From positions 337,616-401,615 of the forward strand of contig NZ_FZNO01000001.1 in assembly GCF_900188025.1 (NCBI RefSeq): 64,000 nucleotides of DNA, written 5' to 3'. Made by a program: the position numbers and the translations under genes. Below the pieces are notes generated by a model that was given only the letters and a program-made list of their open reading frames with translations, searched no databases and was not told where the DNA came from. Below, in pieces: positions 1 to 64,000 of the stretch (position 1 is the stretch's first letter; each line of letters begins with the position of its first letter). Origin of the DNA: Blastococcus mobilis. Lineage in GTDB: Bacteria > Actinomycetota > Actinomycetes > Mycobacteriales > Geodermatophilaceae.

Positions 1-269
1 GCGAGGTGGTCATCGAGGCGCTCGCCGATTAGGGCTCCTGCACGTCGTGCAGTGTGCACGACATCGCCGACCTGGAGCGCCGCGGCGTGGTGGCCCTCTT
101 CCTCGCCAGCGAGGCCTTCGCCGAGGCCGCGCGGCTGCAGGGCGAGGCGCTCGGCTTCCCCGCCCCGTTCGTACTCGTGCCCCACCCGGTCCAGGACCGG
201 ACCGACGACGAGCTCCGCACCATCGCGGAGCGTGTCTACCCCGACGTGGTCGCCGCGCTGACCGCGTGA
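1..269 (+). CDS. UGSC-family selenoprotein, C-terminal part, with in-frame TAG read as selenocysteine
   Basis: The frame starting at base 3 is open across the window edge and reads EVVIEALAD, then TAG at 30-32, then GSCTSCSVHD, and continues to a TGA at 267-269. UGSC-family proteins carry the motif D-U-G-S-C-T, where U is selenocysteine (cysteine in some members). The TAG falls exactly at U and the family sequence continues unchanged on both sides, including the C-terminal VPHPVQDRTDDE stretch. The CxxC-like residues after U suggest a redox role; the reaction is not known to me. The 5' end lies outside the window. The frame could also start at GTG 54, but that would cut the family motif in half. 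UAG as a Sec codon is established for Geodermatophilus and Blastococcus; its use here is inferred from the motif and the hairpin. An IclR-controlled monooxygenase lies downstream, convergent with this gene. Confidence 0.85.
30..52 (+). other. UAG selenocysteine codon with adjacent SECIS-like hairpin
   Basis: TAG at 30-32 is followed five bases later by a perfect inverted repeat, CTGCAC (38-43), GTC (44-46), GTGCAG (47-52). Bacterial SECIS elements are hairpins just 3' of the Sec codon, inside the coding region, and present a G-U in the apical loop to the elongation factor SelB. This hairpin has G44-U45 at its tip. The stem also encodes the conserved C-T-S-C, so coding constraint alone could explain part of the symmetry. 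SelB binding is inferred. Confidence 0.6.
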
Positions 270-399
270 GCGGGCCTCGCGCTCCTCGCCCCGGCCCTGG
301 TGTCGCCGTCCCAGTGCTGCAGGGTGGGGGCGGCGGCGATGAGGCCGGGATGAGCGCTCGCCGTCTCGTGGCGCGCAGCGGATCGGGCGCGGGTGACCG

Positions 400-2328
400 C
401 TACCGGGCGTCGGTCAGGACGCCGGACAGGAAGTCGGCCAGCTCCTCGTGCCCGTCCAGGGGGAGCACGTGGGCGACGTACTGGTCCGGTCGGACGACGA
501 CCATGCAGCCCGTCTCCCGGTCGATCCCGCGCAGGTCGAAGACGTCGTCGCCCGCCGGGTCGGGGCAGAAGACCTTCTCGTAGTCGATCAGCCCGAACGT
601 GCCCTTCCTCGGGAGCAGGACCGGCGGCATCGCCTCGACGGCCAGGTCCCGGTGGTTCTGCTGGAAGACGGCGCGGACGTCGATGAGCGAGTCCGGGTCG
701 GCCCCGGCCGGGGTGTGCCGGGTGATCGGAGACTTCTCCGACCCCAGGAAGTCGCACAGTGCGCGGGCTCCGGAGTCCAGGCTGGTCGGGTCGCTCCGGT
801 CGGCGAAGACGTAGATGCGCCAGGCGCCGTCGGCCCGGGCGGCGTGGCCCAGCTGCACGGGCTTGGCGTCGGCCAGCCGCACGACCGGGGCCGAGTGGAA
901 GCGCATCCCGACGGGGAAGCCCTCCGCGAGGTGCTGGAACTGGGTCCCAGCGGTGATGACCGACGGTGCGTACCTGGTGGCGACGCCGGCGGTGAAGCGA
1001 CCCTGGGCGGCGAAGTACCGCTGGAACTCGGCCGGGTCGACGCCCTCGCCCTCCTCCTCACCGGACTCCTTCGGCGGGGCGCTGAACATGCGGGCGAACT
1101 CGCGGTCGAAGTCGATGAGCTCCTGGGCGATCACCTGGCGCTCCGCGGAGTAGGTGTCCAGCAGTTCCGGCCGGGCGGTGCCCCGCAGGACGGCGCCCAG
1201 CTTCCAGCCGAGGTTCCAGGCGTCGGCCATCGACACGTTCATGCCCTGGCCGGCCTTGGCGCTGTGCGTGTGGCAGGCATCGCCGGCGATGAACACGCGG
1301 GGGACGCGCGAGCCGGTCTCCTCGGCCGGCACGTCGTCGAACTTGTCGCACAGTCGCTGGCCGATCTCGTACACCGACCACCACCCGACGTCCTTCACCT
1401 CGAGGGTGTACGGGTGCAGGACGCGGTTGGCCACCGCCGCGAGCTTCTCCGGCGTGACGCTCCTGTTGTCGAGCATCTCCCGGTCGCTGACCTGGTCCAG
1501 CTCGATGTAGAGCCGGACCAGGTAGCCGCCCTCCCGCGGGATGATGAGGAGGTTGCCCTGGTTCGCCGACAGGATCGCCGACTTGAGCCGGATGTCCGGG
1601 AAGTCGGTCACCGCCAGGACGTCCATGACGCCCCACGACTGGTTCATCGGGTCCCCGACGAGCTCACGGCCGATCGCCGACCGCACGCCGCTGCGCGACC
1701 CGTCGCATCCGACGACGTACTTGGCGCGGACCGTGGAGGTCCGGCCGGTCTCCTGGAAGTTCTCCAGGTGCTGCAGCGTGACGGTGACCGGGTGCTCCGC
1801 CGAGCTGTCCGAGTCGATGGTGAGCCCGCTGGCGTGGAGGCCGTAGAAGGGTTCCAGCCGGCTGGCGGAGCGCTCCATGTGGTCGCGCAGGTAGGCGAGC
1901 ATGCGCGCCTGGTTGACGATGACGTGGGGGAACTCCGACAGCCCGTCCTCGACGTCCTGGATCCGCCCGGTGCGGGTGATCCGGGTCCGGTCCTCCGGGT
2001 CCGGTCGCCAGAAGGAGACCTCGTTGACCCAGTAGCCCTCGGCGACGAGCTGGTCGGCCAGGCCGAACGCCTCGAACATCTCCACGGTGCGGCAGGCGAC
2101 CCCGTCGGCCTGGCCCACCTCGAGCGGACCGTCCCGGCGGTCGATGACCATCGTCCTGATGTCGGGGAAGTTGGCCAGCTGGGCGGCCAGGACGAGGCCC
2201 GCCGGACCGCACCCGACGATCAGGACGTCGACCTCGTCGGGCAGGCCGTCCGGCCGGTCCGCGACGGAGGGGTGCGGCTCCTCGATGAAGGGGTCGCCCG
2301 GCCGGTATCCGTTGAGGTAGAACTGCAC
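400..2328 (-). CDS. FAD-dependent aromatic-ring monooxygenase, MobA / phenol 2-monooxygenase type
   Basis: Predicted flavoprotein hydroxylase of about 642 residues that would use NAD(P)H and O2 to hydroxylate a phenolic or hydroxybenzoate-type ring. The Rossmann FAD site GCGPAG is near residues 39-44. The second flavin motif IAGDACHTHSAKAGQGMN lies in the middle, followed by DAWNLGWKL, and the last ~150 residues form the thioredoxin-like dimerisation domain typical of this group. The GTG at 2328 (protein start VQFYLNGYRPGDP) is preferred: it matches the usual family start and has AGGGA about eight bases upstream. A further in-frame start at 2355 is possible. The gene is divergent from an IclR regulator, the classic arrangement for an inducible aromatic-catabolic gene. 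The substrate cannot be read from the sequence; 3-hydroxybenzoate 4-monooxygenase is the closest type I recognise. Confidence 0.85.
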   Translation of the reverse strand: MQFYLNGYRPGDPFIEEPHPSVADRPDGLPDEVDVLIVGCGPAGLVLAAQLANFPDIRTMVIDRRDGPLEVGQADGVACRTVEMFEAFGLADQLVAEGYWVNEVSFWRPDPEDRTRITRTGRIQDVEDGLSEFPHVIVNQARMLAYLRDHMERSASRLEPFYGLHASGLTIDSDSSAEHPVTVTLQHLENFQETGRTSTVRAKYVVGCDGSRSGVRSAIGRELVGDPMNQSWGVMDVLAVTDFPDIRLKSAILSANQGNLLIIPREGGYLVRLYIELDQVSDREMLDNRSVTPEKLAAVANRVLHPYTLEVKDVGWWSVYEIGQRLCDKFDDVPAEETGSRVPRVFIAGDACHTHSAKAGQGMNVSMADAWNLGWKLGAVLRGTARPELLDTYSAERQVIAQELIDFDREFARMFSAPPKESGEEEGEGVDPAEFQRYFAAQGRFTAGVATRYAPSVITAGTQFQHLAEGFPVGMRFHSAPVVRLADAKPVQLGHAARADGAWRIYVFADRSDPTSLDSGARALCDFLGSEKSPITRHTPAGADPDSLIDVRAVFQQNHRDLAVEAMPPVLLPRKGTFGLIDYEKVFCPDPAGDDVFDLRGIDRETGCMVVVRPDQYVAHVLPLDGHEELADFLSGVLTDAR

Positions 2329-2387
2329 GCTCGTTTCCCTGCCATCCGCGGCCACAGTGTCTGTCGAGTCCTGACGGTGCCCGACTT

Positions 2388-2417
2388 ACTGCAGGAAGGG
2401 ATAGGCTTTTCTGTAGT
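2388..2417. promoter_or_regulatory. Possible IclR operator between divergent monooxygenase and regulator
   Basis: ACTGCAG (2388-2394) and CTGTAGT (2411-2417) form an imperfect inverted repeat (six of seven positions) in the 87-base divergent gap, ending on the regulator's own GTG start. IclR proteins bind such repeats and often control themselves and the divergent gene. The site is inferred. Confidence 0.3.
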
Positions 2418-3177
2418 GAAGAATCGACCGGCGTACGCGATCACCTCCGTCGACTCCGCCCTGCTGCTGGCGAGCCTGCTGCAGCAGGAAGGGGCGATGC
2501 GGGTGACCGACGTCGCCGCGCGCCTGGGGGTCTCGGTGTCGACGGCGCACCGGCTGCTGGGCATGCTCGTCTACCGGGACTTCGCGGAGCAGCTGCCGGA
2601 CCGCCGGTACGCCCCCGGCCCCGTCCTGCGTCGTGGTGCGCAGCAGCAGGCGTCGGTCACCACCTTGCGCGAGGTCGCCCTGCCGCACCTGCGGCGGCTG
2701 GTCGATGCGGTGGGGGAGACGGCCAACGCGATGGTCCTGGCCGGCTCGGACGTCCGCTTCGTGGCGACGGTCGAGTGCGATCAGATCCTGCGGGTGGGCG
2801 ACCGCACCGGCCGGACGCTTCCGGCGCATCTCAGCTCGGGCGGCAAGGCGGTGCTGGCCACGCTGGACGACGCGCAGCTCGCCGCTTCCTTCGAACCCCT
2901 GGACGCAGCCACTGCGGCAAGGCTGGACCGGGAGCTGCGCACCATCCGGCGTCGCGGGTTCGCGGTCAACGACCAGGAGACCGAGGCCGGTCTGACCGCC
3001 GTGGGGGTCGCCGTCCCGCCTGCGGGCGGGTTCACCGGTGCCGCGCTCTCCCTGGCCGCGCCCTCGGCGCGGTACTCCCGCGGTCGGTTGCCGGTCTGGG
3101 CGAGCGCGCTGGCCGAGGCTGCCGGCGCCATCGCCCGTGACCTCAGCGAGGGCCCCTCAGGGGAAGGGAAGACGTAG
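2416..3177 (+). CDS. IclR family transcriptional regulator
   Basis: About 253 residues. The N-terminal winged helix-turn-helix (roughly residues 15-60, with VTDVAARLGVSVSTAHRLL) is followed by the IclR effector-binding domain, seen in LREVALPHLRRLVDAVGETA, HLSSGGKAVLA and RRRGFAVNDQE. IclR regulators bind small aromatic or organic acids and control adjacent catabolic genes, so the divergent flavin monooxygenase is the likely target. GTG at 2416 is the only reasonable start before the HTH. Its AGGAAGGGA ribosome site is rather far upstream (15 bases), so translation may be weak. The gene ends in TAG, here a true stop because the family ends at this length. Confidence 0.9.
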   Translation: MKNRPAYAITSVDSALLLASLLQQEGAMRVTDVAARLGVSVSTAHRLLGMLVYRDFAEQLPDRRYAPGPVLRRGAQQQASVTTLREVALPHLRRLVDAVGETANAMVLAGSDVRFVATVECDQILRVGDRTGRTLPAHLSSGGKAVLATLDDAQLAASFEPLDAATAARLDRELRTIRRRGFAVNDQETEAGLTAVGVAVPPAGGFTGAALSLAAPSARYSRGRLPVWASALAEAAGAIARDLSEGPSGEGKT

Positions 3178-3245
3178 GTCGCTCAACACCATGGCAGCGG
3201 CCGCGTGGTGGTCGGCCACGGGGCGGCCGCGCCGTCGAGCGCGGT

Positions 3246-5444
3246 TCAGTACATCCGGCGCAGCCGCATGCTGAGTGGCCGGCCATCGGGGTCGAGGGCG
3301 GACCGGTAGAGGGGGTCGGCGAGCCAGCGACGCCAGATCGGCAGGTGTGGAGCGGGGGCGGGCGTCCAGTGCCGGCGCAGTCGGCCGGGGGGACGAGGTC
3401 CTCTGGGCGCGTGGTGCCAGTCGTCGAGGGCGGCCGCGCTGGCGCGGACGGTGGCGGCGGCTCGGTCGGGGTCGAGCAGGTCGTCGTCGGAGTCGGTGGC
3501 GAGGTGCTCGCGCAGCATCTGCAGGCGCAGTTGCCGGGCGAAGTGCCGGGCGCCGTCGCCCAGGCCGCCGGGATCGCGTGGTTCCCGGTCGTCGCGTCGT
3601 TCGTCGACGACCGCTGCGGCCAGTTCGCTGTCGTGCGTCCAGGATCGGACGTTGAAGTTGTCGCTGCCCACGGCGGCCCACACGTCGTCGATGATGCAGA
3701 TCTTGGCGTGGACGTAGATCGGCCGTCCGGTCGCGTTCTCCACGTCGAGGACCTGCACCCGGTCGCCGCCGGCGTGATGGACCATCGCCAGCGCCTCGGC
3801 ATGGCCGTGGCGCGCGGAGGTGCGGTAGGACGAGCCGTCCTGGTCGGGATGGCGGGGGACGACGGCGATCAGGTGCAACCGGGGAGCGCGCCGCAAGGCC
3901 GCGGCGAAGACCCGGGCGACGTCGACCGACCACAGGTACTGGTCCTCGATGTAGACCAGCCGCTGCGCCCGGACCAGCGCCTTGGCATAGGCACGGGCGA
4001 TGCTGCGCTCGCCGCGTGGCGCGAACGGGTACGCCGGCCGGCGCCAGGGGTAGGTGCGCAGCAGCTGCACCGCACAGGTGCCCGCGGCCGGAGGGTCCTC
4101 GGCGGGCTCGGGCAGCGGACGGGCAGTGCGGTCCAGGCCGTGCAGCCGGTCGGGCAGGACGTGCCAGGGCAGCCGCACCAGAGCAGCCGGATCTCTCCAG
4201 CGCTCCCGGAACACCTCCTCGGCGTCGCGGACGACCGGTCCGCGCAGCTCCAGCTGCACGTCGTGCCACGGCACGGTGGGGCCGTAGACGGATGCGAACG
4301 AGGTGCTCTGCGGATCACCGTGATGGGCGGCGTCGTCGCCGCGGCTGTACGCCAGGTCGATCCCGCCCAGGAACGCGACGTCCCGGCCCGGATGGTCACG
4401 GTGGCGCACGACGACCAGCTTCTGGTGATGACTGCCGCGGCTGCGGATCCGCATGTCGAGCAGGATCTGGCCACCTGCTGCCCGCAGCGCGGCCGCGAGC
4501 TGACGGTTCTCCCGGGCCGAGTACGTCAGCTCGCTGGCGTGCGAGCGCCACAGGAGTCCCCGCACCAGCGCTCCACGGGAGGCCGCCGCGCTCAGCAGCT
4601 CGCCCACGGTGCGACCCGTCGTGGTCAGCCGTTCGTCGCTGTCGGCGCGCCAGCCCAGCAGGAGGACCAGATCTCCCGCCTCGGTGGCGTCGAGCTGCTC
4701 GGCCAGAACGGGGAAGTACGACCGGCCGTGCACGAGAGCGCGCACGGCATTGCCCGCGGTGAAGGGCCGCAGCCGGGTGGCGTCGTTGCCGCGCCCGGTC
4801 CCGCTGAGCAGCCAGTCCTCTGGTCCGCGACCGGCCGGCCGCCCCAACCCCAGCGCGTTCTGCAGCGGGGGCAGCAGTTCCTCGGCGTTGGGCGCCCGGA
4901 CGACCGGCGCGCCGCCGGGCTCCGGCACCGGCGGCACCGCATCGATCGCGCCACCGAAATCGATCGCGGCGACCGAGCGCAGCGCGATCGCGGCGACACG
5001 ACCCGGATGGTGGCGGGCGAGCTCGTCGAACAGGTCGGGGTCGTCCTGTCCGTCATCGCCGATGAGCACCCACCGGCGGTCAGGGTCGTCGGCCAGCAGA
5101 TCGCGGAGCACGCGCAGTTTGCCGGCTCGGCTGCCGCGGAACAGGCGGCGGGGGAACCGGCCGGGTCCGGTCAGGTGCAGTGATCCCGGCGGGTGGGCCC
5201 CATCGCGGAGCAAGGTCGCCAGTGGACGCCGAGCCGTCTCGGGCAGGGCGCTGATGTAGTGCACCGGGCAACCTGGCGCGCTGGCGCGGAGTGCCTGCAG
5301 CAGTCCGGACATGCCCAGCACCGAGCGGCGGTCCCAGCTCCGGTGGACGAGCAGGCCATGCAGCCGGCGGGCCACGGCGCGCAACGACACGAACGGCAGC
5401 TCCCCGTCGAGGTCGTAGACCGCACCGAGGTGGTGGTCAGCCAC
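3246..5444 (-). CDS. Fusion of APP1-like (DUF2183) phosphatase domain and phospholipase D
   Basis: Predicted cytoplasmic enzyme of 732 residues acting on phospholipids. The N-terminal ~170 residues resemble the APP1/DUF2183 phosphatidate phosphatase domain: VYDLDGE at the start, HYISALPE, and LIGDDGQDDPDLFDELA. The rest is a two-motif phospholipase D: first motif SHHQKLVVV followed by FLGGID, second motif HAKICIIDD followed by VGSDNFN. A PLD step making phosphatidate joined to a phosphatidate phosphatase would couple consecutive reactions. The first HAD motif is unusual: canonical DxDxT appears as DLDGE, so the phosphatase half may be weak or inactive. No signal peptide is seen. It appears monocistronic. 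Confidence 0.85.
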   Translation of the reverse strand: MADHHLGAVYDLDGELPFVSLRAVARRLHGLLVHRSWDRRSVLGMSGLLQALRASAPGCPVHYISALPETARRPLATLLRDGAHPPGSLHLTGPGRFPRRLFRGSRAGKLRVLRDLLADDPDRRWVLIGDDGQDDPDLFDELARHHPGRVAAIALRSVAAIDFGGAIDAVPPVPEPGGAPVVRAPNAEELLPPLQNALGLGRPAGRGPEDWLLSGTGRGNDATRLRPFTAGNAVRALVHGRSYFPVLAEQLDATEAGDLVLLLGWRADSDERLTTTGRTVGELLSAAASRGALVRGLLWRSHASELTYSARENRQLAAALRAAGGQILLDMRIRSRGSHHQKLVVVRHRDHPGRDVAFLGGIDLAYSRGDDAAHHGDPQSTSFASVYGPTVPWHDVQLELRGPVVRDAEEVFRERWRDPAALVRLPWHVLPDRLHGLDRTARPLPEPAEDPPAAGTCAVQLLRTYPWRRPAYPFAPRGERSIARAYAKALVRAQRLVYIEDQYLWSVDVARVFAAALRRAPRLHLIAVVPRHPDQDGSSYRTSARHGHAEALAMVHHAGGDRVQVLDVENATGRPIYVHAKICIIDDVWAAVGSDNFNVRSWTHDSELAAAVVDERRDDREPRDPGGLGDGARHFARQLRLQMLREHLATDSDDDLLDPDRAAATVRASAAALDDWHHAPRGPRPPGRLRRHWTPAPAPHLPIWRRWLADPLYRSALDPDGRPLSMRLRRMY

Positions 5445-5657
5445 GGATCGAGCCGGCGGTCGTCGTTCGGTCCCCGGGCCGGCGATCCGCCGACCGCACG
5501 CGGGCCGGGGACGTCATGCCCCACCCAACCCCAGAGTTGCCCCGCGAGCCACCTGTGCCGGACGGCGATGGGCCATCCCGGACAGCCGGTCGCCGGGCGC
5601 CGCTGACCCCGGGAGACGGGGAGCGCCCGGAACCCGGAGACTGCCCTCGTGGCCCTG

Positions 5658-8045
5658 TCAGGGGCTGTCGCCGTCCCCGTCCGGTCGGAGGGGGCGACTC
5701 GGGGACCGTGGGGACGGGGACTCAGAAGACGAGCTGGGCAGGCGCCGGTCGGGGCACACGTGGCTCAGGAGGGAGTGAGGTGCTCCTTCCCCTGACAGGG
5801 CGGTCTGCCGCAGCTCCTCCCGCGGGGCGGCCGTGGTGCGAATGCGTCGGCTGGGCCAGCTCGCCGTCCGCCCGAGCAGGGTCAGCACAGCGGGGGTGAG
5901 CACGGGGCGCACGAGAAAGGTGTCGAGGAGCAGGCCCACGGTCATCGTGAACGCCAGCTGCAGGAAGGGGCCGAGCGGGATGATGGCCAGCATCGCGAAG
6001 GTCGCCGCCAGGATGATCCCGGCAGCGCTGATCGCGCGACCGGTGGCCGGCATGGCCACGGCGATGGCCCGGCTCAGCGGATGGTGGGCGGCCGCTCGCC
6101 AGATCGAGCCCACCGCGAACACGTTGTAGTCGGACCCGAGGGCCAGCAGCAGCACCGCGGCGACGAACGGGACGTAGAAGGTCAACCCGGACGCGCCGAG
6201 CAGACCCTGGAAGACCAGGACCGACAGGCCGAGCGCTGCGGCGACGCCCAGGGCGCTGGCGGCCAGCAGTGCCACGGGCGCTACGAGGGCGCGGAGATAC
6301 ACCACGAGGATGACCAGCTCCACGGCCAGTACCGCGACCAGGGTGACCCAGAGGTCCTCGCGGGTCAGCTCGGTCAGCTCGGCGGCGATCGCGGTCTGCC
6401 CGGTCACCGCCACGCCGGCGTTCTCGACGCCCGCCTCGGCCAGCAGGGCCGGCAAGCGCTCCTGCAGCAGCGTCAGGTCGGCGATGGCCGGCGCGGTCAG
6501 CGGGTCGCTGTCGAAGACCACGACGAACCGGGCCGCATCCCCGTCGCGGGAGAAGACGATCCCGAACTCCTGGGGCAGCGGGTTCTGGGCCGGCCCCAGG
6601 ACCTGGGCGACCCCGGGCTGGGCGCGGATCGCCTCCTGCAGCCGGTCGAGCGCCGCGCGCTGCTCGGCGACGTCGGGCCCCTCCACCAGCACCTCGGTCG
6701 GCGCGACGATCCCTCCGACACCGGAGGCGTCGAGCACCTGGGCGCCCTGGCGCACCGGATCGTCCGGGGGCAGCCCCGCAGTGAACGAGACGTCCAGCCG
6801 GATGAACAGCAACGGCACGGCGGCGAGGGCCAGCAGCGCCACGCCGAGCACGGTCGCCACGGTGGCACCCCTCCGGTCGGCGACCGTGCGGATCAGCCGC
6901 CCGGGCTGCGCGGGCGCCTCTGCCGGAGGGGGCACCTGGCGGATCCGGCGAGGGGCGAAGAGCGCGGATCCGAGGATGGCCAGCAGCGCCGGGACGAGGG
7001 TCAGCGAGACGAGGACCCCGAGCAGGACCGTCAGCGCCAGGGCCGGCCCGAACGCCCGGAACAGCACGAAGTCCGCCGCGAGCAGTGCTGCCGTCCCACC
7101 GGCGACGGTGAGGCCGGCCACCGCGATGAGGGGGCCTTCGGCAGCGGACATGCGCCACGCCGCCTCGTGCCGGTGCAGGCCCCGCTCGAGCTGCTGACGG
7201 AAGCCGTAGAACAACAGCACGCAGTAGTCGGTGACGACACCGATGAACAGGGCCGCCGTCAAGGGCCGCAGCTGGTCGGGCAGCACGAAACCGAGCGCCC
7301 CGGCCGCGACGGTCAACAACCGGTACGCCACCAGGAAACCGAGCGCGACCACGACGAGCACCACGAGGGGAGCCACCAGGGAACGGAAGACCAGCGCCAC
7401 CACCCCGGTGATCAGCAAGAGGGTCGCGATCTCGAAGACGCCCAGCCGCGACCTGAGGTAGTCGGCCTGCTGCACCTGCGCGGGGAGCAGCCCGGTGACG
7501 TAGGTCTGCACGCCGGGCTGGTCGAAGTGCGCGGCGTACTCGTGCGCCAACTCCACCGTGTCGTCCAGCGAGGTGCCAGGGGAGACGTAGAGATAGCTGA
7601 CCGCGGTGTCCGGACTGGCGGTCGGGATCGGCACCGCCGCGAGGATGTGACCGCCTCCCGAGGGGACCTGCCCGTCGAGCGTCGCCCGCGTGTGGGACAG
7701 CGCCCACAGAGCGGCGTCGAGGCGGGTGAGGAGGGCCAGGCCGTTCGGGTCGTGCACCACGACCGCCGTCTGCGACAACACCGGCACGGCGAACTGGGCC
7801 AGCGACCGCTGCTGCACCTCGACGGCCTCGCTGTCGGCCGGGAGGAGGCTGCCGACGTCCCCTCCACCACCTCCTCCTCCGGCGGGAGGAGGGACGAGGA
7901 CGACCCAAAGCGCAGCGGTCACCCACGCGAGCACGACGAGCCAGCGCCCGGAGACCAGGACCCCGCGCACGACGCGGCCGGGGCCCCGGGGCGGGCGTCC
8001 TGGCGACGTGGATGCCGGCCCGACATCAGCCCGCGACGACACCAC
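5658..8045 (-). CDS. MMPL/RND family membrane exporter
   Basis: A 795-residue membrane protein with the two-fold MMPL layout: a first TM helix near residues 30-50, a large extracytoplasmic loop (about 60-190), a five-helix block, a short cytoplasmic stretch (PPPAEAPAQPG), then a second copy with helix, loop and five helices. Hallmarks are ALFIGVVTDYCVLLFYGFR and LLALGSDYNVFAVGSIWR, each carrying the Asp-Tyr pair of proton-driven MMPL transporters. Relatives export lipids, siderophores or drugs; the substrate here is unknown. GTG at 8045 follows GGGAGG at good spacing. Isolated transcription unit. Confidence 0.9.
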   Translation of the reverse strand: MVSSRADVGPASTSPGRPPRGPGRVVRGVLVSGRWLVVLAWVTAALWVVLVPPPAGGGGGGGDVGSLLPADSEAVEVQQRSLAQFAVPVLSQTAVVVHDPNGLALLTRLDAALWALSHTRATLDGQVPSGGGHILAAVPIPTASPDTAVSYLYVSPGTSLDDTVELAHEYAAHFDQPGVQTYVTGLLPAQVQQADYLRSRLGVFEIATLLLITGVVALVFRSLVAPLVVLVVVALGFLVAYRLLTVAAGALGFVLPDQLRPLTAALFIGVVTDYCVLLFYGFRQQLERGLHRHEAAWRMSAAEGPLIAVAGLTVAGGTAALLAADFVLFRAFGPALALTVLLGVLVSLTLVPALLAILGSALFAPRRIRQVPPPAEAPAQPGRLIRTVADRRGATVATVLGVALLALAAVPLLFIRLDVSFTAGLPPDDPVRQGAQVLDASGVGGIVAPTEVLVEGPDVAEQRAALDRLQEAIRAQPGVAQVLGPAQNPLPQEFGIVFSRDGDAARFVVVFDSDPLTAPAIADLTLLQERLPALLAEAGVENAGVAVTGQTAIAAELTELTREDLWVTLVAVLAVELVILVVYLRALVAPVALLAASALGVAAALGLSVLVFQGLLGASGLTFYVPFVAAVLLLALGSDYNVFAVGSIWRAAAHHPLSRAIAVAMPATGRAISAAGIILAATFAMLAIIPLGPFLQLAFTMTVGLLLDTFLVRPVLTPAVLTLLGRTASWPSRRIRTTAAPREELRQTALSGEGAPHSLLSHVCPDRRLPSSSSESPSPRSPSRPLRPDGDGDSP

Positions 8046-8192
8046 GGCCTCCCGGGGGGCGCCGGACCGGAGTGGCTCTCCGCACTGCAGGCTAGGCCGG
8101 GACGTCGGCTGCCGCAGCGCGGGATGCCCCGAGGGCCGACGCAGCGATCCCGCGGTCCGGCGTGGCTGCCCACCGGCTCGACCGGGACCAGG

Positions 8193-8894
8193 TCAGACGG
8201 GCCCGGTGGCCACCCTGGCGGCGAGCAGACCGAGGCTGTTGCTTCCCAGGTGCGCCCCGAGGGGGGCGAGCAGGCTGCCGCTGCGCTGCCGCAGCCACCC
8301 GAGCAGCAGTCCGCCGACTCCCGTCGCGACGACGACGCCGGCCACCGCCGCAGCGCCTGACCGCGGTGACATCCCCAGCGATCCGGGCAGCCGGGCCGCG
8401 GACGCGTGCCACAGCCCGAAGACCGCGGCGGTGACGGCGACCGCCGACCTGGGCCCGAGCACCCGGCCGGCCAGGGCGAGCAGGACGCCGCGGAAGGCCA
8501 CCTCCTCGCTCACCACGGTGCCCAGGGGGATCAGCACCAGCGCCCGCAGGGCGAGGTCGCCGACCGCCATCGCCCCGACGCGCGGGTCGTCGAGCAGGAG
8601 CCGCCACGCGGGCACGGCGATCAGGACGCCGTAGCCGGTGGCGGCGACGGCCAGGGCGGCGCTGCCCCACCGGGCGCCGGAGCTCCAGCTCGGGCGGCCC
8701 AGGCCGAGCTCGGTCCAGCTCATCCCGCCCGCACGCGCGGCCAGCACCAGCGCCGAGACGGCGGCGACGTTGGCGGCGGTACGCACTCCCGGGGCCGACG
8801 GCAGGGTCGGGACGACGAGGTTGCTCCAGGCGAGCAACCCGGCCGACGTCCCGGCCAAGGGCAGCCAGCGCCGCAGGCGCGCCGCTCGCGTCAC
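8193..8894 (-). CDS. CPBP family intramembrane glutamic endopeptidase
   Basis: About 233 residues with several TM helices. The CPBP (Abi/CAAX-type) motifs are present: SEEVAFRGVLL with the EExxxR signature, FGLWHAS and HLGSNSLG, whose Glu and His residues form the intramembrane active site. GTG at 8894 overlaps the stop of the upstream hydrolase (GTGA), so it is the translationally coupled last gene of the Mnh operon. Related proteases cleave membrane proteins or prenylated peptides; the target here is unknown. Confidence 0.85.
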   Translation of the reverse strand: MTRAARLRRWLPLAGTSAGLLAWSNLVVPTLPSAPGVRTAANVAAVSALVLAARAGGMSWTELGLGRPSWSSGARWGSAALAVAATGYGVLIAVPAWRLLLDDPRVGAMAVGDLALRALVLIPLGTVVSEEVAFRGVLLALAGRVLGPRSAVAVTAAVFGLWHASAARLPGSLGMSPRSGAAAVAGVVVATGVGGLLLGWLRQRSGSLLAPLGAHLGSNSLGLLAARVATGPV

Positions 8895-10678
8895 GGGCCG
8901 AGGACGGCGGCGACGCGGGCGGTGTCCGCGTCGGTCCAGCCGTCCGGGGCGGCGACCGCCGCCCACCCGTCGAGGATGAGGTCGTCGTAGTTGTGCCCGT
9001 GCCCGTCGGGCACCGACTGGGCGTGCGTCAGGTCGGCGGTCACCTGCCAGAAGGTGACGACGGGATACCAGCTCATGGCCGGTGAGACGTCGTCGCCGCG
9101 CGGTTCGACCAGCCAGTCGGGACGGCGGAGCAACAGGTCCGGGGACCACCACACGATGGGATCGGAGGGATGCTGCAGATAGAGCACCCGCGGCTGGACC
9201 CACGGCGTGGGCGGCTGGGGCAGCTCCGCCTCGTCCCCGGCGAACCGCACCACCAGCCCGTCGGAGTACACCGGCTGCACCGCCCGTGTTCCGGGGTCAC
9301 GCCGCTCCACCAGCGCCGACCAGACCTCGTTGGAGTTCGGCGGCCCGACCCACAGCACGCCGTCGGCCTGGGCCCGGATGTCGGCCAGCGAGCTGAACGC
9401 GGCCTCCGAACCCTGCGAACCGAGGCTCTCGCCGTAGACCAGCAGCCGCGGGCGGTCTCCCTCGGGCAGCTGGTCGACCCGGGCGTGCACCGCGTCGAAG
9501 AGGAGCCGGCCGGCCTGCTCGGCACGGGAGCGGTCGACCAGGAAGGACAGCCAGCTGGGCAGGTAGGAGTACTGCATGGACACGACGGCGGTGTCCCCGC
9601 CGTACATCAGCTCCACGGCGCTGGGCGCCGTGTCGTTCACCCAGCCGCTGCCGGTCGAGGTCGCCACCAGCAGCACCGACCGATCGAAGGCGCCGGTGCG
9701 CTCCAGCTCGGCCACGGCCAGGTTCGCCCGCTCCTGCGGCGTCGGCGCGCTCTGCAACCCCACGTAGACCCGGACCGGTTCCCGCGCAGTGCCCGCCGCC
9801 GCCGCGTCGAGCTCCTCCGGCGTCCGGCCGCCGGCGACGAACCGTCGGCCCTCCCGGCCCAAGGTGTCCCACGGCACCAGTGACGCCGGCGAACCCGAGC
9901 GGGCCTCCGTGCGCGGCTGCTCGACCCCTTCGAACGTCTCGTCATTGGCGGCGCTGAACGCGGAGTCGGCCACCGTCAGGGCACGCTGCAGCAGGACGTC
10001 GTCGACGAGGGAGGCGACCAGGAAGGTCACCAGGACCGCGCCGAGCACCGACGCCATCCGTGGCGGCAGCCGGACCCACCGCCGCAGCAGCCGCGCCACC
10101 AGGCGGTAGAGGGCCCGCACGCCCCGGGCCAGCGCGAGCAGCAAGGCAGCCACGAGCAGCAGGACCGGTCCGGCGCGCAGCCAGCCGGTGGTGGTGGTCC
10201 GGTCGATGCCCACGAGCGTGGCGATCTCCCGCTGCCACTGGGCGGACACCAGCAGCATGGCCACCACGACCGCCGGGATCGCCAGCAGCAGCGCGGCCCA
10301 GGCCCAGGCGGTCGCCCGCGCCGGCAGCCGACGCCGGAGCCTGTCCTGGAGCCGCCTCCACCGGGCCGAGCGACGCAGTGCCCAGGCCAGGACGACCCCG
10401 GCCCCGTAACCCGCGGCCGCGGAGATGCCCGAGACCACCCCCTGGAACAGCCAGTCCCGGGGCAGCAGCGACGGCGTCATCGCCAGCACCGCGAACGCCG
10501 TCCCCAGCAGGAGACCGGCCGGGTGCAGCCGTAGCCAGCGGCGGCCGGGCCGGTCGAGCAGGCCCCGGGCGCGGCCGTGCCGAGCGACCGCGGTGGCACC
10601 GCCGGCCGCAGCCGGGCCGGACGGGGCAGGCCCGACCGACGGGTGCAGGCCGTTGCGCCGGCCGGGAGCGGGGGTCAT
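8891..10678 (-). CDS. Membrane alpha/beta-hydrolase family protein
   Basis: About 595 residues. The N-terminal half carries several TM helices (for example LLLGTAFAVLAMTPSLLP) of the alpha/beta-hydrolase N-terminal membrane domain. The C-terminal half is the catalytic domain, with the nucleophile elbow in VYGESLGSQG and a late His in DGHGHNYDD. The family occurs widely in Actinobacteria as a predicted esterase or lipase; the substrate is unknown. The start is ATG 10678, which overlaps the expected mnhG stop as ATGA. Because mnhG has gained one base, its frame now runs into this gene without a stop, giving an apparent 701-residue MnhG-hydrolase fusion. The ATGA junction and the two unrelated families argue that the ancestral genes were separate. 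Confidence 0.8.
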   Translation of the reverse strand: MTPAPGRRNGLHPSVGPAPSGPAAAGGATAVARHGRARGLLDRPGRRWLRLHPAGLLLGTAFAVLAMTPSLLPRDWLFQGVVSGISAAAGYGAGVVLAWALRRSARWRRLQDRLRRRLPARATAWAWAALLLAIPAVVVAMLLVSAQWQREIATLVGIDRTTTTGWLRAGPVLLLVAALLLALARGVRALYRLVARLLRRWVRLPPRMASVLGAVLVTFLVASLVDDVLLQRALTVADSAFSAANDETFEGVEQPRTEARSGSPASLVPWDTLGREGRRFVAGGRTPEELDAAAAGTAREPVRVYVGLQSAPTPQERANLAVAELERTGAFDRSVLLVATSTGSGWVNDTAPSAVELMYGGDTAVVSMQYSYLPSWLSFLVDRSRAEQAGRLLFDAVHARVDQLPEGDRPRLLVYGESLGSQGSEAAFSSLADIRAQADGVLWVGPPNSNEVWSALVERRDPGTRAVQPVYSDGLVVRFAGDEAELPQPPTPWVQPRVLYLQHPSDPIVWWSPDLLLRRPDWLVEPRGDDVSPAMSWYPVVTFWQVTADLTHAQSVPDGHGHNYDDLILDGWAAVAAPDGWTDADTARVAAVLGP

Positions 10679-10996
10679 CGCTCGGGCTGCGGACCGGCGG
10701 CCGCAGGTCCTGGCCGGCTGCGGAGGTACGCCGCTCGCGCGATCGCGTTGCTGGAGGCGGGTGAGGTGACGGCGACGAAGGCGACCGAGAACGGCGAACG
10801 TGATGATGGCGGCGTTCTCGGTGGCGACCGACGACGCCAGGACGGCGATCACGCCCGGACCGGTGGCCAGGCCCTGAGCGTGCAGCTGGTTGTGGGTGCC
10901 GGTCAGGCGCAGCAGGCCGAAGAGGCTGATGGTGATCAGGAGCAGACCGATGACCAGCAGCGCTCCGCCGACGACGTCCAGCAGCAGGGAGATCAC
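10675..10996 (-). pseudogene. mnhG: mnhG, Na+/H+ antiporter subunit G, frameshifted
   Basis: Small membrane subunit of the Mrp/Mnh antiporter. The first ~70 residues read normally (LLDVVGGALLVIG, LTGTHNQLHAQGLATGPGV, ATENAAIITFAVL). After AVL near base 10784 the family sequence continues in another frame as VAFVAVTSPASSNAIARAAY and ends with a TGA overlapping the hydrolase ATG. One extra base (GG where one G is expected) explains the break. GTG at 10996 overlaps the mnhF stop. If real, the shift removes the C-terminal helix end and joins MnhG to the hydrolase; it may also be a sequencing error. Confidence 0.8.
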
Positions 10997-11262
10997 TCGA
11001 ACGGCCCTCCGGATGCGAGGTACCGCGCCGCGGCGACGGTGGCGACGAAGGAGAACAACGAGAGAGCGACGGCGGCGTCGAAGTAGTAGGGCACGTCTCG
11101 CGAGTAGGCGAGCAGCGCGAGCAGGCAGACGACGAGCACGGAGAGGGTGTCCAGGGCGACGATCCGCTGGAAGACGTCGCGGGCACGCAGCAGCACGAGT
11201 CCGCCGGCCACGAGCAGTCCGGTGACCCAGGCAAGGCCGATCGTCGTCAGGATGCCGATCAC
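10993..11262 (-). CDS. mnhF: Na+/H+ antiporter subunit F
   Basis: An 89-residue membrane protein with three TM helices. It has the MnhF hallmarks RARDVFQRIVALDTLSV, the acidic and basic residues between helices 1 and 2, and the C-terminal SFVATVAAARYL helix. It starts at GTG 11262, inside the stop of mnhE (GTGA overlap), so translation is coupled. Part of the multi-subunit Mrp complex in the cytoplasmic membrane that exchanges Na+ (or K+) for protons. Confidence 0.9.
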   Translation of the reverse strand: MIGILTTIGLAWVTGLLVAGGLVLLRARDVFQRIVALDTLSVLVVCLLALLAYSRDVPYYFDAAVALSLFSFVATVAAARYLASGGPFE

Positions 11263-11759
11263 GGGAAGACCCGGGCCTGGCGGCGCTCGTAGGAGCGCAG
11301 TTGCGCGCGACGGACCGCTTCGGGGTCGCGAGCGTCGGGCACGTGCAGGATCAGCTCCCCGCGGGCGTCGTCGACCTCCACCACGACGCTGCCGGGTGCC
11401 AGCCCGACGCGAATTCCCCACGCGGCCGCGGAGGACGGCGCGTCTCGCCGGATCGGGACCGTGACGAGGCCGGGCGCCGGTAGACGGCCGCGCAGGCAGT
11501 AGCCGGCGACCTGCCAGCTCTCCCGGACCATGTCGACGACGGTGCCGCCGATCAGGGCGGCTACCCCGGTCACCCCGCGGCCCGAGGTGGCGTCCGGTGA
11601 CCGGGACCGGACGGAGGCGGGGGGACCGATCCTCCGTCCTGCTGCCACCAGGAGCGCCGCGAGCAGCACCCCGATCATGATGTCGCCCGGTGCCAGGCTG
11701 GTCAGCGCCAGCAGGTAGACGACGGTCAGGGCCGTGACGCGAACGAGGACGGTGGTCAT
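11259..11759 (-). CDS. mnhE: Na+/H+ antiporter subunit E
   Basis: About 166 residues: two N-terminal TM helices (VTALTVVYLLALTSLAPGDIM and the following segment), then a cytoplasmic domain with SWQVAGYCLRGR, GLVTVPIR and the conserved VDDARGELILHV stretch. ATG 11759 overlaps the mnhD stop as ATGA, so the subunits are made in sequence. Confidence 0.9.
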   Translation of the reverse strand: MTTVLVRVTALTVVYLLALTSLAPGDIMIGVLLAALLVAAGRRIGPPASVRSRSPDATSGRGVTGVAALIGGTVVDMVRESWQVAGYCLRGRLPAPGLVTVPIRRDAPSSAAAWGIRVGLAPGSVVVEVDDARGELILHVPDARDPEAVRRAQLRSYERRQARVFP

Positions 11760-13138
11760 CCACTCTCCCTGGCGAACAGGTCGGCGGCTTGCTGGCTGAG
11801 CTGCCACAGCGGCTCGGCCCACAGGCCGAGGGCGAGGACGAGAAGAGCGAGGACGGCGACGAGCGCGCGACGGGGGAGCGGGCTCACCGTGGTACCGGCT
11901 GCCGGGTCGCTGCGCCAGAACTGCCGCTGGTAGTTCATGAACATGTAGAGCAAGGAGAGGGCGCTGCCGACGAGCAACAGGACGACGAGTGCGGGGCTGC
12001 CCGCGGCGACTCCGGTGCGGAACAGCGTCAGCTTGCCCACGAACCCCGCCGCCGGCGGGACGCCGGCCACGCTGAGCGCACCGACCACGAAGGCGCCGGC
12101 GACCAGCGGCCCGCGCAGGCCCGCGGTCAGGAAGAGGAGGGCCTTGTTCAGCGCGTTGACCACGCTGTAGAAGACCGCCGCGGCGAGTCCGACCGGCCCG
12201 CCGACGCCCACGGCGACGAGGACGTAGCCCACCTGTCCGATGGCGGAGTAGGCCAGGAGCTCGGCCGTGTCCCCGCGGGACACGGCCAGGACGCCGCCGT
12301 AGACGATCGATGCGGCCCCCAGGACGACGAGCGCGGTGGCCGCCATGCGCAGCTGGGCGGGGAAGATCCCGGCGCCGAAGCGGATCAGCCCGTACCCGCC
12401 GATGTTGGCCACCGCGCCGCTCAGGATGGCTGCGACCGCCGGCCGGCTGCCGGCGTACACCGTCGGCAGCCAGAAGTGGAACGGGAAGAGGCCCAGCTTG
12501 GTGCTGAAGGCGACGAAGAAGCCGACCGCCACGAGCAGGCCGGCGTTGGCTCCGGCCCGGAGCACCCCGTCCGCGACGTCGGCCATCGCCAGCGACCCGG
12601 TGATCCGGTAGGTGCCCGCCACGGAGAGCAGGAAGATGAACGACCCCAGCAGGTTGACCGCGGCGAAGACCAGCGCTGCGCGAAGCTGACGCGGCCGGCC
12701 GCCGTAGGCGGCGAGCGCGTAGGAGGCGGTCATCGCGACTTCGAAGAAGACGTAGAAGTTGAACACGTCCCCGGTGAGGAACAGCCCCGTCAGCCCGGCG
12801 GCGAGCAGCACCACCAGGCCCGGGAAGCTTCGGGCGCGGGGGCCGGGGATCGCCTCGTGGGCCGCGGCGACCAGCAGGACCAGTTGCGAGACGACGGCGA
12901 AGGTGGCACCCAGCGCGTCGGCCCGCAGCACGATGCCCACGCCGGCCGGCCAGCCCCCCGTGACCAGCTGTACCGGTCCCGCGGAGGCCACCCTGACGGT
13001 GAGCGCGACCAGGAGCACCAGGCCCACCGCCAGCACGGCCACGGCCGACCAGGCGAGTGGACGGCGACGCCCGTCCAGCCCGACGAGCAGCGCCCCGGCG
13101 ACCCAGGGGACCAGCAGGACCGTGGCCAGCAAGGTCAC
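11756..13138 (-). CDS. mnhD: Na+/H+ antiporter subunit D (NuoN/NuoM-like)
   Basis: A 460-residue polytopic membrane protein of the complex-I antiporter-like family (12-14 helices). Key elements are GDVFNFYVFFEVAMTASYAL, the proton-path Lys/His region in STKLGLFPFHFWLPTVYA, and VNALNKALLFLTAG. It works with subunit A as the proton/cation path of the Mrp complex. GTG 13138 lies at the end of a 77-bp tandem repeat that separates it from mnhC, whereas every other junction in this operon is a four-base overlap. Confidence 0.93.
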   Translation of the reverse strand: MTLLATVLLVPWVAGALLVGLDGRRRPLAWSAVAVLAVGLVLLVALTVRVASAGPVQLVTGGWPAGVGIVLRADALGATFAVVSQLVLLVAAAHEAIPGPRARSFPGLVVLLAAGLTGLFLTGDVFNFYVFFEVAMTASYALAAYGGRPRQLRAALVFAAVNLLGSFIFLLSVAGTYRITGSLAMADVADGVLRAGANAGLLVAVGFFVAFSTKLGLFPFHFWLPTVYAGSRPAVAAILSGAVANIGGYGLIRFGAGIFPAQLRMAATALVVLGAASIVYGGVLAVSRGDTAELLAYSAIGQVGYVLVAVGVGGPVGLAAAVFYSVVNALNKALLFLTAGLRGPLVAGAFVVGALSVAGVPPAAGFVGKLTLFRTGVAAGSPALVVLLLVGSALSLLYMFMNYQRQFWRSDPAAGTTVSPLPRRALVAVLALLVLALGLWAEPLWQLSQQAADLFARESG

Positions 13139-13287
13139 GGGTCCGCCTCGCCGGCGCTCGGCGGCCCCGCGACCCCGGGTGCTGTCTGTCTGCGTGACCT
13201 CGCGAGCTCGGTCACGGGTCCGCCTCGCCGGCGCTCGGCGGCCCCGCGACCCCGGGTGCTGTCTCCCTGCGTGACCTCGCGAGCTCG
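13134..13287. repeat. Two 77-bp tandem repeats within the mnhC-mnhD junction
   Basis: Unit 1 is 13134-13210 and unit 2 is 13211-13287; they differ at two adjacent bases only, and the first bases of a third copy (GTCACG) follow at 13288-13293. The distance between the mnhC stop overlap and the mnhD start is exactly two units (154 bp). Each unit contains a seven-base inverted repeat, CGTGACC and GGTCACG around TCGCGAGCTC, reminiscent of REP-type elements. Removing both units would restore the GTGA overlap seen at the other junctions. Confidence 0.9.
13135..13215 (-). CDS. Possible 26-residue coupling ORF in repeat unit 1
   Basis: Near-identical second copy, starting MTELARSRRQTAPGV, from GTG 13215 to a TGA that overlaps the mnhD GTG at 13138. 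It differs from its neighbour by one residue (Glu to Gln). Same reading as for the other unit: translational relay or simple by-product of the repeat. Confidence 0.3.
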   Translation of the reverse strand: MTELARSRRQTAPGVAGPPSAGEADP

Positions 13288-13292
13288 GTCAC
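13212..13292 (-). CDS. Possible 26-residue coupling ORF in repeat unit 2
   Basis: GTG at 13292 overlaps the mnhC stop (GTGA) and opens a 26-codon frame beginning MTELARSRRETAPGV that ends in a TGA overlapping the next GTG. Every junction keeps the four-base overlap, so ribosomes could pass from mnhC to mnhD. I recognise no protein family; the peptide may have no function beyond coupling. Confidence 0.3.
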   Translation of the reverse strand: MTELARSRRETAPGVAGPPSAGEADP

Positions 13293-13675
13293 GTGGCCTC
13301 GTCCCGGTCCCGTTGTCGGTCCGGCTCGAGCCGGCTCTCGTGCTGCGCCTCCTGCGCTGCCAGCTCGTCGTGTCGCGCCGTGCGCAGGACCACGGTGAGG
13401 CGGTGGACCAGTGCGAGCAGCAGCGCCAGCGTGGCCAGCCCGATGACCAGCGCGGTCAACGCCAGCGCCTGCGGGACCGGGTCGCTGACCGGCTCGTTCG
13501 GCTCCGGTGAGATGGGGGCCCGTCCCCGGGTCAGGCCGGAGGCGATCAAGGTCAGGGTGGCTGCCTGGGAGATCAGTGCGATGCCCCCGACGACCCGGAA
13601 CAGATCGCGGTGGAGCAGCAGGTACGCCCCGCAGCCGAACAGAACTGCGGCGCCGGTGGCGAAGGCGAGGTTCAC
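13289..13675 (-). CDS. mnhC: Na+/H+ antiporter subunit C (NuoK-like)
   Basis: A 128-residue protein with three TM helices, homologous to NuoK. It shows LLLHRDLFRVVGGIALISQAA, a conserved Mrp segment, and EPVSDPVPQALALTALVIG, the signature of this subunit. The hydrophilic tail after residue ~105 is charged (QEAQHESRLEPDRQRDRDEAT) and variable in the family. GTG 13675 overlaps the mnhB stop. Its own stop abuts the 77-bp repeats. Confidence 0.92.
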   Translation of the reverse strand: MNLAFATGAAVLFGCGAYLLLHRDLFRVVGGIALISQAATLTLIASGLTRGRAPISPEPNEPVSDPVPQALALTALVIGLATLALLLALVHRLTVVLRTARHDELAAQEAQHESRLEPDRQRDRDEAT

Positions 13676-14166
13676 GGTCGCCGTCCTCCCGTCGGTGCGT
13701 CGTCCACCGGGGGCACGGCCAGGTCCTCGGCCACGCCCTTCAACCCGGCGAGCTGGTGCAGCAGGACGGTGAGGACGCCGACGACGAGCAGGAACAGCCC
13801 CAGGTCGAACAGCAGGGGAGTGAACAGCTCCAGCGAGCCGACCGTGGCGACATGCGCTCCGGGCTCCGGGAGATGGCTGAAGATCGGCTCGCCGGAGAGC
13901 AACGGGAAGAAGCCCGTGCCGAGGCACAGCAGAAGACCGGTGATCATCAGCCGCGGTGCGTACCGCAGGAAGGGCAGGGCCAGCTCCGCGGCGGACGCCC
14001 CGAGCGCGACGTAGAACAGGGCGAGGCCGAGGGCGACGACCACTCCGGCGGCGAAGCCGTCACCGACGTCGGTGTAGCCCTTGACGATGAGACTGATCGC
14101 GACCACCACGCTCGGTCCCCACAGGAGCCGGGCCACGACCTGCGCGACGACATACGGTCGGCTCAC
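13672..14166 (-). CDS. mnhB: Na+/H+ antiporter subunit B
   Basis: A 164-residue membrane protein with about four TM helices. Hallmarks are SLIVKGYTDVGDGFAAGVV, the G-x-G-F-x-[AG]-G signature of MnhB, and LELFTPLLFDLGLFLLVVG. GTG 14166 lies inside the mnhA stop (GTGA). Confidence 0.92.
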   Translation of the reverse strand: MSRPYVVAQVVARLLWGPSVVVAISLIVKGYTDVGDGFAAGVVVALGLALFYVALGASAAELALPFLRYAPRLMITGLLLCLGTGFFPLLSGEPIFSHLPEPGAHVATVGSLELFTPLLFDLGLFLLVVGVLTVLLHQLAGLKGVAEDLAVPPVDDAPTGGRRP

Positions 14167-16508
14167 CAGAGCCTGCCTTTCCGCACCAGCGTCGCCACCC
14201 CGACCACGGCGATGAGCAGGACGGTGATCTCGGCGAGGGTGTCCAGTCCCCGGAAGTCGGTGATGGTCACGGTGACGACGTCCTGGCCGTGGGCCTCGGG
14301 GGTTCGCCGGATGAGCTCCTCGGCCAGGCCGGGGGTGACATCGGGCTCGGAGAGGAAACCCCAGATGCCGGCCAGGGCCGCCAGACCGGCGACCCCCGCG
14401 GCCAGCGGATTCCGCCATCGGGCACCCCTGAGGGGCGCCTCGGCGCCGACGTCGACGTGCAGGTGGCCTGGGCGCGCCGCGGATGCTGCACGGGGCAGCC
14501 GGGCGAGCGCGGCCAGGAAGACCAGGGTGATCATCGTCTCGACGACGACAGCGACCAGGGCGACGTCCGGGGCGCTGTTGAGCGCGTAGACGGCGGCCAG
14601 CGCGAAGCCCACGACGGACAGGGCGAGCACCATCCCCAGCCTGGTGCCGGCCCGGGCGGTCACGCACGCGGCGACGAGGACCAGGCCGAGCAGGGGCAGG
14701 ATGAGCCAGTCGCTGCCGGCCGGCGAACCGACCGCATAGGCCCCCACGGTGGGCGTGGCGGCGAACGCCAGCGCCATGAGCAGGCCGGCCGGCACGAGGA
14801 CCGCCGCCACGCTGCTGCGAAGGTCGAGGACCTCGCGGGCGTGGAGCGCTCCGGACAGCCGGAACGACGCGCGGAGCAGTCGGGTGTAGATCCGCTGGGG
14901 CCCGATCCGATCACCGGCTCGCGCGAGCGCCAGCGACCCTGCGCGCGCTGTGCCCGGGAAGACCAGCACCAGGACGCCCAGCGCCCATGCCGACAGCGCC
15001 ATGAGGTTGGCCGGTCTGGCGTCGAGGTGGTACCCGGGGGAGACGTCGACGGGTGCCGCGTTCGTGACGCTGCCCGCGTCGGCGGCCAGTCCCGCGAAGA
15101 GCTGCGGGACCACGCCCACCAGCACGCTGGCCACGGCGAGCACGGTGATCGGCGCGGTGAGCAGCCGGGGGACCGGGGACGGGTCCGTCCGCGGCCGACC
15201 GAGGAACAACAGCATCCAGAATCGGCCGATGTAGGCCAGGGTGAGGCCGGCGGCCAGCACGGCGATCACCGTGGTCACCGATCCGGCACCGTGCGCGGCC
15301 TCGAAGAACAGCTCGTCCTTGAAGAAGCCGGCGGTCAGCGGCAGTCCGGCGAGGTTGGCGGCCGCCACTCCCGCGGCCGCTGCCAGCAGTGGGGACCGCC
15401 GCCCCAGGCCGCCCAGGCGGGACAACCGGTCCTGCCCGGTCGCCATCGTGACCGCGCCGGCGGTCATGAAGAGCGCGCTCTTGGCGATGCCGTGAGCGAG
15501 GACGTAGAAGGCAGCCGCGCCGCTGGCGGTCGCGCCGCCGATGCCGTACAGCACGACCACGTACCCGTACTGGGAGATCGTGGAGTAGGCGAGCACCTGC
15601 TTCAGCACGTCCTGGCTGAGCGCCAGCACACCACCGACGACGATCGACGCCGTCCCGACGACCAGCAGACCGGTCAGCACCGCGTCGCTGCGGGCCAGCA
15701 GCGGGTGCACTCGGCCGAGGAGGAGAACCCCAGCGGCGACCATCGCCGCCGAGTGCAGGTAGGCCGAGACCGGCGTCGGCGCGGCCATCGCCCGGGGCAG
15801 CCAGAAGTGCAGGGGCACCTGAGCGCTCTTGCCCAGCCCCGCGACGGCCAGCAGCGCGGCCGCGACGGTCGTCGTCGTGCCGCTGTCCACGCGATCGACC
15901 AGCTCCGGGATGGAGAAGGTCCCGTACTCGGCGTACAGCAGCACGGCGGCGATCAGCAGCGCGACGGCGCTGACCACGGTCACCAGCAGCGCCATGAGCG
16001 CGGCCCGGTGGGCCTGCTGCTCATCCCGGTCGAAGCCGATGAGGAAGTAGGAACAGACCGCCGTCACGTCGAAGAAGAGGAACAGCAGGACGAGGTCCTG
16101 CGCCGTCGCCAGTCCCACCATGGCCGCGGCGAACAACGCCATCCACGGCCAGAACCGCCACCGCTCCGCCGTCGCTCGCTCCTGGTGGGCCAGGTGGAGG
16201 GACAGGTAGGCGGTCCCGTAGGCGAACACGAGGACCCCGATGCCGGTGGCGAGCAGGGCGTACAGCGCGCCGAGCCCGTCCAGGGCGAAGCTCAGTCGCA
16301 GATCCAGCGAGGGCATCCAGGGCCAGTCCGACGACGCGCCGCCCTGCAGCCAGCCCACCAGACACACGACGAAGCCGGCGGCCGCCAGCGCGCAGGACGC
16401 CCATCCCTGCCGGTCGCCGGACCGGCTCGCACGTCGTGTCGGAGCCGGTGGAGCGCTGGACTCGGGGGCCGTCGCGAGGTTCTCGTGGCCGGCCGGAACG
16501 TCTCCCAC
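14163..16508 (-). CDS. mnhA: Na+/H+ antiporter subunit A with C-terminal MbhD/E-like domain
   Basis: Largest subunit, about 781 residues. Residues ~30-600 are NuoL-like: LFLFFDVTAVCSYFLIG, GLGKSAQVPLHFWLPRAMAAPTPVSAYLHSA cut across the conserved Lys and His, and LAHGIAKSALFMTAG. The end is the DUF4040-type domain (ALSVVGFALAAVYALNSAPDVAL and TDFRGLDTLAEITVLL), as in fused MnhA proteins. GTG 16508 is chosen because GGGAGG lies 5-6 bases upstream; GTG 16514 overlaps that ribosome site. First gene of the operon mnhA-B-C-D-E-F-G, hydrolase, protease. The promoter should lie in the divergent gap holding a 10-bp palindrome. Role: pH and Na+ homeostasis at the cytoplasmic membrane. Confidence 0.93.
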   Translation of the reverse strand: MGDVPAGHENLATAPESSAPPAPTRRASRSGDRQGWASCALAAAGFVVCLVGWLQGGASSDWPWMPSLDLRLSFALDGLGALYALLATGIGVLVFAYGTAYLSLHLAHQERATAERWRFWPWMALFAAAMVGLATAQDLVLLFLFFDVTAVCSYFLIGFDRDEQQAHRAALMALLVTVVSAVALLIAAVLLYAEYGTFSIPELVDRVDSGTTTTVAAALLAVAGLGKSAQVPLHFWLPRAMAAPTPVSAYLHSAAMVAAGVLLLGRVHPLLARSDAVLTGLLVVGTASIVVGGVLALSQDVLKQVLAYSTISQYGYVVVLYGIGGATASGAAAFYVLAHGIAKSALFMTAGAVTMATGQDRLSRLGGLGRRSPLLAAAAGVAAANLAGLPLTAGFFKDELFFEAAHGAGSVTTVIAVLAAGLTLAYIGRFWMLLFLGRPRTDPSPVPRLLTAPITVLAVASVLVGVVPQLFAGLAADAGSVTNAAPVDVSPGYHLDARPANLMALSAWALGVLVLVFPGTARAGSLALARAGDRIGPQRIYTRLLRASFRLSGALHAREVLDLRSSVAAVLVPAGLLMALAFAATPTVGAYAVGSPAGSDWLILPLLGLVLVAACVTARAGTRLGMVLALSVVGFALAAVYALNSAPDVALVAVVVETMITLVFLAALARLPRAASAARPGHLHVDVGAEAPLRGARWRNPLAAGVAGLAALAGIWGFLSEPDVTPGLAEELIRRTPEAHGQDVVTVTITDFRGLDTLAEITVLLIAVVGVATLVRKGRLW

Positions 16509-16602
16509 GGCCACCTCCCGAGAGGAACGAGCCCTGGCGAACGATGCGGTGATCCCGGTTCGAGGCGGCCATCCGCCGGTGAACGCCGGAGTTCGCCTAC
16601 AG

Positions 16603-16632
16603 ACAGCACGACGCTAGCCCGTGTCGTGCTGT
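16603..16632. promoter_or_regulatory. Perfect 10-bp inverted repeat in the divergent mnhA / DUF308 gap
   Basis: ACAGCACGAC (16603-16612) and GTCGTGCTGT (16623-16632) are separated by ten bases. It sits about 95 bases upstream of mnhA and 145 upstream of the DUF308 gene. It could be an operator for either unit, or a leader hairpin. Confidence 0.5.
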
Positions 16633-16716
16633 GCGGCATGGCCTGACCGATCCGCGCAGACGGTGATGCTCGGGGTCCCGACCGTCACCGTGCCGGCCTC
16701 CTCGACCACGCAGCAG

Positions 16717-16740
16717 GTGTCTCGTCGACGCAGTGGGTAA
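16717..16740 (+). promoter_or_regulatory. Candidate SigB-type promoter of the DUF308 gene
   Basis: GTGT (16717-16720), 14 bases, GGGTAA (16735-16740), resembling the actinobacterial general-stress pattern GTTT-N14..18-GGGTAT, 36 bases before the ATG. The csbD gene has the same two boxes at the same spacing. Confidence 0.35.
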
Positions 16741-16776
16741 GCACGGTGATCGGACGCTTCACCGAGGGGGAACGGG

Positions 16777-17346
16777 ATGAGCGACATCGTGGTTGCGCGT
16801 CGGCGCAGCGGATGGGACATCGTGCTCGGCGTGCTGCTGGTCATCGCCGGGCTGGTGATACTGGCCCACGTCGTCTGGGCGACGGCGGTGTCGGTGATCT
16901 TCCTCGGCTGGTTGGGGTTGGTCGGCGGCGTCGTCCTGATCATCGCGGCGTTCTTCCAGCTCGGCCGGGGCGGTTTCTGGGCCACCGCGCTCAGCGGCGG
17001 GCTGCTGCTGGTGCTCGGGCTGATGATGCTGCGCAACCCGGCAGTGGCGGCGTTGACGCTCACGCTCGTCGCCGGGGCGCTGTTCCTGGCCGGGGGGATC
17101 GTGCGGCTGATCGCCGCATTCGCGCCCGACGCGCCGCGCGCGGCGCTGCTGCTCAGCGGCGTGGTCGGGCTGGTCCTGGGCCTGATCGTCCTGTTCAACG
17201 TGTTCGAGGCGACGCTGACCCTGCTCGGTATCCTGCTCGGGGTACAGGCGTTGACCGACGGCATCATGCTTCTGCTGTTCGGCCGGCTCCAGGTGAGCCG
17301 GCGATCCGATCTCGACGGCGCGACCGGAGCAGCTCGGCAAGGGTGA
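16777..17346 (+). CDS. DUF308 / HdeD-family membrane protein
   Basis: A 189-residue protein with six predicted TM helices in three hairpin repeats (for example LVIAGLVILAHVVWA, LLLVLGLMMLRNPAVAA, GLVLGLIVLFNVFEA). This is the DUF308 repeat pattern of HdeD-type acid/stress-resistance membrane proteins. AGGGGGAACGGG upstream of ATG 16777 serves as ribosome site. Biochemical role unknown. A stress-type promoter lies upstream, and a lipoprotein gene follows on the same strand after 42 bases. Confidence 0.8.
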   Translation: MSDIVVARRRSGWDIVLGVLLVIAGLVILAHVVWATAVSVIFLGWLGLVGGVVLIIAAFFQLGRGGFWATALSGGLLLVLGLMMLRNPAVAALTLTLVAGALFLAGGIVRLIAAFAPDAPRAALLLSGVVGLVLGLIVLFNVFEATLTLLGILLGVQALTDGIMLLLFGRLQVSRRSDLDGATGAARQG

Positions 17347-17388
17347 GCCCGGCCACCGCACCGACGTCGGCAATTCAGGGAGCAGCGG

Positions 17389-17934
17389 ATGCGGCAGGCA
17401 AGAAGCGTGCAGAGGTCTCGTCGTCGGGCCGTGCTGGGCAGCGTGCTGATCACTGCGGCGGTCGTCCTGACCGGATGCGGCGACGACGAGCAGCCCGTGC
17501 GGGTCGGGGGCCCCGGCGTCGAGGCCTCGGTGGGAGACATGGAGCTGCGCAACATCCGGCTGGACAACCCGCCCCCTGGGGGATACGAGGTCGGGTCGGC
17601 CGCGCTGCTGGGTGTGGCGATGGTCAACACCGGCGACGAGGAGGATCAGCTGGTCGGGGTGTCCGGGCCTGACTTCACCGCGGTGCTGGTGGACGAGAAC
17701 CCGGCCACCAGCAACCCGGCGGTGACCATCCCGGCCGACCAGACGGTCTTCACCGACGGGCCCGAGGGGCCGGTGCTCGTGTTGGCGGGGATCGACGAGA
17801 CGCTGCTCAGCTCCGAGGCCCTGCCGGTCACCTTCACCTTCGAGCGGGCCGGCGAGGTCACCGTGGACGCCCCGGTCAGCGCCCCCTTGCGGCTGACCCT
17901 CGACCGGTTCCTGCGCGAGCAGGCGGCGGACTGA
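17389..17934 (+). CDS. Secreted lipoprotein, LpqE-like
   Basis: A 181-residue protein with a twin-basic N-terminus, a hydrophobic signal segment (AVLGSVLITAAVVLTGC) and lipobox VLTGC, so it should be lipid-anchored on the outer face of the membrane. The mature part is a beta-rich domain with DMELRNIRLDNPP, VAMVNTGDEEDQLVGVS and VTFTFERAGEVTVDAPV, which resembles actinobacterial LpqE proteins and, distantly, PCuAC-type copper chaperones. The Met/His copper ligands of PCuAC are not evident. Likely co-transcribed with the upstream DUF308 gene and convergent with zwf. Confidence 0.7.
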   Translation: MRQARSVQRSRRRAVLGSVLITAAVVLTGCGDDEQPVRVGGPGVEASVGDMELRNIRLDNPPPGGYEVGSAALLGVAMVNTGDEEDQLVGVSGPDFTAVLVDENPATSNPAVTIPADQTVFTDGPEGPVLVLAGIDETLLSSEALPVTFTFERAGEVTVDAPVSAPLRLTLDRFLREQAAD

Positions 17935-17951
17935 CAGCGAGGGTACGGCCG

Positions 17952-19310
17952 TCAGGGCTGCGCAGGCCCCGAGGAGCCGGCCGGGTACTCCAGCAGCGGC
18001 ACCTCACCGGCGGCCCAGGCGGCGAGGACCGGCTCGACGATCCGCCAGCTCTCCTCGGCCTCGACGTCGCTGATCGACAGGGTGGTGCTGCCGGCCAGCA
18101 GCTCGCGGAGGAGGACCCCGTACGCGGGCAGCTCCTGGCGGGGAAGCGCCGCCTGCAGCACCTCGCGCTCGAGGTCGAAGGGATCGCCGGCGCCGTTGAG
18201 GTTGATCTCGAGGTCGATCCCGTCCGGATCGAAGCGCAGCCGCAGCACGTCGGGCTCGGGCTGGTCGTCGCCGAAGGGGAGGTGGGGAACCGGCTTGAAG
18301 TGGACCGCGATCTCCTGGCGGTCGCTGCCCAGCGCCTTGCCGGTGCGCAGCCGGAAGGGGACGCCGGCCCAACGCCAGTTGTCGACGGTGACGGTGAACT
18401 CGGCGTAGGTCTCGGTGCCCCGGGAGGGGTCGACGCCGTCCTCGGCGGTGTAGTCGGGTAGCTGCCGGCCCGCGACGGTGCCGGCGGTGTAGCGGCCGCG
18501 CACCGTGTCGCGGGCCAGGTCAGCTGGGGGGCGGACCGCGCGGAGGACGTCGGCCTTGCGCGCGGGGAGGGAGGTGTCGTCGATGGCGTGCGGCGGGTCC
18601 ATCGCCACCAGCGCCAGCAGCTGCAGCAGGTGGTTCTGCAGCATGTCGCGCAACGCGCCGGCGGTGTCGTAGTAGCCGGCCCGCCCCTCCAGACCGAGCG
18701 TCTCGTCGAAGACGATCTCGACCCGCTCGACGTGGCCGGCGTTCCAGACCGGCTCGAAGATCCTGTTGGCGAAGCGCAGCCCGAGGAGGTTGAGCACCGT
18801 CTGCATGGCGAGGAAGTGGTCGATGCGGAAGACGGCCTCCTCGGGCACCAGCCGGCGCAGGACCTCGTTGAGTGCCCGGGCGTCGGCCCGGTCGCGGCCG
18901 AAGGGCTTCTCCACGACCACCTGCGCGCCCTCGGGCAGCCCCACCTCGACCAGCGCTTCGAGGGTGGGGTGGAAGACCGTGTTGGGCAGGGCCAGGTAGA
19001 CGATCGGCACGCCGGGGAGCCCGTCCAGGGCGGCGCGCAGCTGACCGGCGTCGGTGACGTCGCCGCGGCGGTACCGCAGACAGCTGATCAGGCGCTCCCG
19101 GGCCCGCTCGTCGACCTCCGCGGCGTGCGCGGCGAGCCGGCCGCGGGCCCAGTCGCGGTAGCCGTCGTCGTCCCAGTCCTCCGTGCCGACCGCCCGCACC
19201 TCGACGTCGTGGGGGAACGCACCGGTGGCCACGAGAGAGGCCAGGGACGGCAGCAGCAGCCGGCCGGTCAGGTCGCCGGTACCGCCGAGCACCGCCAGCG
19301 AGCGCCTCAC
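17952..19310 (-). CDS. zwf: Glucose-6-phosphate dehydrogenase, divergent form
   Basis: A 452-residue NAD(P)-dependent enzyme that would oxidise glucose 6-phosphate to 6-phosphogluconolactone. It has the nucleotide-binding N-terminus LAVLGGTGDLTGRLLLPSL, EKPFGRD, and the C-terminal domain with FRLRTGKALGSDRQEI. The active-site segment is RIDHFLAMQTVLN instead of the usual RIDHYLGKE: the catalytic Asp-His are kept but the GKE Lys is replaced. It is therefore a divergent paralogue whose specificity may differ. GTG 19310 overlaps the stop of the GH15 gene (GTGA), so the pair is coupled: GH15 would release glucose, and this enzyme would oxidise it after phosphorylation. Confidence 0.85.
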   Translation of the reverse strand: MRRSLAVLGGTGDLTGRLLLPSLASLVATGAFPHDVEVRAVGTEDWDDDGYRDWARGRLAAHAAEVDERARERLISCLRYRRGDVTDAGQLRAALDGLPGVPIVYLALPNTVFHPTLEALVEVGLPEGAQVVVEKPFGRDRADARALNEVLRRLVPEEAVFRIDHFLAMQTVLNLLGLRFANRIFEPVWNAGHVERVEIVFDETLGLEGRAGYYDTAGALRDMLQNHLLQLLALVAMDPPHAIDDTSLPARKADVLRAVRPPADLARDTVRGRYTAGTVAGRQLPDYTAEDGVDPSRGTETYAEFTVTVDNWRWAGVPFRLRTGKALGSDRQEIAVHFKPVPHLPFGDDQPEPDVLRLRFDPDGIDLEINLNGAGDPFDLEREVLQAALPRQELPAYGVLLRELLAGSTTLSISDVEAEESWRIVEPVLAAWAAGEVPLLEYPAGSSGPAQP

Positions 19311-21148
19311 CGCCGCGCCTTCTCCGCGCGCGCCAGCGCCCAGCCGCTGGAGATGACCCCGACGTGGCTGAAGGCCTGCGGGAAGTTGCCGAGGAACGCG
19401 CCGGTGGACGGGTCGATCTCCTCGGCCAGCAGCCCCAGCTCGGTGGCCCGGCCGCACAGCGACGCGTACAGCTCGTGGGCCTCGTCGAGGCGGCCCTGGC
19501 CGGTCAGGTTGTCGACCAGCCAGAAGCTGCACAGCAGGAACGCGCCCTCATCCCCGGCCAGCCCGTCGGAGGACTCGGCGGGCAGATAGCGGTAGAGCAG
19601 GCCGTTCCCGGCGTCGAGGACGCGGCGCACGGCCTCGGTGGTGGACACCATTCGCGGGTCGTCGGCGGCGACCACCCGGCGCAGTGGCAGGGCCAGGAGC
19701 GATCCGTCGAGCCCCCCGCGGCCCTCGCCGTCCACCGAGAGGTGCTCGGTGAAGGTCCTCCGGTCCGGGTCCCACGCCTGCTCCAGGAGGGCGGCCCGCA
19801 TCCGGTCGGCCGCCGCCTGCCAGCGGGCCCGCGGATGGGACAGGCCGCAGAGATCGCCGATGCGCAGCGCCCGGTCGACGGCGACGTGGCACATCGCCAC
19901 CGAGTACGTGAACGGGCGACCGGTGTCGCGGATCTCCCAGATGCCGTGGTCCGGCGTGTTCCAGCGCTCGATGGCCTGCTCCGTGAGGATCCGCAGCACG
20001 CGCCACAGGTGCTCCTCGACCGTGCCGCCGGAGCGCACCCACTGGTAGGCGACGTCGAGCAGCTCGCCGTAGACGTCGTGCTGCTGCTGGTGCGCGGCGC
20101 CGTTGCCCCAGCGCACCGGGCCCGAACCCCGGTAGCCGGACAGCGCGACGTCCTGCCATTCGGTGACCGGTCGGCCGCCGTCGAGGGCGTACATGATGCT
20201 GACCCGCTGGTCGCGCTCGGCGTTGGTGAGCGTCCAGGCGAGGAACGCCTCCGACTCGGTGTGCATGCCGATGCGGCGCAGGGCGTAGGTGGAGAAGGCC
20301 GCGTCGCGGACCCAGGTGTAGCGGTAGTCCCAGTTGCGCTCCCCGCCGATCTGCTCGGGCAGCGAGGAGGTGGCGGCGGCCACGATGGCGCCGGTCGCGG
20401 CGTGGTCGAGCAGCTTGAGGGTCAGCGCCGAGCGCCGGACCAGGGCCTGCTGCGGCCCCTCGTAACTCAACCGCTGCGCCCAGCGGCGCCACGCCTGCGC
20501 CGTCCGGTCGACCAGCTCCACCGGGTCGGTGCGGTGCAGGATCCGGGTGTTGCCCGACCAGTGCAGCGACACGGTCAGCCGCTCACCGGCGGCCAGGGTC
20601 GTCCGGCCTCCGAGGGACCCGTCGCGACCGACCGTGAGCTCGGCGGAGCACCACAGCACCAGGTGCAGCTCCGGCCGGGTGGCCCAGTGGATCCGCCAGC
20701 CACCGCCCTCCCGGGTGACCTGCACCCGGTCGAAGGGCGTCAGGCGGACGTCCACCTCCACCGACCCGCTGAGGACCCGCGCCACCCGCAGCAGTTCGCC
20801 GCGCCCGGGCGACACGAGCTCAGCGAGGTCGGCTCCCGAGCGCAGCGTCATGCAGTCGGTCAGCTCCAGCACCCCCTCGGGCCCGCGCAGCTCGGTGACC
20901 AGGACACCGGTGTCCTCCACGTAGCGCTGCCCGGCCTCGCGCAGGTCGACCGGGCGGATGGTCAGGTGGCCACCGCGCACGGGGTCGAGCAGCCCGGCCA
21001 GGAAGGGCCGGCTGTCGAACTCGGGCAGGCACAGCCAGGGGATCGAGCCGTCGCGGGCGACCAGCGCGCAGGTGGCGCCGTCCCCGATGATCCCGTGGTC
21101 CTCGATGGGCAGGTACCCGTCGATGCGGGTCAGCGGTCGGGTCGGCAC
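19307..21148 (-). CDS. Glycoside hydrolase family 15 (glucoamylase/trehalase-like)
   Basis: About 613 residues. N-terminal beta-sandwich domain (IDGYLPIEDHGIIGDG, SIPWLCLPEFDSRPFLAGLLD) and C-terminal (alpha/alpha)6 barrel with ERNWDYRYTWVRDAAFS. The putative general acid is in HGIWEIRDTGRPFTYS and the general base Glu in LAEEIDPSTGAFLGNFPQ. Actinobacterial members hydrolyse trehalose or alpha-glucans to glucose. No signal peptide, so cytoplasmic. The start is GTG 21148 (VPTRPLTRIDGYLP), with a weak GGAGC ribosome site. Translationally coupled to the downstream G6PDH. Confidence 0.88.
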   Translation of the reverse strand: MPTRPLTRIDGYLPIEDHGIIGDGATCALVARDGSIPWLCLPEFDSRPFLAGLLDPVRGGHLTIRPVDLREAGQRYVEDTGVLVTELRGPEGVLELTDCMTLRSGADLAELVSPGRGELLRVARVLSGSVEVDVRLTPFDRVQVTREGGGWRIHWATRPELHLVLWCSAELTVGRDGSLGGRTTLAAGERLTVSLHWSGNTRILHRTDPVELVDRTAQAWRRWAQRLSYEGPQQALVRRSALTLKLLDHAATGAIVAAATSSLPEQIGGERNWDYRYTWVRDAAFSTYALRRIGMHTESEAFLAWTLTNAERDQRVSIMYALDGGRPVTEWQDVALSGYRGSGPVRWGNGAAHQQQHDVYGELLDVAYQWVRSGGTVEEHLWRVLRILTEQAIERWNTPDHGIWEIRDTGRPFTYSVAMCHVAVDRALRIGDLCGLSHPRARWQAAADRMRAALLEQAWDPDRRTFTEHLSVDGEGRGGLDGSLLALPLRRVVAADDPRMVSTTEAVRRVLDAGNGLLYRYLPAESSDGLAGDEGAFLLCSFWLVDNLTGQGRLDEAHELYASLCGRATELGLLAEEIDPSTGAFLGNFPQAFSHVGVISSGWALARAEKARR

Positions 21149-21507
21149 GGCGCTCCGGTCCTGGCATCGGGATCTGGGTCGCCCGTCTGTCTGCCCCCCG
21201 CCCGACTTCCTCAACCCCGCGGCCAGCACAGGTGTCGACCGCTGTGCATCATGCGTGGAGCGCTCCCGGGGCCGGTGGGCCAGCGCTGCATCACCTACGC
21301 GCCGCGCCCGGTGGCCGTGGTCCGTCCGTCCCGGGCCACCAACCGCTCCCGGTCCGACGGCGGCGGAATACCCCATGACCTGACGGGTACGTGGCCCTCC
21401 GGCACGGCACGGCCTCGCCGCTGGCCGACGGGTTCACGGCACCGACAGCGCGAGCCGGCAGGCCGCCTGCCCGACGACGGCCCGCCCAGTGCGTGGCCCC
21501 CATGTCG
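21149..21507. other. Intergenic region without recognisable gene
   Basis: About 360 bases upstream of the GH15 gene. I see no gene, RNA or convincing promoter. Open frames present have no family resemblance. It borders the pseudogene cluster that follows. Confidence 0.6.
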
Positions 21508-21611
21508 GTCGATCGCGAGGCCGTGTCCGGGCGCCCGGTCGAGGATGAGATCGACAGCGCACTGGCCGACCAGTCCATCAAGCAGTTCATCGATCCGAGT
21601 GACATCGCGGC
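21508..21611 (+). pseudogene. Short-chain dehydrogenase, internal C-terminal fragment
   Basis: The frame reads SGRPVEDEIDSALADQSIK and then QFIDPSDIAA, which matches the region before the last strand of SDR-family enzymes (typical form: NQSIKxFVDPxDIAALAVFLASD). Upstream there is no Rossmann fold or catalytic Tyr-x-x-x-Lys, and the frame loses SDR similarity right after DIAA, where an M20 fragment begins. A deletion scar, not a functional gene. Confidence 0.6.
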
Positions 21612-22031
21612 ACCCGCAGCACGATCCTCGGCGCCATCGAACGGATCGTCCGCGCGGAGTGCCAGGCGTCGGGCAGCCGCCGTGAGCCGGAGTTCGAGCT
21701 GTTCCCGCTGACCGACAACGACGAGGCTGCCACCAGCCGGGTGGAGTCGGGGTTCGCGACGTTCTTCGGGGAGCGGGCCGGACCGGTGGGACAGCAGTCG
21801 GCCAGCGAGGGCTTCAGCGACCTGCCCACCGCGCTGGGCGCGCCCTCCACGTACTGGTTCATCGGAGGCATCGACGCGGACCGCTACGCCGAGGCCGAGC
21901 GGTCCGGCCGAGTCACCCAGGACATCCCGGTGAACCACTCCGCCACCTTCGCCCCGGTCATCCAGCCGACGTTGGACACGGGCACCCAGGCGCTCGTCGT
22001 CGCGGCTCTGGCCTGGCTGGCCGCCTGGCCG
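21612..22031 (+). pseudogene. M20-family amidohydrolase, C-terminal fragment
   Basis: The frame reads ILGAIERIVRAECQASG, EPEFELFPLTDNDEAAT, STYWFIGGIDADRYAEAE and DIPVNHSATFAPVIQPTLD. This is the last ~135 residues of an M20 amidohydrolase (hippurate hydrolase type). The metal-binding N-terminal half is gone; the fragment starts directly at the SDR remnant. Its own stop is missing: the frame runs through an 8-bp repeat into the antisense end of the TRIC gene. Two unrelated stumps in one stretch indicate a large deletion or serial decay. Confidence 0.75.
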
Positions 22032-22052
22032 CCTGGCCGCCTGGCCGCCGGG
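22021..22052. repeat. Short tandem repeat, CCGCCTGG x4
   Basis: Four consecutive copies of the octamer CCGCCTGG, the last one imperfect (CCGCCGGG), at the 3' end of the M20 remnant. Confidence 0.8.
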
Positions 22053-22080
22053 CCGTCGGAGAGCCACGTCCCGGGAGAGG

Positions 22081-22716
22081 TCAGCCGTCCTTGGCGGGGG
22101 GGCTGCCGGGCGGGACGGGCGCGTTCACGTCGAAGTGGACGCCGACCATGCGGATGACGAAGCACAGGGCAGCGGCGCCGCCCGTGGCGATCGGCCCCCG
22201 GATCCCGAGCAGTTCGGCGATGACGACGGCGGTGGCGCCGATGAGCGCCGGAACGGCGTAGAGCCCACTGCTGAGCACCGACGGGACCCGGCCGGTGAGC
22301 ACGTCGCGGAGCGTGCCGCCGCCGACCGCCGTGATCGTGCCGACGATGATGGCCTGCGCGGGGCCGAAGCCGAGCCCGGCCGCCTTGAGGGCGCCGGTGA
22401 CGGCGAACAGGCTCAGCCCGGCGGCGTCCAGGACGTTGATCGCCCGGTTGATCCGTTCCAGCCGATGCCCGGCGAAGAACACGATCAGCCCCCCGCTGGC
22501 TGCCACGGCCAGGTAGCGCCAGTCGAGGAAGGTGGCCGGGGGCAGGCTGTCGAGGAAGATGTCGCGGATGGCGCCGCCGCCGAGCGCGGTGATCATGCCG
22601 AGGGTGACGACGCCGACGATGTCGAGCCGGGTGGCGCGCAGGGCCGTCAGGGCACCGTTGAGCGCGAAGGCGAACGTGCCGACGAGGTCGAAGATCAACA
22701 GCGCCGTGGTCGCCAT
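22081..22716 (-). CDS. TRIC / UPF0126-family membrane channel (YadS/YicG type)
   Basis: A 211-residue protein with about seven TM helices in two homologous halves. The repeat motifs are GMITALGGGAIRDIFL and GTITAVGGGTLRDVL, the glycine-rich kinked helices of trimeric intracellular cation channels. Bacterial members conduct small cations; some YadS/YicG relatives have been linked to glycine uptake. ATG 22716 (MATTALLIFDLVGTF) is chosen because the helices start there; GGAGG lies 12 bases upstream. A 7-bp GC-rich inverted repeat (GGGCCGC-A-GCGGCCC) lies in the 273-base leader. Confidence 0.85.
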   Translation of the reverse strand: MATTALLIFDLVGTFAFALNGALTALRATRLDIVGVVTLGMITALGGGAIRDIFLDSLPPATFLDWRYLAVAASGGLIVFFAGHRLERINRAINVLDAAGLSLFAVTGALKAAGLGFGPAQAIIVGTITAVGGGTLRDVLTGRVPSVLSSGLYAVPALIGATAVVIAELLGIRGPIATGGAAALCFVIRMVGVHFDVNAPVPPGSPPAKDG

Positions 22717-22989
22717 GGGTCGACTCGTTCCTCCCTGCGGGGTCACTCGGGACGTCACGTGGGTGGTGGGGCCGCAGCGGCCCTGTGCGGGGGTACCTCC
22801 GCCCACACCGACGGTCTCTGTCACGCCGGTGTCCAGACGAGAGCTTCTCAGAAGGAGTGAACCGCGCCTGCGGCAGCACGGCGGCCGCGCCTCTCGGGTC
22901 TCGGGCCGGAGGGGGGTCGGGGAGGTGCCGGCGACCTGACGTCGGGGACGCCGGCCCTGGACGGGCGTGCGAAGGCTCGTTCGCTCCCC

Positions 22990-25284
22990 TCAGCTGTGCT
23001 GCTCCGGTGAGCCGGCGTCACGTCGACGACCGGCCGGTTCCTTCGCGCCGAGATCGCGGGCGAGGCCTGTGACGGCTGCATCCAGACGGCGGAGAGTGTG
23101 TATGGCGATGAGTTCCCGGCTGCCCGGCTCCTCCGCCCCATCGTGATCGACCCGCCTTCCGCCCTCCTCCGGCGATCGGGCGCGCAGGGCCTGCTCGGCC
23201 CGGTCCAGGAGGTCATCAGCCGGTGACACGGTCGCGGTCCGGCCCGCGATGAGATCACCCAGCGCGGCGATGTTCTCCTGGACGTGCCGGGCCGCGGCGT
23301 CCAGGTCGTCCTGCACCGCGGCCCGGGTGTGGGACGGCGCGGGCCGGGCGCTGATGCCGGCGAGCGTGCGGGCGTAGTGGCTGCAGTTGGTCAGCACCTC
23401 CAGGGCCCGACGGGCACCGTGCCGCCCGCCCAGCCCTGTGACGCCGCTCGTCATCGGCGCGGCGACGGTCCGCAGCCGGTGGAGCCGCCGGGTGAGCTCG
23501 GCGGTCTGTTCCGTCAGTGGCGGGGAGCTCTCCTTGCCCAGGGGGCTGCCCGCCGCGCTCCCGACCAGGTCGGCAAGGGTGGCGGTGAAGTCGCGGGCGG
23601 CGCCGCGGGCGAGCTCTGCCGTGCTGCTGGGCAGCACCACGAGCGCCACCAGTACACCGATGGTGGCCCCCACGGCGGTCTCCTGGAACCGGTCGACCAG
23701 GACGTCGACGCTGAACTCCCCGAGGAGGCCGTAGACCAGCGCCAGGAGGACGGTGCTGAAGAAGACCGACACGGCGTAGCCGGCCTGCATGAAGAAGAGC
23801 GTCAGGTAGAACGCCGCCACGACCAGCACCAAGGACGCGACGGTGTCGCCGCGGACGGCGGTGGCGAGCACGACACCCGCAGCCAGGCCGAGCACCGTCC
23901 CGAGCAGGCGCTGCCAACCCCTGGCCAGGGTCTGCCCGCTCGACTCGGTCCCGAGGAAGATCACGAGCGCGGAGATGAATGCCCAGTACCACCGCGTGGC
24001 CGACAGCAGATTGCCGGCGACGATCGCCAGTGAGGTGGCGACGCCGACCTGGATGGCCCGTCGGGTGCTCGGCCCCAGCCGAGTCGGCACGGTGTCCGGC
24101 GACTCCTCACCCGCCGGTCGCTCCATGTTCTTCGGCCGCTCGTCGACCGTCTCTTTCTCCCCCGCGCTGACGGGGCCGTCACCGATCCCGGTCCGGTCGG
24201 CGGGAGAAGCGGCCAGGAGGTGCAGCTGGACCACTGCGCCGGCCGTCTCGTGGAGCGCGAGCGCGAGGCGTCGCACGTCCTCGGTCGCGTCCCCGTCCTC
24301 GGTGCTCGGCGAGCCCGGGTCGATGTCCAGCACCCCCGCCGCCCGTCGGCCGGCCGCCGTCAGATCGACGGGGTTGGTCGCGGTCTGCAGTTCGGTCCCC
24401 ACCGCCTCGAGCGCGTCGTGCAGGCGGGCGCGGACGGCCGGCGAGATCTCCTCGACCGTGGCGGCCACCCGTTCGGCGGAGGAGCCGAGGCGCTCGGCGG
24501 CCAGCTCGGCGTCGAAGACGACGCGAAGGAGCTGCTCCACGTCGACGTCCAGCGGTCGACCGGTGTCGTCGCGATGCTGGGTGAGCTGGCCGTGGACCGT
24601 CAGCGCCGTCTCGTTCAGCCGAGCACTTCGGGTGCGTAGCCGGCCGAGCAGTCGCTCGTCCGCTCGTCCGGCGCGGACGGCGTCGTCCACCGCGTCCACG
24701 ACCGCGCCGACGCGCACCTGGAAGGCGGCGAGCGTGCGCGGGAGCACTCGGTCGGGCCGGTCGAGGAGGACGGACCCCAGGACGAGGTGGCCGGTGCCCG
24801 CGCCGACCGCGACCGCAGTGACCAACCACGGCAGCTGACCCGGGGGTGGACCGACGACGAGTGCTGCGAAGTAGGCCAGGAGAGCGCCTGTGCCCAGTAC
24901 CGTCCCGCGGGAGCCGAACCGTTGGACGTAGAAGGCCATGGTCGAGACCAGAACCAGCCCGAGCCCCCCGGCCAGCCGGTGCGGCGCCAGTAGCGCGCCG
25001 GCGGAGAGCGTCGTGGCGGCGACCGCCACCAGCAGGACGGTCGTGAACCGCCGGTGACGGGGATCGAGGTCGGGTGGTGAGAGAGCAGGGGCCATGGCGA
25101 CCAGCGCGCCGACCATCACGCCGGACGACGGCTGCCCGGCGACCGCGGCCAGCAACGCCAGGACGGCCAGCACGACCGCCAGGGCGACCGTCGTCCGTCC
25201 GGCGGAGCGCAGGCGGATGAGCCCGGGGTCAGCGCCGAGCAGCCGTCCCCAGGCGCGTTCGGCGAGCATTCTCAGCCGGTGCAC
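22990..25284 (-). CDS. FUSC family membrane transporter (aromatic acid exporter type)
   Basis: A 764-residue protein with two hydrophobic blocks: six helices in residues ~25-170, a long soluble helical region, then FSSTVLL-type helices in the second block (TSLAIVAGNLLSATRWYWAF, SGQTLARGWQRLLGTVLGL, VGATIGVLVALVVLP). This is the layout of fusaric-acid-resistance/YccS-like efflux proteins, which extrude organic acids. The substrate is unknown. It begins with GTG 25284; a nearby in-frame ATG (MLAERAW) is the alternative. No partner membrane-fusion gene is present. Confidence 0.85.
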   Translation of the reverse strand: MHRLRMLAERAWGRLLGADPGLIRLRSAGRTTVALAVVLAVLALLAAVAGQPSSGVMVGALVAMAPALSPPDLDPRHRRFTTVLLVAVAATTLSAGALLAPHRLAGGLGLVLVSTMAFYVQRFGSRGTVLGTGALLAYFAALVVGPPPGQLPWLVTAVAVGAGTGHLVLGSVLLDRPDRVLPRTLAAFQVRVGAVVDAVDDAVRAGRADERLLGRLRTRSARLNETALTVHGQLTQHRDDTGRPLDVDVEQLLRVVFDAELAAERLGSSAERVAATVEEISPAVRARLHDALEAVGTELQTATNPVDLTAAGRRAAGVLDIDPGSPSTEDGDATEDVRRLALALHETAGAVVQLHLLAASPADRTGIGDGPVSAGEKETVDERPKNMERPAGEESPDTVPTRLGPSTRRAIQVGVATSLAIVAGNLLSATRWYWAFISALVIFLGTESSGQTLARGWQRLLGTVLGLAAGVVLATAVRGDTVASLVLVVAAFYLTLFFMQAGYAVSVFFSTVLLALVYGLLGEFSVDVLVDRFQETAVGATIGVLVALVVLPSSTAELARGAARDFTATLADLVGSAAGSPLGKESSPPLTEQTAELTRRLHRLRTVAAPMTSGVTGLGGRHGARRALEVLTNCSHYARTLAGISARPAPSHTRAAVQDDLDAAARHVQENIAALGDLIAGRTATVSPADDLLDRAEQALRARSPEEGGRRVDHDGAEEPGSRELIAIHTLRRLDAAVTGLARDLGAKEPAGRRRDAGSPEQHS

Positions 25285-25609
25285 GACTCATCCTCCGGTG
25301 CACAGTGTCCGGCGTCCTCACCCCCGCGGACGTCCGCGAGTCCGCGGACATCGGTCCGAGCGCCACGACTCGCGGGAGGCTGCCGCTCAGGGGCCGGCTG
25401 ATGCTGCCGCCACACCCGTCCGCGGCTGGGGACGCTGGTCGGGTTCGGCCCGTCACCAGCTGAGCACGGAATCGACGGTCCTGCCAGCGGACCCGTTGGG
25501 CCGTCAGCCGACAGTCCGTGCCTGGGGAGGAGCGCCCCGGGTAGACGCTCCGGCGAGCAGACGGCCGGGAGCGACGGGCGCGACTACCTGGCGCGTGCGC
25601 GGGCCGCGA
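25285..25609. other. Intergenic region without recognisable gene
   Basis: About 325 bases upstream of the FUSC gene. No family-like open frame, RNA or repeat noted. Confidence 0.55.
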
Positions 25610-25963
25610 TCACGCGCGGACGGCCGCCTTGGCGCGGAGCTCGACCAGTGCGTCCAGGAACGCCTCCGAGGAGGTCCCGAACGGCTGGATCACGTCCTCC
25701 AACACCTGCAGGGGCACACGGGCACGGATCGCGACGGTGGCCTGCTGGAGCCACTCGCCGGCCTCGGGGCCCTCGCAGCGGCCACGAGCCCGCTCAACGT
25801 GTCGCATTCGCTCCGCCGTCCCAGCAGACCGGGCGAGGAGCTGCTGCTGGACATGGTCACCGCCTGGCGGGTCGAAGAGCGCGTACGGCGGGTTCGGCTC
25901 GATCAGCTCCGGGTGCTCGCCGCAGCGCAGGACGGTCGGCCGACGTCGATCATCCCGCCGCGA
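25610..25963 (-). pseudogene. Open frame of unknown family, possible gene remnant
   Basis: The frame is open for ~118 codons and looks protein-like (HPELIEPNPPYALFDPPGG, PEAGEWLQQATVAIRARVPL, EDVIQPFGTSSEAFLDALVE). The first usual start is ATG 25807, which would leave only 65 residues; upstream the frame ends at a stop at 25964-25966. I recognise no family. It may be the C-terminal half of a lost gene or a small real gene. Confidence 0.35.
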
Positions 25964-26404
25964 TCAGCGACAGAGCGCTTCGCGTGCGCGTGCGGAGGTC
26001 CGGGTCCTTCATCGGACGTCCCCTCGGTGGGGCGGTCGTCGCGGGCCCCCGCGACGCGGCTCACCGGTCGCAGGACTGACGGAGACGAGAGTCTCTCTCG
26101 CCAGACGTCCACCAACAGCCCCGTGGCCGCCGGCGCGAGAAGTCCCCGGCGTCCGGGTCGCCGTCACGCTGTGTCGTCGTCCGATCGGTGTGGCGTCGGC
26201 CGGGTCATCCGCTCCGGCCGCGCAACCGTCGTCGAATGCCGGTCCGAGTGGGTGGGGCAGGTGGCGCATCCACCCGAGACGTCGTCACTGCCGCCCCTGC
26301 ACCCCCTCGACCCGGTCCCACGGGGGTACCGGCGTCCGTCGGATTTCTCCGCCGGGACGGCGGAAGAGCCCCCAATTCGACAACGGGTACCTACGCTTTC
26401 CGGC
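25964..26404. other. Intergenic region upstream of the small hypothetical operon
   Basis: About 440 bases. I see no supported gene. The promoter of the following two-gene unit should lie at its right end; no clear consensus was found. Confidence 0.5.
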
Positions 26405-26524
26405 GTGGGCAACATCGGTAAGGAAGTCCGCCGCATCGAGGTTCTGCCAGTGCCGGAGCCGACGCGGGAGCCGGCTCCGCCGGAGCGACCCGAGCCGCAT
26501 CGGGAACCGGCCCCTACGAGGTAG
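26405..26524 (+). CDS. Small proline-rich conserved protein, 39 residues
   Basis: GTG 26405 opens a short frame: MGNIGKEVRRIEVLPVPEP followed by a Pro/Glu-rich tail to a TAG-free stop at 26524. Small proteins of this pattern (G-x-I-G-x-x-x-R-x-I-E-V-x-P plus Pro-rich tail) occur widely in Actinobacteria next to a larger hypothetical gene, as here. It is five bases upstream of that gene, so the two are probably co-translated. Function unknown. Confidence 0.65.
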   Translation: MGNIGKEVRRIEVLPVPEPTREPAPPERPEPHREPAPTR

Positions 26525-26529
26525 CTGCG

Positions 26530-27357
26530 GTGGATCCCTACGGTGGCTTCGAGCCACAGGTAGGCGAGGTCAGGGCACTGCGCACCTTCCGGATCGGTCC
26601 GGACGGTGCCCTGTACCCCTTGTTCTCGAACGAGCACTGGGTCGACGGCACGAACACCGCGCGCTGCTTGCGCAAGGACAGCGAGCCGCATCGCAGCCCG
26701 GATCCGGACTGCACCTGCGGCTTCTACGCCTTCGGCGCGGAGGAGTCGGTCGGCGAGCACCCACGCAGCCGCCATGTCCTCGCGGTGGTCGCCTGCTGGG
26801 GCCGGATCATCGCGGGAACCCGTGGTCTGCGGGCCGAGCACTGCCGGATCGAGGCACTGTGGCTGTCGGCCGCTGTGCCGGCGGATCTCGCCGCGCTGGT
26901 CACCCGGAACCATCCCTCGGTGGTCGTCCATCGGGACAGGTCCCGGATGCTGGCCGACCACCCGCCGACCGGCCTGGACTGCTATGAGCGGCCCGCACGG
27001 TGGAGGGGCCGCCCCGCCGGACGTCTGTGGTGGTTGGCCGCCCTCACGGCGGCCGCCCTGAGCGTGCTCCCTTCCGAATGGCTGGGTGGAACGCGCAGCG
27101 CCGCGGTGCTGTGGGTCGTGCTCGGAGTCGCCTTCGGGTTGGGCGCGCTGCCCCTCGCCCGCCGGGGGACCGACGACGACAGCCCGGGTCGACGCCTGCT
27201 CTGCCTGGGAACCTCGATGTGGCTCTTCGCGTCCTTCCTGGGTCCCTTCGGTCTGGTGTTCGTGCGGTTGCCCTTGCTGCAGGCCGCTTCGATCGCCGGG
27301 CTCCAGCACCTGTGCCTGCTGCTCGAAGGGCGGCGCATACCGGCCAAGATCGGCTGA
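26530..27357 (+). CDS. Hypothetical protein with Cys-containing N-terminal domain and TM C-terminus
   Basis: 275 residues. The N-terminal ~150 residues are soluble and carry RCLRKDSEPHRSPDPDCTCG and FYAFGAEESVGEHP, then VVACWGRIIAGTRGLRAEHCRIEALWL, a conserved actinobacterial segment of unknown role; the Cys residues could bind a metal. From residue ~165 there are about four TM helices. GTG 26530 follows the 39-residue gene by five bases. I do not recognise a characterised family. Confidence 0.7.
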   Translation: MDPYGGFEPQVGEVRALRTFRIGPDGALYPLFSNEHWVDGTNTARCLRKDSEPHRSPDPDCTCGFYAFGAEESVGEHPRSRHVLAVVACWGRIIAGTRGLRAEHCRIEALWLSAAVPADLAALVTRNHPSVVVHRDRSRMLADHPPTGLDCYERPARWRGRPAGRLWWLAALTAAALSVLPSEWLGGTRSAAVLWVVLGVAFGLGALPLARRGTDDDSPGRRLLCLGTSMWLFASFLGPFGLVFVRLPLLQAASIAGLQHLCLLLEGRRIPAKIG

Positions 27358-27414
27358 CGGCACGCCGTCCGGTCGGTTGCGTTCGCCGATGCCCCGAGAG
27401 AACGCCGTCCCGCT

Positions 27415-28323
27415 TCAGATGGTGGCGCCGGTCGCCGTCTGTCCACGGGAGCGGGGGGAGCGGCTGAGGAAGTCGTCGGCGATCTGGTCGAAGGTCGCCC
27501 ACCGGACGCCGTCATGACCGTTGATGTGCTCGACGAGCCGTTCCAGCATCAACAGCACCTGAGGGTGCCCGGAGACGTCGGGGTGGATGGTCATCGTGAA
27601 GACCCCGTAGTCCATCTCGCGATACACCCAGTCGAACTGGTCGCGCCACATCTGCTCGATGTCCCGTGGGTTGACGAAGCCGTGGCTGTTCGGGCTGGCC
27701 TTGACGAACATCATCGGCGGCAGGTCGTCGAGATACCAGTTGGCCGGGATCTCGACGAGGTCGGTCTCGTCCCCGCGGACCAGCGGCTTCATCCAGCTGT
27801 CCGCCGGCGCCGAGTAATCGATCTTCGTCCAGGAGTCGCCCACCCGGACGTAGTAGGGCTCGAAGTCACGGTGCATGAGCGAGTGGTCGTACTTGATCCC
27901 GCGGTCGAGCAGCAGTTCGTTCGTGACCGGGCTGAACTCCCACCACGGGGCGACGTAGCCGGTGGGGCGCCGCCCTGCCCGCTTCTCGATGAGCTCGATG
28001 CAGCGATCGAGCACGGCCTGCTCCTGCTCACGGCTCATCGCAATGGGGTTCTCGTGGCTGTAGCCGTGGACGCCGATCTCGTGCCCGGCCGCGACGCACG
28101 CGTCGAACTGCTCCGGAAAGGTCTCGATCGAGTGCCCCGGCCAGAAGAACGTCTGCGTCATGCCGTTGCGCCGGAAGAGCTCGACGATGCGGGGCACGCC
28201 GACCTCGCCCGCGAACACCCCCCGTGAGATGTCGTCCGGGGAGTTCTCCCCGCCGTACGAGCCCAGCCACCCGCCGACGGCGTCGATGTCGACGCCGAAC
28301 GCCACGAAGATCTCCTTGCTCAT
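27415..28323 (-). CDS. Polysaccharide deacetylase family protein (PgdA/PuuE-like)
   Basis: A 302-residue metal-dependent NodB-fold deacetylase without signal peptide. The motifs are [20 protein letters not shown] (catalytic Asp pair), [13 protein letters not shown] (zinc His residues), [11 protein letters not shown] and [11 protein letters not shown] near the end. It is closest in type to the cytoplasmic-looking Helicobacter PgdA / allantoinase-like PuuE group, which can act on small amides as well as glycans. ATG 28323 has a strong GGAAGGAG site. It lies just downstream of an asparaginase gene on the same strand (52-base gap), which favours an amide- or amino-acid-related role. Confidence 0.85.
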
Positions 28324-28375
28324 CGCTGTCGTGCTCCTTCCTGGTGGGGTCGCCCCCGGCCGGGGCGGCGGGGTG

Positions 28376-29347
28376 TCAGACGGCGAGCCGGTCGACCACG
28401 ACGCGGTGCGGGTCGTCGGGTGCCACGGCGAGGGCGGCGGCCAGCAGGAGCCGCCCCTGCCACGGGCTGAGGTCATGGGCGAACAGGGCACCGGCCCGTG
28501 CCAGGTCCGCTCCGCCACCGCCGGTGTAGAGGGGCACCACCGGACCGGACTGCACCCGGGAGCAGACGAGCACGGGGATGCCGTTGCCGACGAGTTCCTC
28601 GGTGGCCTCGGCGACCGCCGGGCTCACGTTCCCGGCGCCGAAGGCCTCGAGCACCAGTCCGGCCGCGCCCGCGGCCGCCGCGGCGTGCATCAGGGTTCCG
28701 TCCACGCCCAGGTAGCAGGCCACGACGTCCACGCGCGGCAGGTCGGCGGCCAGATCGAGCGGCAGTGCCGCCGGGCGGGCGCGGCGGCCCAGGGGGAGGA
28801 CGGACCCAGCGGCCAGGCGCAGCACCGGGCCTCTGCCGGGAGCCGCGAAGGCCCCGCTGCGGAGCGTGTCGACCTTCCGCACGCCCTGGGCGGCGAAGAC
28901 CAGCCCGTCGAAGCAGAGCAGGGCACCGAGGTCCCGGGCAGCGGGGGAGGCGGCGGCCCGGAGGGCATCGGCGAGGTTGGCGGGGCCGTCGGGAGCCGCG
29001 GCGTCGAACGGTCGTTGTGCCCCGGTGAAGACGATCGGGCGCGGGTCGTCGTGGACGAGATCGGCGAGGTACACCGACTCCTCCATCGTGTCGGTGCCGT
29101 GTGTGACGACGACGCCGTCCACGCCCGACGCCAGGCAGCGGCGCGCCTCCGTCACCAGAGCCCGGAGGTCGGCTGTCGTCAACGCGAAGCTGCCGACGGT
29201 GCCGAGGTCGCTCGTCGACACGGTCAATCCGGGAAGTGACCCGGCCGCGGCGAGCAGGTCCGTGGCCGGGGTGACGGCGGCGAGCCCGTCCGGACCCTGC
29301 CGGCTGGCGATCGTGCCCCCCGTGGCCAGCAGATGGACCCGTCGCAC
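28376..29347 (-). CDS. Asparaginase / glutaminase family amidohydrolase
   Basis: A 323-residue cytoplasmic enzyme that would hydrolyse asparagine to aspartate and ammonia. The first catalytic Thr is in [11 protein letters not shown] at the N-terminus, the second in [13 protein letters not shown] (Thr-Asp pair), and the substrate region [19 protein letters not shown] is present. GTG 29347 lies four bases after AAGGAGG. Likely in an operon with the deacetylase downstream. Confidence 0.9.
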
Positions 29348-29523
29348 GCGACCTCCTTCTCGGAAGGACACAGCCATGAGGCGACGACGTGCCCGCAGTG
29401 CTGTCTTCCTCTTGTCTCGGCGACCGGACCCTGGCAGCCCACCCGCACCTCGAGCGGGAGGGCGGAACGCTCATCACAGCTCGTCGAGGGGGTTCCGGTG
29501 GCGGGTGACTCCGCGGATCGGGC

Positions 29524-29694
29524 CTACTTGAAGACGTCCTTGATCTTCTCGGCTGCCTGCTTGATGTTGCCTCTGCTCCGTTCGGCCCTGCCTTCGGCCT
29601 CGAGGTCGGGGTCATCGGTGGCGCGGCCGAGGGCCTCCTTGCTCCTGCCGCGCAGCTCCTCGGCCTTGTTCTTCATCTTGTCCTCAGCGCTCAT
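29524..29694 (-). CDS. CsbD-family stress protein
   Basis: A 56-residue hydrophilic protein with the CsbD pattern: MSAEDKMKNKAEELRGRSKE, then GRATDDPDLEAEGRAERS and KQAAEKIKDVFK at the end. CsbD proteins are small stress-induced polypeptides of unclear function, controlled by SigB in Bacillus. ATG 29694; the stop is TAG, at the normal family end, so here TAG terminates. Confidence 0.9.
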   Translation of the reverse strand: MSAEDKMKNKAEELRGRSKEALGRATDDPDLEAEGRAERSRGNIKQAAEKIKDVFK

Positions 29695-29703
29695 GGACCT
29701 GCC

Positions 29704-29727
29704 TTACCCGTATCGGCGGCCGGACAC
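29704..29727 (-). promoter_or_regulatory. Candidate SigB-type promoter of csbD
   Basis: On the minus strand GTGT (29727-29724), 14 bases, GGGTAA (29709-29704), ending only nine bases before the csbD ATG, which would give an almost leaderless transcript. Same boxes and spacing as upstream of the DUF308 gene. Confidence 0.35.
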
Positions 29728-29779
29728 CCCGGGTAGCTCACGGGTCCGGCGACGGCCGGCCTGACGACCCCGCAGCGGG

Positions 29780-29968
29780 TCACCTCTCGGTGGATCGGGC
29801 GGTGCGGTCAGCCTCGGCGGAGTGCACGGCCTCATCGCGGCTGAGGAACGGCCCTGCGGTGCGGCCGTCGGCGCGGCACGTCCACCTGTAGCCATCGGAG
29901 GTCTGCTCGATGAGGTAGCCGTCCGGGTCGGCTGGCCCGTGGCCGGGGAGTTCGAACGGGTCGGTCAT
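29780..29968 (-). CDS. Small hypothetical protein, 62 residues
   Basis: The sequence reads MTDPFELPGHGPADPDGYLI, GYRWTCRADGRTAGPFLSRDEAVHSAE. It is a small soluble protein of the type that wraps a question about substitution into an EQTSDGYRW beta-hairpin and one helix; I recognise no named family. ATG 29968 overlaps the stop of the glycerophosphodiesterase gene (ATGA), so it is translated with it. Confidence 0.6.
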   Translation of the reverse strand: MTDPFELPGHGPADPDGYLIEQTSDGYRWTCRADGRTAGPFLSRDEAVHSAEADRTARSTER

Positions 29969-31263
29969 GTGAACACCAGACTCTTGAAGCGCACCCCGGC
30001 GAAGGCGCTGCCGAGGTGCACGACGGGGACAGGTCGGTAGGTGGCGTCCGCGACGGTCACGGTCTCGGCGACGGAGCCCGCGCGAGTGAAGTGAAGGGCC
30101 GAGTCGGTGACGGTGACCCGGAGCGCCACGTAGGTGCCCATCGTCAAGGCGGCTCCTCCGGTCGAGGATGCCAGCGCGGTGGCAACGCCCTCGGCGACCC
30201 GATCGACGTGCAGGTTGCCGTCTCCGCGCAGGACGAAGAGGTAGCCGTTGGCGCCGGGCGACGATCCGGACGGCGGTCGGTACGGGTGGTCATCGGTGCT
30301 CAGGAAGATCCACCCGCAGCAGGTGCGGCTGTCGGCGCGGGTCTCGTCCAGGCGCAGGTCGAGGTGCAGCGTGAAGGCGTCCGGGTCCGGCGGTGCCAGG
30401 AAGCCCATGAGCGTGGACCCGGCGGTGTCGGAGCGGTCGAAGCCCCAGGATGAGTCGTCCTGGTAGAACCGGCCGCGGCTGGTGTCCGCCAGCATCCCGG
30501 GCAGCCAGACCTGGTGGGCGAAGAGGTCCGACGTGCGGCGCGCCGCGTCCCCCGCGATGTAGACCGGGTCGTCGGAGAAGATCGCGTCCACGCCGGCGGC
30601 GATGAGGGCATCCCGCTGGTGTCGCCGGTTGACCGTGTGGCAGGCCACCTTGATTCCTGCGGCGTGCGCCTGTCTGCACAGCGTGGAGGTGACGCGGCCT
30701 GCCTCCGGGCCGATCCAGCCGATGCCCTCGGCAGTGGCCACGGCGACGTCGGTGCTGCCCAGCCAGATGACCCCCCACCCCCGCGAGCGCGCCAGCCGGC
30801 AGTCGGCGAGCGCGAAGGACTGGAGCAGCACGGACGCCGGCCTGATCCCGCGTCGATCGAGCGCGTCGATCATGGGGCCCATCGCGTCGCTGCTCTTGGC
30901 CTCGACGCACAGGAGCACGCGGTTGCCGAACTCGGTGAGCACTTCGTCGAACAGCGGGGGGCGCAGCCCGTCGGGCCATCCTCCGCCGAGGGTGGCCGAG
31001 GCGTCGATGTCGAGCTGTTTCCAGGAGACCGACGTGTGATCGGCGACGTTGCCGCTCGAGGTGGTCATGCGGTCGACGGTGCCGTCGTGCATGACGCCGA
31101 GGCCGCCGTCGGCGAGTGTCGACACGTCCTGCTCGATGACCGGTAGACCCTGGCCCACCGCAACCCGGTAGCCCTCCATCGTGTGCTCGGGCACCTGCAG
31201 GGCCCCGCCGCGGTGGGCGATGACGAAGGGCCGGCTCAGGTCGGCGAAGTCCACGGGTGACAC
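29965..31263 (-). CDS. Glycerophosphodiester phosphodiesterase with C-terminal beta domain
   Basis: About 432 residues. The first ~230 residues are a GDPD TIM barrel: FVIAHRGGALQVPEHTMEGY (catalytic His-Arg and Glu), VIEQDVSTLADGGLGVMHDG, VLLCVEAKSS and AGVDAIFSDDP. It would hydrolyse glycerophosphodiesters to glycerol 3-phosphate and an alcohol. The remaining ~200 residues look like a beta-sandwich (LHLDLRLDETRADSR, YLFVLRGDGNLHVDRV), unusual for the family and possibly a ligand-binding module. No signal peptide is seen. GTG 31263 or GTG 31254 may be the start. It is coupled to the 62-residue gene downstream. Confidence 0.82.
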   Translation of the reverse strand: MSPVDFADLSRPFVIAHRGGALQVPEHTMEGYRVAVGQGLPVIEQDVSTLADGGLGVMHDGTVDRMTTSSGNVADHTSVSWKQLDIDASATLGGGWPDGLRPPLFDEVLTEFGNRVLLCVEAKSSDAMGPMIDALDRRGIRPASVLLQSFALADCRLARSRGWGVIWLGSTDVAVATAEGIGWIGPEAGRVTSTLCRQAHAAGIKVACHTVNRRHQRDALIAAGVDAIFSDDPVYIAGDAARRTSDLFAHQVWLPGMLADTSRGRFYQDDSSWGFDRSDTAGSTLMGFLAPPDPDAFTLHLDLRLDETRADSRTCCGWIFLSTDDHPYRPPSGSSPGANGYLFVLRGDGNLHVDRVAEGVATALASSTGGAALTMGTYVALRVTVTDSALHFTRAGSVAETVTVADATYRPVPVVHLGSAFAGVRFKSLVFT

Positions 31264-31357
31264 TAAGCCCGTGGCCCAGGGCGCGCGGCCACACCGTTCA
31301 CCGGACGCCGACGCGCATCGCTCCTCCTCAGCTGCACACTGTGCCAGCGTGGGCCCC

Positions 31358-32458
31358 ATGGCGTCGGCGACGCGCTCCCCACTGCACTCCTGGACCACCG
31401 TCCTCCCGGCCGTGGCGTTGGTGGCGCTGGCCGCCACGTGGGGCCGGACGCTGCCCCCGGTGCTCGTCGTCGTGGTGGCGCTGGTCCTGGCCGGGGTGGT
31501 GCTCGCCGCGGTGCACCATGCCGAAGTGGTGGCCCATCGGGTCGGTGAGCCCTTCGGCTCCCTGGTGCTCGCGGTCGCGGTCACGGTCATCGAAGTGGCG
31601 CTCATCGTCACCCTGATGGTGTCCGGCGGGCCGGAGACGGCGTCCCTGGCGCGGGACACCGTCTTCGCGGCGGTGATGATCACGTGCAACGGCATCGTCG
31701 GGCTGTCGTTGCTGCTGGGCGCCCTGCGCTACGGGTTGGCCGTCTTCAACGCCGAAGGCAGCGGGGCGGCGCTGGCCACCGTCACGACCGTCGCCACGCT
31801 GAGCCTGGTGCTCCCGACCTTCACCACCAGCCGCCCGGGCCCGCAGTTCTCCCCGGCGCAGCTGGCCTTCGCCGCGGTCGCCTCACTCGTGCTGTACGCG
31901 GCCTTCGTCCTCACCCAGACGGTTCGCCACCGCGACTTCTTCCTGCCCGTGCCCACGCCGGGGACGGTCGACTCGCCGGAGGAGCACGCCGATCCCCCCA
32001 CGGGTCGAGCGACGGCCGCCAGCCTGCTTCTGCTGCTGATCGCGCTGGTCGGCGTCGTCGGGCTGGCGAAGGTGGAGTCGCCGGCCATCGAGGCCGGTGT
32101 CGCTGCGGTGGGCTTCCCCCCGTCGTTCGTCGGTGTCGTCATCGCCCTGCTGGTCCTGCTGCCCGAGACGCTCGCCGCAGGGCGGGCCGCGCTGCGCAAC
32201 CGCCTGCAGATCAGCCTGAACCTGGCCTTCGGCTCGGCGGTGGCCAGCATCGGCCTGACCATCCCCGCCATCGCCATCGCGTCCATCTGGCTGGAAGGCC
32301 CCCTGCTGCTGGGACTCGGGTCCACGCAGATGGTCCTGCTGGCAGTCACGGTCGTCGTCGCTGCTCTGACCGTGGTGCCGGGCCGCGCGACCCGGCTGCA
32401 GGGCGTCGTGCACCTGGTACTGCTGGCCGGCTTCCTCTTCCTGGCCGTCAGCCCCTGA
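31358..32458 (+). CDS. chaA: Ca2+ (Na+)/H+ antiporter, ChaA type
   Basis: A 366-residue membrane protein of the Ca2+:cation antiporter family with about eleven TM helices. The two inverted alpha-repeat motifs are VAVTVIEVALIVTLM with VMITCNGIVGLSLLLG, and LVLLPETLAAGRAALRNRLQ with LNLAFGSAVASIGLTIP, carrying the acidic and Asn residues of the cation site. A charged cytoplasmic loop (PTPGTVDSPEEHADPP) separates the halves. ATG 31358 is chosen as closest to the first helix; GTG 31349 is possible. Divergent from the GDPD gene. A hairpin overlaps the stop codon. Confidence 0.88.
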   Translation: MASATRSPLHSWTTVLPAVALVALAATWGRTLPPVLVVVVALVLAGVVLAAVHHAEVVAHRVGEPFGSLVLAVAVTVIEVALIVTLMVSGGPETASLARDTVFAAVMITCNGIVGLSLLLGALRYGLAVFNAEGSGAALATVTTVATLSLVLPTFTTSRPGPQFSPAQLAFAAVASLVLYAAFVLTQTVRHRDFFLPVPTPGTVDSPEEHADPPTGRATAASLLLLLIALVGVVGLAKVESPAIEAGVAAVGFPPSFVGVVIALLVLLPETLAAGRAALRNRLQISLNLAFGSAVASIGLTIPAIAIASIWLEGPLLLGLGSTQMVLLAVTVVVAALTVVPGRATRLQGVVHLVLLAGFLFLAVSP

Positions 32459-32471
32459 CCCGGGTCAGGGG
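32452..32471. terminator. Palindromic terminator hairpin at the chaA stop
   Basis: The perfect 20-base palindrome CCCCTGACCCGGGTCAGGGG contains the chaA TGA. There is no U-tract, as is common for actinobacterial terminators. It also separates chaA from the riboswitch unit. Confidence 0.6.
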
Positions 32472-32639
32472 GCGCCGACGGAGGTGGGCGGGGCCCGCGC
32501 GACCCGCATCAGGGTGGCCGCCGCACACCGGCCGCCGGCTGGGCCCGGACGGGTCGCCTGCGGTGGTCAGCATCACCGCCGAGACCGGTGCCCGGCCGGT
32601 GGGATGTGAGACCGTAGGCGTGAGTCCACGATGAGACTC

Positions 32640-32682
32640 CCGGACGAGCAGCGCCGTACCCGGACAGCGACAAGACGGCGTC
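32640..32682 (+). promoter_or_regulatory. Guanidine-III riboswitch (mini pseudoknot class, former ykkC-III)
   Basis: The segment CCGGACGAG, then GCGCCGTACCCGG, then ACAAGACGGCG matches the guanidine-III aptamer almost base for base as I recall it from Thermobifida fusca; only the loop linkers differ. The class folds as an H-type pseudoknot that binds guanidinium. Its 3' end runs into GTCTCC (32680-32685), which is complementary to GGAGAC (32687-32692) over the ribosome site. Ligand binding that engages the 3' strand could therefore free the Shine-Dalgarno and switch on translation of the exporter. The switching model is inferred. Confidence 0.93.
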
Positions 32683-32696
32683 TCCAGGAGACACCC

Positions 32697-33011
32697 GTGT
32701 ACTGGCTCGTGCTCATCATCTCCGGCGTCCTCGAAGCCGTGTGGGCGACCGCGCTCAGCAAGTCCGAGGGCCTCACCCGCTTGGCGCCGACCGTCGTCTT
32801 CCTGACCGCCCTGGCCGCCAGCATGGCCGGCCTCGCCTACGCGATGCGTGGCCTCCCGGTCGGCACTGCCTACGCCGTCTGGGTGGGCATCGGCGCCGCT
32901 CTGACCGCCGGCTACGCCATGTGGTCCGGACAGGAGCCGGTGTCGGTGTTGCGGGTGTTCCTGCTCCTGGGCATCGTCGGCTGCGTCATCGGCCTCAAGG
33001 TCACGCACTGA
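32697..33011 (+). CDS. gdx: Guanidinium exporter, SMR family (Gdx/SugE)
   Basis: A 104-residue protein with four TM helices. It carries the SMR proton/substrate Glu in ISGVLEAVWATALSKSEGLT (split over helix 1 and loop) and the helix 3-4 pattern YAVWVGIGAALTAGYAMW, typical of the SugE/Gdx branch rather than drug-exporting EmrE. Gdx dimers exchange guanidinium for protons in the cytoplasmic membrane. GTG 32697 follows AGGAG by six bases; in-frame ATG 32631 would start inside the riboswitch and is rejected. The riboswitch supports the substrate assignment. Confidence 0.93.
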   Translation: MYWLVLIISGVLEAVWATALSKSEGLTRLAPTVVFLTALAASMAGLAYAMRGLPVGTAYAVWVGIGAALTAGYAMWSGQEPVSVLRVFLLLGIVGCVIGLKVTH

Positions 33012-33176
33012 CGCACCGGGCACGTCCGGCACGACCAGCTCCTGGCGCGAGCAGCGGTCGGCACGAGCACCCCCTGGCAGTCGAGGCCACCATGGCAGCC
33101 ACGTCGGCGGGAGCCGCACGTGACCAGCCGTCCCGAGAACGCCTGCACGCCGGCGACCTCGGCGAGGCGAGGCGGT

Positions 33177-34238
33177 TCACTGCGCGGATTCGCGCCCATC
33201 GCCCGGGGGTGGGCACTCGCCGCCGGCAGGCGGCGCAGCGGACGGAGCCCGGCCGAACAGTGCGGCCAGCGCCGCGTCGGAAGCGGCCAGCGCGGTCCGG
33301 TCGAAGGTGCTGCTGGAGGCGACCAGCTCGGCGGCCCCGGTGCGGTCGAGCAGCTCGGCGAGCCGGTGCTCCACCTGGGCCGGGGTGCCGGCGATCGCCG
33401 CTGCCGCGGTCTGCTCGAGGTACTGCTGCTGGCGGGGGGTGCGGGCGGCGGCCCGGATGGCGGCCACCGGCTCCAGCGCCGGGAACACCCCGGTGGTGCG
33501 GGCCTGGGCCATCGCCCACGCCTCGGGCAGCAGCAGGTCAGCGGCCTCCGCGGCGGTGTCGGCGACCAGCACGTCGAGGCTGATCGCCACCCGCGGCTCC
33601 GGCTGCTGCGCGGAGGGCCGGAAGGCGCGTCGGTAGCCGGCCAGCGCCTCCAGTCCCGCCTCCGGGTCGCCGGCCACCCCCAGCAGCGGGCCGCCGAGGA
33701 TGACCGGCAGCCCCAGCTCGGCCGCGACCTGCAGGCCGTGCCCCGTGGCCAGCACGTGCAGCGGCACCGCGCCGACCGGCTGCGGGTGCACGGTGGTCTC
33801 CGCCGTCCCGGTCAGGAACCCGCGCAGTTCGGCGAGGTCGGCGGCGAAGTCCCGGTCGGTCTCCCGCAGCGCCCGACGCACCGGCGGTGTGAAGCCGGGG
33901 GAGCGGCCCAGCCCCAGGTCGACCCGGCCGGGGGCGAAGGCGGACAGCGTGGCGAACTGCTCGGCGACCACCAGTGGCTGGTGGTGCGGCAGCATCACGC
34001 CGGCCGAGCCGAGCCGGATGGTCGTCGTCCGGCCGGCGATGGCGGCCAGCAGCACCGCCGGGGCAGCGCCCGCGACTCCGGGCACCCCGTGGTGCTCGGC
34101 GACCCAGAACCGGCCGAACCCGAGCTGTTCGGCGTGGGCCGCGCGCGCGACGGTGCCGCTGAGCGCCGCGGCGTCGGGTTCGCCCAGCCGGGTGCGGGAC
34201 CGGTCCAGCAGGGAGAGCCGCAGCTCCACGTCGACCAC
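33177..34238 (-). CDS. LLM-class flavin-dependent oxidoreductase
   Basis: A 353-residue luciferase-like TIM-barrel protein. Its motifs are ARAAHAEQLGFGRFWVAEHHGVPGVAG (the bacterial luciferase-like AEHH), TIRLGSAGVMLPHHQPLVVAEQFATL and FAPGRVDLGLGRSPG. Such enzymes use reduced FMN or F420; the absence of clear F420-specific features leaves FMN more likely. Substrate unknown. GTG 34238 (VVDVELRLSLLD) has GGAG six bases upstream. Confidence 0.87.
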   Translation of the reverse strand: MVDVELRLSLLDRSRTRLGEPDAAALSGTVARAAHAEQLGFGRFWVAEHHGVPGVAGAAPAVLLAAIAGRTTTIRLGSAGVMLPHHQPLVVAEQFATLSAFAPGRVDLGLGRSPGFTPPVRRALRETDRDFAADLAELRGFLTGTAETTVHPQPVGAVPLHVLATGHGLQVAAELGLPVILGGPLLGVAGDPEAGLEALAGYRRAFRPSAQQPEPRVAISLDVLVADTAAEAADLLLPEAWAMAQARTTGVFPALEPVAAIRAAARTPRQQQYLEQTAAAAIAGTPAQVEHRLAELLDRTGAAELVASSSTFDRTALAASDAALAALFGRAPSAAPPAGGECPPPGDGRESAQ

Positions 34239-34429
34239 GGCAGCTCCAGCGCCGTCCGGCCGGCGGCTGTTCCATCGGCGGAGGTGGCGTTGCCCCCCAG
34301 ACCCCGGACGCGCGCTTCGTCCCGACTCCAGAGATCCGCTGTGCTGGCCGTACGCCGCCGTCGACACCGTGCACCGAGCAGCCACTCCCGGCGACGACAA
34401 CAGTCGTAGCGAATCGCGGCCCGGATCCT

Positions 34430-35155
34430 CTAGTGCTGCCGAGCCCGGCCACGCAGGGCTCGCTGGGCGGCAGCGGCCAGGCCGATGCCCACCACGGCGG
34501 CGGCTGAGGGCTTCGGTGACCATCGCAGCGCGGCGACGGCCGGGCCGGGAGGTGCGTCCCGCGGCGGATCGGACTCACGACCCGGTGCTCTCGTCGCCGG
34601 CTCCGGCGAGGGCTTGGCGAAGGTATCGAGCATTCCGGGGACGAAGGCCGCCATGTCCTGCGGACCTCTGCTCGTGGTGAGGTTGCCGTCCCGGACGAGG
34701 TCCTGATCGAGCCAGGTGGCACCGGCGTTCACCAGGTCGTCGCGGATCCCGGGCCAGGAGGTCAGGGTCCGTCCGTCCAAGAGCCCCGCCGATGCGAGGA
34801 CCCACGGTCCGTGGCACAGGGTGGCGATGGGCTTGTCAGTCGCGGCGAACGCGCGGACGAACGCCCGTGCCGGGGCGGACTGCCGGAGCAGGTCAGGATT
34901 GATGAAGCCGCCGGGGAGGAGCAGACCGTCGTAGTCCCGGGGGCTTGCTTCGCTGATCGTCTTGTCCACGCCGACCCGCCTGGCCGGCACGTGCAGGTTC
35001 ACCCCACGGATGCGTCCGCGCCGTAGGGACACGACGTCGACCTTCGCGCCGGCCCGCTTCAGGGCTCGCAGGGGAAGGGTCAGCTCCACCTTCTCGAAGC
35101 CGTCGGCCGCCAGGGCGGCGATCCGGCGGCCCTCGAGCGGGCGTCTGGTGGACAT
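34430..35155 (-). CDS. DJ-1/PfpI family protein (type 1 glutamine amidotransferase fold)
   Basis: A 241-residue cytoplasmic protein. The nucleophile elbow is IATLCHGPWVLASAG, with the partner Glu in ALAADGFEKVEL, and LPGGFINPDLLRQ nearby. This is the PfpI/YhbO branch, linked to protein and nucleic-acid deglycation or general stress. The last ~60 residues form an extra Pro/Arg-rich tail with a hydrophobic end (VVGIGLAAAAQRAL) not usual in the family. ATG 35155 has AGGAGG. The stop is TAG. Confidence 0.87.
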   Translation of the reverse strand: MSTRRPLEGRRIAALAADGFEKVELTLPLRALKRAGAKVDVVSLRRGRIRGVNLHVPARRVGVDKTISEASPRDYDGLLLPGGFINPDLLRQSAPARAFVRAFAATDKPIATLCHGPWVLASAGLLDGRTLTSWPGIRDDLVNAGATWLDQDLVRDGNLTTSRGPQDMAAFVPGMLDTFAKPSPEPATRAPGRESDPPRDAPPGPAVAALRWSPKPSAAAVVGIGLAAAAQRALRGRARQH

Positions 35156-35333
35156 GGTGTCCTCCTGTCGCTTCGATCGCGGCGCGGGGACGGCGGGACC
35201 GTCCCCGGCGGCGGAAGTCTCGGCCGGAGCGCCATCAGTACCTGGCGTGCTGCCCAGCCGTCAGCGGCTACCCACACTCCACCGCCGGACACGTTGCCGG
35301 GTGTATCCGTGCACGAGGAACCGCTCCGGCTCC

Positions 35334-36587
35334 TCAGTCGTCCTGGGACTCCAGGATCTGCTGGATGTGCGCCAGAGCTGTCGCCAGTTCGCGGAAGCTG
35401 GTGCTCAGCGGCGAGAGGCCGACTCGAAGACCGCGGGCCGGCCGGAAGTCCGGGATGATGCCCCGACGCCACAGCTCGTCGACGACCGACTTCATCGCGT
35501 CGTGCTCGAGGGTGACGTGCCCCGCCCGGTGCTCGGCGTCGCGAGGCGAGGCGACGACGACCCCGAGCGGGGCGAGGACCTTGTCGGCGACCGCGATCGC
35601 GTAGTCGGTGAGCAGGACCGACTTGTTCCGGATGGCCGGCATGCCGGCCCGCTCGATCAGCGCCAGCATGTCCTCGATCGGGATCATCGACAGGATCGGC
35701 GGGGTGCCGCTGAGGAAGCGCCGGATGCCCGACGCGGGGACGTAGTCCGGGCCCATGGCGAACGGCTCGGCGTGGCCCATCCAGCCCGTGATCGGCTGCG
35801 CCAGCTCCTCGTGGAGCCGCTGGGCGACGTAGCCGTAGGCGGGCGCGCCCGGTCCACCGTTGAGGAACTTGTAGCTGCAGCCCACGGCGAGATCGACAGC
35901 GGCGGCGTCCAGTTGCACGTCGACGACGCCGGCGGAGTGGCAGAGGTCCCACAGCACGAGGGCGCCGGCCCGGTGCGCCGCGGCTGTGATCCCCGGCAGG
36001 TCGGCGATGTAGGCGGACTTGTAGGCCACGTGACTGAGCACGAGGAGCGCCGTCCGGTCGCCCAGCAGCGCGTCGACCTCGGCTCGCTGCACGCCTGTCG
36101 CCGGGTCGGGCTCGATCCACCGGATCGTCCGTCCGGTCTCCGCGGCGATCGAGGCGAGGATGAAGCGGTCGGTCGGGAAGTTCTCGGTGTCGGCGACGAT
36201 CTCGGAGCGCTCGGGCCGGGCGTCGACCGCTGCGCGGATGAGCTTGTAGAGCATGACGGTGGTGGAGTCGCCCACGACCGTCTGCCCCGGGGAAGCCCCG
36301 AGGACCGCGCGCCCGATGAGGTCGCCCACGGCCGTCGGACGGTCCATCCAGGACTCGTCCCAGGCGCGGATCAGACGCTCGCCCCACTCGCCGTCGACGA
36401 ATCCGGCGAGACGCTCGCGGGTGACCTTCAGCGGCCGGCCGAGCGAGTTGCCGTCGAGGTAGGCGAGGACACCGTCGGGCAGGACGAACTCGGATCGCAG
36501 GGCGGCCAGCGGATCGCGAACGTCGCGCTCGACGGCCAGCTCGACGAATTCGTCGGGGAGCCGGACGTCCACGCGGTCCTCACGCAC
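35334..36587 (-). CDS. kynU: Kynureninase
   Basis: A 417-residue PLP enzyme that cleaves L-kynurenine to anthranilate and alanine. It has [35 protein letters not shown] and the PLP lysine in [19 protein letters not shown]. The C-terminal small domain has [18 protein letters not shown] 36587 overlaps the kynA stop by eight bases, so the two steps are co-translated. Anthranilate would feed aromatic degradation or biosynthesis. Confidence 0.94.
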
Positions 36588-37428
36588 CGATCCACGTCCT
36601 CACCGTGTAGAGCTCCGGGAAGAAGGTCAGGTCCAGCGCCCGCTGGAGGAAGTCGACCCCCGAGCTACCGCCGGTGCCCGTCTTGAAGCCGATGGTCCGC
36701 TGGACCGTCCGGAGGTGGCGGAACCGCCACAGCTGCACGGCGTCCTCCAGGTCGACGAGGTCCTCGCAGGTGGCGTACTCCGCCCAGTGCGCCGCGGTGT
36801 CCTCGTAGATCGCCTTGTACACGGGGAGCAGTGACGCGTCCTCGACCCACGCCTTCCGCACGTCGCGGTCCAGGACCTGCTGCGGGATCTCGTGACCGCT
36901 GCGCGCCAGGAAGGACAGGAAGGAGTCGTAGACGGTGGGGGAGTCGAGCAGCTCCGCCAGCATGTCGTGGGCTTCCGGCCTGGATACGAACACCTTGAGC
37001 ATGCGCTCGTTCTTGTTGCCGAGGATGAACTCGACGGCGCGGTACTGGTAGGACTGGAAGCCGGACGCGTTGCCCAGGACACCGCGGAACTCCATGTACT
37101 CGCTGGGCGTCAGCGTCGCGAGGACCGACCACTGGTCGGTGAGGGTCCGGAAGATGTGCTTGACCCGTGCCAGTCCCTTGCGCGCGCGCCGGACGTCGTC
37201 GGCGTCGAGACAGGCTCGGACGGCCCGCAGCTCGTGCAGCGCCAGCTTCAGCCACAGCTCGGTCGTCTGGTGCGCGATGATGAACAGCGGCTCGTCGTGG
37301 TGGTCGCTGATCGGGCGCTGCGCGGACAGCAGCGTGTCGAGCGCCAGGTAGCCGCCGTAGTCCATCGTGGCGGTGAAGTCCGTCGCCACACCGTCCTCGA
37401 TGGCGCGAACGCCGTTCTCGATCGCCAT
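36580..37428 (-). CDS. kynA: Tryptophan 2,3-dioxygenase
   Basis: A 282-residue cytoplasmic haem enzyme converting L-tryptophan to N-formylkynurenine. Hallmarks are [36 protein letters not shown] (distal His and substrate contacts), [20 protein letters not shown] and [16 protein letters not shown], with the proximal haem His in [18 protein letters not shown] 37428 has GGGAGG. Operon kynA-kynU, divergent from a hydrolase that probably supplies the middle step. Confidence 0.95.
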
Positions 37429-37548
37429 GACCCTCCCTCTCCGTGCCGGCCGCTATCGCCGTCCAGGTCGCTGCCGAGGCGCCGTTCGACCGATCGAGTA
37501 GTACTACCGCATGATCTTTCGCCACCGGATGCACCGGACGGAGCTCTG

Positions 37549-38304
37549 ATGACGTCGGACTCCGAGGATCGGTCGGTGCTGACCCGGACGGCGTCGGCGC
37601 CGGACGCCGTCTTCGCGTACGGCCCGGACGACGGGCAGGTGGCCGACGTCCGGTTCGCCGGGACGAACGCGCTCGACCGGCCGCTGCTGGTGCTGCTGCA
37701 CGGCGGGTTCTGGCGTCCGAAGTTCGACCGGGTGCACGTCCGGCCGATGACCGAGGCCCTCGCCGCGGCCGGCTGGCCGACGGTGACGCCGGAGTACCGC
37801 CGCATCCCCGGCCGGCCCGATCTCGCCGTGGCGGACGTCCATGCGGCCGTGCGGGCGATCACCGGGCGGCCTGGACTCGCCGGCGGGCGGGACACCCGCG
37901 TCCTGCTCGTCGGGCACTCCGCCGGTGGACACCTGGCGCTGCAGGCGGCCGCGACCCTCGGACCCGCACATGCTCCGGCCGGCGTCCTGGCCCTGGCGCC
38001 GGTGGCCGACCTGCGTCGGGCGCAGGCGCTACGTCTGGGCAGCGATGCGGTGCCGGCCTTCCTCGGGGAGGACGCCGCCGCGCGTCCTGACCTGGACCCG
38101 GCGCTGCTGCCCTCCCCGGGGGGACCGGTCCGGATCGTGCACGGGACCGAAGACGGCATCGTCCCCGTCGAGGTGAGCGAGTCCTACGTGCGGCACCATC
38201 CCGGGGCGGTGCTGACTGCGGTCGTCTCCGGGCACTTCGCGCTGATCGACCCCCGAAGTGCAGCCTGGCCGACGGTGCTCGGCGCCCTCGACCACTTCCG
38301 TTGA
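37549..38304 (+). CDS. Alpha/beta hydrolase, probable kynurenine formamidase
   Basis: A 251-residue hydrolase. The oxyanion motif is LLHGGFWRPKFDRVH, the nucleophile elbow LLVGHSAGGHLALQA, the acid in HGTEDGIVPVE and the His in VVSGHFALIDP. HGG-F/W and GHSAGG are typical of arylformamidases of the alpha/beta type, which turn N-formylkynurenine into kynurenine. The 120-base divergent promoter shared with kynA-kynU makes that role likely, and no other formamidase is seen nearby. ATG 37549 has GGAG six bases upstream. Activity is inferred from context. Confidence 0.78.
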   Translation: MTSDSEDRSVLTRTASAPDAVFAYGPDDGQVADVRFAGTNALDRPLLVLLHGGFWRPKFDRVHVRPMTEALAAAGWPTVTPEYRRIPGRPDLAVADVHAAVRAITGRPGLAGGRDTRVLLVGHSAGGHLALQAAATLGPAHAPAGVLALAPVADLRRAQALRLGSDAVPAFLGEDAAARPDLDPALLPSPGGPVRIVHGTEDGIVPVEVSESYVRHHPGAVLTAVVSGHFALIDPRSAAWPTVLGALDHFR

Positions 38305-38392
38305 CCAGCGTCCAGGGAAAGCAGCCCGAGGTTGGGCGTGAGCGCGGGACCGGCACCGGGCGTGCGAGGCACGTCAGGGGGATGACGGCCGC

Positions 38393-39394
38393 TCACCCCG
38401 GGTCGAGCTCGTGTCCGGCCGGAACCGCCCGGGTGAGGCCCCGGTAGGCCTCCGAGGCCCGGATCCGACCTGTGACGACGTCGTGGATGGTCCGCGCGAT
38501 CGGCATGTCGAGCCCGTGGTGGTCGGCCAGCTCCACCACCGTGGACGCCGTCTTCACACCCTCCGCGACCATGCGCATCTCACCCAGGATCTCGTCGAGC
38601 GACCGACCCAGGCCCAGCTGCTCGCCGACGTGGCGGTTACGGCTCTGCGGGCTCATGCACGTGGCGACCAGGTCGCCCATGCCGGCGAGCCCGGCGAGGG
38701 TGGTCGCCTCGCCCCCCATGGCCACGGCCAGGGTGGTCAGTTCGGCCAGGCCGCGGGACATCACCGCAGATCGGGTGTTGTCGCCCACGCCCAGGCCCTG
38801 GGCCATGCCGGTGGCGATCGCGATGACGTTCTTGAGCGCGCCCCCGATCTCGCAGCCGACGACGTCGTGGTGGGTGTAGACGCGGAAGACGCCGCGGGCC
38901 AACTCGCGCTGCAGCGCCGCGGCGACGGTCAGGTCCTCGGTCGCGATCACGCTGGCCGCGGCCTGGCCGGCCAGGATCTCCCTCGCCAGGTTGGGGCCGG
39001 TCAGGGCCGCGGCCGGCCGCCCGGGCAGCACCTCCTTGATCACCTCGGTCATGCGCAGGTGGGTGTTGCGCTCGAGCCCCTTGCTGAGACTCACCACCGG
39101 GATCCACGGCGCGAGGTGCGGCCGGGTCAGCTCGAGCGCCTCACGGAACGCCCCCGTCGGCACCCCCACCACCAGCAGTTCCGCGTGCCGGGATGCCCGC
39201 TCGAGGTCGGCGGTCGCGCGCAACCGCGCGGGCAGCCGGGCACCGGGCAGATAGGCCTCGTTGGAGCGCTGCTCATCGACCTCGGCAGCCACGTCGGGAT
39301 TGCGCGCCCAGAGGAGCACCTCGTGGTCGCGTCGGCACATGAGGGCGGCGACCGTCGTCCCCCAGGAGCCTGCCCCGAGCACGGTCACCCTCAT
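38393..39394 (-). CDS. gpsA: Glycerol-3-phosphate dehydrogenase [NAD(P)+]
   Basis: A 333-residue cytoplasmic enzyme reducing dihydroxyacetone phosphate to sn-glycerol 3-phosphate for lipid synthesis. It has the Rossmann motif VTVLGAGSWGTTVAAL, VVSLSKGLE, AALTGPNLAREI and the catalytic Lys in EIGGALKNVIAIATGMAQ; TRSAVMSRGLAEL follows. ATG 39394 with AGGAGG. Confidence 0.94.
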   Translation of the reverse strand: MRVTVLGAGSWGTTVAALMCRRDHEVLLWARNPDVAAEVDEQRSNEAYLPGARLPARLRATADLERASRHAELLVVGVPTGAFREALELTRPHLAPWIPVVSLSKGLERNTHLRMTEVIKEVLPGRPAAALTGPNLAREILAGQAAASVIATEDLTVAAALQRELARGVFRVYTHHDVVGCEIGGALKNVIAIATGMAQGLGVGDNTRSAVMSRGLAELTTLAVAMGGEATTLAGLAGMGDLVATCMSPQSRNRHVGEQLGLGRSLDEILGEMRMVAEGVKTASTVVELADHHGLDMPIARTIHDVVTGRIRASEAYRGLTRAVPAGHELDPG

Positions 39395-39471
39395 CGACGT
39401 CCTCCTGACGGTCGTGATCACCCGCCCGGACAGGATGCGGGCGGACGCCGCTGAGGACCAGTGGGGAGGCC

Positions 39472-39741
39472 TCACGGGCGTCGCGCCCGCGACCGACGGA
39501 TCGCCGCCCGCACCACCCCCAGGAGCAGTACGAGACCGGTCACCCATCCCGCGATCTCGGCGCCACCGGCGAGTGACGTTCCGAGGACGGCGTCGAGACA
39601 GCCGCCGATCCAGGACCACAGCCCGTAGCCCACGACGTAGCCGAGCACGACGACGAGCAGGGCCGGGACGGCGAACACGAGCAGGAACATGGGTCTCCGG
39701 GCCGGGTACGGCGCCCGCTCAGGCGCCCGGAGGTCTTCCAT
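39472..39741 (-). CDS. Small hypothetical membrane protein
   Basis: About 89 residues from ATG 39741: a short charged N-terminus, a TM helix FLLVFAVPALLVVVLGYVVG, a linker GLWSWIGGCLDAVLG and a second helix AGWVTGLVLLLGVVRAA, ending in a basic tail. No family recognised. Confidence 0.5.
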   Translation of the reverse strand: MEDLRAPERAPYPARRPMFLLVFAVPALLVVVLGYVVGYGLWSWIGGCLDAVLGTSLAGGAEIAGWVTGLVLLLGVVRAAIRRSRARRP

Positions 39742-39880
39742 CGGCGCGCTGGCCGTGGATGCGCAGCAACGCATCGCGATCCACCGGCCCTGGCCGATCC
39801 GTCCTCGCCCGGCGCGCCACCGCTTCCCAGCCCGACCACGTGAGGGGCGCGGAGGACCGGCCGATGCTGACGACGGAACG

Positions 39881-41028
39881 TCACCACTCCGCGAAGGAGC
39901 CGTCGGGGTGCCGCCAGATCGGCCCCCGCCACCGGTGCCCCGTCCGCGCGGCTCGGCGGACGGCGACCTCGTCGATCTCCACGCCGAGGCCCGCCCCCGT
40001 CGGACGGGCGCACCAGCCGTCCGCGAAGGCGAACACGGACGGGTCGACGAGGTAGTCCAGGAGGTCGGAGGTGGTGTTGTAGTGGATGCCCAGGCTCTGT
40101 TCCTGGATCAGGACATTGGGTGTCGCGAAGTCCACCTGCAGGTACGCCGCGAGAGCGATGGGACCGAGGGGACAGTGGGGGGCCAGGAGGACGTCGAACG
40201 TCTCGGCCAGAGCCGCGATCCGGCGGCACTCGGAGATGCCGCCCGCGTGTGAGACGTCCGGCTGGGCGACGGCGATGCCGGCCTGGAGCACGGGCAGGAA
40301 GTCCGCGCGGCTGTAGAGCCGTTCCCCCGTGGCGATCGGGAGGGTCGTGGCGTCGACGACGTCCCTCAGCCGGTGGCTCGAGTGCTCGGGCAGGACGGGC
40401 TCCTCGACGAACAGCGGTCGCAGCGGTTCGAGCTCGGACACGATGCGACGCGCCATGGGGGTCGTGAACCGGCCGTGGAAGTCCAGGGCGAAGTCGCCGT
40501 CGGGCCGCATCGCCTCCCGCGCGGCGGCGGCCAGACCCAGAGTGCGGTCGATCGCCACCGTCGTGTCCAGCGGGCTCATCCGGCCGGACGCGTTGAGCTT
40601 CACGGCGGTGAAGCCGGCGGCTCGCATCTCGGCGGCCCGGTCGGCGATCTCCGCCGGCTCGTCGCCACCGATCCAGCCGTAGACGCGGGCGCGGTCGCGC
40701 ACGGGGCCGCCGAGCAACTGGTGGACGGGCACGCCGTAGGACTTGCCGGCGATGTCCCACAGCGCCTGGTCCAGTCCCGCCACGGCCGAGGAGAAGACGG
40801 CCCACCGCGGTAGAACCCGGACTTGGTCATGACCTGCCAGTGGTCCTCGATCCGGCGTGGATCCTGGCCCACCAGGATGTCTTCCAGGTCCCGGATCGCC
40901 GCTTCGACGGTGTGGCTGCGCCCTTCGAGGGTTGCCTCGCCCCAGCCGTCGAGCCCCTCGTCGGTCGACACCTTGACGAAGAGCCAACGTGGCGGGACCA
41001 GGAAGGTCTCGATCTCGGTGACCTTCAC
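39881..41028 (-). pseudogene. Galactonate-dehydratase-like enolase superfamily enzyme, frameshifted
   Basis: Mandelate racemase/muconate lactonizing group, most like DgoD. The N-terminal part reads [20 protein letters not shown] up to [14 protein letters not shown]; the sequence then continues in another frame as [75 protein letters not shown] and ATGERLYSRADF. One missing G in a G run near 40801 (GGG for an expected GGGG) restores the frame. All catalytic segments are present, so the gene was functional recently or the break is a sequencing error. The enzyme would dehydrate a sugar acid to a 2-keto-3-deoxy acid. Divergent from a 2-hydroxyacid dehydrogenase. Confidence 0.82.
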
Positions 41029-41342
41029 GGCGGCGACCCGCCGGGCGCGCGCCCCCCGGTCGCCGAGGGAGACCAGGCGTGCCCCGCGTGGTCGTGCGTG
41101 ACGGCCGCACGGCTGGTCCGCATGATGGGAGTGTGCTGCGGTCGTGTGCCACGTGCATCGGCTGGCACGGCCGTTCCCGCGGCGAGCATGCTGATGCTTC
41201 TCTCGCCGACGACCCAGGGCTGCGCATTCCGTCCCGACGACGCGGTCCTGAGCCGACGGGGCCGACGTGGGGCACCGCCTGACGGGGCTACCCGCCCGGA
41301 CGGAGGCGCACGTCGGACCTCGACCGAAAGCGGACATCCCCC
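41029..41342. other. Divergent intergenic region
   Basis: About 314 bases between the dehydratase-like gene and the 2-hydroxyacid dehydrogenase. It should hold both promoters. I see no clear consensus, RNA or repeat. Confidence 0.5.
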
Positions 41343-42284
41343 ATGAAGCTCCTGCTCCCTGACTCGCTCCCGCTGAGCCCGTCCCTGCTCGAGGGGGTCG
41401 AGGCAGTCACCTACGACGCCTCGGCCCCGGTGCCGGACGCGCACCTCGATGCCGAGGCGATGGTGGTCTGGGGCAGTTCCGGCGAGCACCTCGCCCACGT
41501 CGCCGCTCGGATGCCGCGGTTGCGCTGGGTGCAGACCCTGGCGGCCGGGCCGGACGCGGTCCTCGCCGCGGGCTTCCCGGACGAGGTCGTCGTCACCGCC
41601 GGCCTGGGACTCCACGACCGGCCCGTCGCCGAGCACGCGTTGGCACTGATCCTCGCGCTGGTCCGGCGCCTGCCCGCCGCAGCGAGGGCGCAGGCGGAGC
41701 ATCGCTGGGCCGACGAGCTCGGCGGCCTCCAGCCGTTGCATCCTCCGGGCGCGGTGACCACGCTCCTCGACGCCCGGGTGCTCGTCTGGGGGTTCGGGCA
41801 CATCGGGCAGACCCTCGCGCCCATGCTTCGCCAGCTCGGTGCCCAGGTCCGCGGAATCGGCCGCAGCCCGGGGGAGCGGTCGGGCTTCCCCGTCGTCACC
41901 GAGGAGGAACTGGAGTCCGAGCTCGGACGGACCGACGTCCTGGTCATGATCCTGCCGTCGACGCCCGCCACGACGAACGCGCTGGACGCCCGCCGGCTCT
42001 CTGCTCTGCCCCCGCACGCCCACGTCGTCAACGTCGGACGCGGCTCCACCGTCGACGAGGCCGCGCTGGTCACGGCACTGGCGGACGGCCGGATCGCCGG
42101 CGCCGCCCTGGACGTCACCGCTGCCGAACCGCTGCCCGCGGACTCGCCGCTCTGGGAGGCGCCCAATCTGCTGCTGACGCCGCATGCCGCCGGCGGTCGG
42201 CCGGTGGGCGCCGACGAGCTCATCTCGACCAACCTCGCGGCGCTGATGAAGGGGGAGCAGCTGAGGAACGTGGTCGACCGGTGA
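41343..42284 (+). CDS. D-isomer-specific 2-hydroxyacid dehydrogenase
   Basis: A 313-residue NAD-dependent cytoplasmic enzyme interconverting a 2-hydroxy and a 2-keto acid. It has [25 protein letters not shown], the nucleotide site [33 protein letters not shown] (catalytic Arg region differs from the usual NxxRGxxVD only slightly) and the catalytic His in [14 protein letters not shown] 41343. The substrate is unknown; neighbouring sugar-acid and lactate-type genes suggest glyoxylate or a sugar-derived keto acid. Confidence 0.88.
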
Positions 42285-42442
42285 CGGGTGCAGCGGCTGA
42301 GGACGAGCCGCCGCAGAACAGCGCTCCGCGTGCGGCATCCGTCGACGACGAGCGGTCGGCCGTCCTGACTGCGACCCTGGACCCGCGCCGCGTGCCGCGC
42401 CGGTCGTCGACGGATCCGCCTTATTCGTAGGGGGCGAGGAGC

Positions 42443-43725
42443 GTGACGGACAAGGTGCCATTGGGGCCGGTCCGGACCGCTCGGCGGGCACCGAAGTGGT
42501 CCGAGCTCCGTGACGTGGTCCAGTTCAGGAGGCCGCGGTTCGGCCGGACGGCGCGGCGCCTGACGGGGGCGCTCACCGTCCGCGATCTACGCGCGGCGGC
42601 GCAGCGGACCACTCCCCGCGCGGTCTTCCACTACGTGGACGGCGCGGCCGAGGAGGAGATCACGGCGGCCCGGAACCTGGCGGCCTACCGGCGGGTCACG
42701 TTCCACCCGGATGCGCTGCGCTCGGTCGCCGATCCCGACACGAGCGTGGAGCTGTCGGCACGCGGATCGCGATGCCCCTGGTGTTCGCTCCCACCGGCTA
42801 CACCCGGATGATGCACCACCACGGCGAAGCGGCCGTCGCGGCCGTCGCCGAGCACGTCGGGGTGCCGTACGCCCTCTCGACGGTGGGCTCCACCTCGATC
42901 GAGGACGTCCGCGCCGCCGCACCCGAGGCCGACCTCTGGTTCCAGTTGTACTTCACCACCGACCCGGAGCTCAATGACGACCTCCTGTCCCGGGCCGAGG
43001 CGGCCGGGTACTCGACGGTCCTGCTCACCGTCGACACCACGGTGTCCGGCATGCGGCTCAGGGACGTGGCCAACGGCCTGACCATCCCGCCGACGCTGAC
43101 CGCCAGGACCGTGCTCAACATGTCCCGGTTCCCGGTGTGGTGGTTCAACGAGCTGACCACCGGGGGGCTGACGTTCGCATCGCTCACCGGCGTCCAGGGG
43201 AACCCGACCCCGGGTGAGGTGGCCGGCATGATGTTCGACCCCGGGCTGGATGTCGCCGCGCTGGACTGGCTGCGGCGGCGGTGGCGGGGCAACCTCCTGG
43301 TCAAGGGTGTGACCACTCCCGACTCGGCCCGCGAGATCATGGAGCACGGGGCCGACGGCGTGGTGGTCTCCAACCACGGCGGGCGTCAGCTTGACCGCTC
43401 GGCTGCGACGCTGGACGTGCTGCCCGCGATCCGTGCGGCCGTCGGGCAGCACGCAACGGTGCTCATCGACGGTGGGGTCCTCCACGGCCAGGACATCCTG
43501 GCCGCCCGCGCGCTCGGAGCGGACGCCGTGATGATCGGCCGTGCGTATCTGTACGGACTCATGGCCGGCGGTCGGGACGGCGTTCTCCGCGTGTACGAGA
43601 TCCTCGCCGAGGAGTACCAGCGTTCGATGCAGTTGCTCGGCGTGCGACGCAGCGCGGACCTCTCGAGGCGCCACGTCGCCTTCACGCCGCACGGCACCGG
43701 CGACTACCCGAACGTCTCGGTCTGA
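42443..43725 (+). pseudogene. FMN-dependent alpha-hydroxy-acid dehydrogenase (lactate dehydrogenase type), frameshifted
   Basis: LldD/glycolate-oxidase family. The first frame gives TVRDLRAAAQRTTPRAVFHYVDGAAEEEI up to PDTSVEL (conserved YVDGGAxxE region). After bases 42754-42756 the protein continues in the next frame as GTRIAMPLVFAPTGYTRMMH, WFQLYFTTDPELNDDLL, LLVKGVTTPDSAREIMEHGA, VVSNHGGRQLDRSAATLDVL (catalytic His and Arg) and VLIDGGVLHGQDILAARALG. One base is missing. Apart from that, the protein is full length (~425 residues). It would oxidise L-lactate or another 2-hydroxy acid. Confidence 0.85.
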
Positions 43726-43813
43726 TCGCGACCGCGCGACCCAGGTTGCCCCGAGCCGGGAGCGTGCAGCAATGTACGCCTCGACAGTGATGCAGCTCAC
43801 GCGGGGGGGCGCG

Positions 43814-44406
43814 ATGGTCACGACCCGTCCGGGAGGCCACCCTTCGTCGGTGGTAGACCTGTTCCCGACCAAGCACCTGGCCGCGCCGTCGGTTCGGGAC
43901 ATGCCGGAGCCGCCCCCAGCTTCCGGCACGTCATCGGCCCCGGGATCATCGCTGCCGGCGTCGGCATGGCCAGCGGCGAGTTCATCCTCTATCCCTACAT
44001 CGCCTCGCAGGTGGGGCTGGAGGAGCTGTTCACCCGGAGCAACGCGGTGACGCTCCATCTGCCTCTGACGCGCGAGACGCACGGGCTCGTGGGGGCGGAC
44101 CTGCTCGCGCGGATGCCGACCGCGTCCTACCTCGTCAACACCGCCCGCGGCGGACTGGTCGAGCTCGACGCCGTGCTCCGGGCCCTGGAGGAGGGAGTGC
44201 TGGCGGGCGTCGCCCTCGACGTGCTCCCCGAGGAGCCGCCACCGCCCGACCACCCGGTGCTGGCCCATCCCCGTGCCCTCGTGACGCCGCACGTCGCGTG
44301 GTACTCGCGGGAGTCCGAGGTGGAACTGCGGCGCAAGGCAGCAGGAAACGTCGTCACGTGGGCGCGGACGGGGCGTCCTGACTACCCGGTCGTCGAAGGC
44401 CGGTGA
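43814..44406 (+). pseudogene. Chimera: Nramp-family transporter N-terminus joined to 2-hydroxyacid dehydrogenase C-terminus
   Basis: From ATG 43814 the frame reads VVDLFPTKHLAAPSVRDMPE and, after a one-base loss in the C run at 43912-43917, SFRHVIGPGIIAAGVGMASG and EFILYPYIASQVGL. This is the cytoplasmic start and first helix of an Nramp-type metal transporter. Without a stop it becomes EELFTRSNAVTLHLPLTRET, VNTARGGLVELDAVLRALEEG and LVTPHVAWYSRESE, the C-terminal half of a D-3-phosphoglycerate-dehydrogenase-like enzyme, with catalytic His. The join is near 44010-44015. It can only come from a deletion that removed most of the transporter and the first half of the dehydrogenase, or from an assembly error. 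Confidence 0.78.
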
Positions 44407-44440
44407 CGCCGCGACCGTCGCCCCCTCGACGGTCGCGGCG
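44407..44440. terminator. Strong terminator hairpin
   Basis: A perfect 14-bp stem: CGCCGCGACCGTCG (44407-44420), loop CCCCCT, CGACGGTCGCGGCG (44427-44440), directly after the TGA at 44404-44406. No U-tract. Confidence 0.8.
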
Positions 44441-44490
44441 ACGGGCTCACGTGAGGTCGCCCCGGGCCGCATCCTCCCCGGCGCCCGTGG

Positions 44491-44580
44491 TCACGCGATG
44501 CGGCGCACGCGGTTGATCGTCAGCCCCTTGTCGTCCAGCAGCTCCGGGATGCGCGCGGCGAACTCCTGGAGGTGAGGCGG
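44491..44580 (-). pseudogene. Unidentified C-terminal gene fragment
   Basis: The minus strand reads HLQEFAARIPELLDDKGLTI and NRVRRIA before a TGA at 44491-44493. It looks like the last ~25 residues of a real protein, but upstream the frame has no protein-like continuation. Family not recognised. It fits the decay seen across this region. Confidence 0.3.
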
Positions 44581-44632
44581 GCATCGCGTCCTCACCGGGC
44601 ATGCCGGTACGCCGTGGCGCTACATTCCGGCC

Positions 44633-45799
44633 ATGGCCGGTGGGGAGGTCGCCCAGGACGACGGTCCCGCGCGGGAGGTGGCTCGGCGGATGGCCGAGGC
44701 GGCGAACGCGTGGCTGGACAGCCTGGACGTGCAACAGCGGCGGGTCGCCGCCGGCGCGACGCCTGCGGACGACGCATCCGATGCCGAGCGCCGACGCTGG
44801 TTCTACACACCCACCGATCACGGTGGCCTGACCTTCCACGCACAGCGACCGGCCCAGCAGCGAGCGGCCATGCGGCTCGTGGCCTCGGGAGTGTCCACGG
44901 CCGGGTACGTCACGGTGGCGACGATCATCGGCCTCGAGAACGTCCTCGACGGGGCGGAGGGCTTCGTGACCCGCTTCGACCGGGAGCGCGGTCGTGACCC
45001 CGGCCTGTACTACCTCCGGGTCTTCGGCGAGCCCGGGGAGCGGGGGACATGGGGATGGCGTTTCGGTGGACACCACGTCTCCCTGAACAATCTCGTGGTG
45101 GACGGCGCGGTCGTCGCGACGACTCCGTGCTTCCTCGGCGCCGATCCCGCCACGTCGCCGCTGCTCGGTGGGGCGGTGAACCGGCCGCTGGCCCGCGTGG
45201 AGGACCTCGCCCGGGATCTCGTCCGGTCGTTGCGTCCCGGCCTCGCGGCTCGCGCCGTGCTGCTGCCCAGGGCTCCCTCGGACCTGGTCACCGCCAACCG
45301 CACGACGATCTCCCCGGGCGACCGGGTGATCCCGCTCGCCGGGATCTGGCGGGACGAGCGTTTTCCGGACCCGGTCGAGCAGGCGAAGCTGCAGGACCTG
45401 AGCGACGCCATTGACGTGGCCGCCGGGTACGACGACGCGGACCACGTGGCGGTGGAGTACACCGCCGAACCCAGAGGCGTGCCGGCAGCCGAACTCGACC
45501 CCGAACAACGCGTGATGGTGCGGGCGCTGCTCGGCACATATCTCGACCGCGTTCCCTCGGAGGTCTCCCCGCTGCGTCGCTACGACGACGACGCGGTCCT
45601 CGACGCCGTCCACTTCGCGTGGGCGGGGTCCACAGCGCCCGGCGAACCGCACTACTACCGCCTGCAAGGACCCCGGCTCCTGGTCGAGTGGGACAACACG
45701 CAGCGGAAGGCGAACCATGCTCACTCGGTGTGGCGTGACCCCGAGTCGGACTTCGGCCTCGACGTCCTCGCCCGGCACCGGGCCTCATCGCGCCACTGA
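44633..45799 (+). CDS. DUF3500 domain-containing protein
   Basis: A 388-residue protein with the DUF3500 pattern: RRWFYTPTDHGGLTFHAQRP, LLASG-like VASGVSTAGYVTVATIIGLE, LYYLRVFGEPGERGTWGWRF, GGHHVSLNNLVVDGAVVATT and PFFLGADPA-like CFLGADPATS. Near the end are FAWAGSTAPGEPHYYRLQG and LLVEWDNTQRKANHAHSVWRD, with conserved His and Asp/Asn residues typical of a metal hydrolase. Function is not established. TACATT at 44621-44626 lies seven bases before the ATG with no ribosome site between, which suggests a leaderless transcript. Confidence 0.85.
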   Translation: MAGGEVAQDDGPAREVARRMAEAANAWLDSLDVQQRRVAAGATPADDASDAERRRWFYTPTDHGGLTFHAQRPAQQRAAMRLVASGVSTAGYVTVATIIGLENVLDGAEGFVTRFDRERGRDPGLYYLRVFGEPGERGTWGWRFGGHHVSLNNLVVDGAVVATTPCFLGADPATSPLLGGAVNRPLARVEDLARDLVRSLRPGLAARAVLLPRAPSDLVTANRTTISPGDRVIPLAGIWRDERFPDPVEQAKLQDLSDAIDVAAGYDDADHVAVEYTAEPRGVPAAELDPEQRVMVRALLGTYLDRVPSEVSPLRRYDDDAVLDAVHFAWAGSTAPGEPHYYRLQGPRLLVEWDNTQRKANHAHSVWRDPESDFGLDVLARHRASSRH

Positions 45800-46080
45800 C
45801 CGGTAGGGGAGGCGCCCGCGCTTCCGCCACGCGCCGGAACTGCGGGCCCGGAGGACCCCGCGCAGCGCGCCGTGGGTTGTCGGCGTCGGCGTTGTCCCGG
45901 ACGAGTCACCGGTCGCCGGGCCTTCGCCGTCAGGACCTATTGCCCTCCGTCGGGCCTCCGCGTAGCTTTCGCCGGATCCGCCGCCTCCTCGTCGGAAGCA
46001 TGCACCCGTCGTCGTCGGCCGTCCAGGCCTGGTTCCGGACGCGGGCGCAGCACGCCCGTGGGTCATGGAGGGAAGCGGGC

Positions 46081-47806
46081 ATGAGGACGAGCGAGACCGA
46101 TGTACTCGTCGTGGGGCTGGTCCCACCGGGGTGACGCTGGGCTGTGAGCTGCGGCGGCGTGGCATCGACTGTCGGGTGATCGACAAGGCCGTCCAGTTCC
46201 ATCACCGCTCCCGCGGCAAGGGCCTGCAGCCCCGCAGCCTCGAGGTCTTCGACGACCTGGGGATCGTCGAGTCGGTTCTGCAGCTCGGTCGGCGGGACAA
46301 CCATCTACGCCTCTACGTCGGCGGGCGACTGACCGCTGACGTGCGCCTGCCGGCGCGGCCCGCGCGTCCGGGCCTTCCGTATCCGGATCTGTTGATCCTT
46401 CCGCAGTGGTGCACCGAACAGGTTCTGCGGAACCGGCTGGAGAGCCTCGGCGGCACGGTGGAACTCGGCCTCGATCTCTCGGACCTCGCCCAGGACCAGC
46501 GTGGGGTCACGGCCACGCTGAGCTCCGAGACCGGCCACGCCGCCCCTCAACGCGTTCGGGCACGGTACGTGGTCGCCTGCGACGGCGGGCGCAGCGCCGT
46601 CCGGAGCCTCGTGGGGCTGCGCATGGAGGGCACCTCGAGGACCCAGCATTTCGTCCTGGGCGACGTGCGCATCGACGGCCTCGAGCCGGGGATCTCCTAC
46701 GCCTGGTTCGACGGCGCGGACTACCTGGCCGCGGATCCGCTGTCCGGAACCGGCACCTGGCAGGTGCAGGCCAGCGCCCCGGTCGCAGCGGACGGCAGCG
46801 TGGAGCCCGCGTCGCTGGAGCTCTTCCAGCGGCTGTTCGACGAACGCGGGCTGCCCGGCGTCCGTCTCCACGACGCCACGTGGCTGTCCGACTTCTCACC
46901 CCGAGTGGCCGTGGTCGACCGCTATCGCGTCGGGCGGATCTTCGTGGCCGGGGACGCCGCCCACGTGCACAGCCCCGCCGGAGGGCAGGGCATGAACACC
47001 GGCATCCAGGATGCCTACAACCTCGGCTGGAAGCTGGCGCTCGTGCTGCAGGACAAGGCGTCCGACCGGCTGCTCGACACCTACCAGGAGGAGCGCCTCC
47101 CGGTAGCCCGGTCGGTCCTCGAGGGCAGCGACACCGGACACAACGCCGTCTTCTCGCCCCATCCGGTGATACGGGTGGTGCGAGAAAGAGTGCTGACGCC
47201 GCTTCTGCAGCTGAGCGCCGTCCAGCGGGCGATCCTGAACCGCGCCGCGGAGCTGGGCGTGGGATACCGGAGCAGCTCGCTCGGGCTGGAGGGGCAGGCG
47301 TCCTTCCCGCGGAGGCCGTCGCGGGTCGACGGCGACCCGCCGGTGGGCCTGATCGAACGGCTCCGCTTCTCCCGGGGTCCGCATGCGGGCGACCGGGCCC
47401 CGGACGCCCGCGGACACGACGCCCTGGGTGGGTCCGCCCGGCTGTTCGACCACTTCCGCGGTCCGCACTGGTCCCTGCTGCTGTTCACCGGTACGGCCGC
47501 CGGTCGGGACGAGCGCGCGCGGCTCGCAGGAATCGCTCGTCGGGTCGACGCAGCGCCGGGTGCGGACGTCCGGTCCTGCGTCGTCCTGCCGGCGGGAACG
47601 TCGCTCGCGGACCGGCCTGAGGAACCTGCCTTCCTCGATGCGGACGGGGAGGCGCACCGTCTGTACGGCGCCGAGGGCGGTGGCGCCTACCTGTGCGTCC
47701 CGACGGCTACATCGGGCACCGCCGGCAGCCCGCCGAGGAGCGCGCCGTACTGGAGTACCTCGACAGAGTCCATGGCGGGCCGAGGTCGGCGTCGGTGAGT
47801 CACTGA
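46081..47806 (+). pseudogene. FAD-dependent aromatic monooxygenase (MhpA/PheA type), two frameshifts
   Basis: ATG 46081 after GGAGGGAAG starts RTSETDVLVVG; the FAD motif then continues in another frame as AGPTGVTLGCELRRRGIDC, so one G is missing in the run at 46113-46116. The body is complete (YVVACDGGRSAVRSLVGL, IFVAGDAAHVHSPAGGQGMN, DAYNLGWKLALVLQ). Near 47697, after GGGAYLCV, the frame changes again: PDGYIGHRRQPAEERAVLEY continues to a TGA at 47804-47806. Both breaks fall inside conserved segments. The C-terminal thioredoxin-like domain was present. It would have hydroxylated an aromatic substrate. Confidence 0.82.
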
Positions 47807-47858
47807 GGGAGGCCAGGCGTTCCGCGTCCTGGCCGCGAAGCACATCCAGGAGGCTGCG

Positions 47859-48929
47859 ATGACCCGCGGGCCGAGGGGCCCCGAGCCGGAACCGCCCTCG
47901 GCGCTGCGCACGCCCGCGCCCGACCCGGCGGCCTCCGGAGGGTCCGATGTCCACGTGGTGGTGGGCGCCGGCGGCGCGGTCGGCCGGCTGGTCGTGGCGC
48001 ATCTGCACGCGGCCGGGGCCAGGGTGCGGGCCGTGACCCGGAACGGGCGCGACGTCGGCACGCCCGACGTGGAGTGCGTGGCGGCGGACGCCCGGGACGG
48101 CGCGGCCCTCACCGCCGCATGCCGCGGGGCGGCCAGCGTCTATCACTGCGTCATGCCGGTGCTCGGACGCTGGACCGAGCAGTTCCCGGTGATCACCGAC
48201 GCCCTGGTCGAGGCAGCGAGCACCGTGGGGGCGCGGCTGGTCTACGCCGACGACACGTGGATGTACGACCGGGTTCGCGGCCCCATGGCCGAGGAAACCC
48301 CGTGGCGACCGGTGAGCACCAAGGGCGTCCTCCGGGCCTGGATCGCCGAACGCATGCTCCACGCGGCCGCCGGCGGCCGTCTGCAGGTGAGCATCGCTCG
48401 TGCGGGGGAGCTCTACGGGCCCGGTGTGCGGTCCCTCATCGCGGGCAACGTCTTCGCTTCGGCGCTGCGCGGTCGGCCGGTGCACTGGGTCGGCGACGCC
48501 GACCTCCCGCTGACCCCCACGTATGTCGATGACTTCGCGAGGACCGTGGCCGTCCTGGGCCTGCAGGACGGGGCGGACGCAGCGGTCTCGCACGTACCGC
48601 ACCCCGAGCCGACCACTGGCCGCACCTTGGCTGCCGAGGCATGCCGGCAGGCCGGCACCCGTCTGGTGCTGCTGCGGCACGGGAGCAGGCAGGTACGGGC
48701 GCTCGGCTGGTTCCTACCCCTCGCACGTGAGGGCGCGGAACTGGTCTACCAGTTCGAGCAGCCGTTCGTGGTCGACGGCCGCCGCGCCGCGGACGCCTTC
48801 GGACTCGTCCCCACCTCGTACGAGTACGGCGTCCGCCGGACGCTGTCCGCCATCCGTGCCGCGGAACCGGGGCCCGGTGTCCCCACGGCCGCCGCTGGGG
48901 GACGTGACGCAAGGGGCCCGGACACCTGA
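47859..48929 (+). CDS. NAD(P)-binding extended-SDR protein (epimerase/dehydratase-like)
   Basis: A 356-residue protein with the Rossmann motif VHVVVGAGGAVGRLVVAHL at residues ~30-48, and later WMYDRVRGPMAEETPWRPVST and ARAGELYGPGVRSL, as in extended SDRs. The usual catalytic Tyr-x-x-x-Lys appears altered (VSTKGVLRAWIAERML), so it may be an atypical SDR that binds the nucleotide without classic catalysis. ATG 47859 has AGGAGG six bases upstream. It follows the broken monooxygenase by 52 bases and was probably in its operon. Confidence 0.8.
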   Translation: MTRGPRGPEPEPPSALRTPAPDPAASGGSDVHVVVGAGGAVGRLVVAHLHAAGARVRAVTRNGRDVGTPDVECVAADARDGAALTAACRGAASVYHCVMPVLGRWTEQFPVITDALVEAASTVGARLVYADDTWMYDRVRGPMAEETPWRPVSTKGVLRAWIAERMLHAAAGGRLQVSIARAGELYGPGVRSLIAGNVFASALRGRPVHWVGDADLPLTPTYVDDFARTVAVLGLQDGADAAVSHVPHPEPTTGRTLAAEACRQAGTRLVLLRHGSRQVRALGWFLPLAREGAELVYQFEQPFVVDGRRAADAFGLVPTSYEYGVRRTLSAIRAAEPGPGVPTAAAGGRDARGPDT

Positions 48930-49208
48930 GCGGCGGACGACTCCTGCGCGCCTGACTGCCGGGTCGAGGACGTGGGACCGGGGGTGGCGCGTGATGTTGC
49001 CGTCGAGGTAGACGCGGGTCGCGACGGCGACCTCGAGTGGCAGGGGCGCGCGTTCCGAGGTCACAGCCCGCGGTATCGCCGGGAACGGAACCCGACCCGG
49101 CGACGGCACGGCCAGTGCGCGGCACGGGCGATCCGGCCTGCGGCTCCATCCTCCTTGGCGCGTGCCTCCGAAGAGAGCACGCTGGGGCGTGGCCACGAGG
49201 GGGTCGCC

Positions 49209-52200
49209 ATGCCCACCATCCCGTCCAGGGACCGGACCGAGATCATCGACGACATCCGGAGGTACGCCCAGGAGCGGCAGACCCCGGAGCAGCAGCGGCT
49301 GTTCCAGACGTTCGTCGGGCAGTACTACCGGCACGTCGCTCGCGACGACCTGGCGGCTCGGTCGGTGCACGACCTGTACGGCGCCGCGATGTCGCACCTG
49401 ACCCTCGCCCTCGACCGAGCGCCAGGTGCACCCGCAGTGCGGGTGTACTCCCCGGATTTCGAGGAGCACGGCTTCGGTTCGGCGCACACCGTCGTCGACA
49501 TCGTGACCGACGACATGCCGTTCGTCGTCGACTCGGCGACGACGGAGGTCATCCGGCACGGCCTCGGACTGCATCTCACCGTGCACCCTGTCGTCTCGGT
49601 ACGTCGCGACACAGGGGGGCGGCTCGTCGGCATCCTCTCCCCGCACGATCCGACGTCGGGAACGGTGTCCGAGTCGTTCGTCCACCTGGAGGTCGACCGG
49701 CAGACCGACGCCGCGGTGGTGGACGGCCTGGGCCGGGACGTCCTCCGCGTCCTGGGCGACGTGCGTGCCGCGGTCGAGGACTGGTCAGGGATGCGCGAGC
49801 AAGCCCTCGCGGTTGCCGACCTCGTGGCGATCGAGGCAACGGCCCTCGACGAGGACGATCGGAAGGAGGCGGCCGCCCTGCTGCGGTGGCTCGCAGACGA
49901 CCACTTCACGTTCCTCGGTTACCGCGAGTACGAGCTGGGCAGAGAGGGCGGCGAGGACGCGCTGTGCGCCGTCCCGGGGACGGGGCTGGGCCTGCTGCGC
50001 GACAGCCGGAGCCGCCCGATCTCGCACAGCTTCGCGAAACTGCCGCCCGAGGTTCGGCAGAAGGCGCGCGAGCCCGGGCTGCTCAACCTCACCAAGGCGA
50101 ACTCGCGGTCGACCGTCCACAAGCCCAACTACCTGGACTACATCGGCGTCAAGTCGCTGAGCCCCGAGGGTGCCGCGCTCGGGGAACGGCGCTTCCTCGG
50201 CCTCATGACGAGCGCGGCCTACCGGCAATCGCCCAGGGACATCCCGGTCCTCCGCCGCAAGGTGCAGGCCGTGCTGGACCGGGCCGGCTACCCACCGGAC
50301 AGCTTCGACGGGCGGATGCTGCTGAACATCCTCGAGGACTACCCCCGCGAAGAGCTGTTCCAGATCGACCCGGGGGAGCTGTACGAGGCGGCGACGGCCA
50401 TCCTCGACATCCAGGACCGTCAGCGCCTCCGCCTCCTCGTGCGTCGTGACATGTTCGGCCGCTTCATGTCCTGCCTGGTGTACCTGCCGCGCGACCGGCT
50501 CACCACGGCTCTGCGCACCCGCATCGAAGGCATCCTGCAGGCGGCCTTCGAGGGCGTGAGCACGCAGTACGCCACGCAGGTGAGCGAATCGGTCCTGGCC
50601 CGGCTGCACATCACCGTCCACACCGAACCCGGCGCGGTCCCGGAGTACGACGTCGCCGGGATCGAGGCCCGGCTCGTCGCGGCGATGCGCTCGTGGAGCG
50701 ACGACCTGTACGACGCGCTGGTCGACCAGCTCGGCGAGGAACGCGGGGTCGCCCTCCACGACCGCTACGCCGAGGCGTTCCCGGCGGCCTACCGGCACGA
50801 CACCCCTGCTGCCGCGGCCGTCGTCGACATCGGGCGGATGGAGGGACTCGGCGGTGGCGACGACCTCGCGATGCACCTGTACCGACCGCTGGAGGCCGCG
50901 CCGGGCACGCTGCGGTTCAAGCTGTTCCGTCACGGTCAGTCCGTCACCCTCTCCGACGTCCTTCCCCTCCTGGAGAACATGGGCGTCCACGTCGTCGACG
51001 AGCGCCCGTACGAGGTGCGACCTGCCGGTGCCGATCCGGTCTGGATCTACGATTTCGGGCTACGCCATGAGCAGATGCCCGACCTCGACACCGACGGGAT
51101 GCGGGAGCGCTTCCAAGAGGCCTTCGCCATGGTCTGGTGCGGCGACCTGGAGAACGACGGGCTCAACCGACTGGTTCTCCGCGCCGGGCTACGGGGACGA
51201 GAGGTGGCCGTCGTCCGGGCCTACGCGAAGTACCTCCGGCAGGTCGGCGCCACCTTCGCCCTGGACTACACCGTGACGACCCTGACCAACCATCCCGGGC
51301 TCGCCCGCCGGCTGTTCGAGCTCTTCCGGGTCCGGCTGGATCCGGATCACACCGGGGACCGGGATCTCACCGCCAAGCACATCGTCCACGACTTCGAGAG
51401 CGGGCTCGACGCCGTCACCAGCCTCAACGAGGACCGGGTCCTGCGCGCCCTGCTCCGGATCGTGGAGGCGACTCTGCGGACCAACTACTTCCAGGCCGGA
51501 CCCCACGGTGAGCCCGAGCCGTGGATCTCGATCAAACTCGCCCCGGCGCAGATCCCCGACCTGCCCCTCCCACGGCCGATGTTCGAGATCTTCGTGTACT
51601 CGCCCCGCGTCGAGGGCGTCCACCTGCGCGGTGGGCCGGTCGCCCGCGGCGGCCTGCGCTGGTCCGACCGGCCGGAGGACTTCCGCACCGAGGTGCTCGG
51701 GCTGATGAAGGCGCAGACGGTGAAGAACGCCGTGATCGTGCCGGTCGGCGCCAAGGGCGGCTTCGTCGTCAAGAACCCGCCCAAGGACCGGGACCGGCTG
51801 CAGGCCGAGGTCGTCGCCTGCTACTCGGCATTCATCCGTGGACTGCTCTCCGTGACCGACAACCTCGTGGCGGGCGAGGTCGTCCCGCCCGAGCGCGTGG
51901 TGCGCCACGACGAGGACGACGCGTATCTCGTCGTGGCCGCCGACAAGGGCACCGCGACCTTCTCCGACATCGCCAACGCCATTTCTCGGGAGTACGGGTT
52001 CTGGCTGGGGGACGCGTTCGCGTCAGGGGGGTCGGCCGGCTACGACCACAAGGCGATGGGCATCACGGCGCGAGGAGCCTGGATCTCGGTCCAGCGCCAC
52101 TTCCGCGGCCTCGGCGTCGACGTGCAGAACGACGACGTCACGGTGGCCGGGATCGGGGACATGTCGGGAGACGTCTTCGGCAACGGCATGCTGCTCTCCC

Positions 52201-54047
52201 GGCACATCCGCTTGGTGGCTGCCTTCGACCATCGGCATGTCTTCCTGGACCCCGATCCGGATCCGGCGGCGAGCTTCGCCGAGCGCACCCGGCTGTTCGA
52301 CCTCCCCGGTTCCAGCTGGGCGGACTACGACGCATCGCGGATCTCGGCCGGAGGCGGTGTCTTCCCGCGGACGGCGAAGACCGTTGCGCTCACCCCGGAG
52401 GTCCGGGGCCGGCTGGACGTCACGGCGGAGTTCCTCACCCCGGACGAGCTGATCCGCGCCATCCTGAGAGCCCCCGTCGACCTGCTGTGGAACGGCGGCG
52501 TCGGCACCTACGTCAAGGCCTCGGCGGAGACCCACGCCGAGGTGGGGGACAAGCGCAACGACCAGGTGCGTGTCGACGCCGGCCAACTACGGTGCCGTGT
52601 CGTCGGTGAGGGCGGCAACCTCGGCGTCACGCAGCGGGGCCGGGTCGAGTTCGCGCTCGGGGGCGGGCGCATCAACACCGACGCGATCGACAACTCCGCC
52701 GGAGTGGACTGCTCCGATCACGAGGTCAACATCAAGATCCTTCTCGACCGCGTGGCCGCCGACGGAGACCTCACGGGCAAGCAACGAGATGCCCTGCTCG
52801 CAGAGATGACCGACGAGGTGGGGGAGCTGGTGCTCGGCGACAACGCCGCCCAGACCCGGGCGCTGTACAACGCCGAAGCGCAGGCGCGCGCCATGCTCGA
52901 CGTGCACGTGCGATACCTGAGCGCCCTCGAGCGGTCCGGGCGCCTCAACCGGGCGCTCGAGTTCCTGCCGACGGACGACGAACTGGCCGAGCGCGCGGCG
53001 GCCGGGGGCGGTCTGGTCATGCCCGAGTTCGCCGTCCTGCTGGCCTACTCGAAGATCTGGATATCCGACGAGCTGCTCGCCTCCGACCTCCCCGACGACG
53101 CGTTCCTGTCCGCCGAACTGGCCGACTACTTCCCGACGGCCATCCGGGACCGGTACGCCGACCGCCTGGCGGATCACCCGCTCCGCCGCGAGATCATCGC
53201 GACCTGCGTGACGAACGCGATGGTCAACCGCGCCGGCACCACGTTCGCGTTCCGCCTGGCCGAGGAGATCGGCCTCCCCGTCCCGCACATCGCCCGCGCA
53301 CACCTCGCGAGCTGGGAAATCTTCGGGCTGGCGCAGCTGCACGCCGAGATCGAGTCGCTGGCCGATGTCTCGACGGACACCCAGATCCGGCTCCGGCTCG
53401 AGGGGCGGACGTTGGCCGAACGCGCGAGCCGCTGGCTGCTCCGGAACCGACGTCAGCCACTGGACATCCGAGCGACCGTCCAGCACTTCGGGCCGTCCGT
53501 CCCGCTGCTGGCCGACGAGATACCGCGCCTGCTCGCCGGCTCGCAGGAAGCGGACGAGGCAATCGAGGCCGCGGTCGCCGGCTTCACCGCGGACGGCGTC
53601 CCCGAAGCGCTCGCCCGACGGGTGGCCGGGCTGCCGGCGCTCTTCTCCGCGTTGGACGTCATCGACGTGGCCTCCGCGACCGGCCGGGAGTGGGAGCAGG
53701 TGGCCGCTGTCTACGTCGCTCTCGGCCCACAGCTGCACCTCGACTGGCTGCGCGAGCGCATCCTGCGGCTTCCCCGTGACGACCGATGGCAGGCCCTGGC
53801 CCGTGCGGCGCTCCGCGACGACCTCTACGCCGTCCGGGCCTCGCTGACCGCCGACGTCTTGCAGGTGGGTGACCCCGCGCAGCACAGTGCCGAGCTGATC
53901 CAGCAGTGGTTCACGCGCAGTGAACCGGCCGTCGGCCGATGTCTCGCCGTCCTCCAGGACGTCGCCGCCGACGACCGGGCGGACCTGGCAACGCTCTCCG
54001 TGGCCCTGCGCGAGGTCCGTAGTCTGGTGTCGAGTCGGTCCGGGTGA
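49209..54047 (+). CDS. gdh2: NAD-dependent glutamate dehydrogenase, large (~180 kDa) type
   Basis: A 1612-residue cytoplasmic enzyme that deaminates glutamate to 2-oxoglutarate, the L-GDH class found in Streptomyces and Mycobacterium. ATG 49209 (MPTIPSRDRTEIIDDIRRY) is chosen because family similarity begins there and GAGGGGG precedes it; the frame is open further upstream without similarity. N-terminal ~700 residues: ACT-like regulatory segments (HTVVDIVTDDMPFVVDSATT, VSTQYATQVSESVLARLHIT). The catalytic core has GGLRWSDRPEDFRTEVLGLM, the Lys in GAKGGFVVKNPP, GSAGYDHKAMGIT and the nucleotide part MSGDVFGNGML and GEGGNLGVTQRGR. The last ~500 residues are helical. Regulation by amino acids is known for the class; no site is seen here. 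Confidence 0.95.
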   Translation: MPTIPSRDRTEIIDDIRRYAQERQTPEQQRLFQTFVGQYYRHVARDDLAARSVHDLYGAAMSHLTLALDRAPGAPAVRVYSPDFEEHGFGSAHTVVDIVTDDMPFVVDSATTEVIRHGLGLHLTVHPVVSVRRDTGGRLVGILSPHDPTSGTVSESFVHLEVDRQTDAAVVDGLGRDVLRVLGDVRAAVEDWSGMREQALAVADLVAIEATALDEDDRKEAAALLRWLADDHFTFLGYREYELGREGGEDALCAVPGTGLGLLRDSRSRPISHSFAKLPPEVRQKAREPGLLNLTKANSRSTVHKPNYLDYIGVKSLSPEGAALGERRFLGLMTSAAYRQSPRDIPVLRRKVQAVLDRAGYPPDSFDGRMLLNILEDYPREELFQIDPGELYEAATAILDIQDRQRLRLLVRRDMFGRFMSCLVYLPRDRLTTALRTRIEGILQAAFEGVSTQYATQVSESVLARLHITVHTEPGAVPEYDVAGIEARLVAAMRSWSDDLYDALVDQLGEERGVALHDRYAEAFPAAYRHDTPAAAAVVDIGRMEGLGGGDDLAMHLYRPLEAAPGTLRFKLFRHGQSVTLSDVLPLLENMGVHVVDERPYEVRPAGADPVWIYDFGLRHEQMPDLDTDGMRERFQEAFAMVWCGDLENDGLNRLVLRAGLRGREVAVVRAYAKYLRQVGATFALDYTVTTLTNHPGLARRLFELFRVRLDPDHTGDRDLTAKHIVHDFESGLDAVTSLNEDRVLRALLRIVEATLRTNYFQAGPHGEPEPWISIKLAPAQIPDLPLPRPMFEIFVYSPRVEGVHLRGGPVARGGLRWSDRPEDFRTEVLGLMKAQTVKNAVIVPVGAKGGFVVKNPPKDRDRLQAEVVACYSAFIRGLLSVTDNLVAGEVVPPERVVRHDEDDAYLVVAADKGTATFSDIANAISREYGFWLGDAFASGGSAGYDHKAMGITARGAWISVQRHFRGLGVDVQNDDVTVAGIGDMSGDVFGNGMLLSRHIRLVAAFDHRHVFLDPDPDPAASFAERTRLFDLPGSSWADYDASRISAGGGVFPRTAKTVALTPEVRGRLDVTAEFLTPDELIRAILRAPVDLLWNGGVGTYVKASAETHAEVGDKRNDQVRVDAGQLRCRVVGEGGNLGVTQRGRVEFALGGGRINTDAIDNSAGVDCSDHEVNIKILLDRVAADGDLTGKQRDALLAEMTDEVGELVLGDNAAQTRALYNAEAQARAMLDVHVRYLSALERSGRLNRALEFLPTDDELAERAAAGGGLVMPEFAVLLAYSKIWISDELLASDLPDDAFLSAELADYFPTAIRDRYADRLADHPLRREIIATCVTNAMVNRAGTTFAFRLAEEIGLPVPHIARAHLASWEIFGLAQLHAEIESLADVSTDTQIRLRLEGRTLAERASRWLLRNRRQPLDIRATVQHFGPSVPLLADEIPRLLAGSQEADEAIEAAVAGFTADGVPEALARRVAGLPALFSALDVIDVASATGREWEQVAAVYVALGPQLHLDWLRERILRLPRDDRWQALARAALRDDLYAVRASLTADVLQVGDPAQHSAELIQQWFTRSEPAVGRCLAVLQDVAADDRADLATLSVALREVRSLVSSRSG

Positions 54048-54076
54048 CAGAGAGCTGAGTCCCGATGACCCTGACG

Positions 54077-54346
54077 TCACAGGACGGGGTGGGCCGGCAC
54101 CCCGCTGCTCTGCTCGATGTCCCGTGCGGCGATGTCGAGCAGGAGATGGCTCAGCTCCGACAGGGCCCGGGCGGCCGCCAGTTCGTCGCCGATCCGGGGC
54201 ACGTCACGGTCCGCGGGGTTGAGCCTGGCGAGCCCTGTGCCGGCCAGGGCGTCGGCACCACCTGTGCGCAAGCGGGCGACCGCGCGCGTGCGCCCTTCGT
54301 GCTCGTCGATGTCGACGTGAACGGTCCATGTCTTCACGGCGTCCAT
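54077..54346 (-). CDS. DUF1876 domain-containing protein
   Basis: An 89-residue small protein: [60 protein letters not shown]. This is the DUF1876 pattern, a small double-stranded-RNA-binding-like fold common in Actinobacteria, of unknown role. Convergent with the glutamate dehydrogenase gene. Confidence 0.88.
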
Positions 54347-54448
54347 GGCGATCCCATCGGTCCGGGCCAGGCCCCGGAACCTCGATCTCGACGACGGGCA
54401 CGGCTGTTCGTTCGGCGCGGTCGGTCGCCGTCTCCTGGTCCGTCAGCC

Positions 54449-54742
54449 ATGTGCTGCTCCGGCGCCGAGTGCTGCTGGTCCGAGGACACGGTGGCCGAGC
54501 TGACCACGTGCATCCGCACCGACCTCGACTGCGCCGGCGTGTGCGGCACCGGACGGATGCTGTCCCGGCACACCGGCTACGACGCCGACCTGACGCGAGC
54601 GGTACTGGGGGCCCGCGCGGCGGCGTGCACGGCCTGCGGGGACCAGTGCGAGTCCCACGCCGGCAGGCAGGCGGTCAGCGTTCCAGCACGACGGCGAACG
54701 TCTTCCCCGCGTCGGTGGACTGCAGCAGACCGTTGTCGGTGA
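54449..54742 (+). pseudogene. Truncated four-helix-bundle copper-binding (DUF326-type) protein
   Basis: The frame reads CCSGAECCWSEDTVAELTTC, IRTDLDCAGVCGTGRMLSRH, DLTRAVLGARAAACTACGDQ and CESHAG, with the regularly spaced Cys of the DUF326/Csp copper-storage helices. Intact relatives are longer on both sides: a first Cys helix before this point, and after CESHAG two more helices. Here the end runs antisense into the 3' end of the BNR lipoprotein gene without further Cys. About half the bundle is left, so it is probably a remnant. Confidence 0.65.
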
Positions 54743-55580
54743 CGACGGCGATCCGCTGCGACCCGCCGTCGCCGGGGGCTGCGGCCACGGCGTGTGGGGC
54801 TGCACCCAGCCGCGCCGCCTGCTGCCAGGTCCCGGCCCCGTCGGTGCTGGTCCAGACCGTGCCCTCCGGGTCGACGCCGACCGCGGTGGTGCCGTCGCCG
54901 GACCAGGTGACCACCTGCAACAGCGGCGCGGTCTCGACGAGGGACCACGAGGAGCCGGCGTCTGCCGACCGCAGGAGTCCCTGCTGCGTGGTGGCCAGCA
55001 GGTTGCTGTCGTCCGGCGCGGCGGCGAGGGTGTGCGGTTCGTCGGGGATCTGCAGCTGCTCCCACGTCCGGCCGTCGGCGCTGCGGAGCAGCGTCCCGTC
55101 GTAGCCGAGGATGCCTGCGTCGCTGACGGTGAGGGCGTGGAAGTCCGACTGTCCCTGTCGGGACACCGGCTCCCATGTCGCGCCCCCGTCGGTGGTCTCG
55201 ATGAGGCCCACGGGTTGCGGCAGGTCGACCCGCAGCCCCGGATGCCCGGAGGCCAGGTAGTGGTCGGCGCCGGCCACGGTGAAGCCCATGAGGTCGATGA
55301 CCGGGCCGACCGCGGTCAGTTCACCGCCCTCGCCGACCTCGAAGAGCCCCTCATGGGTCGCCAGGCGCAGGGTCCCGTCCCCGGGGTCGATCGCGACCCC
55401 GTGGACGTGTGCGGACGGCAGCGTGCCGGGTTCGGCCGTCCGCGGGTCCTCGGCGGCGGTTCCGGACTGCGAGGAGGAGCACCCGGACAGGAGTGCCACC
55501 AGGACGGTCGCCGCCCAACCGGTGCGCGCGACCGCTCGGCGACCGACGGTGAGGGGCAGGTGAGCGTGGGGCTCGAGCAA
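54675..55580 (-). CDS. Sialidase-like BNR-repeat lipoprotein (F510_1955 type)
   Basis: A 301-residue secreted lipoprotein: signal segment GWAATVLVALLSGC with lipobox LLSGC, then a beta-propeller of repeats with Asp-box motifs (TTDGGATWEPV, RSADGRTWEQL, RSADAGSSWSLV, STDGAGTWQQA, STDAGKTFAVV). AHVHGVAIDP after the lipobox is typical of the F510_1955 group, often found with copper and DUF305 genes. Enzymatic activity is not shown for the group. The start appears to be TTG 55580 with GGAG six bases upstream. It has two same-strand metal-associated genes upstream. Confidence 0.82.
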   Translation of the reverse strand: MLEPHAHLPLTVGRRAVARTGWAATVLVALLSGCSSSQSGTAAEDPRTAEPGTLPSAHVHGVAIDPGDGTLRLATHEGLFEVGEGGELTAVGPVIDLMGFTVAGADHYLASGHPGLRVDLPQPVGLIETTDGGATWEPVSRQGQSDFHALTVSDAGILGYDGTLLRSADGRTWEQLQIPDEPHTLAAAPDDSNLLATTQQGLLRSADAGSSWSLVETAPLLQVVTWSGDGTTAVGVDPEGTVWTSTDGAGTWQQAARLGAAPHAVAAAPGDGGSQRIAVVTDNGLLQSTDAGKTFAVVLER

Positions 55581-55668
55581 GGAGATCTCCGAGTTTCGGT
55601 GCGGGGGGGGCGATGTGAGTGGGGATGCGGCGGGGCGGGCGAGCCGGCCCGCCCCGCCGTGTCCTCGC

Positions 55669-56301
55669 TCAGCCGCCGAGCTCGGCGAGCAGCCGCTCCA
55701 TGTCGGCGATCTCCACCGCCTGGCTGTCCCGGATGGATTCGGCCATCGCGATCGCGTCGGCGTTCTGGCCCTGGGCCACCTCGGTCTCGGCCATCTGGAT
55801 CGCGCCGCGGTGGTGCTCGGCCATCATCCGGAGGAACAACCGGTCGAACTCCGGGCCGGAGGCGGCCATGAGGGCCTGCATGTCCTGCTCGGCCATCTCG
55901 CCCATGTCGCCGTGGTCCGTGCTGCCGTGGCCGGTGTCGCCCTCGACTCCCCACTGGTCCAGCCAGCCGGTGAGGGTGTCGATCTCCGGTGCCTGGGCGG
56001 CCTCGATCCGCGTGGCCAGGTCGAGGACGCGCGGGTCGGCGGCCCGGCCGTCGGCCAGCTGCGCCATCTCGATCGCGGACTCATGGTGGGGCAGCATGCC
56101 CTGGGCGAACCTGACGTCGGCGTCGTTGAACGCGCCGTCGTCGCTGTCGGAAGGGTCGGACGAGGACCCACCGCTGCTGGTCATGGAGGCGTGACCGGCG
56201 GCGTCGGAGGTGTCGTCGGCGCAGCCGCCGAGGACGAGGGCGCCGGCCACGAGCGAGCCGGCGAGGCGTGCGGCGGTGAGGCGTGCGGTGGTGCGGATCA
56301 T
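55669..56301 (-). CDS. DUF305 lipoprotein
   Basis: A 210-residue secreted lipoprotein: signal peptide with lipobox VLGGC, a Ser/Asp-rich linker, then the DUF305 ferritin-like helical pair, FAQGMLPHHESAIEMAQLAD and MMAEHHRGAIQMAETEVAQG, each with the His-His and Met residues proposed to bind metal. DUF305 genes commonly accompany copper-resistance genes. ATG 56301 is chosen because the signal peptide begins there. Confidence 0.9.
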   Translation of the reverse strand: MIRTTARLTAARLAGSLVAGALVLGGCADDTSDAAGHASMTSSGGSSSDPSDSDDGAFNDADVRFAQGMLPHHESAIEMAQLADGRAADPRVLDLATRIEAAQAPEIDTLTGWLDQWGVEGDTGHGSTDHGDMGEMAEQDMQALMAASGPEFDRLFLRMMAEHHRGAIQMAETEVAQGQNADAIAMAESIRDSQAVEIADMERLLAELGG

Positions 56302-56397
56302 GGGACAGGTCTCTTCTCTGCGCAGTGGTGGGATCGAAGGCATGCCAGGACTGCCCCGTGTGCAGCAGATGCTGGGCGGGGTGGTCGTGGGTTCGGC

Positions 56398-56880
56398 CTA
56401 GATCCGCAGCAGGCAGAGGGCAGAGAGGTCGGGGGGCCGCAGCCGGTCGGCCACGGCGGCAGCGGAGGCGCGGACGTGCACCCGCAACACCGAGGTCAGC
56501 TGAACCAGCCGGGGGAGGCGCAGTGCCAGCAGGACCGCCAGGCCGGCGGCGAGCACCGCCAGACAGACCACCCAGAGGTGTGCGTCCTCCCCGTGCGGCG
56601 CGCTGCCATGTCCGGCCGCGCTGCCATGTCCGGCCAGGAGAAGCAGCGCGGCGGGGATGCCGGCGTCCTGCCCCATGGCAGGGCCGGCAGCCGGGGTCGC
56701 TTCGACGTGCTCCGCTGCCATCAGGGCCCCGGCAGTCGCGGCCGGGTGAGCGCCGACGGTGACGATCGCCGTCGGGACGGCGGCAGGGGCCGCGCCGGCG
56801 GTGGCATCGGTGCACTGCAGGCCGTGCACCGCGAGGACGGCGGCCAGCAACACCAGTGCCGTCCACAGTCGTGCCGCCAT
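56398..56880 (-). CDS. Small secreted/membrane protein, DUF6153-like
   Basis: 160 residues: N-terminal signal-like helix LWTALVLLAAVLAVHGLQC, a His/Met-containing middle (AGHGSAAGHGSAPHGEDAH), a TM helix LWVVCLAVLAAGLAVLLALR and the C-terminal RPPDLSALCLLRI. The end pattern PPDL-x-x-LC resembles DUF6153. The His-rich outside stretch fits metal binding. The stop is TAG. Lies 96 bases upstream of the DUF305 gene on the same strand, probably one unit. Confidence 0.65.
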   Translation of the reverse strand: MAARLWTALVLLAAVLAVHGLQCTDATAGAAPAAVPTAIVTVGAHPAATAGALMAAEHVEATPAAGPAMGQDAGIPAALLLLAGHGSAAGHGSAPHGEDAHLWVVCLAVLAAGLAVLLALRLPRLVQLTSVLRVHVRASAAAVADRLRPPDLSALCLLRI

Positions 56881-56968
56881 GGGCCACCCCCATTCGATCT
56901 GAAGGGTACGAGAGTCGGCCGACGGGCCCGTTGGGCCGGTCAGCAGGCACCTGACTCCGGTGGGCCGT

Positions 56969-58171
56969 CTACGCTCTTTCGTCGCCGACGCGGCGCCGCT
57001 GCTGGAACGTCAGCCCGCGGAGGGCGATGGCCGCGGCCGGGATCAGAAGAAGGAAGGTCAGCGTCATCGCGGGCGAGAGGCCGATGACTTCCTGCAGCGC
57101 ACCGACCCCGATGTAGAGCAGGCCCGCAATGCCGCTGCCCAACCCCATGACGACACCGGCCGCGGCGGTGGGACTCCGTGGCGCGGCCGTCTGCGCCGCC
57201 ACGATCAACAGGGGTTGGCTCACGTACAGCAGCGCACCCGCGAGTGCCGCCACAGCGGGGAGCGCGGGCCCCGCCGGCAGGCTGAGGACGACGACCAGGG
57301 CCCCGGCGGCGGCCAGTAGCGACAGGACGGTGACCCGGGAGGTGCCCACCCGCGGAGCCACGGCGCCGCCGAGGACGGCGCCGAGCGCGGCACCGAGGGA
57401 GAAGGCGCCGAGAGTCCAGCCGAGCAGTGGCGCGTCGGCGGCCAGGCCGTGGAACTGCACGAGCCACAGCGGTACGCCGCTGGTGAAGGCGATGAACGCC
57501 AGACCGATCAGGGTCGATGCCGCCGTGAGCCACCCGAGAGCCCCGGTGAACATGCTCCGCTCCAGGGAGCGGAGCGGTCGGCTGTCGGTATGCGGCTCGA
57601 ACTCCGGCAGCAGCAGAGCGACGCCCGCGGCGAGGAGCAGGCCGGGCAGCATGAGCCAGGCCAGCGCCCCGGGCCCGAACGAGGAGACCAGGTACAGGAT
57701 GAGAACGGGACCGGCGGCGAAGCCTGCCATGCCGCCGGCCGTGAACAGTCCCACCGCCAGGCCGGGGTTCCGCGCGGCAGGGCCTCCCACGATGCTGGTG
57801 GCCACCGGGTGGAGCGCTGCCGAGCCCAACCCACCCACGACGAGCAGGCCCAGCAGGATCGGAACGGAGTCGACGACACCGACCAGGCTCAGCGCGATCG
57901 CGCCCAGTCCCACTCCGATGGCGGCGACCCTGCGCAGACCGAACCGGTCGGCGACGGCGCCGAGGACGGGCTGCGTGACCGAGGAACTGACGGTGAGGGC
58001 CGCTACGAGCACCGCCAGTGTGGTCGTGCCGGCGGCGAGCCGCGCCTGCAGCGTGGGCAGGAGCGCGCCCAGTACTGCGCTGAGCGCATCGTTCATGGCG
58101 TGGACGAGGGCGAGGAAGGCGGCCATCCGCGTCCCGGTGAGGACGCCCGGCTCCCGGACGATGTGGGGCAC
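56969..58171 (-). CDS. MFS exporter, fosmidomycin-resistance (Fsr) type
   Basis: A 400-residue protein with twelve TM helices. LVHAMNDALSAVLGALLPTLQARL in the first helix, cut across VHAMND, and ALHPVATSIVGG in helix 4 are typical of Fsr-type MFS proteins. Members export small drugs or metal chelates; the substrate is unknown. GTG 58171 follows GGGAGG. It is separated by 92 bases from the His-rich MFS gene upstream on the same strand. Confidence 0.83.
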   Translation of the reverse strand: MPHIVREPGVLTGTRMAAFLALVHAMNDALSAVLGALLPTLQARLAAGTTTLAVLVAALTVSSSVTQPVLGAVADRFGLRRVAAIGVGLGAIALSLVGVVDSVPILLGLLVVGGLGSAALHPVATSIVGGPAARNPGLAVGLFTAGGMAGFAAGPVLILYLVSSFGPGALAWLMLPGLLLAAGVALLLPEFEPHTDSRPLRSLERSMFTGALGWLTAASTLIGLAFIAFTSGVPLWLVQFHGLAADAPLLGWTLGAFSLGAALGAVLGGAVAPRVGTSRVTVLSLLAAAGALVVVLSLPAGPALPAVAALAGALLYVSQPLLIVAAQTAAPRSPTAAAGVVMGLGSGIAGLLYIGVGALQEVIGLSPAMTLTFLLLIPAAAIALRGLTFQQRRRVGDERA

Positions 58172-58263
58172 GGCCGTTCCTCCCTTCTGTTCCTCCGACG
58201 GCACCGGGGTCCCGGTGCCGAAGCGGGGTTCCGGTCGACTCGCCGTCCGGAACCCGGCCCGGT

Positions 58264-59823
58264 TCAGTGGTGGTGATGCGTTTCGGGCGTCCGAGGCTGA
58301 CGACGGTCGATGAGCAGCCAGCTCAGGACGGCGACGACCAGGCCGGAGGTGCTGATGAGGCCGCCGATCCAGTTCACCGAGGCGAGCCCCAGACCTCCGT
58401 CGATGGCGGCACCGCCGAGGTAGATGCCCAGCGCGCTGCCGAGGGTGAAGGCGGAGATGTTCGCCGCCGACGCCACGTCCGGCGCGTGCCCGGCCGCGTT
58501 CATCACCCGCAGCTGGAGCGGAGCCACGACGGAGAATGCGGCGACACCGAACACGAACGTGCCGACCACCGCCGTCACGGTGTGCTCGATCAGCCACGTC
58601 ATCGCGAACAGGACCGCGCCCAGGGTCGCAATCGTGCCCAGGACCGACGGCATGAGCCGCTTGTCGGCCAGCCGCCCGCCGAGGTTGTTGCCGACGAACA
58701 GACCTGCTCCGAAGAGCAGCAGCAGCGGGGTGATCCAGCTGCTGGAGAGGCCGGTCACCTCGGTGTACTGCGGTGCGATGTACACGTAGCTGGTGAACAC
58801 GCCGCCGTAGCCCAACAAGGTGGTCAGCAGGGCGGCCCAGACCGCGGGACGACGGAGCGCGACCAGCTGCTCCCGCATGCTCGGGCCCTGTCCGCCCCCG
58901 CCCAGGTGCGCCAGCGCGTGGGCGTCCAGTCCTTCGGTCCCGGCGGCCTCACCGTGGGCAGCAGCCGGTTCAGCGGCGGCGCCGTGGTCGTGACCGTGAC
59001 CGTGGCCTCCGTGTCCGGCGGGAGGACGGATGTCCGCATCCGCGTGCTCGACGCCGTGGCCGTGCTCATCGGCGTGCCCGGCAGCGGGGTCCGAAGCGGG
59101 GTGCTGCTGGGAGCTGCTCCGGCGAGCAGGCAGGAAGGCCAGCAGGCCGATCAACGCCACGCCGCCGAAGACCACGAGCGTCCAGAAGGTGTACCGCCAC
59201 CCTAGAGCCTGGCCGACGGCGGCGCCGATCGGAGCGCCCAGCACGGTCGATGCGGTGAGGCCGGTGAAGACGGTGGCCACGGCCCGACCCTTGCGAGCCG
59301 GGTCGACCAGTTCGGCGGCGTAGACGGCCGCGATGCCCAGGAAGGCCCCGTGGGCCATGGCAGAGACCACCCGGCCAGTCATGATCACGCCGTAGGACGG
59401 CCCGAGTGCCGACAGCAGGTTGCCGGCGAGGAAGACCCCGGTGGTGGTCAGCAGCATGCTGCGCCGGGGGAAGCGCGTTCCGAGCGCGGCGAACAGGGGT
59501 GCGCCGACGGCCACCCCCACGGCGTAGGCGCTCTCGAAGTGGCCGACCGCGCCGATGGACACGTCCAGCGACGCGGCGATCTCCCGGACGACGCCGGCGA
59601 CGATGAACTCGTCGGCGCCCATCGCGAAGGCGCCGATCACCATCGCCCAGACGGCCAGCGGCATCCGCAGTCTGCGTCCAGGCGTAGCCACGGGTGTGTG
59701 CGCCTGTCCGCCGTTGACCACGGTCGCGGACCGATGGACCGCAGCCTCCGGCCCGTGCGTGTGGACCGGCTCGGGCTCGGAACTCTCAGCGGCGTTCCGG
59801 ACCGCCGTCTCGTGAGCACTCAT
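58264..59823 (-). CDS. MFS transporter with His-rich cytoplasmic loop
   Basis: A 519-residue DHA1-type MFS protein (AraJ/CmlA-like: AFAMGADEFIVAGVVREIAA, GRVVSAMAHGAFLGIAAVYA). Between helices 6 and 7, about residues 225-315 form a long loop rich in His and Asp (HADEHGHGVEHAD, GHGGHGHGHDHG), and the C-terminus ends in HHHH. Such loops are typical of ZIP and CDF metal transporters, not of drug MFS pumps, so metal binding or metal-linked export is plausible. ATG 59823 has GGAAGGAG. A CsoR-type inverted repeat lies 21 bases upstream. Substrate inferred, not shown. Confidence 0.85.
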   Translation of the reverse strand: MSAHETAVRNAAESSEPEPVHTHGPEAAVHRSATVVNGGQAHTPVATPGRRLRMPLAVWAMVIGAFAMGADEFIVAGVVREIAASLDVSIGAVGHFESAYAVGVAVGAPLFAALGTRFPRRSMLLTTTGVFLAGNLLSALGPSYGVIMTGRVVSAMAHGAFLGIAAVYAAELVDPARKGRAVATVFTGLTASTVLGAPIGAAVGQALGWRYTFWTLVVFGGVALIGLLAFLPARRSSSQQHPASDPAAGHADEHGHGVEHADADIRPPAGHGGHGHGHDHGAAAEPAAAHGEAAGTEGLDAHALAHLGGGGQGPSMREQLVALRRPAVWAALLTTLLGYGGVFTSYVYIAPQYTEVTGLSSSWITPLLLLFGAGLFVGNNLGGRLADKRLMPSVLGTIATLGAVLFAMTWLIEHTVTAVVGTFVFGVAAFSVVAPLQLRVMNAAGHAPDVASAANISAFTLGSALGIYLGGAAIDGGLGLASVNWIGGLISTSGLVVAVLSWLLIDRRQPRTPETHHHH

Positions 59824-59843
59824 GACGCTTCTCCTTCCTGATT

Positions 59844-59862
59844 GGTACCCCGGTGGGGTACC
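59844..59862. promoter_or_regulatory. CsoR/RcnR-type operator palindrome
   Basis: GGTACCCC-GGT-GGGGTACC is a perfect 8-bp inverted repeat with a 3-base centre, 21 bases before the His-rich MFS start. The form TACCCC-n-GGGGTA is that of operators of the CsoR/RcnR/CstR family of copper, nickel or sulfur sensors. A bound repressor would block the promoter or ribosome site. No such regulator gene was found in this window. Confidence 0.65.
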
Positions 59863-60099
59863 GCGAACGGCGGTGTGGCGCCGTTCATTCCGTGGCCCGC
59901 CTGCCGTCGTCGTCGGAGTGCGGTGCCGACTGCGTAGACGACGCTGCGCACCGGAGCTGTCCGGGCGCTGTCGGGACGCTGACCGGACCGAACGCGCCGG
60001 CCGACATCACGAGGCGGCGCCGACAGCGCCGCGACAGCACCGTCGGCGACCGTGAGGCCGTCCGGACACCGAAGTCGGGCTGGTCGGAGGGGAAGCGCG

Positions 60100-60825
60100 A
60101 TGAACGTTCTACGAGCAACGACGGGCACCGGGCAGGTCTCAGGACCGTGGCCGACGGCCGCCGAGGAACCGGCACCGGGTGACGCGCCTCGAGCCCGGGT
60201 GTGGGATCTGGTCGGCGGTCTGCGCGGCGCCGTGGACGGCGGCCTGCCGCCGCTGGTGTTCGTGGCCGCAAATGCGCTCGTCGGCGCCTACGCCGCCCGC
60301 TCGACGGCTCTGGCCGCGGCCATCGCGACCGCAGTCTCCACCGGCCTGGGCATCGTCGTCCTGCGGCTGGCCCGCAAGGAGACGCCCAAGCAGGCCCTGG
60401 CCGGTCTGGCCGGACTTGCGATCGCGATCCTCTTCGCCGTCGGATCCGGCGAGGCGCGTGGCTTCTTCCTGCCGGGCATCTACGTCGACGCCGCCTACGC
60501 CGTCGTCCTGGCCGCATCCGCGGCGCTGGGCCGGCCGCTGATCGGAACCCTCTACGGACTGCTCTTCGGCCGGCGCGAGTGGCGAACCGACGCGCGCCTG
60601 CGCCGTCTGTTCGTACTGGCCACCCTGGGGTGGTCGGTGGTCTACGCGGTCCGCGCGAGTGCGCAGGCGTTCCTCTACCGGGAGGACCTGCCGGGCCTTC
60701 TCGCGTTCGGCAAGCTCCTGCTCGGCTGGCCCCTGACGGCCCTTGCCGTCGCGCTCACCCTGGCCGGTGTCCGGAGGGCCACCCGGCACGCCGATCGGGA
60801 CGGACGGGTGGCCTTCACCGGCTGA
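60100..60825 (+). CDS. DUF3159 domain-containing membrane protein
   Basis: A 241-residue protein with about six TM helices after a soluble N-terminus. It carries VWDLVGGLRGAVDGGLPPLV, VLRLARKETPKQALAGLAGL, GFFLPGIYVDAAYA and LFVLATLGWSVVYAVRAS, the DUF3159 pattern of Actinobacteria. Function unknown. ATG 60100 has GGAGGGGAAG. Divergent from the His-rich MFS gene; convergent with the tandem DJ-1 gene, seven bases between stops. Confidence 0.88.
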   Translation: MNVLRATTGTGQVSGPWPTAAEEPAPGDAPRARVWDLVGGLRGAVDGGLPPLVFVAANALVGAYAARSTALAAAIATAVSTGLGIVVLRLARKETPKQALAGLAGLAIAILFAVGSGEARGFFLPGIYVDAAYAVVLAASAALGRPLIGTLYGLLFGRREWRTDARLRRLFVLATLGWSVVYAVRASAQAFLYREDLPGLLAFGKLLLGWPLTALAVALTLAGVRRATRHADRDGRVAFTG

Positions 60826-60831
60826 TCGGGT

Positions 60832-62190
60832 TCAGCGGCCGGCTCGGGTGAGCCGCTTCGGCCGCGCCGCCACGAGCGGCGCGGCCAGGCCGATCGTTCC
60901 GCGCATCGCGCGAGGCAGCGGCTTGATGTGGTCGTAGTCGATGCCGCCGAACGGCGGTTGCGGGTCGTAGTCGATCGCCCGCTGCACCCGCCGGGCGGTG
61001 GTCTCGTCGGTCAGCCGGGCAGCCAGGTGCAGCGCCATGTCGATGCCCGCGGACACGCCGGCCGACATGATCACCCTGCCGTCATCCACCCAGCGCCGGC
61101 GCTGGTAGCTCGCCCCGAGGTTCTCCAGGATTCCCGAGTAGAACCAGTTGGTGGTGGCCTGACGGCCCTCGAGCAGGCCGACGGCACCCAGGAGGAGCGA
61201 CCCCGTGCACACCGACGTGACCAGGTCGGCCGAGGCGGCGGCGCTGCGCACGTAGTCGCGGACCAGCGGGTCGCTCATCGCGCGGACCGTGGGGACGCTG
61301 CCGCCCGGCACGACGACGATCGCCGGGTGGGGGACCTCGTCGAAGGTCCGGTCGGGGGTCACCGATACGCCGACGTCGGTGGGCACCGGCTCGCGACGAG
61401 CCCACACGACCACGGTGCGGTAGCCCGGCGACAGCTTCTCCAGGGCGGTGAGCACCTGCAGGGGGCCGACGAGGTCGAGCACGGTCAGCCCCGGGTACAG
61501 CACGAAGGCGATCAGCCGTTCGTCGGTCGCATCGGCGCCCGTCGTGGCCCGATGCTGCGTCGTGCGCACGATGCCGGCCAGCTCGTCGTCGGCCGGCGTC
61601 AGGCGGCCGAACGGGGGCTCGGGGTCGTACTCGATGAACAGTTGCGCCATCCGGGCACTGGCGAGGCTGGTCAGCCGGGCCCGCAGGGCCAGCGTCATGT
61701 CGATGCCGGCCGTACCGCCGGCGGCGGTGAGGATGGTGCCGTCCTCGACCCACCGCTCCGGTGCCCAGGTGGCCCCCAGGTTCTCCAGGTGTTCCCGGTA
61801 GGCCCACTGGATCGCCGCGGGTCGTCCCTCGAGCAGCCCCGCGGCACCGAGGAGGAGCGCGCCGTTGCCCGTGGCGCCGACGAACTCGGCCGACGCCGCC
61901 GCGGAACGGACGTAGCCCAGCAGCGCCTGGTCCTGCATGGCCGTCAGGGTGGCCGGGCCGCCGCCGGGCACGAAGACGGCGAACGGATCCGGGACCTCGG
62001 CGAAGGTGGCGGCGGGAACCAGCCCCAGTGGCGTGTCGGTGGCCAGCTCCTCGGCCCGTTCGCCGACGACGACGGTCCGATACGGCGTGCGGATCATGTT
62101 GCGCAGGACGGTGAGCGGCCCCACCAGGTCCAACGCCGTCACTCCCGGGTACACCGGAAAGGCCAGGAGCTTGGCTTCCTTGCCGGACAT
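60832..62190 (-). CDS. Tandem DJ-1/PfpI protein (two fused domains)
   Basis: A 452-residue protein made of two homologous DJ-1 domains (residues ~6-210 and ~235-425). Both contain YPGVTALDLVGPL or YPGLTVLDLVGPL, a PGG loop (VPGGGPATLTA, VPGGSVPTVRA) and LLLGAxGLLEGR. The C-terminal domain has the catalytic Cys in SVCTGSLLLG; the N-terminal domain has GATGNGALLLG, with Gly in place of that Cys, and so may be regulatory or structural. Single-domain relatives include isonitrile hydratases. ATG 62190 has GGAGGGAG. Confidence 0.85.
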   Translation of the reverse strand: MSGKEAKLLAFPVYPGVTALDLVGPLTVLRNMIRTPYRTVVVGERAEELATDTPLGLVPAATFAEVPDPFAVFVPGGGPATLTAMQDQALLGYVRSAAASAEFVGATGNGALLLGAAGLLEGRPAAIQWAYREHLENLGATWAPERWVEDGTILTAAGGTAGIDMTLALRARLTSLASARMAQLFIEYDPEPPFGRLTPADDELAGIVRTTQHRATTGADATDERLIAFVLYPGLTVLDLVGPLQVLTALEKLSPGYRTVVVWARREPVPTDVGVSVTPDRTFDEVPHPAIVVVPGGSVPTVRAMSDPLVRDYVRSAAASADLVTSVCTGSLLLGAVGLLEGRQATTNWFYSGILENLGASYQRRRWVDDGRVIMSAGVSAGIDMALHLAARLTDETTARRVQRAIDYDPQPPFGGIDYDHIKPLPRAMRGTIGLAAPLVAARPKRLTRAGR

Positions 62191-62260
62191 CGCCGTCTCC
62201 CTCCAGGTTGCCGTGGTCAGTTCCGGGCGACGCGCGGGTCGAGTCCGCACGGTCGGGTTC

Positions 62261-62456
62261 CTGCGGGGTGAACAGGCGCAAGGATCCCCATCGCGTGCGC
62301 CAGGAGTGCCCGAGTTCCGCTGCCGCCTCCAGGACCACGTAGCGCACGCCCGTGCCGGCGCAGGTGCCAGGCGGCGGCCAGGCCGGCCTGGCCGCCGCCG
62401 ACCACGACGACGTCGAACTGTTCGGCTGCCGCCGGGTCCTGTGCCGGGCCGGTCAT
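62261..62456 (-). pseudogene. N-terminal stump of a flavin-containing monooxygenase
   Basis: ATG 62456 overlaps the multicopper oxidase stop (ATGA). The frame gives FDVVVVGGGQAGLAAAWHLR and then, after one extra base near 62350, VRYVVLEAAAELGHSWRTRW and GSLRLFTPQ. This is the FAD-binding start of a class B flavin monooxygenase; the remaining ~300 residues are absent and the tandem DJ-1 leader follows at once. A stump left by a deletion, once coupled to the oxidase. Confidence 0.78.
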
Positions 62457-63850
62457 GACGTCGCCCCGCCGGCCACGGTGAAGCTGAACATCATCCCGCT
62501 GTGCAGGTGCTCGGCGATGTGGCAGTGGGCCATCCACCGGCCGGGGTTGGTGACGTCGAACAGGATGTCGACGGTCTGGCCGCGGCGGATCAGGACGGTG
62601 TCCTTCCACACCAGGTTGGGCTCGGGCCGGCCGTCGCGGGCCAGGACGAGGAAGCGACCGGCCCCGTGGATGTGGAACGGGTGGTGCATCGGGTGGTCGG
62701 AGTCCATCTCGTTGACCAGCCGGATCTTCACCCGCTGACCGGTGGTGAACCGCCAGTCGACCGGCGGAGCGTTCCCGCCCTCGGTCCGGTCGAGCAATTT
62801 CCAGCGCATCGTGGCCGCGGTTGTCTGTCGGTTGAAGTCGACCATGTCGTCTTCCCACTCGATGCCGTCGTACGTGCCGCCGTGGGGAGCGGTGTGCTCG
62901 CCGTGGCCCGCGTGTTCCGGCTCCCCGTGCGCAGTGCCGTGCGGTGAGCGGTGCACGAGGCGCCCGAGGGTGCGTCCCATCGCGTGTCCCACCATGTCCG
63001 CCATGTCGGCGATGCCGTGGCCCCGCGCCCTGCTGGCGCCGGCGGACGTGGACATCAGCTTCATACCGCACTTGGGGCAGCGTCCTGGTCGGTCGCTGAC
63101 CACCTCGGGGTGCATCGGACACGCGTAGCTGACGGCCTCCGATGCCTGCAGCTCGCCCGGGTCGTCCATCTCCGCGACCACGGCGAGGACCTTGTCCGGG
63201 GGTGCGGCGAGCCACGCGTCCAGTTGCTGCCGCTCCGTCTCCAGCTCCGGGGCGGTGCGCAGCTCGTCGAACGCGGCGTGCAGGGACGGCTCCGCGACGT
63301 CTTCGGTGACGGAGATCGAGGCCAGCCGGTAGGTCCGGTCGGGGGTGCGGTGCTCCAGAAAGAGGTCGCCGGAGTGGTCGAAGAGCACGTCGACCACGGC
63401 CCGTTCGGAGGGCGCGAGCACCACCCCAGGCACGAACTCCTCGCGCTCCATCCGTCCGCTGTCGCCGCCCACGAGCTTCATCCGCGCACCGGGCAGCCGG
63501 ACATCGAAGACGCGACTGTTGGCGGTGTTGGTCAGCCACAGCCGCACCACCTCGCCGGTCCGGGCGGTCAGCGCCAGGTCGGTCTCGCCGCCGACCAGCA
63601 GCACGTTGCCGTACCGGCCCATGGCCGCATGAGTGGTCTCGGTCCGGCTGAACGGCGCGATCGCGCCGTCCTCGATCAGCACGTCGTCCAGGGTCAGGAC
63701 GATCTCGCGGTGGGTCGGCGGCCAGTAGGCCGGATCGGCAGGGGTGACGAGGATGTTCCCGTACAGGCCCATCTCCTGCGTGTAGTCCTCCCGGATGTGC
63801 GGGTGGTACCAGTGAGGTTTTCTCACCAGGTTCAGCGGGCTGAATTGCAT
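62453..63850 (-). CDS. Multicopper oxidase with inserted heavy-metal-binding domain, N-terminally truncated
   Basis: 465 residues from ATG 63850. Cupredoxin domains carry copper ligands in HWYHPHIRED (second His pair), DHPMHHPFHIHGAG and AHCHIAEHLHSGMMF (type 1/type 3 ligands). Between them, at about residues 240-265, sits a Cys4 segment YACPMHPEV with CPKCGMKLM, the heavy-metal-binding domain usually found on copper ATPases, followed by a His-rich stretch (HGEPEHAGHGEH). The family's first cupredoxin domain with the first His-x-His pair is missing, so the trinuclear copper site would be incomplete. Similarity begins abruptly near the ATG, 150 bases from the window edge. Likely copper detoxification. 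Confidence 0.85.
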   Translation of the reverse strand: MQFSPLNLVRKPHWYHPHIREDYTQEMGLYGNILVTPADPAYWPPTHREIVLTLDDVLIEDGAIAPFSRTETTHAAMGRYGNVLLVGGETDLALTARTGEVVRLWLTNTANSRVFDVRLPGARMKLVGGDSGRMEREEFVPGVVLAPSERAVVDVLFDHSGDLFLEHRTPDRTYRLASISVTEDVAEPSLHAAFDELRTAPELETERQQLDAWLAAPPDKVLAVVAEMDDPGELQASEAVSYACPMHPEVVSDRPGRCPKCGMKLMSTSAGASRARGHGIADMADMVGHAMGRTLGRLVHRSPHGTAHGEPEHAGHGEHTAPHGGTYDGIEWEDDMVDFNRQTTAATMRWKLLDRTEGGNAPPVDWRFTTGQRVKIRLVNEMDSDHPMHHPFHIHGAGRFLVLARDGRPEPNLVWKDTVLIRRGQTVDILFDVTNPGRWMAHCHIAEHLHSGMMFSFTVAGGATS

Positions 63851-63948
63851 CGCCGCTGGTCGGAGCGCGGGTTCCAGATGTAGGCGCGGGCTCTCGGGGT
63901 CAAGATCGTCTCGCCAAAGCCGATCTCCTCTTCCCCGGGAGCCCGCTA

Positions 63949-64000
63949 TGTCTCATCGTGCCAGCCTGGACGTGTCCGCACCGGTCCTGAAGGCGGTGAC
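63949..64000 (+). CDS. Start of an ORF cut by the window edge, possibly a transposase
   Basis: ATG 63949 opens MSHRASLDVSAPVLKAV and runs off the window. The start is reminiscent of N-termini of some actinobacterial DDE transposases, and the neighbouring multicopper oxidase is truncated just here, which would fit an insertion. Seventeen codons are too few for a firm call. Confidence 0.25.

Follow-up and report, generated by a model that had tools for sequence, protein, structure and literature searches.

The stretch of DNA analysed here (the window, 64,000 nucleotides from Blastococcus mobilis) opens inside a UGSC-family selenoprotein gene, the 3' part of which occupies positions 1–269 of the plus strand in frame 3, from within codon 82 to the TGA stop at 267–269. 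The ATG lies outside the window, 243 bases 5' of position 1 (G000:C54:337372), and the gene start shares a four-base overlap with the end of the preceding ORF on the contig. Frame 3, already open where the window starts, reads EVVIEALAD-TAG-GSCTSCSVHD, and the TAG at 30–32 is its sole interruption until the TGA. This TAG is the predicted selenocysteine codon and corresponds to residue 92, where the UGSC motif has its U. The 170-aa read-through product carries the U/C-G-S-C motif and exceeds the curated cut-offs of both UGSC models, with 149.5 bits against NF041046 (cut-off 125; residues 26–169) and 154.9 bits against PF24696 (cut-off 25; residues 3–169), each match beginning before the TAG. 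The gene departs from these families in its Sec codon, which is UAG and not UGA or a Cys codon.

A sequence-only reading of the window had claimed that family sequence continues on both sides of the TAG and that the TAG sits exactly at the selenocysteine of the motif. The profile matches bear out both claims, and the evolution of the gene agrees with them. Across 11 plus-strand UGSC loci, our own included, substitutions at codon positions 1, 2 and 3 numbered 292, 308 and 808 before the TAG (60 codons, 55 pairs) and 192, 242 and 836 after it, a third-position bias on both sides that indicates one continuous coding frame. Alignment of 52 UGSC proteins revealed invariant residues on either side of the TAG, those before it including L32, D34, K37, R46, K63 and P64; together with the two-sided bias, they argue for a single protein. 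Alternatively, translation could start downstream of the TAG, perhaps at an in-frame GTG (54–56), which would leave the TAG outside the gene. However, all three measures (model matches, invariant residues and coding-type substitutions) show the part preceding the TAG to be conserved, coding sequence of the family, and we regard a start downstream as barely conceivable.

The TAG is followed by a SECIS-like hairpin at 44–62 (plus strand), in which seven base pairs (44–50 with 56–62) enclose the loop AGTGT (51–55). Its first paired base stands 12 nt after the TAG, leaving an 11-nt spacer. Among the 281 TAG triplets on both strands of the window, only TAG 30–32 combines, at the spacing tested, at least 6 of 7 pairs with a loop of the form RGTNT, and 7 pairs with this loop are reached at 3 of 127,920 window positions, so the hairpin exceeds what chance would provide. 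The phenol 2-monooxygenase-like neighbour gene (400–2355, minus strand) offers an internal control, since its TAG stop (400–402) has 3 of 7 pairs; the CocE-like gene directly upstream of the UGSC gene (L008:7840) also ends in TAG, with 2 of 7 positions paired where the hairpin would lie. UAG without the hairpin probably still terminates translation, as in this neighbour and the upstream hydrolase gene.

The decoding genes expected from such a reading are present in the host genome. Of seven candidates for the tRNA-Sec model RF01852, two exceed the cut-off of 47: a tRNA-Sec at C65:81524, with 67.0 bits and the anticodon CTA (CUA), and a tRNA-Ser (tga). No tRNA-Sec(UCA) occurs among the seven matches in this assembly, which is 99.99% complete. 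The tRNA gene lies in the order selD-like < tRNA > selA > selB, and the adjoining selA (422.6 bits, cut-off 267.9) and selB (winged helix domain present) are both above their curated cut-offs. The gene upstream of the tRNA, on the minus strand, has AIR-synthase domains, in a Cys form by eye, and is a putative selD. The genome checks suggested by the sequence-only reading, for tRNA-Sec(CUA) and for selA and selB, were thus positive. Its placement of the host in Geodermatophilaceae also stood, in that the SelA of this genome falls among Blastococcus in a quick tree of this one gene. A different UAG-reading tRNA, for pyrrolysine or an amber suppressor, could in principle insert another residue, and ARAGORN does label the tRNA as tRNA-Pyl, owing to its CTA anticodon. 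However, the tRNA scores 67 bits against the tRNA-Sec covariance model, adjoins selA and selB, and folds with a long variable arm, unlike the arm of tRNA-Pyl, which has three nucleotides according to an excerpt of PMC7609411. In addition, the position of the residue is TGA in one relative's locus (L183) and Cys in eight of the loci read. Insertion of another residue therefore appears very improbable, and selenocysteine remains the preferred reading.

We conclude that TAG 30–32 is almost certainly read as selenocysteine via tRNA-Sec(CUA). The tRNA would be charged by SerRS, SelA and SelD, and SelB would bind the hairpin 3' of the UAG; with CUA the only tRNA-Sec found, SelB would deliver selenocysteine at UAG in place of termination by release factor 1. 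The earlier proposal of a natural codon recoding is supported by the TAG at the Sec codon, tRNA-Sec(CUA), selA, selB and the hairpin, selenocysteine insertion itself being a prediction. With the standard bacterial UGA-Sec system the host shares selA, selB, a tRNA-Sec and a hairpin 3' of the codon; the difference is that codon and anticodon have changed together, from UGA/UCA to UAG/CUA.

The genome holds two further UAG genes. UGSC2 (C48) reads VAVGD-TAG-GSCSSW, and its frame begins with a thioredoxin-reductase-like domain containing a CAGC motif (L127:6937–8382), a stretch that obtains 166.5 bits against TRX_reduct, under the equivalog cut-off of 343. FdhA (C61) reads NQARI-TAG-HSATVPG. The window gene (UGSC1), UGSC2 and FdhA each form all 7 pairs at an identical spacing, with the five-base loops AGTGT, AGTTT and GGTCT, respectively. 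In an alignment of seven hairpins, which combines unrelated proteins, 95.9% of cells pair, compared with at most 55.1% when slid. A hairpin model, built partly from the very hairpins that it finds, places UGSC1, UGSC2 and FdhA at 45.4–48.5 bits. It found no other place above 25.4 bits in the genome among the 150 of 12,977 first-look candidates scored, at the one spacing that the model fixes (other spacings could escape it). Nine further matches, of 20 listed, were rejected: four lack an initial TAG, and the frames around the five that start with TAG appear by eye to be antisense or out of frame. The twelve listed matches read thus appear to include no additional UAG-Sec gene in this genome.

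We extended the analysis to 112 genomes of the GTDB family Geodermatophilaceae. A tRNA-Sec was found in 108 of the 112, including all 96 good assemblies, and the exact CUA arm in 101. The UGSC search matched 95 times across 54 genomes; 72 of the matches hold one TAG and 23 no stop (Cys in the seven of these that were read, L099–L105), and none holds TGA or TAA. FdhA gave 131 rows in 101 genomes, 118 of them with one TAG; the remaining 13 are seven fragments missing Sec residue 187 and six paralogues at 32–34% identity. No TGA occurs in any FdhA or UGSC match spanning the Sec residue in the 112 genomes, the sole FdhA row with TGA (G079) covering residues 200–329 only. In that genome, the alignments of both FdhA copies (G079:C4 and G079:C12) stop at 177–179 and restart at 198–200, so that the Sec stretch seems absent, as if broken. 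These searches count stops and not their place; the place was read in 24 distinct UAG sites, and in all 24 the TAG is at the Sec codon. The same UGSC search, run on 397 genomes sampled across the order, gave 34 matches outside the family (26 genomes), 15 with TGA, 19 with no stop and none with TAG, and the 15 TGA matches indicate that the search is able to detect TGA.

The census bears directly on whether the TAG is an ordinary stop, the gene being broken, truncated or affected by a sequencing error. Public gene calls often split the gene, and many relatives in the databases have a length of about 93 aa and cover 53% of the UGSC query. Among eight database relatives opened at the residue-92 site, five have Cys, one W, one R and one E, the last (P0038) being a chain that ends one residue later and corresponds to the piece up to the TAG site. 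Yet a single TAG recurs in 72 UGSC matches and 118 FdhA rows, at the Sec codon wherever it was read, substitutions are biased to third positions before and after it, a hairpin lies 3' of it, and the genome encodes tRNA-Sec(CUA). An ordinary stop is accordingly highly unlikely. Since gene callers split UAG-Sec proteins in this way, such proteins are easily overlooked in databases.

The hairpin was conserved along with the UAG codon: all 7 pairs form at 23 of the 24 distinct UAG sites, and 5 form at the remaining one (L106). Stem and loop are the same in L183, the one UGA-coded UGSC that was read from a different family of this order, and on this comparison the codon switch seems to have altered the codon and kept the hairpin. 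A hairpin can also be folded in the same stretch of Cys forms of UGSC by plain MFE, and the distinction between Sec and Cys hairpins is one of spacing and loop.

The 11 family genomes without the CUA arm comprise all nine genomes of genera g5–g7 and two incomplete g9 MAGs (G097 and G098), whose FdhA rows carry TAG. A tRNA-Sec was recovered in seven of the nine g5–g7 genomes, with the anticodon TCA in all. These UCA-keeping genera, which consist of MAGs, belong to the same GTDB family (L131–L136 and L139, from G066, G068–G070 and G072–G074). Opening 30 tRNA-Sec loci of the family gave 22 CTA and 8 TCA, the eighth TCA being a second tRNA of genome G058. Comparison of these genomes suggests that the UAG switch is fixed in nine of the twelve genera and that UCA is kept in three, a boundary that is apparently new. 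Named loci conform to this pattern: among the best 80 of 470, all 33 from the Geodermatophilaceae clade (Blastococcus, Geodermatophilus, Modestobacter, Klenkia, Trujillonella, Goekera, two further members and "Bacillus sp. AZ43") have CTA, and the other 47 comprise 29 with TCA and 18 without a tRNA in the stretch. The locus titled Bacillus sp. AZ43 (L018, UNVERIFIED_ORG) encodes a SelA 90% identical to that of our genome and a CUA tRNA-Sec, and the record is probably mislabelled.

A quick SelA tree built from 84 rows separates the 35 CTA rows from all others across a single branch, for which the SH-aLRT is 100. Two g6–g7 SelA rows are not adjacent to the CUA clade, and SelA thus leaves the placement of those genera unsettled. 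Outside the family, the CUA arm was found in 1 of 322 genomes, an 82% complete MAG (G230). We do not count this MAG as a CUA genome of another family: the SelA fragment encoded on the 4.8-kb contig concerned (L224, G230:C194) shares 82% identity with the SelA of Blastococcus and with that of our genome, and the contig is probably a stray.

One family genome, G058, which matches Geodermatophilus marinus, has two tRNA-Sec genes, with CUA on C11 (L161) and UCA on C17 (L160; 81.8 bits). The UCA gene belongs to an island (C17:1000–5900) of 61.7% GC, compared with 72.3% at C17 8,600–20,000; tetranucleotide likeness to C11 is r 0.71 for the island and 0.906 for the latter stretch, and ORFs that look transposase-like by eye flank the island. 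An AhpD-like ORF adjoins the UCA tRNA and reads C-F-Y-TGA-M-E-S-H, with the TGA at the CxxC cysteine. It scores 112.6 bits against TIGR01926 (cut-off 81.8) and has a sub-cut-off match to the AhpD CFYUT (seleno)protein family. The corresponding site is Cys in the 14 family AhpD paralogues read, and the TGA form is absent from the other family genomes (1 of 77 rows in the 112 genomes, that of G058). The sequence 3' of this TGA can be folded by eye as ACGCAG-AGTTT-CTGCGT, with the loop two bases closer than it is in UGSC. A single selB exceeds the cut-off in G058, whose UGSC and FdhA genes both have TAG. A second candidate UGA gene of the island (WQY-TGA-MAVNRAS) was rejected: six proteins opened among the 120 listed all start at that Met, and this TGA is more probably located 5' of the coding region. 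We give about even chances to a two-codon selenocysteine system in G058, in which UAG would serve the native FdhA and UGSC and UGA the acquired AhpD-like gene, with two tRNA-Sec and one SelB; the second tRNA and its UGA gene may instead reflect a chimeric contig or a dead island. Our searches of one open-access paper collection brought up no account of a Geodermatophilaceae genome that uses two Sec codons.

The AlphaFold2 model of the UGSC protein (52 sequences, pLDDT 94.1) has five strands and five helices, with residue 92 between strand 84–90 and helix 93–108, and fold comparison identifies it as flavodoxin/Rossmann-like. A sequence search for solved structures gave no credible match. Forty-seven of the 52 aligned UGSC proteins match the GrdB model gly_red_sel_B (TIGR01917) at E ≤1, the best at 2.5e-5. 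Our protein aligns to model positions 334–397 through the Sec region with 11.1 bits (E 0.14), far under the curated cut-off of 602 bits; it is a single 170-aa domain and not a member of GrdB, the likeness being distant and in the Sec region. The protein is therefore predicted to have a flavodoxin-like fold with Sec at a helix start, and to be distant kin of the Sec part of GrdB. A partner family adjoins both UGSC genes, at L008:7958–9373 and, in two copies beside UGSC2, at L127:8379–9422 and L127:9419–10468. The partner beside UGSC1 bears at its N terminus a thioredoxin-like CPTC segment, which Pfam matches at E 0.0009 without reaching the gathering score. No Pfam or NCBIfam model matched the partner family as such, which is large: of the 7997 scored, 6353 count as relatives at E ≤ 0.001. 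The TrxR-like fusion of one UGSC and the Trx-like segment of one partner point to thioredoxin coupling, and from these neighbours we infer that UGSC may be a thioredoxin-coupled reductase with GrdB-like Sec chemistry.

Mukai and colleagues reportedly obtained 75Se and mass-spectrometry results on UAG-programmed selenocysteine in 2016, in what is said to be a report on two genera. The window's UGSC gene has no essential difference from the Geodermatophilaceae UAG-Sec system, with which it shares the CUA tRNA-Sec, UAG at the Sec codon of formate dehydrogenase and UGSC, and the family itself. As the sequence-only reading stated, this recoding has been published for the host's family: passages of PMC5330540, which cites the original report, place UAG-coded UGSC and formate dehydrogenase of Geodermatophilaceae in the literature of 2016–2017 and describe an AhpC with UAG in Blastococcus saxobsidens. 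A UAG-Sec gene of this kind is therefore already known, and our additions are, apparently, the 112-genome census, the border with the genera that keep UCA, the fusion of TrxR with UGSC and a single genome holding both tRNA types.

The UGSC gene of the window is a clear natural case of altered codon meaning, and the census extends a two-genus report to a family-wide pattern of one SelA clade, conserved hairpin geometry, and UAG wherever an FdhA or UGSC match spanning the Sec residue holds a stop. A simple script assigned TGA to 31 and TAG to 3 of the 34 stops of window genes, suggesting that moving selenocysteine to the rarer stop could lessen conflict with termination. G058 would allow a direct test of whether one SelB can serve two Sec codons per cell. 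If its two-codon system is real, SelB and the hairpin would be indifferent to which stop is recoded and the anticodon alone would set the Sec code, which would explain how a whole family could shift from UGA to UAG.
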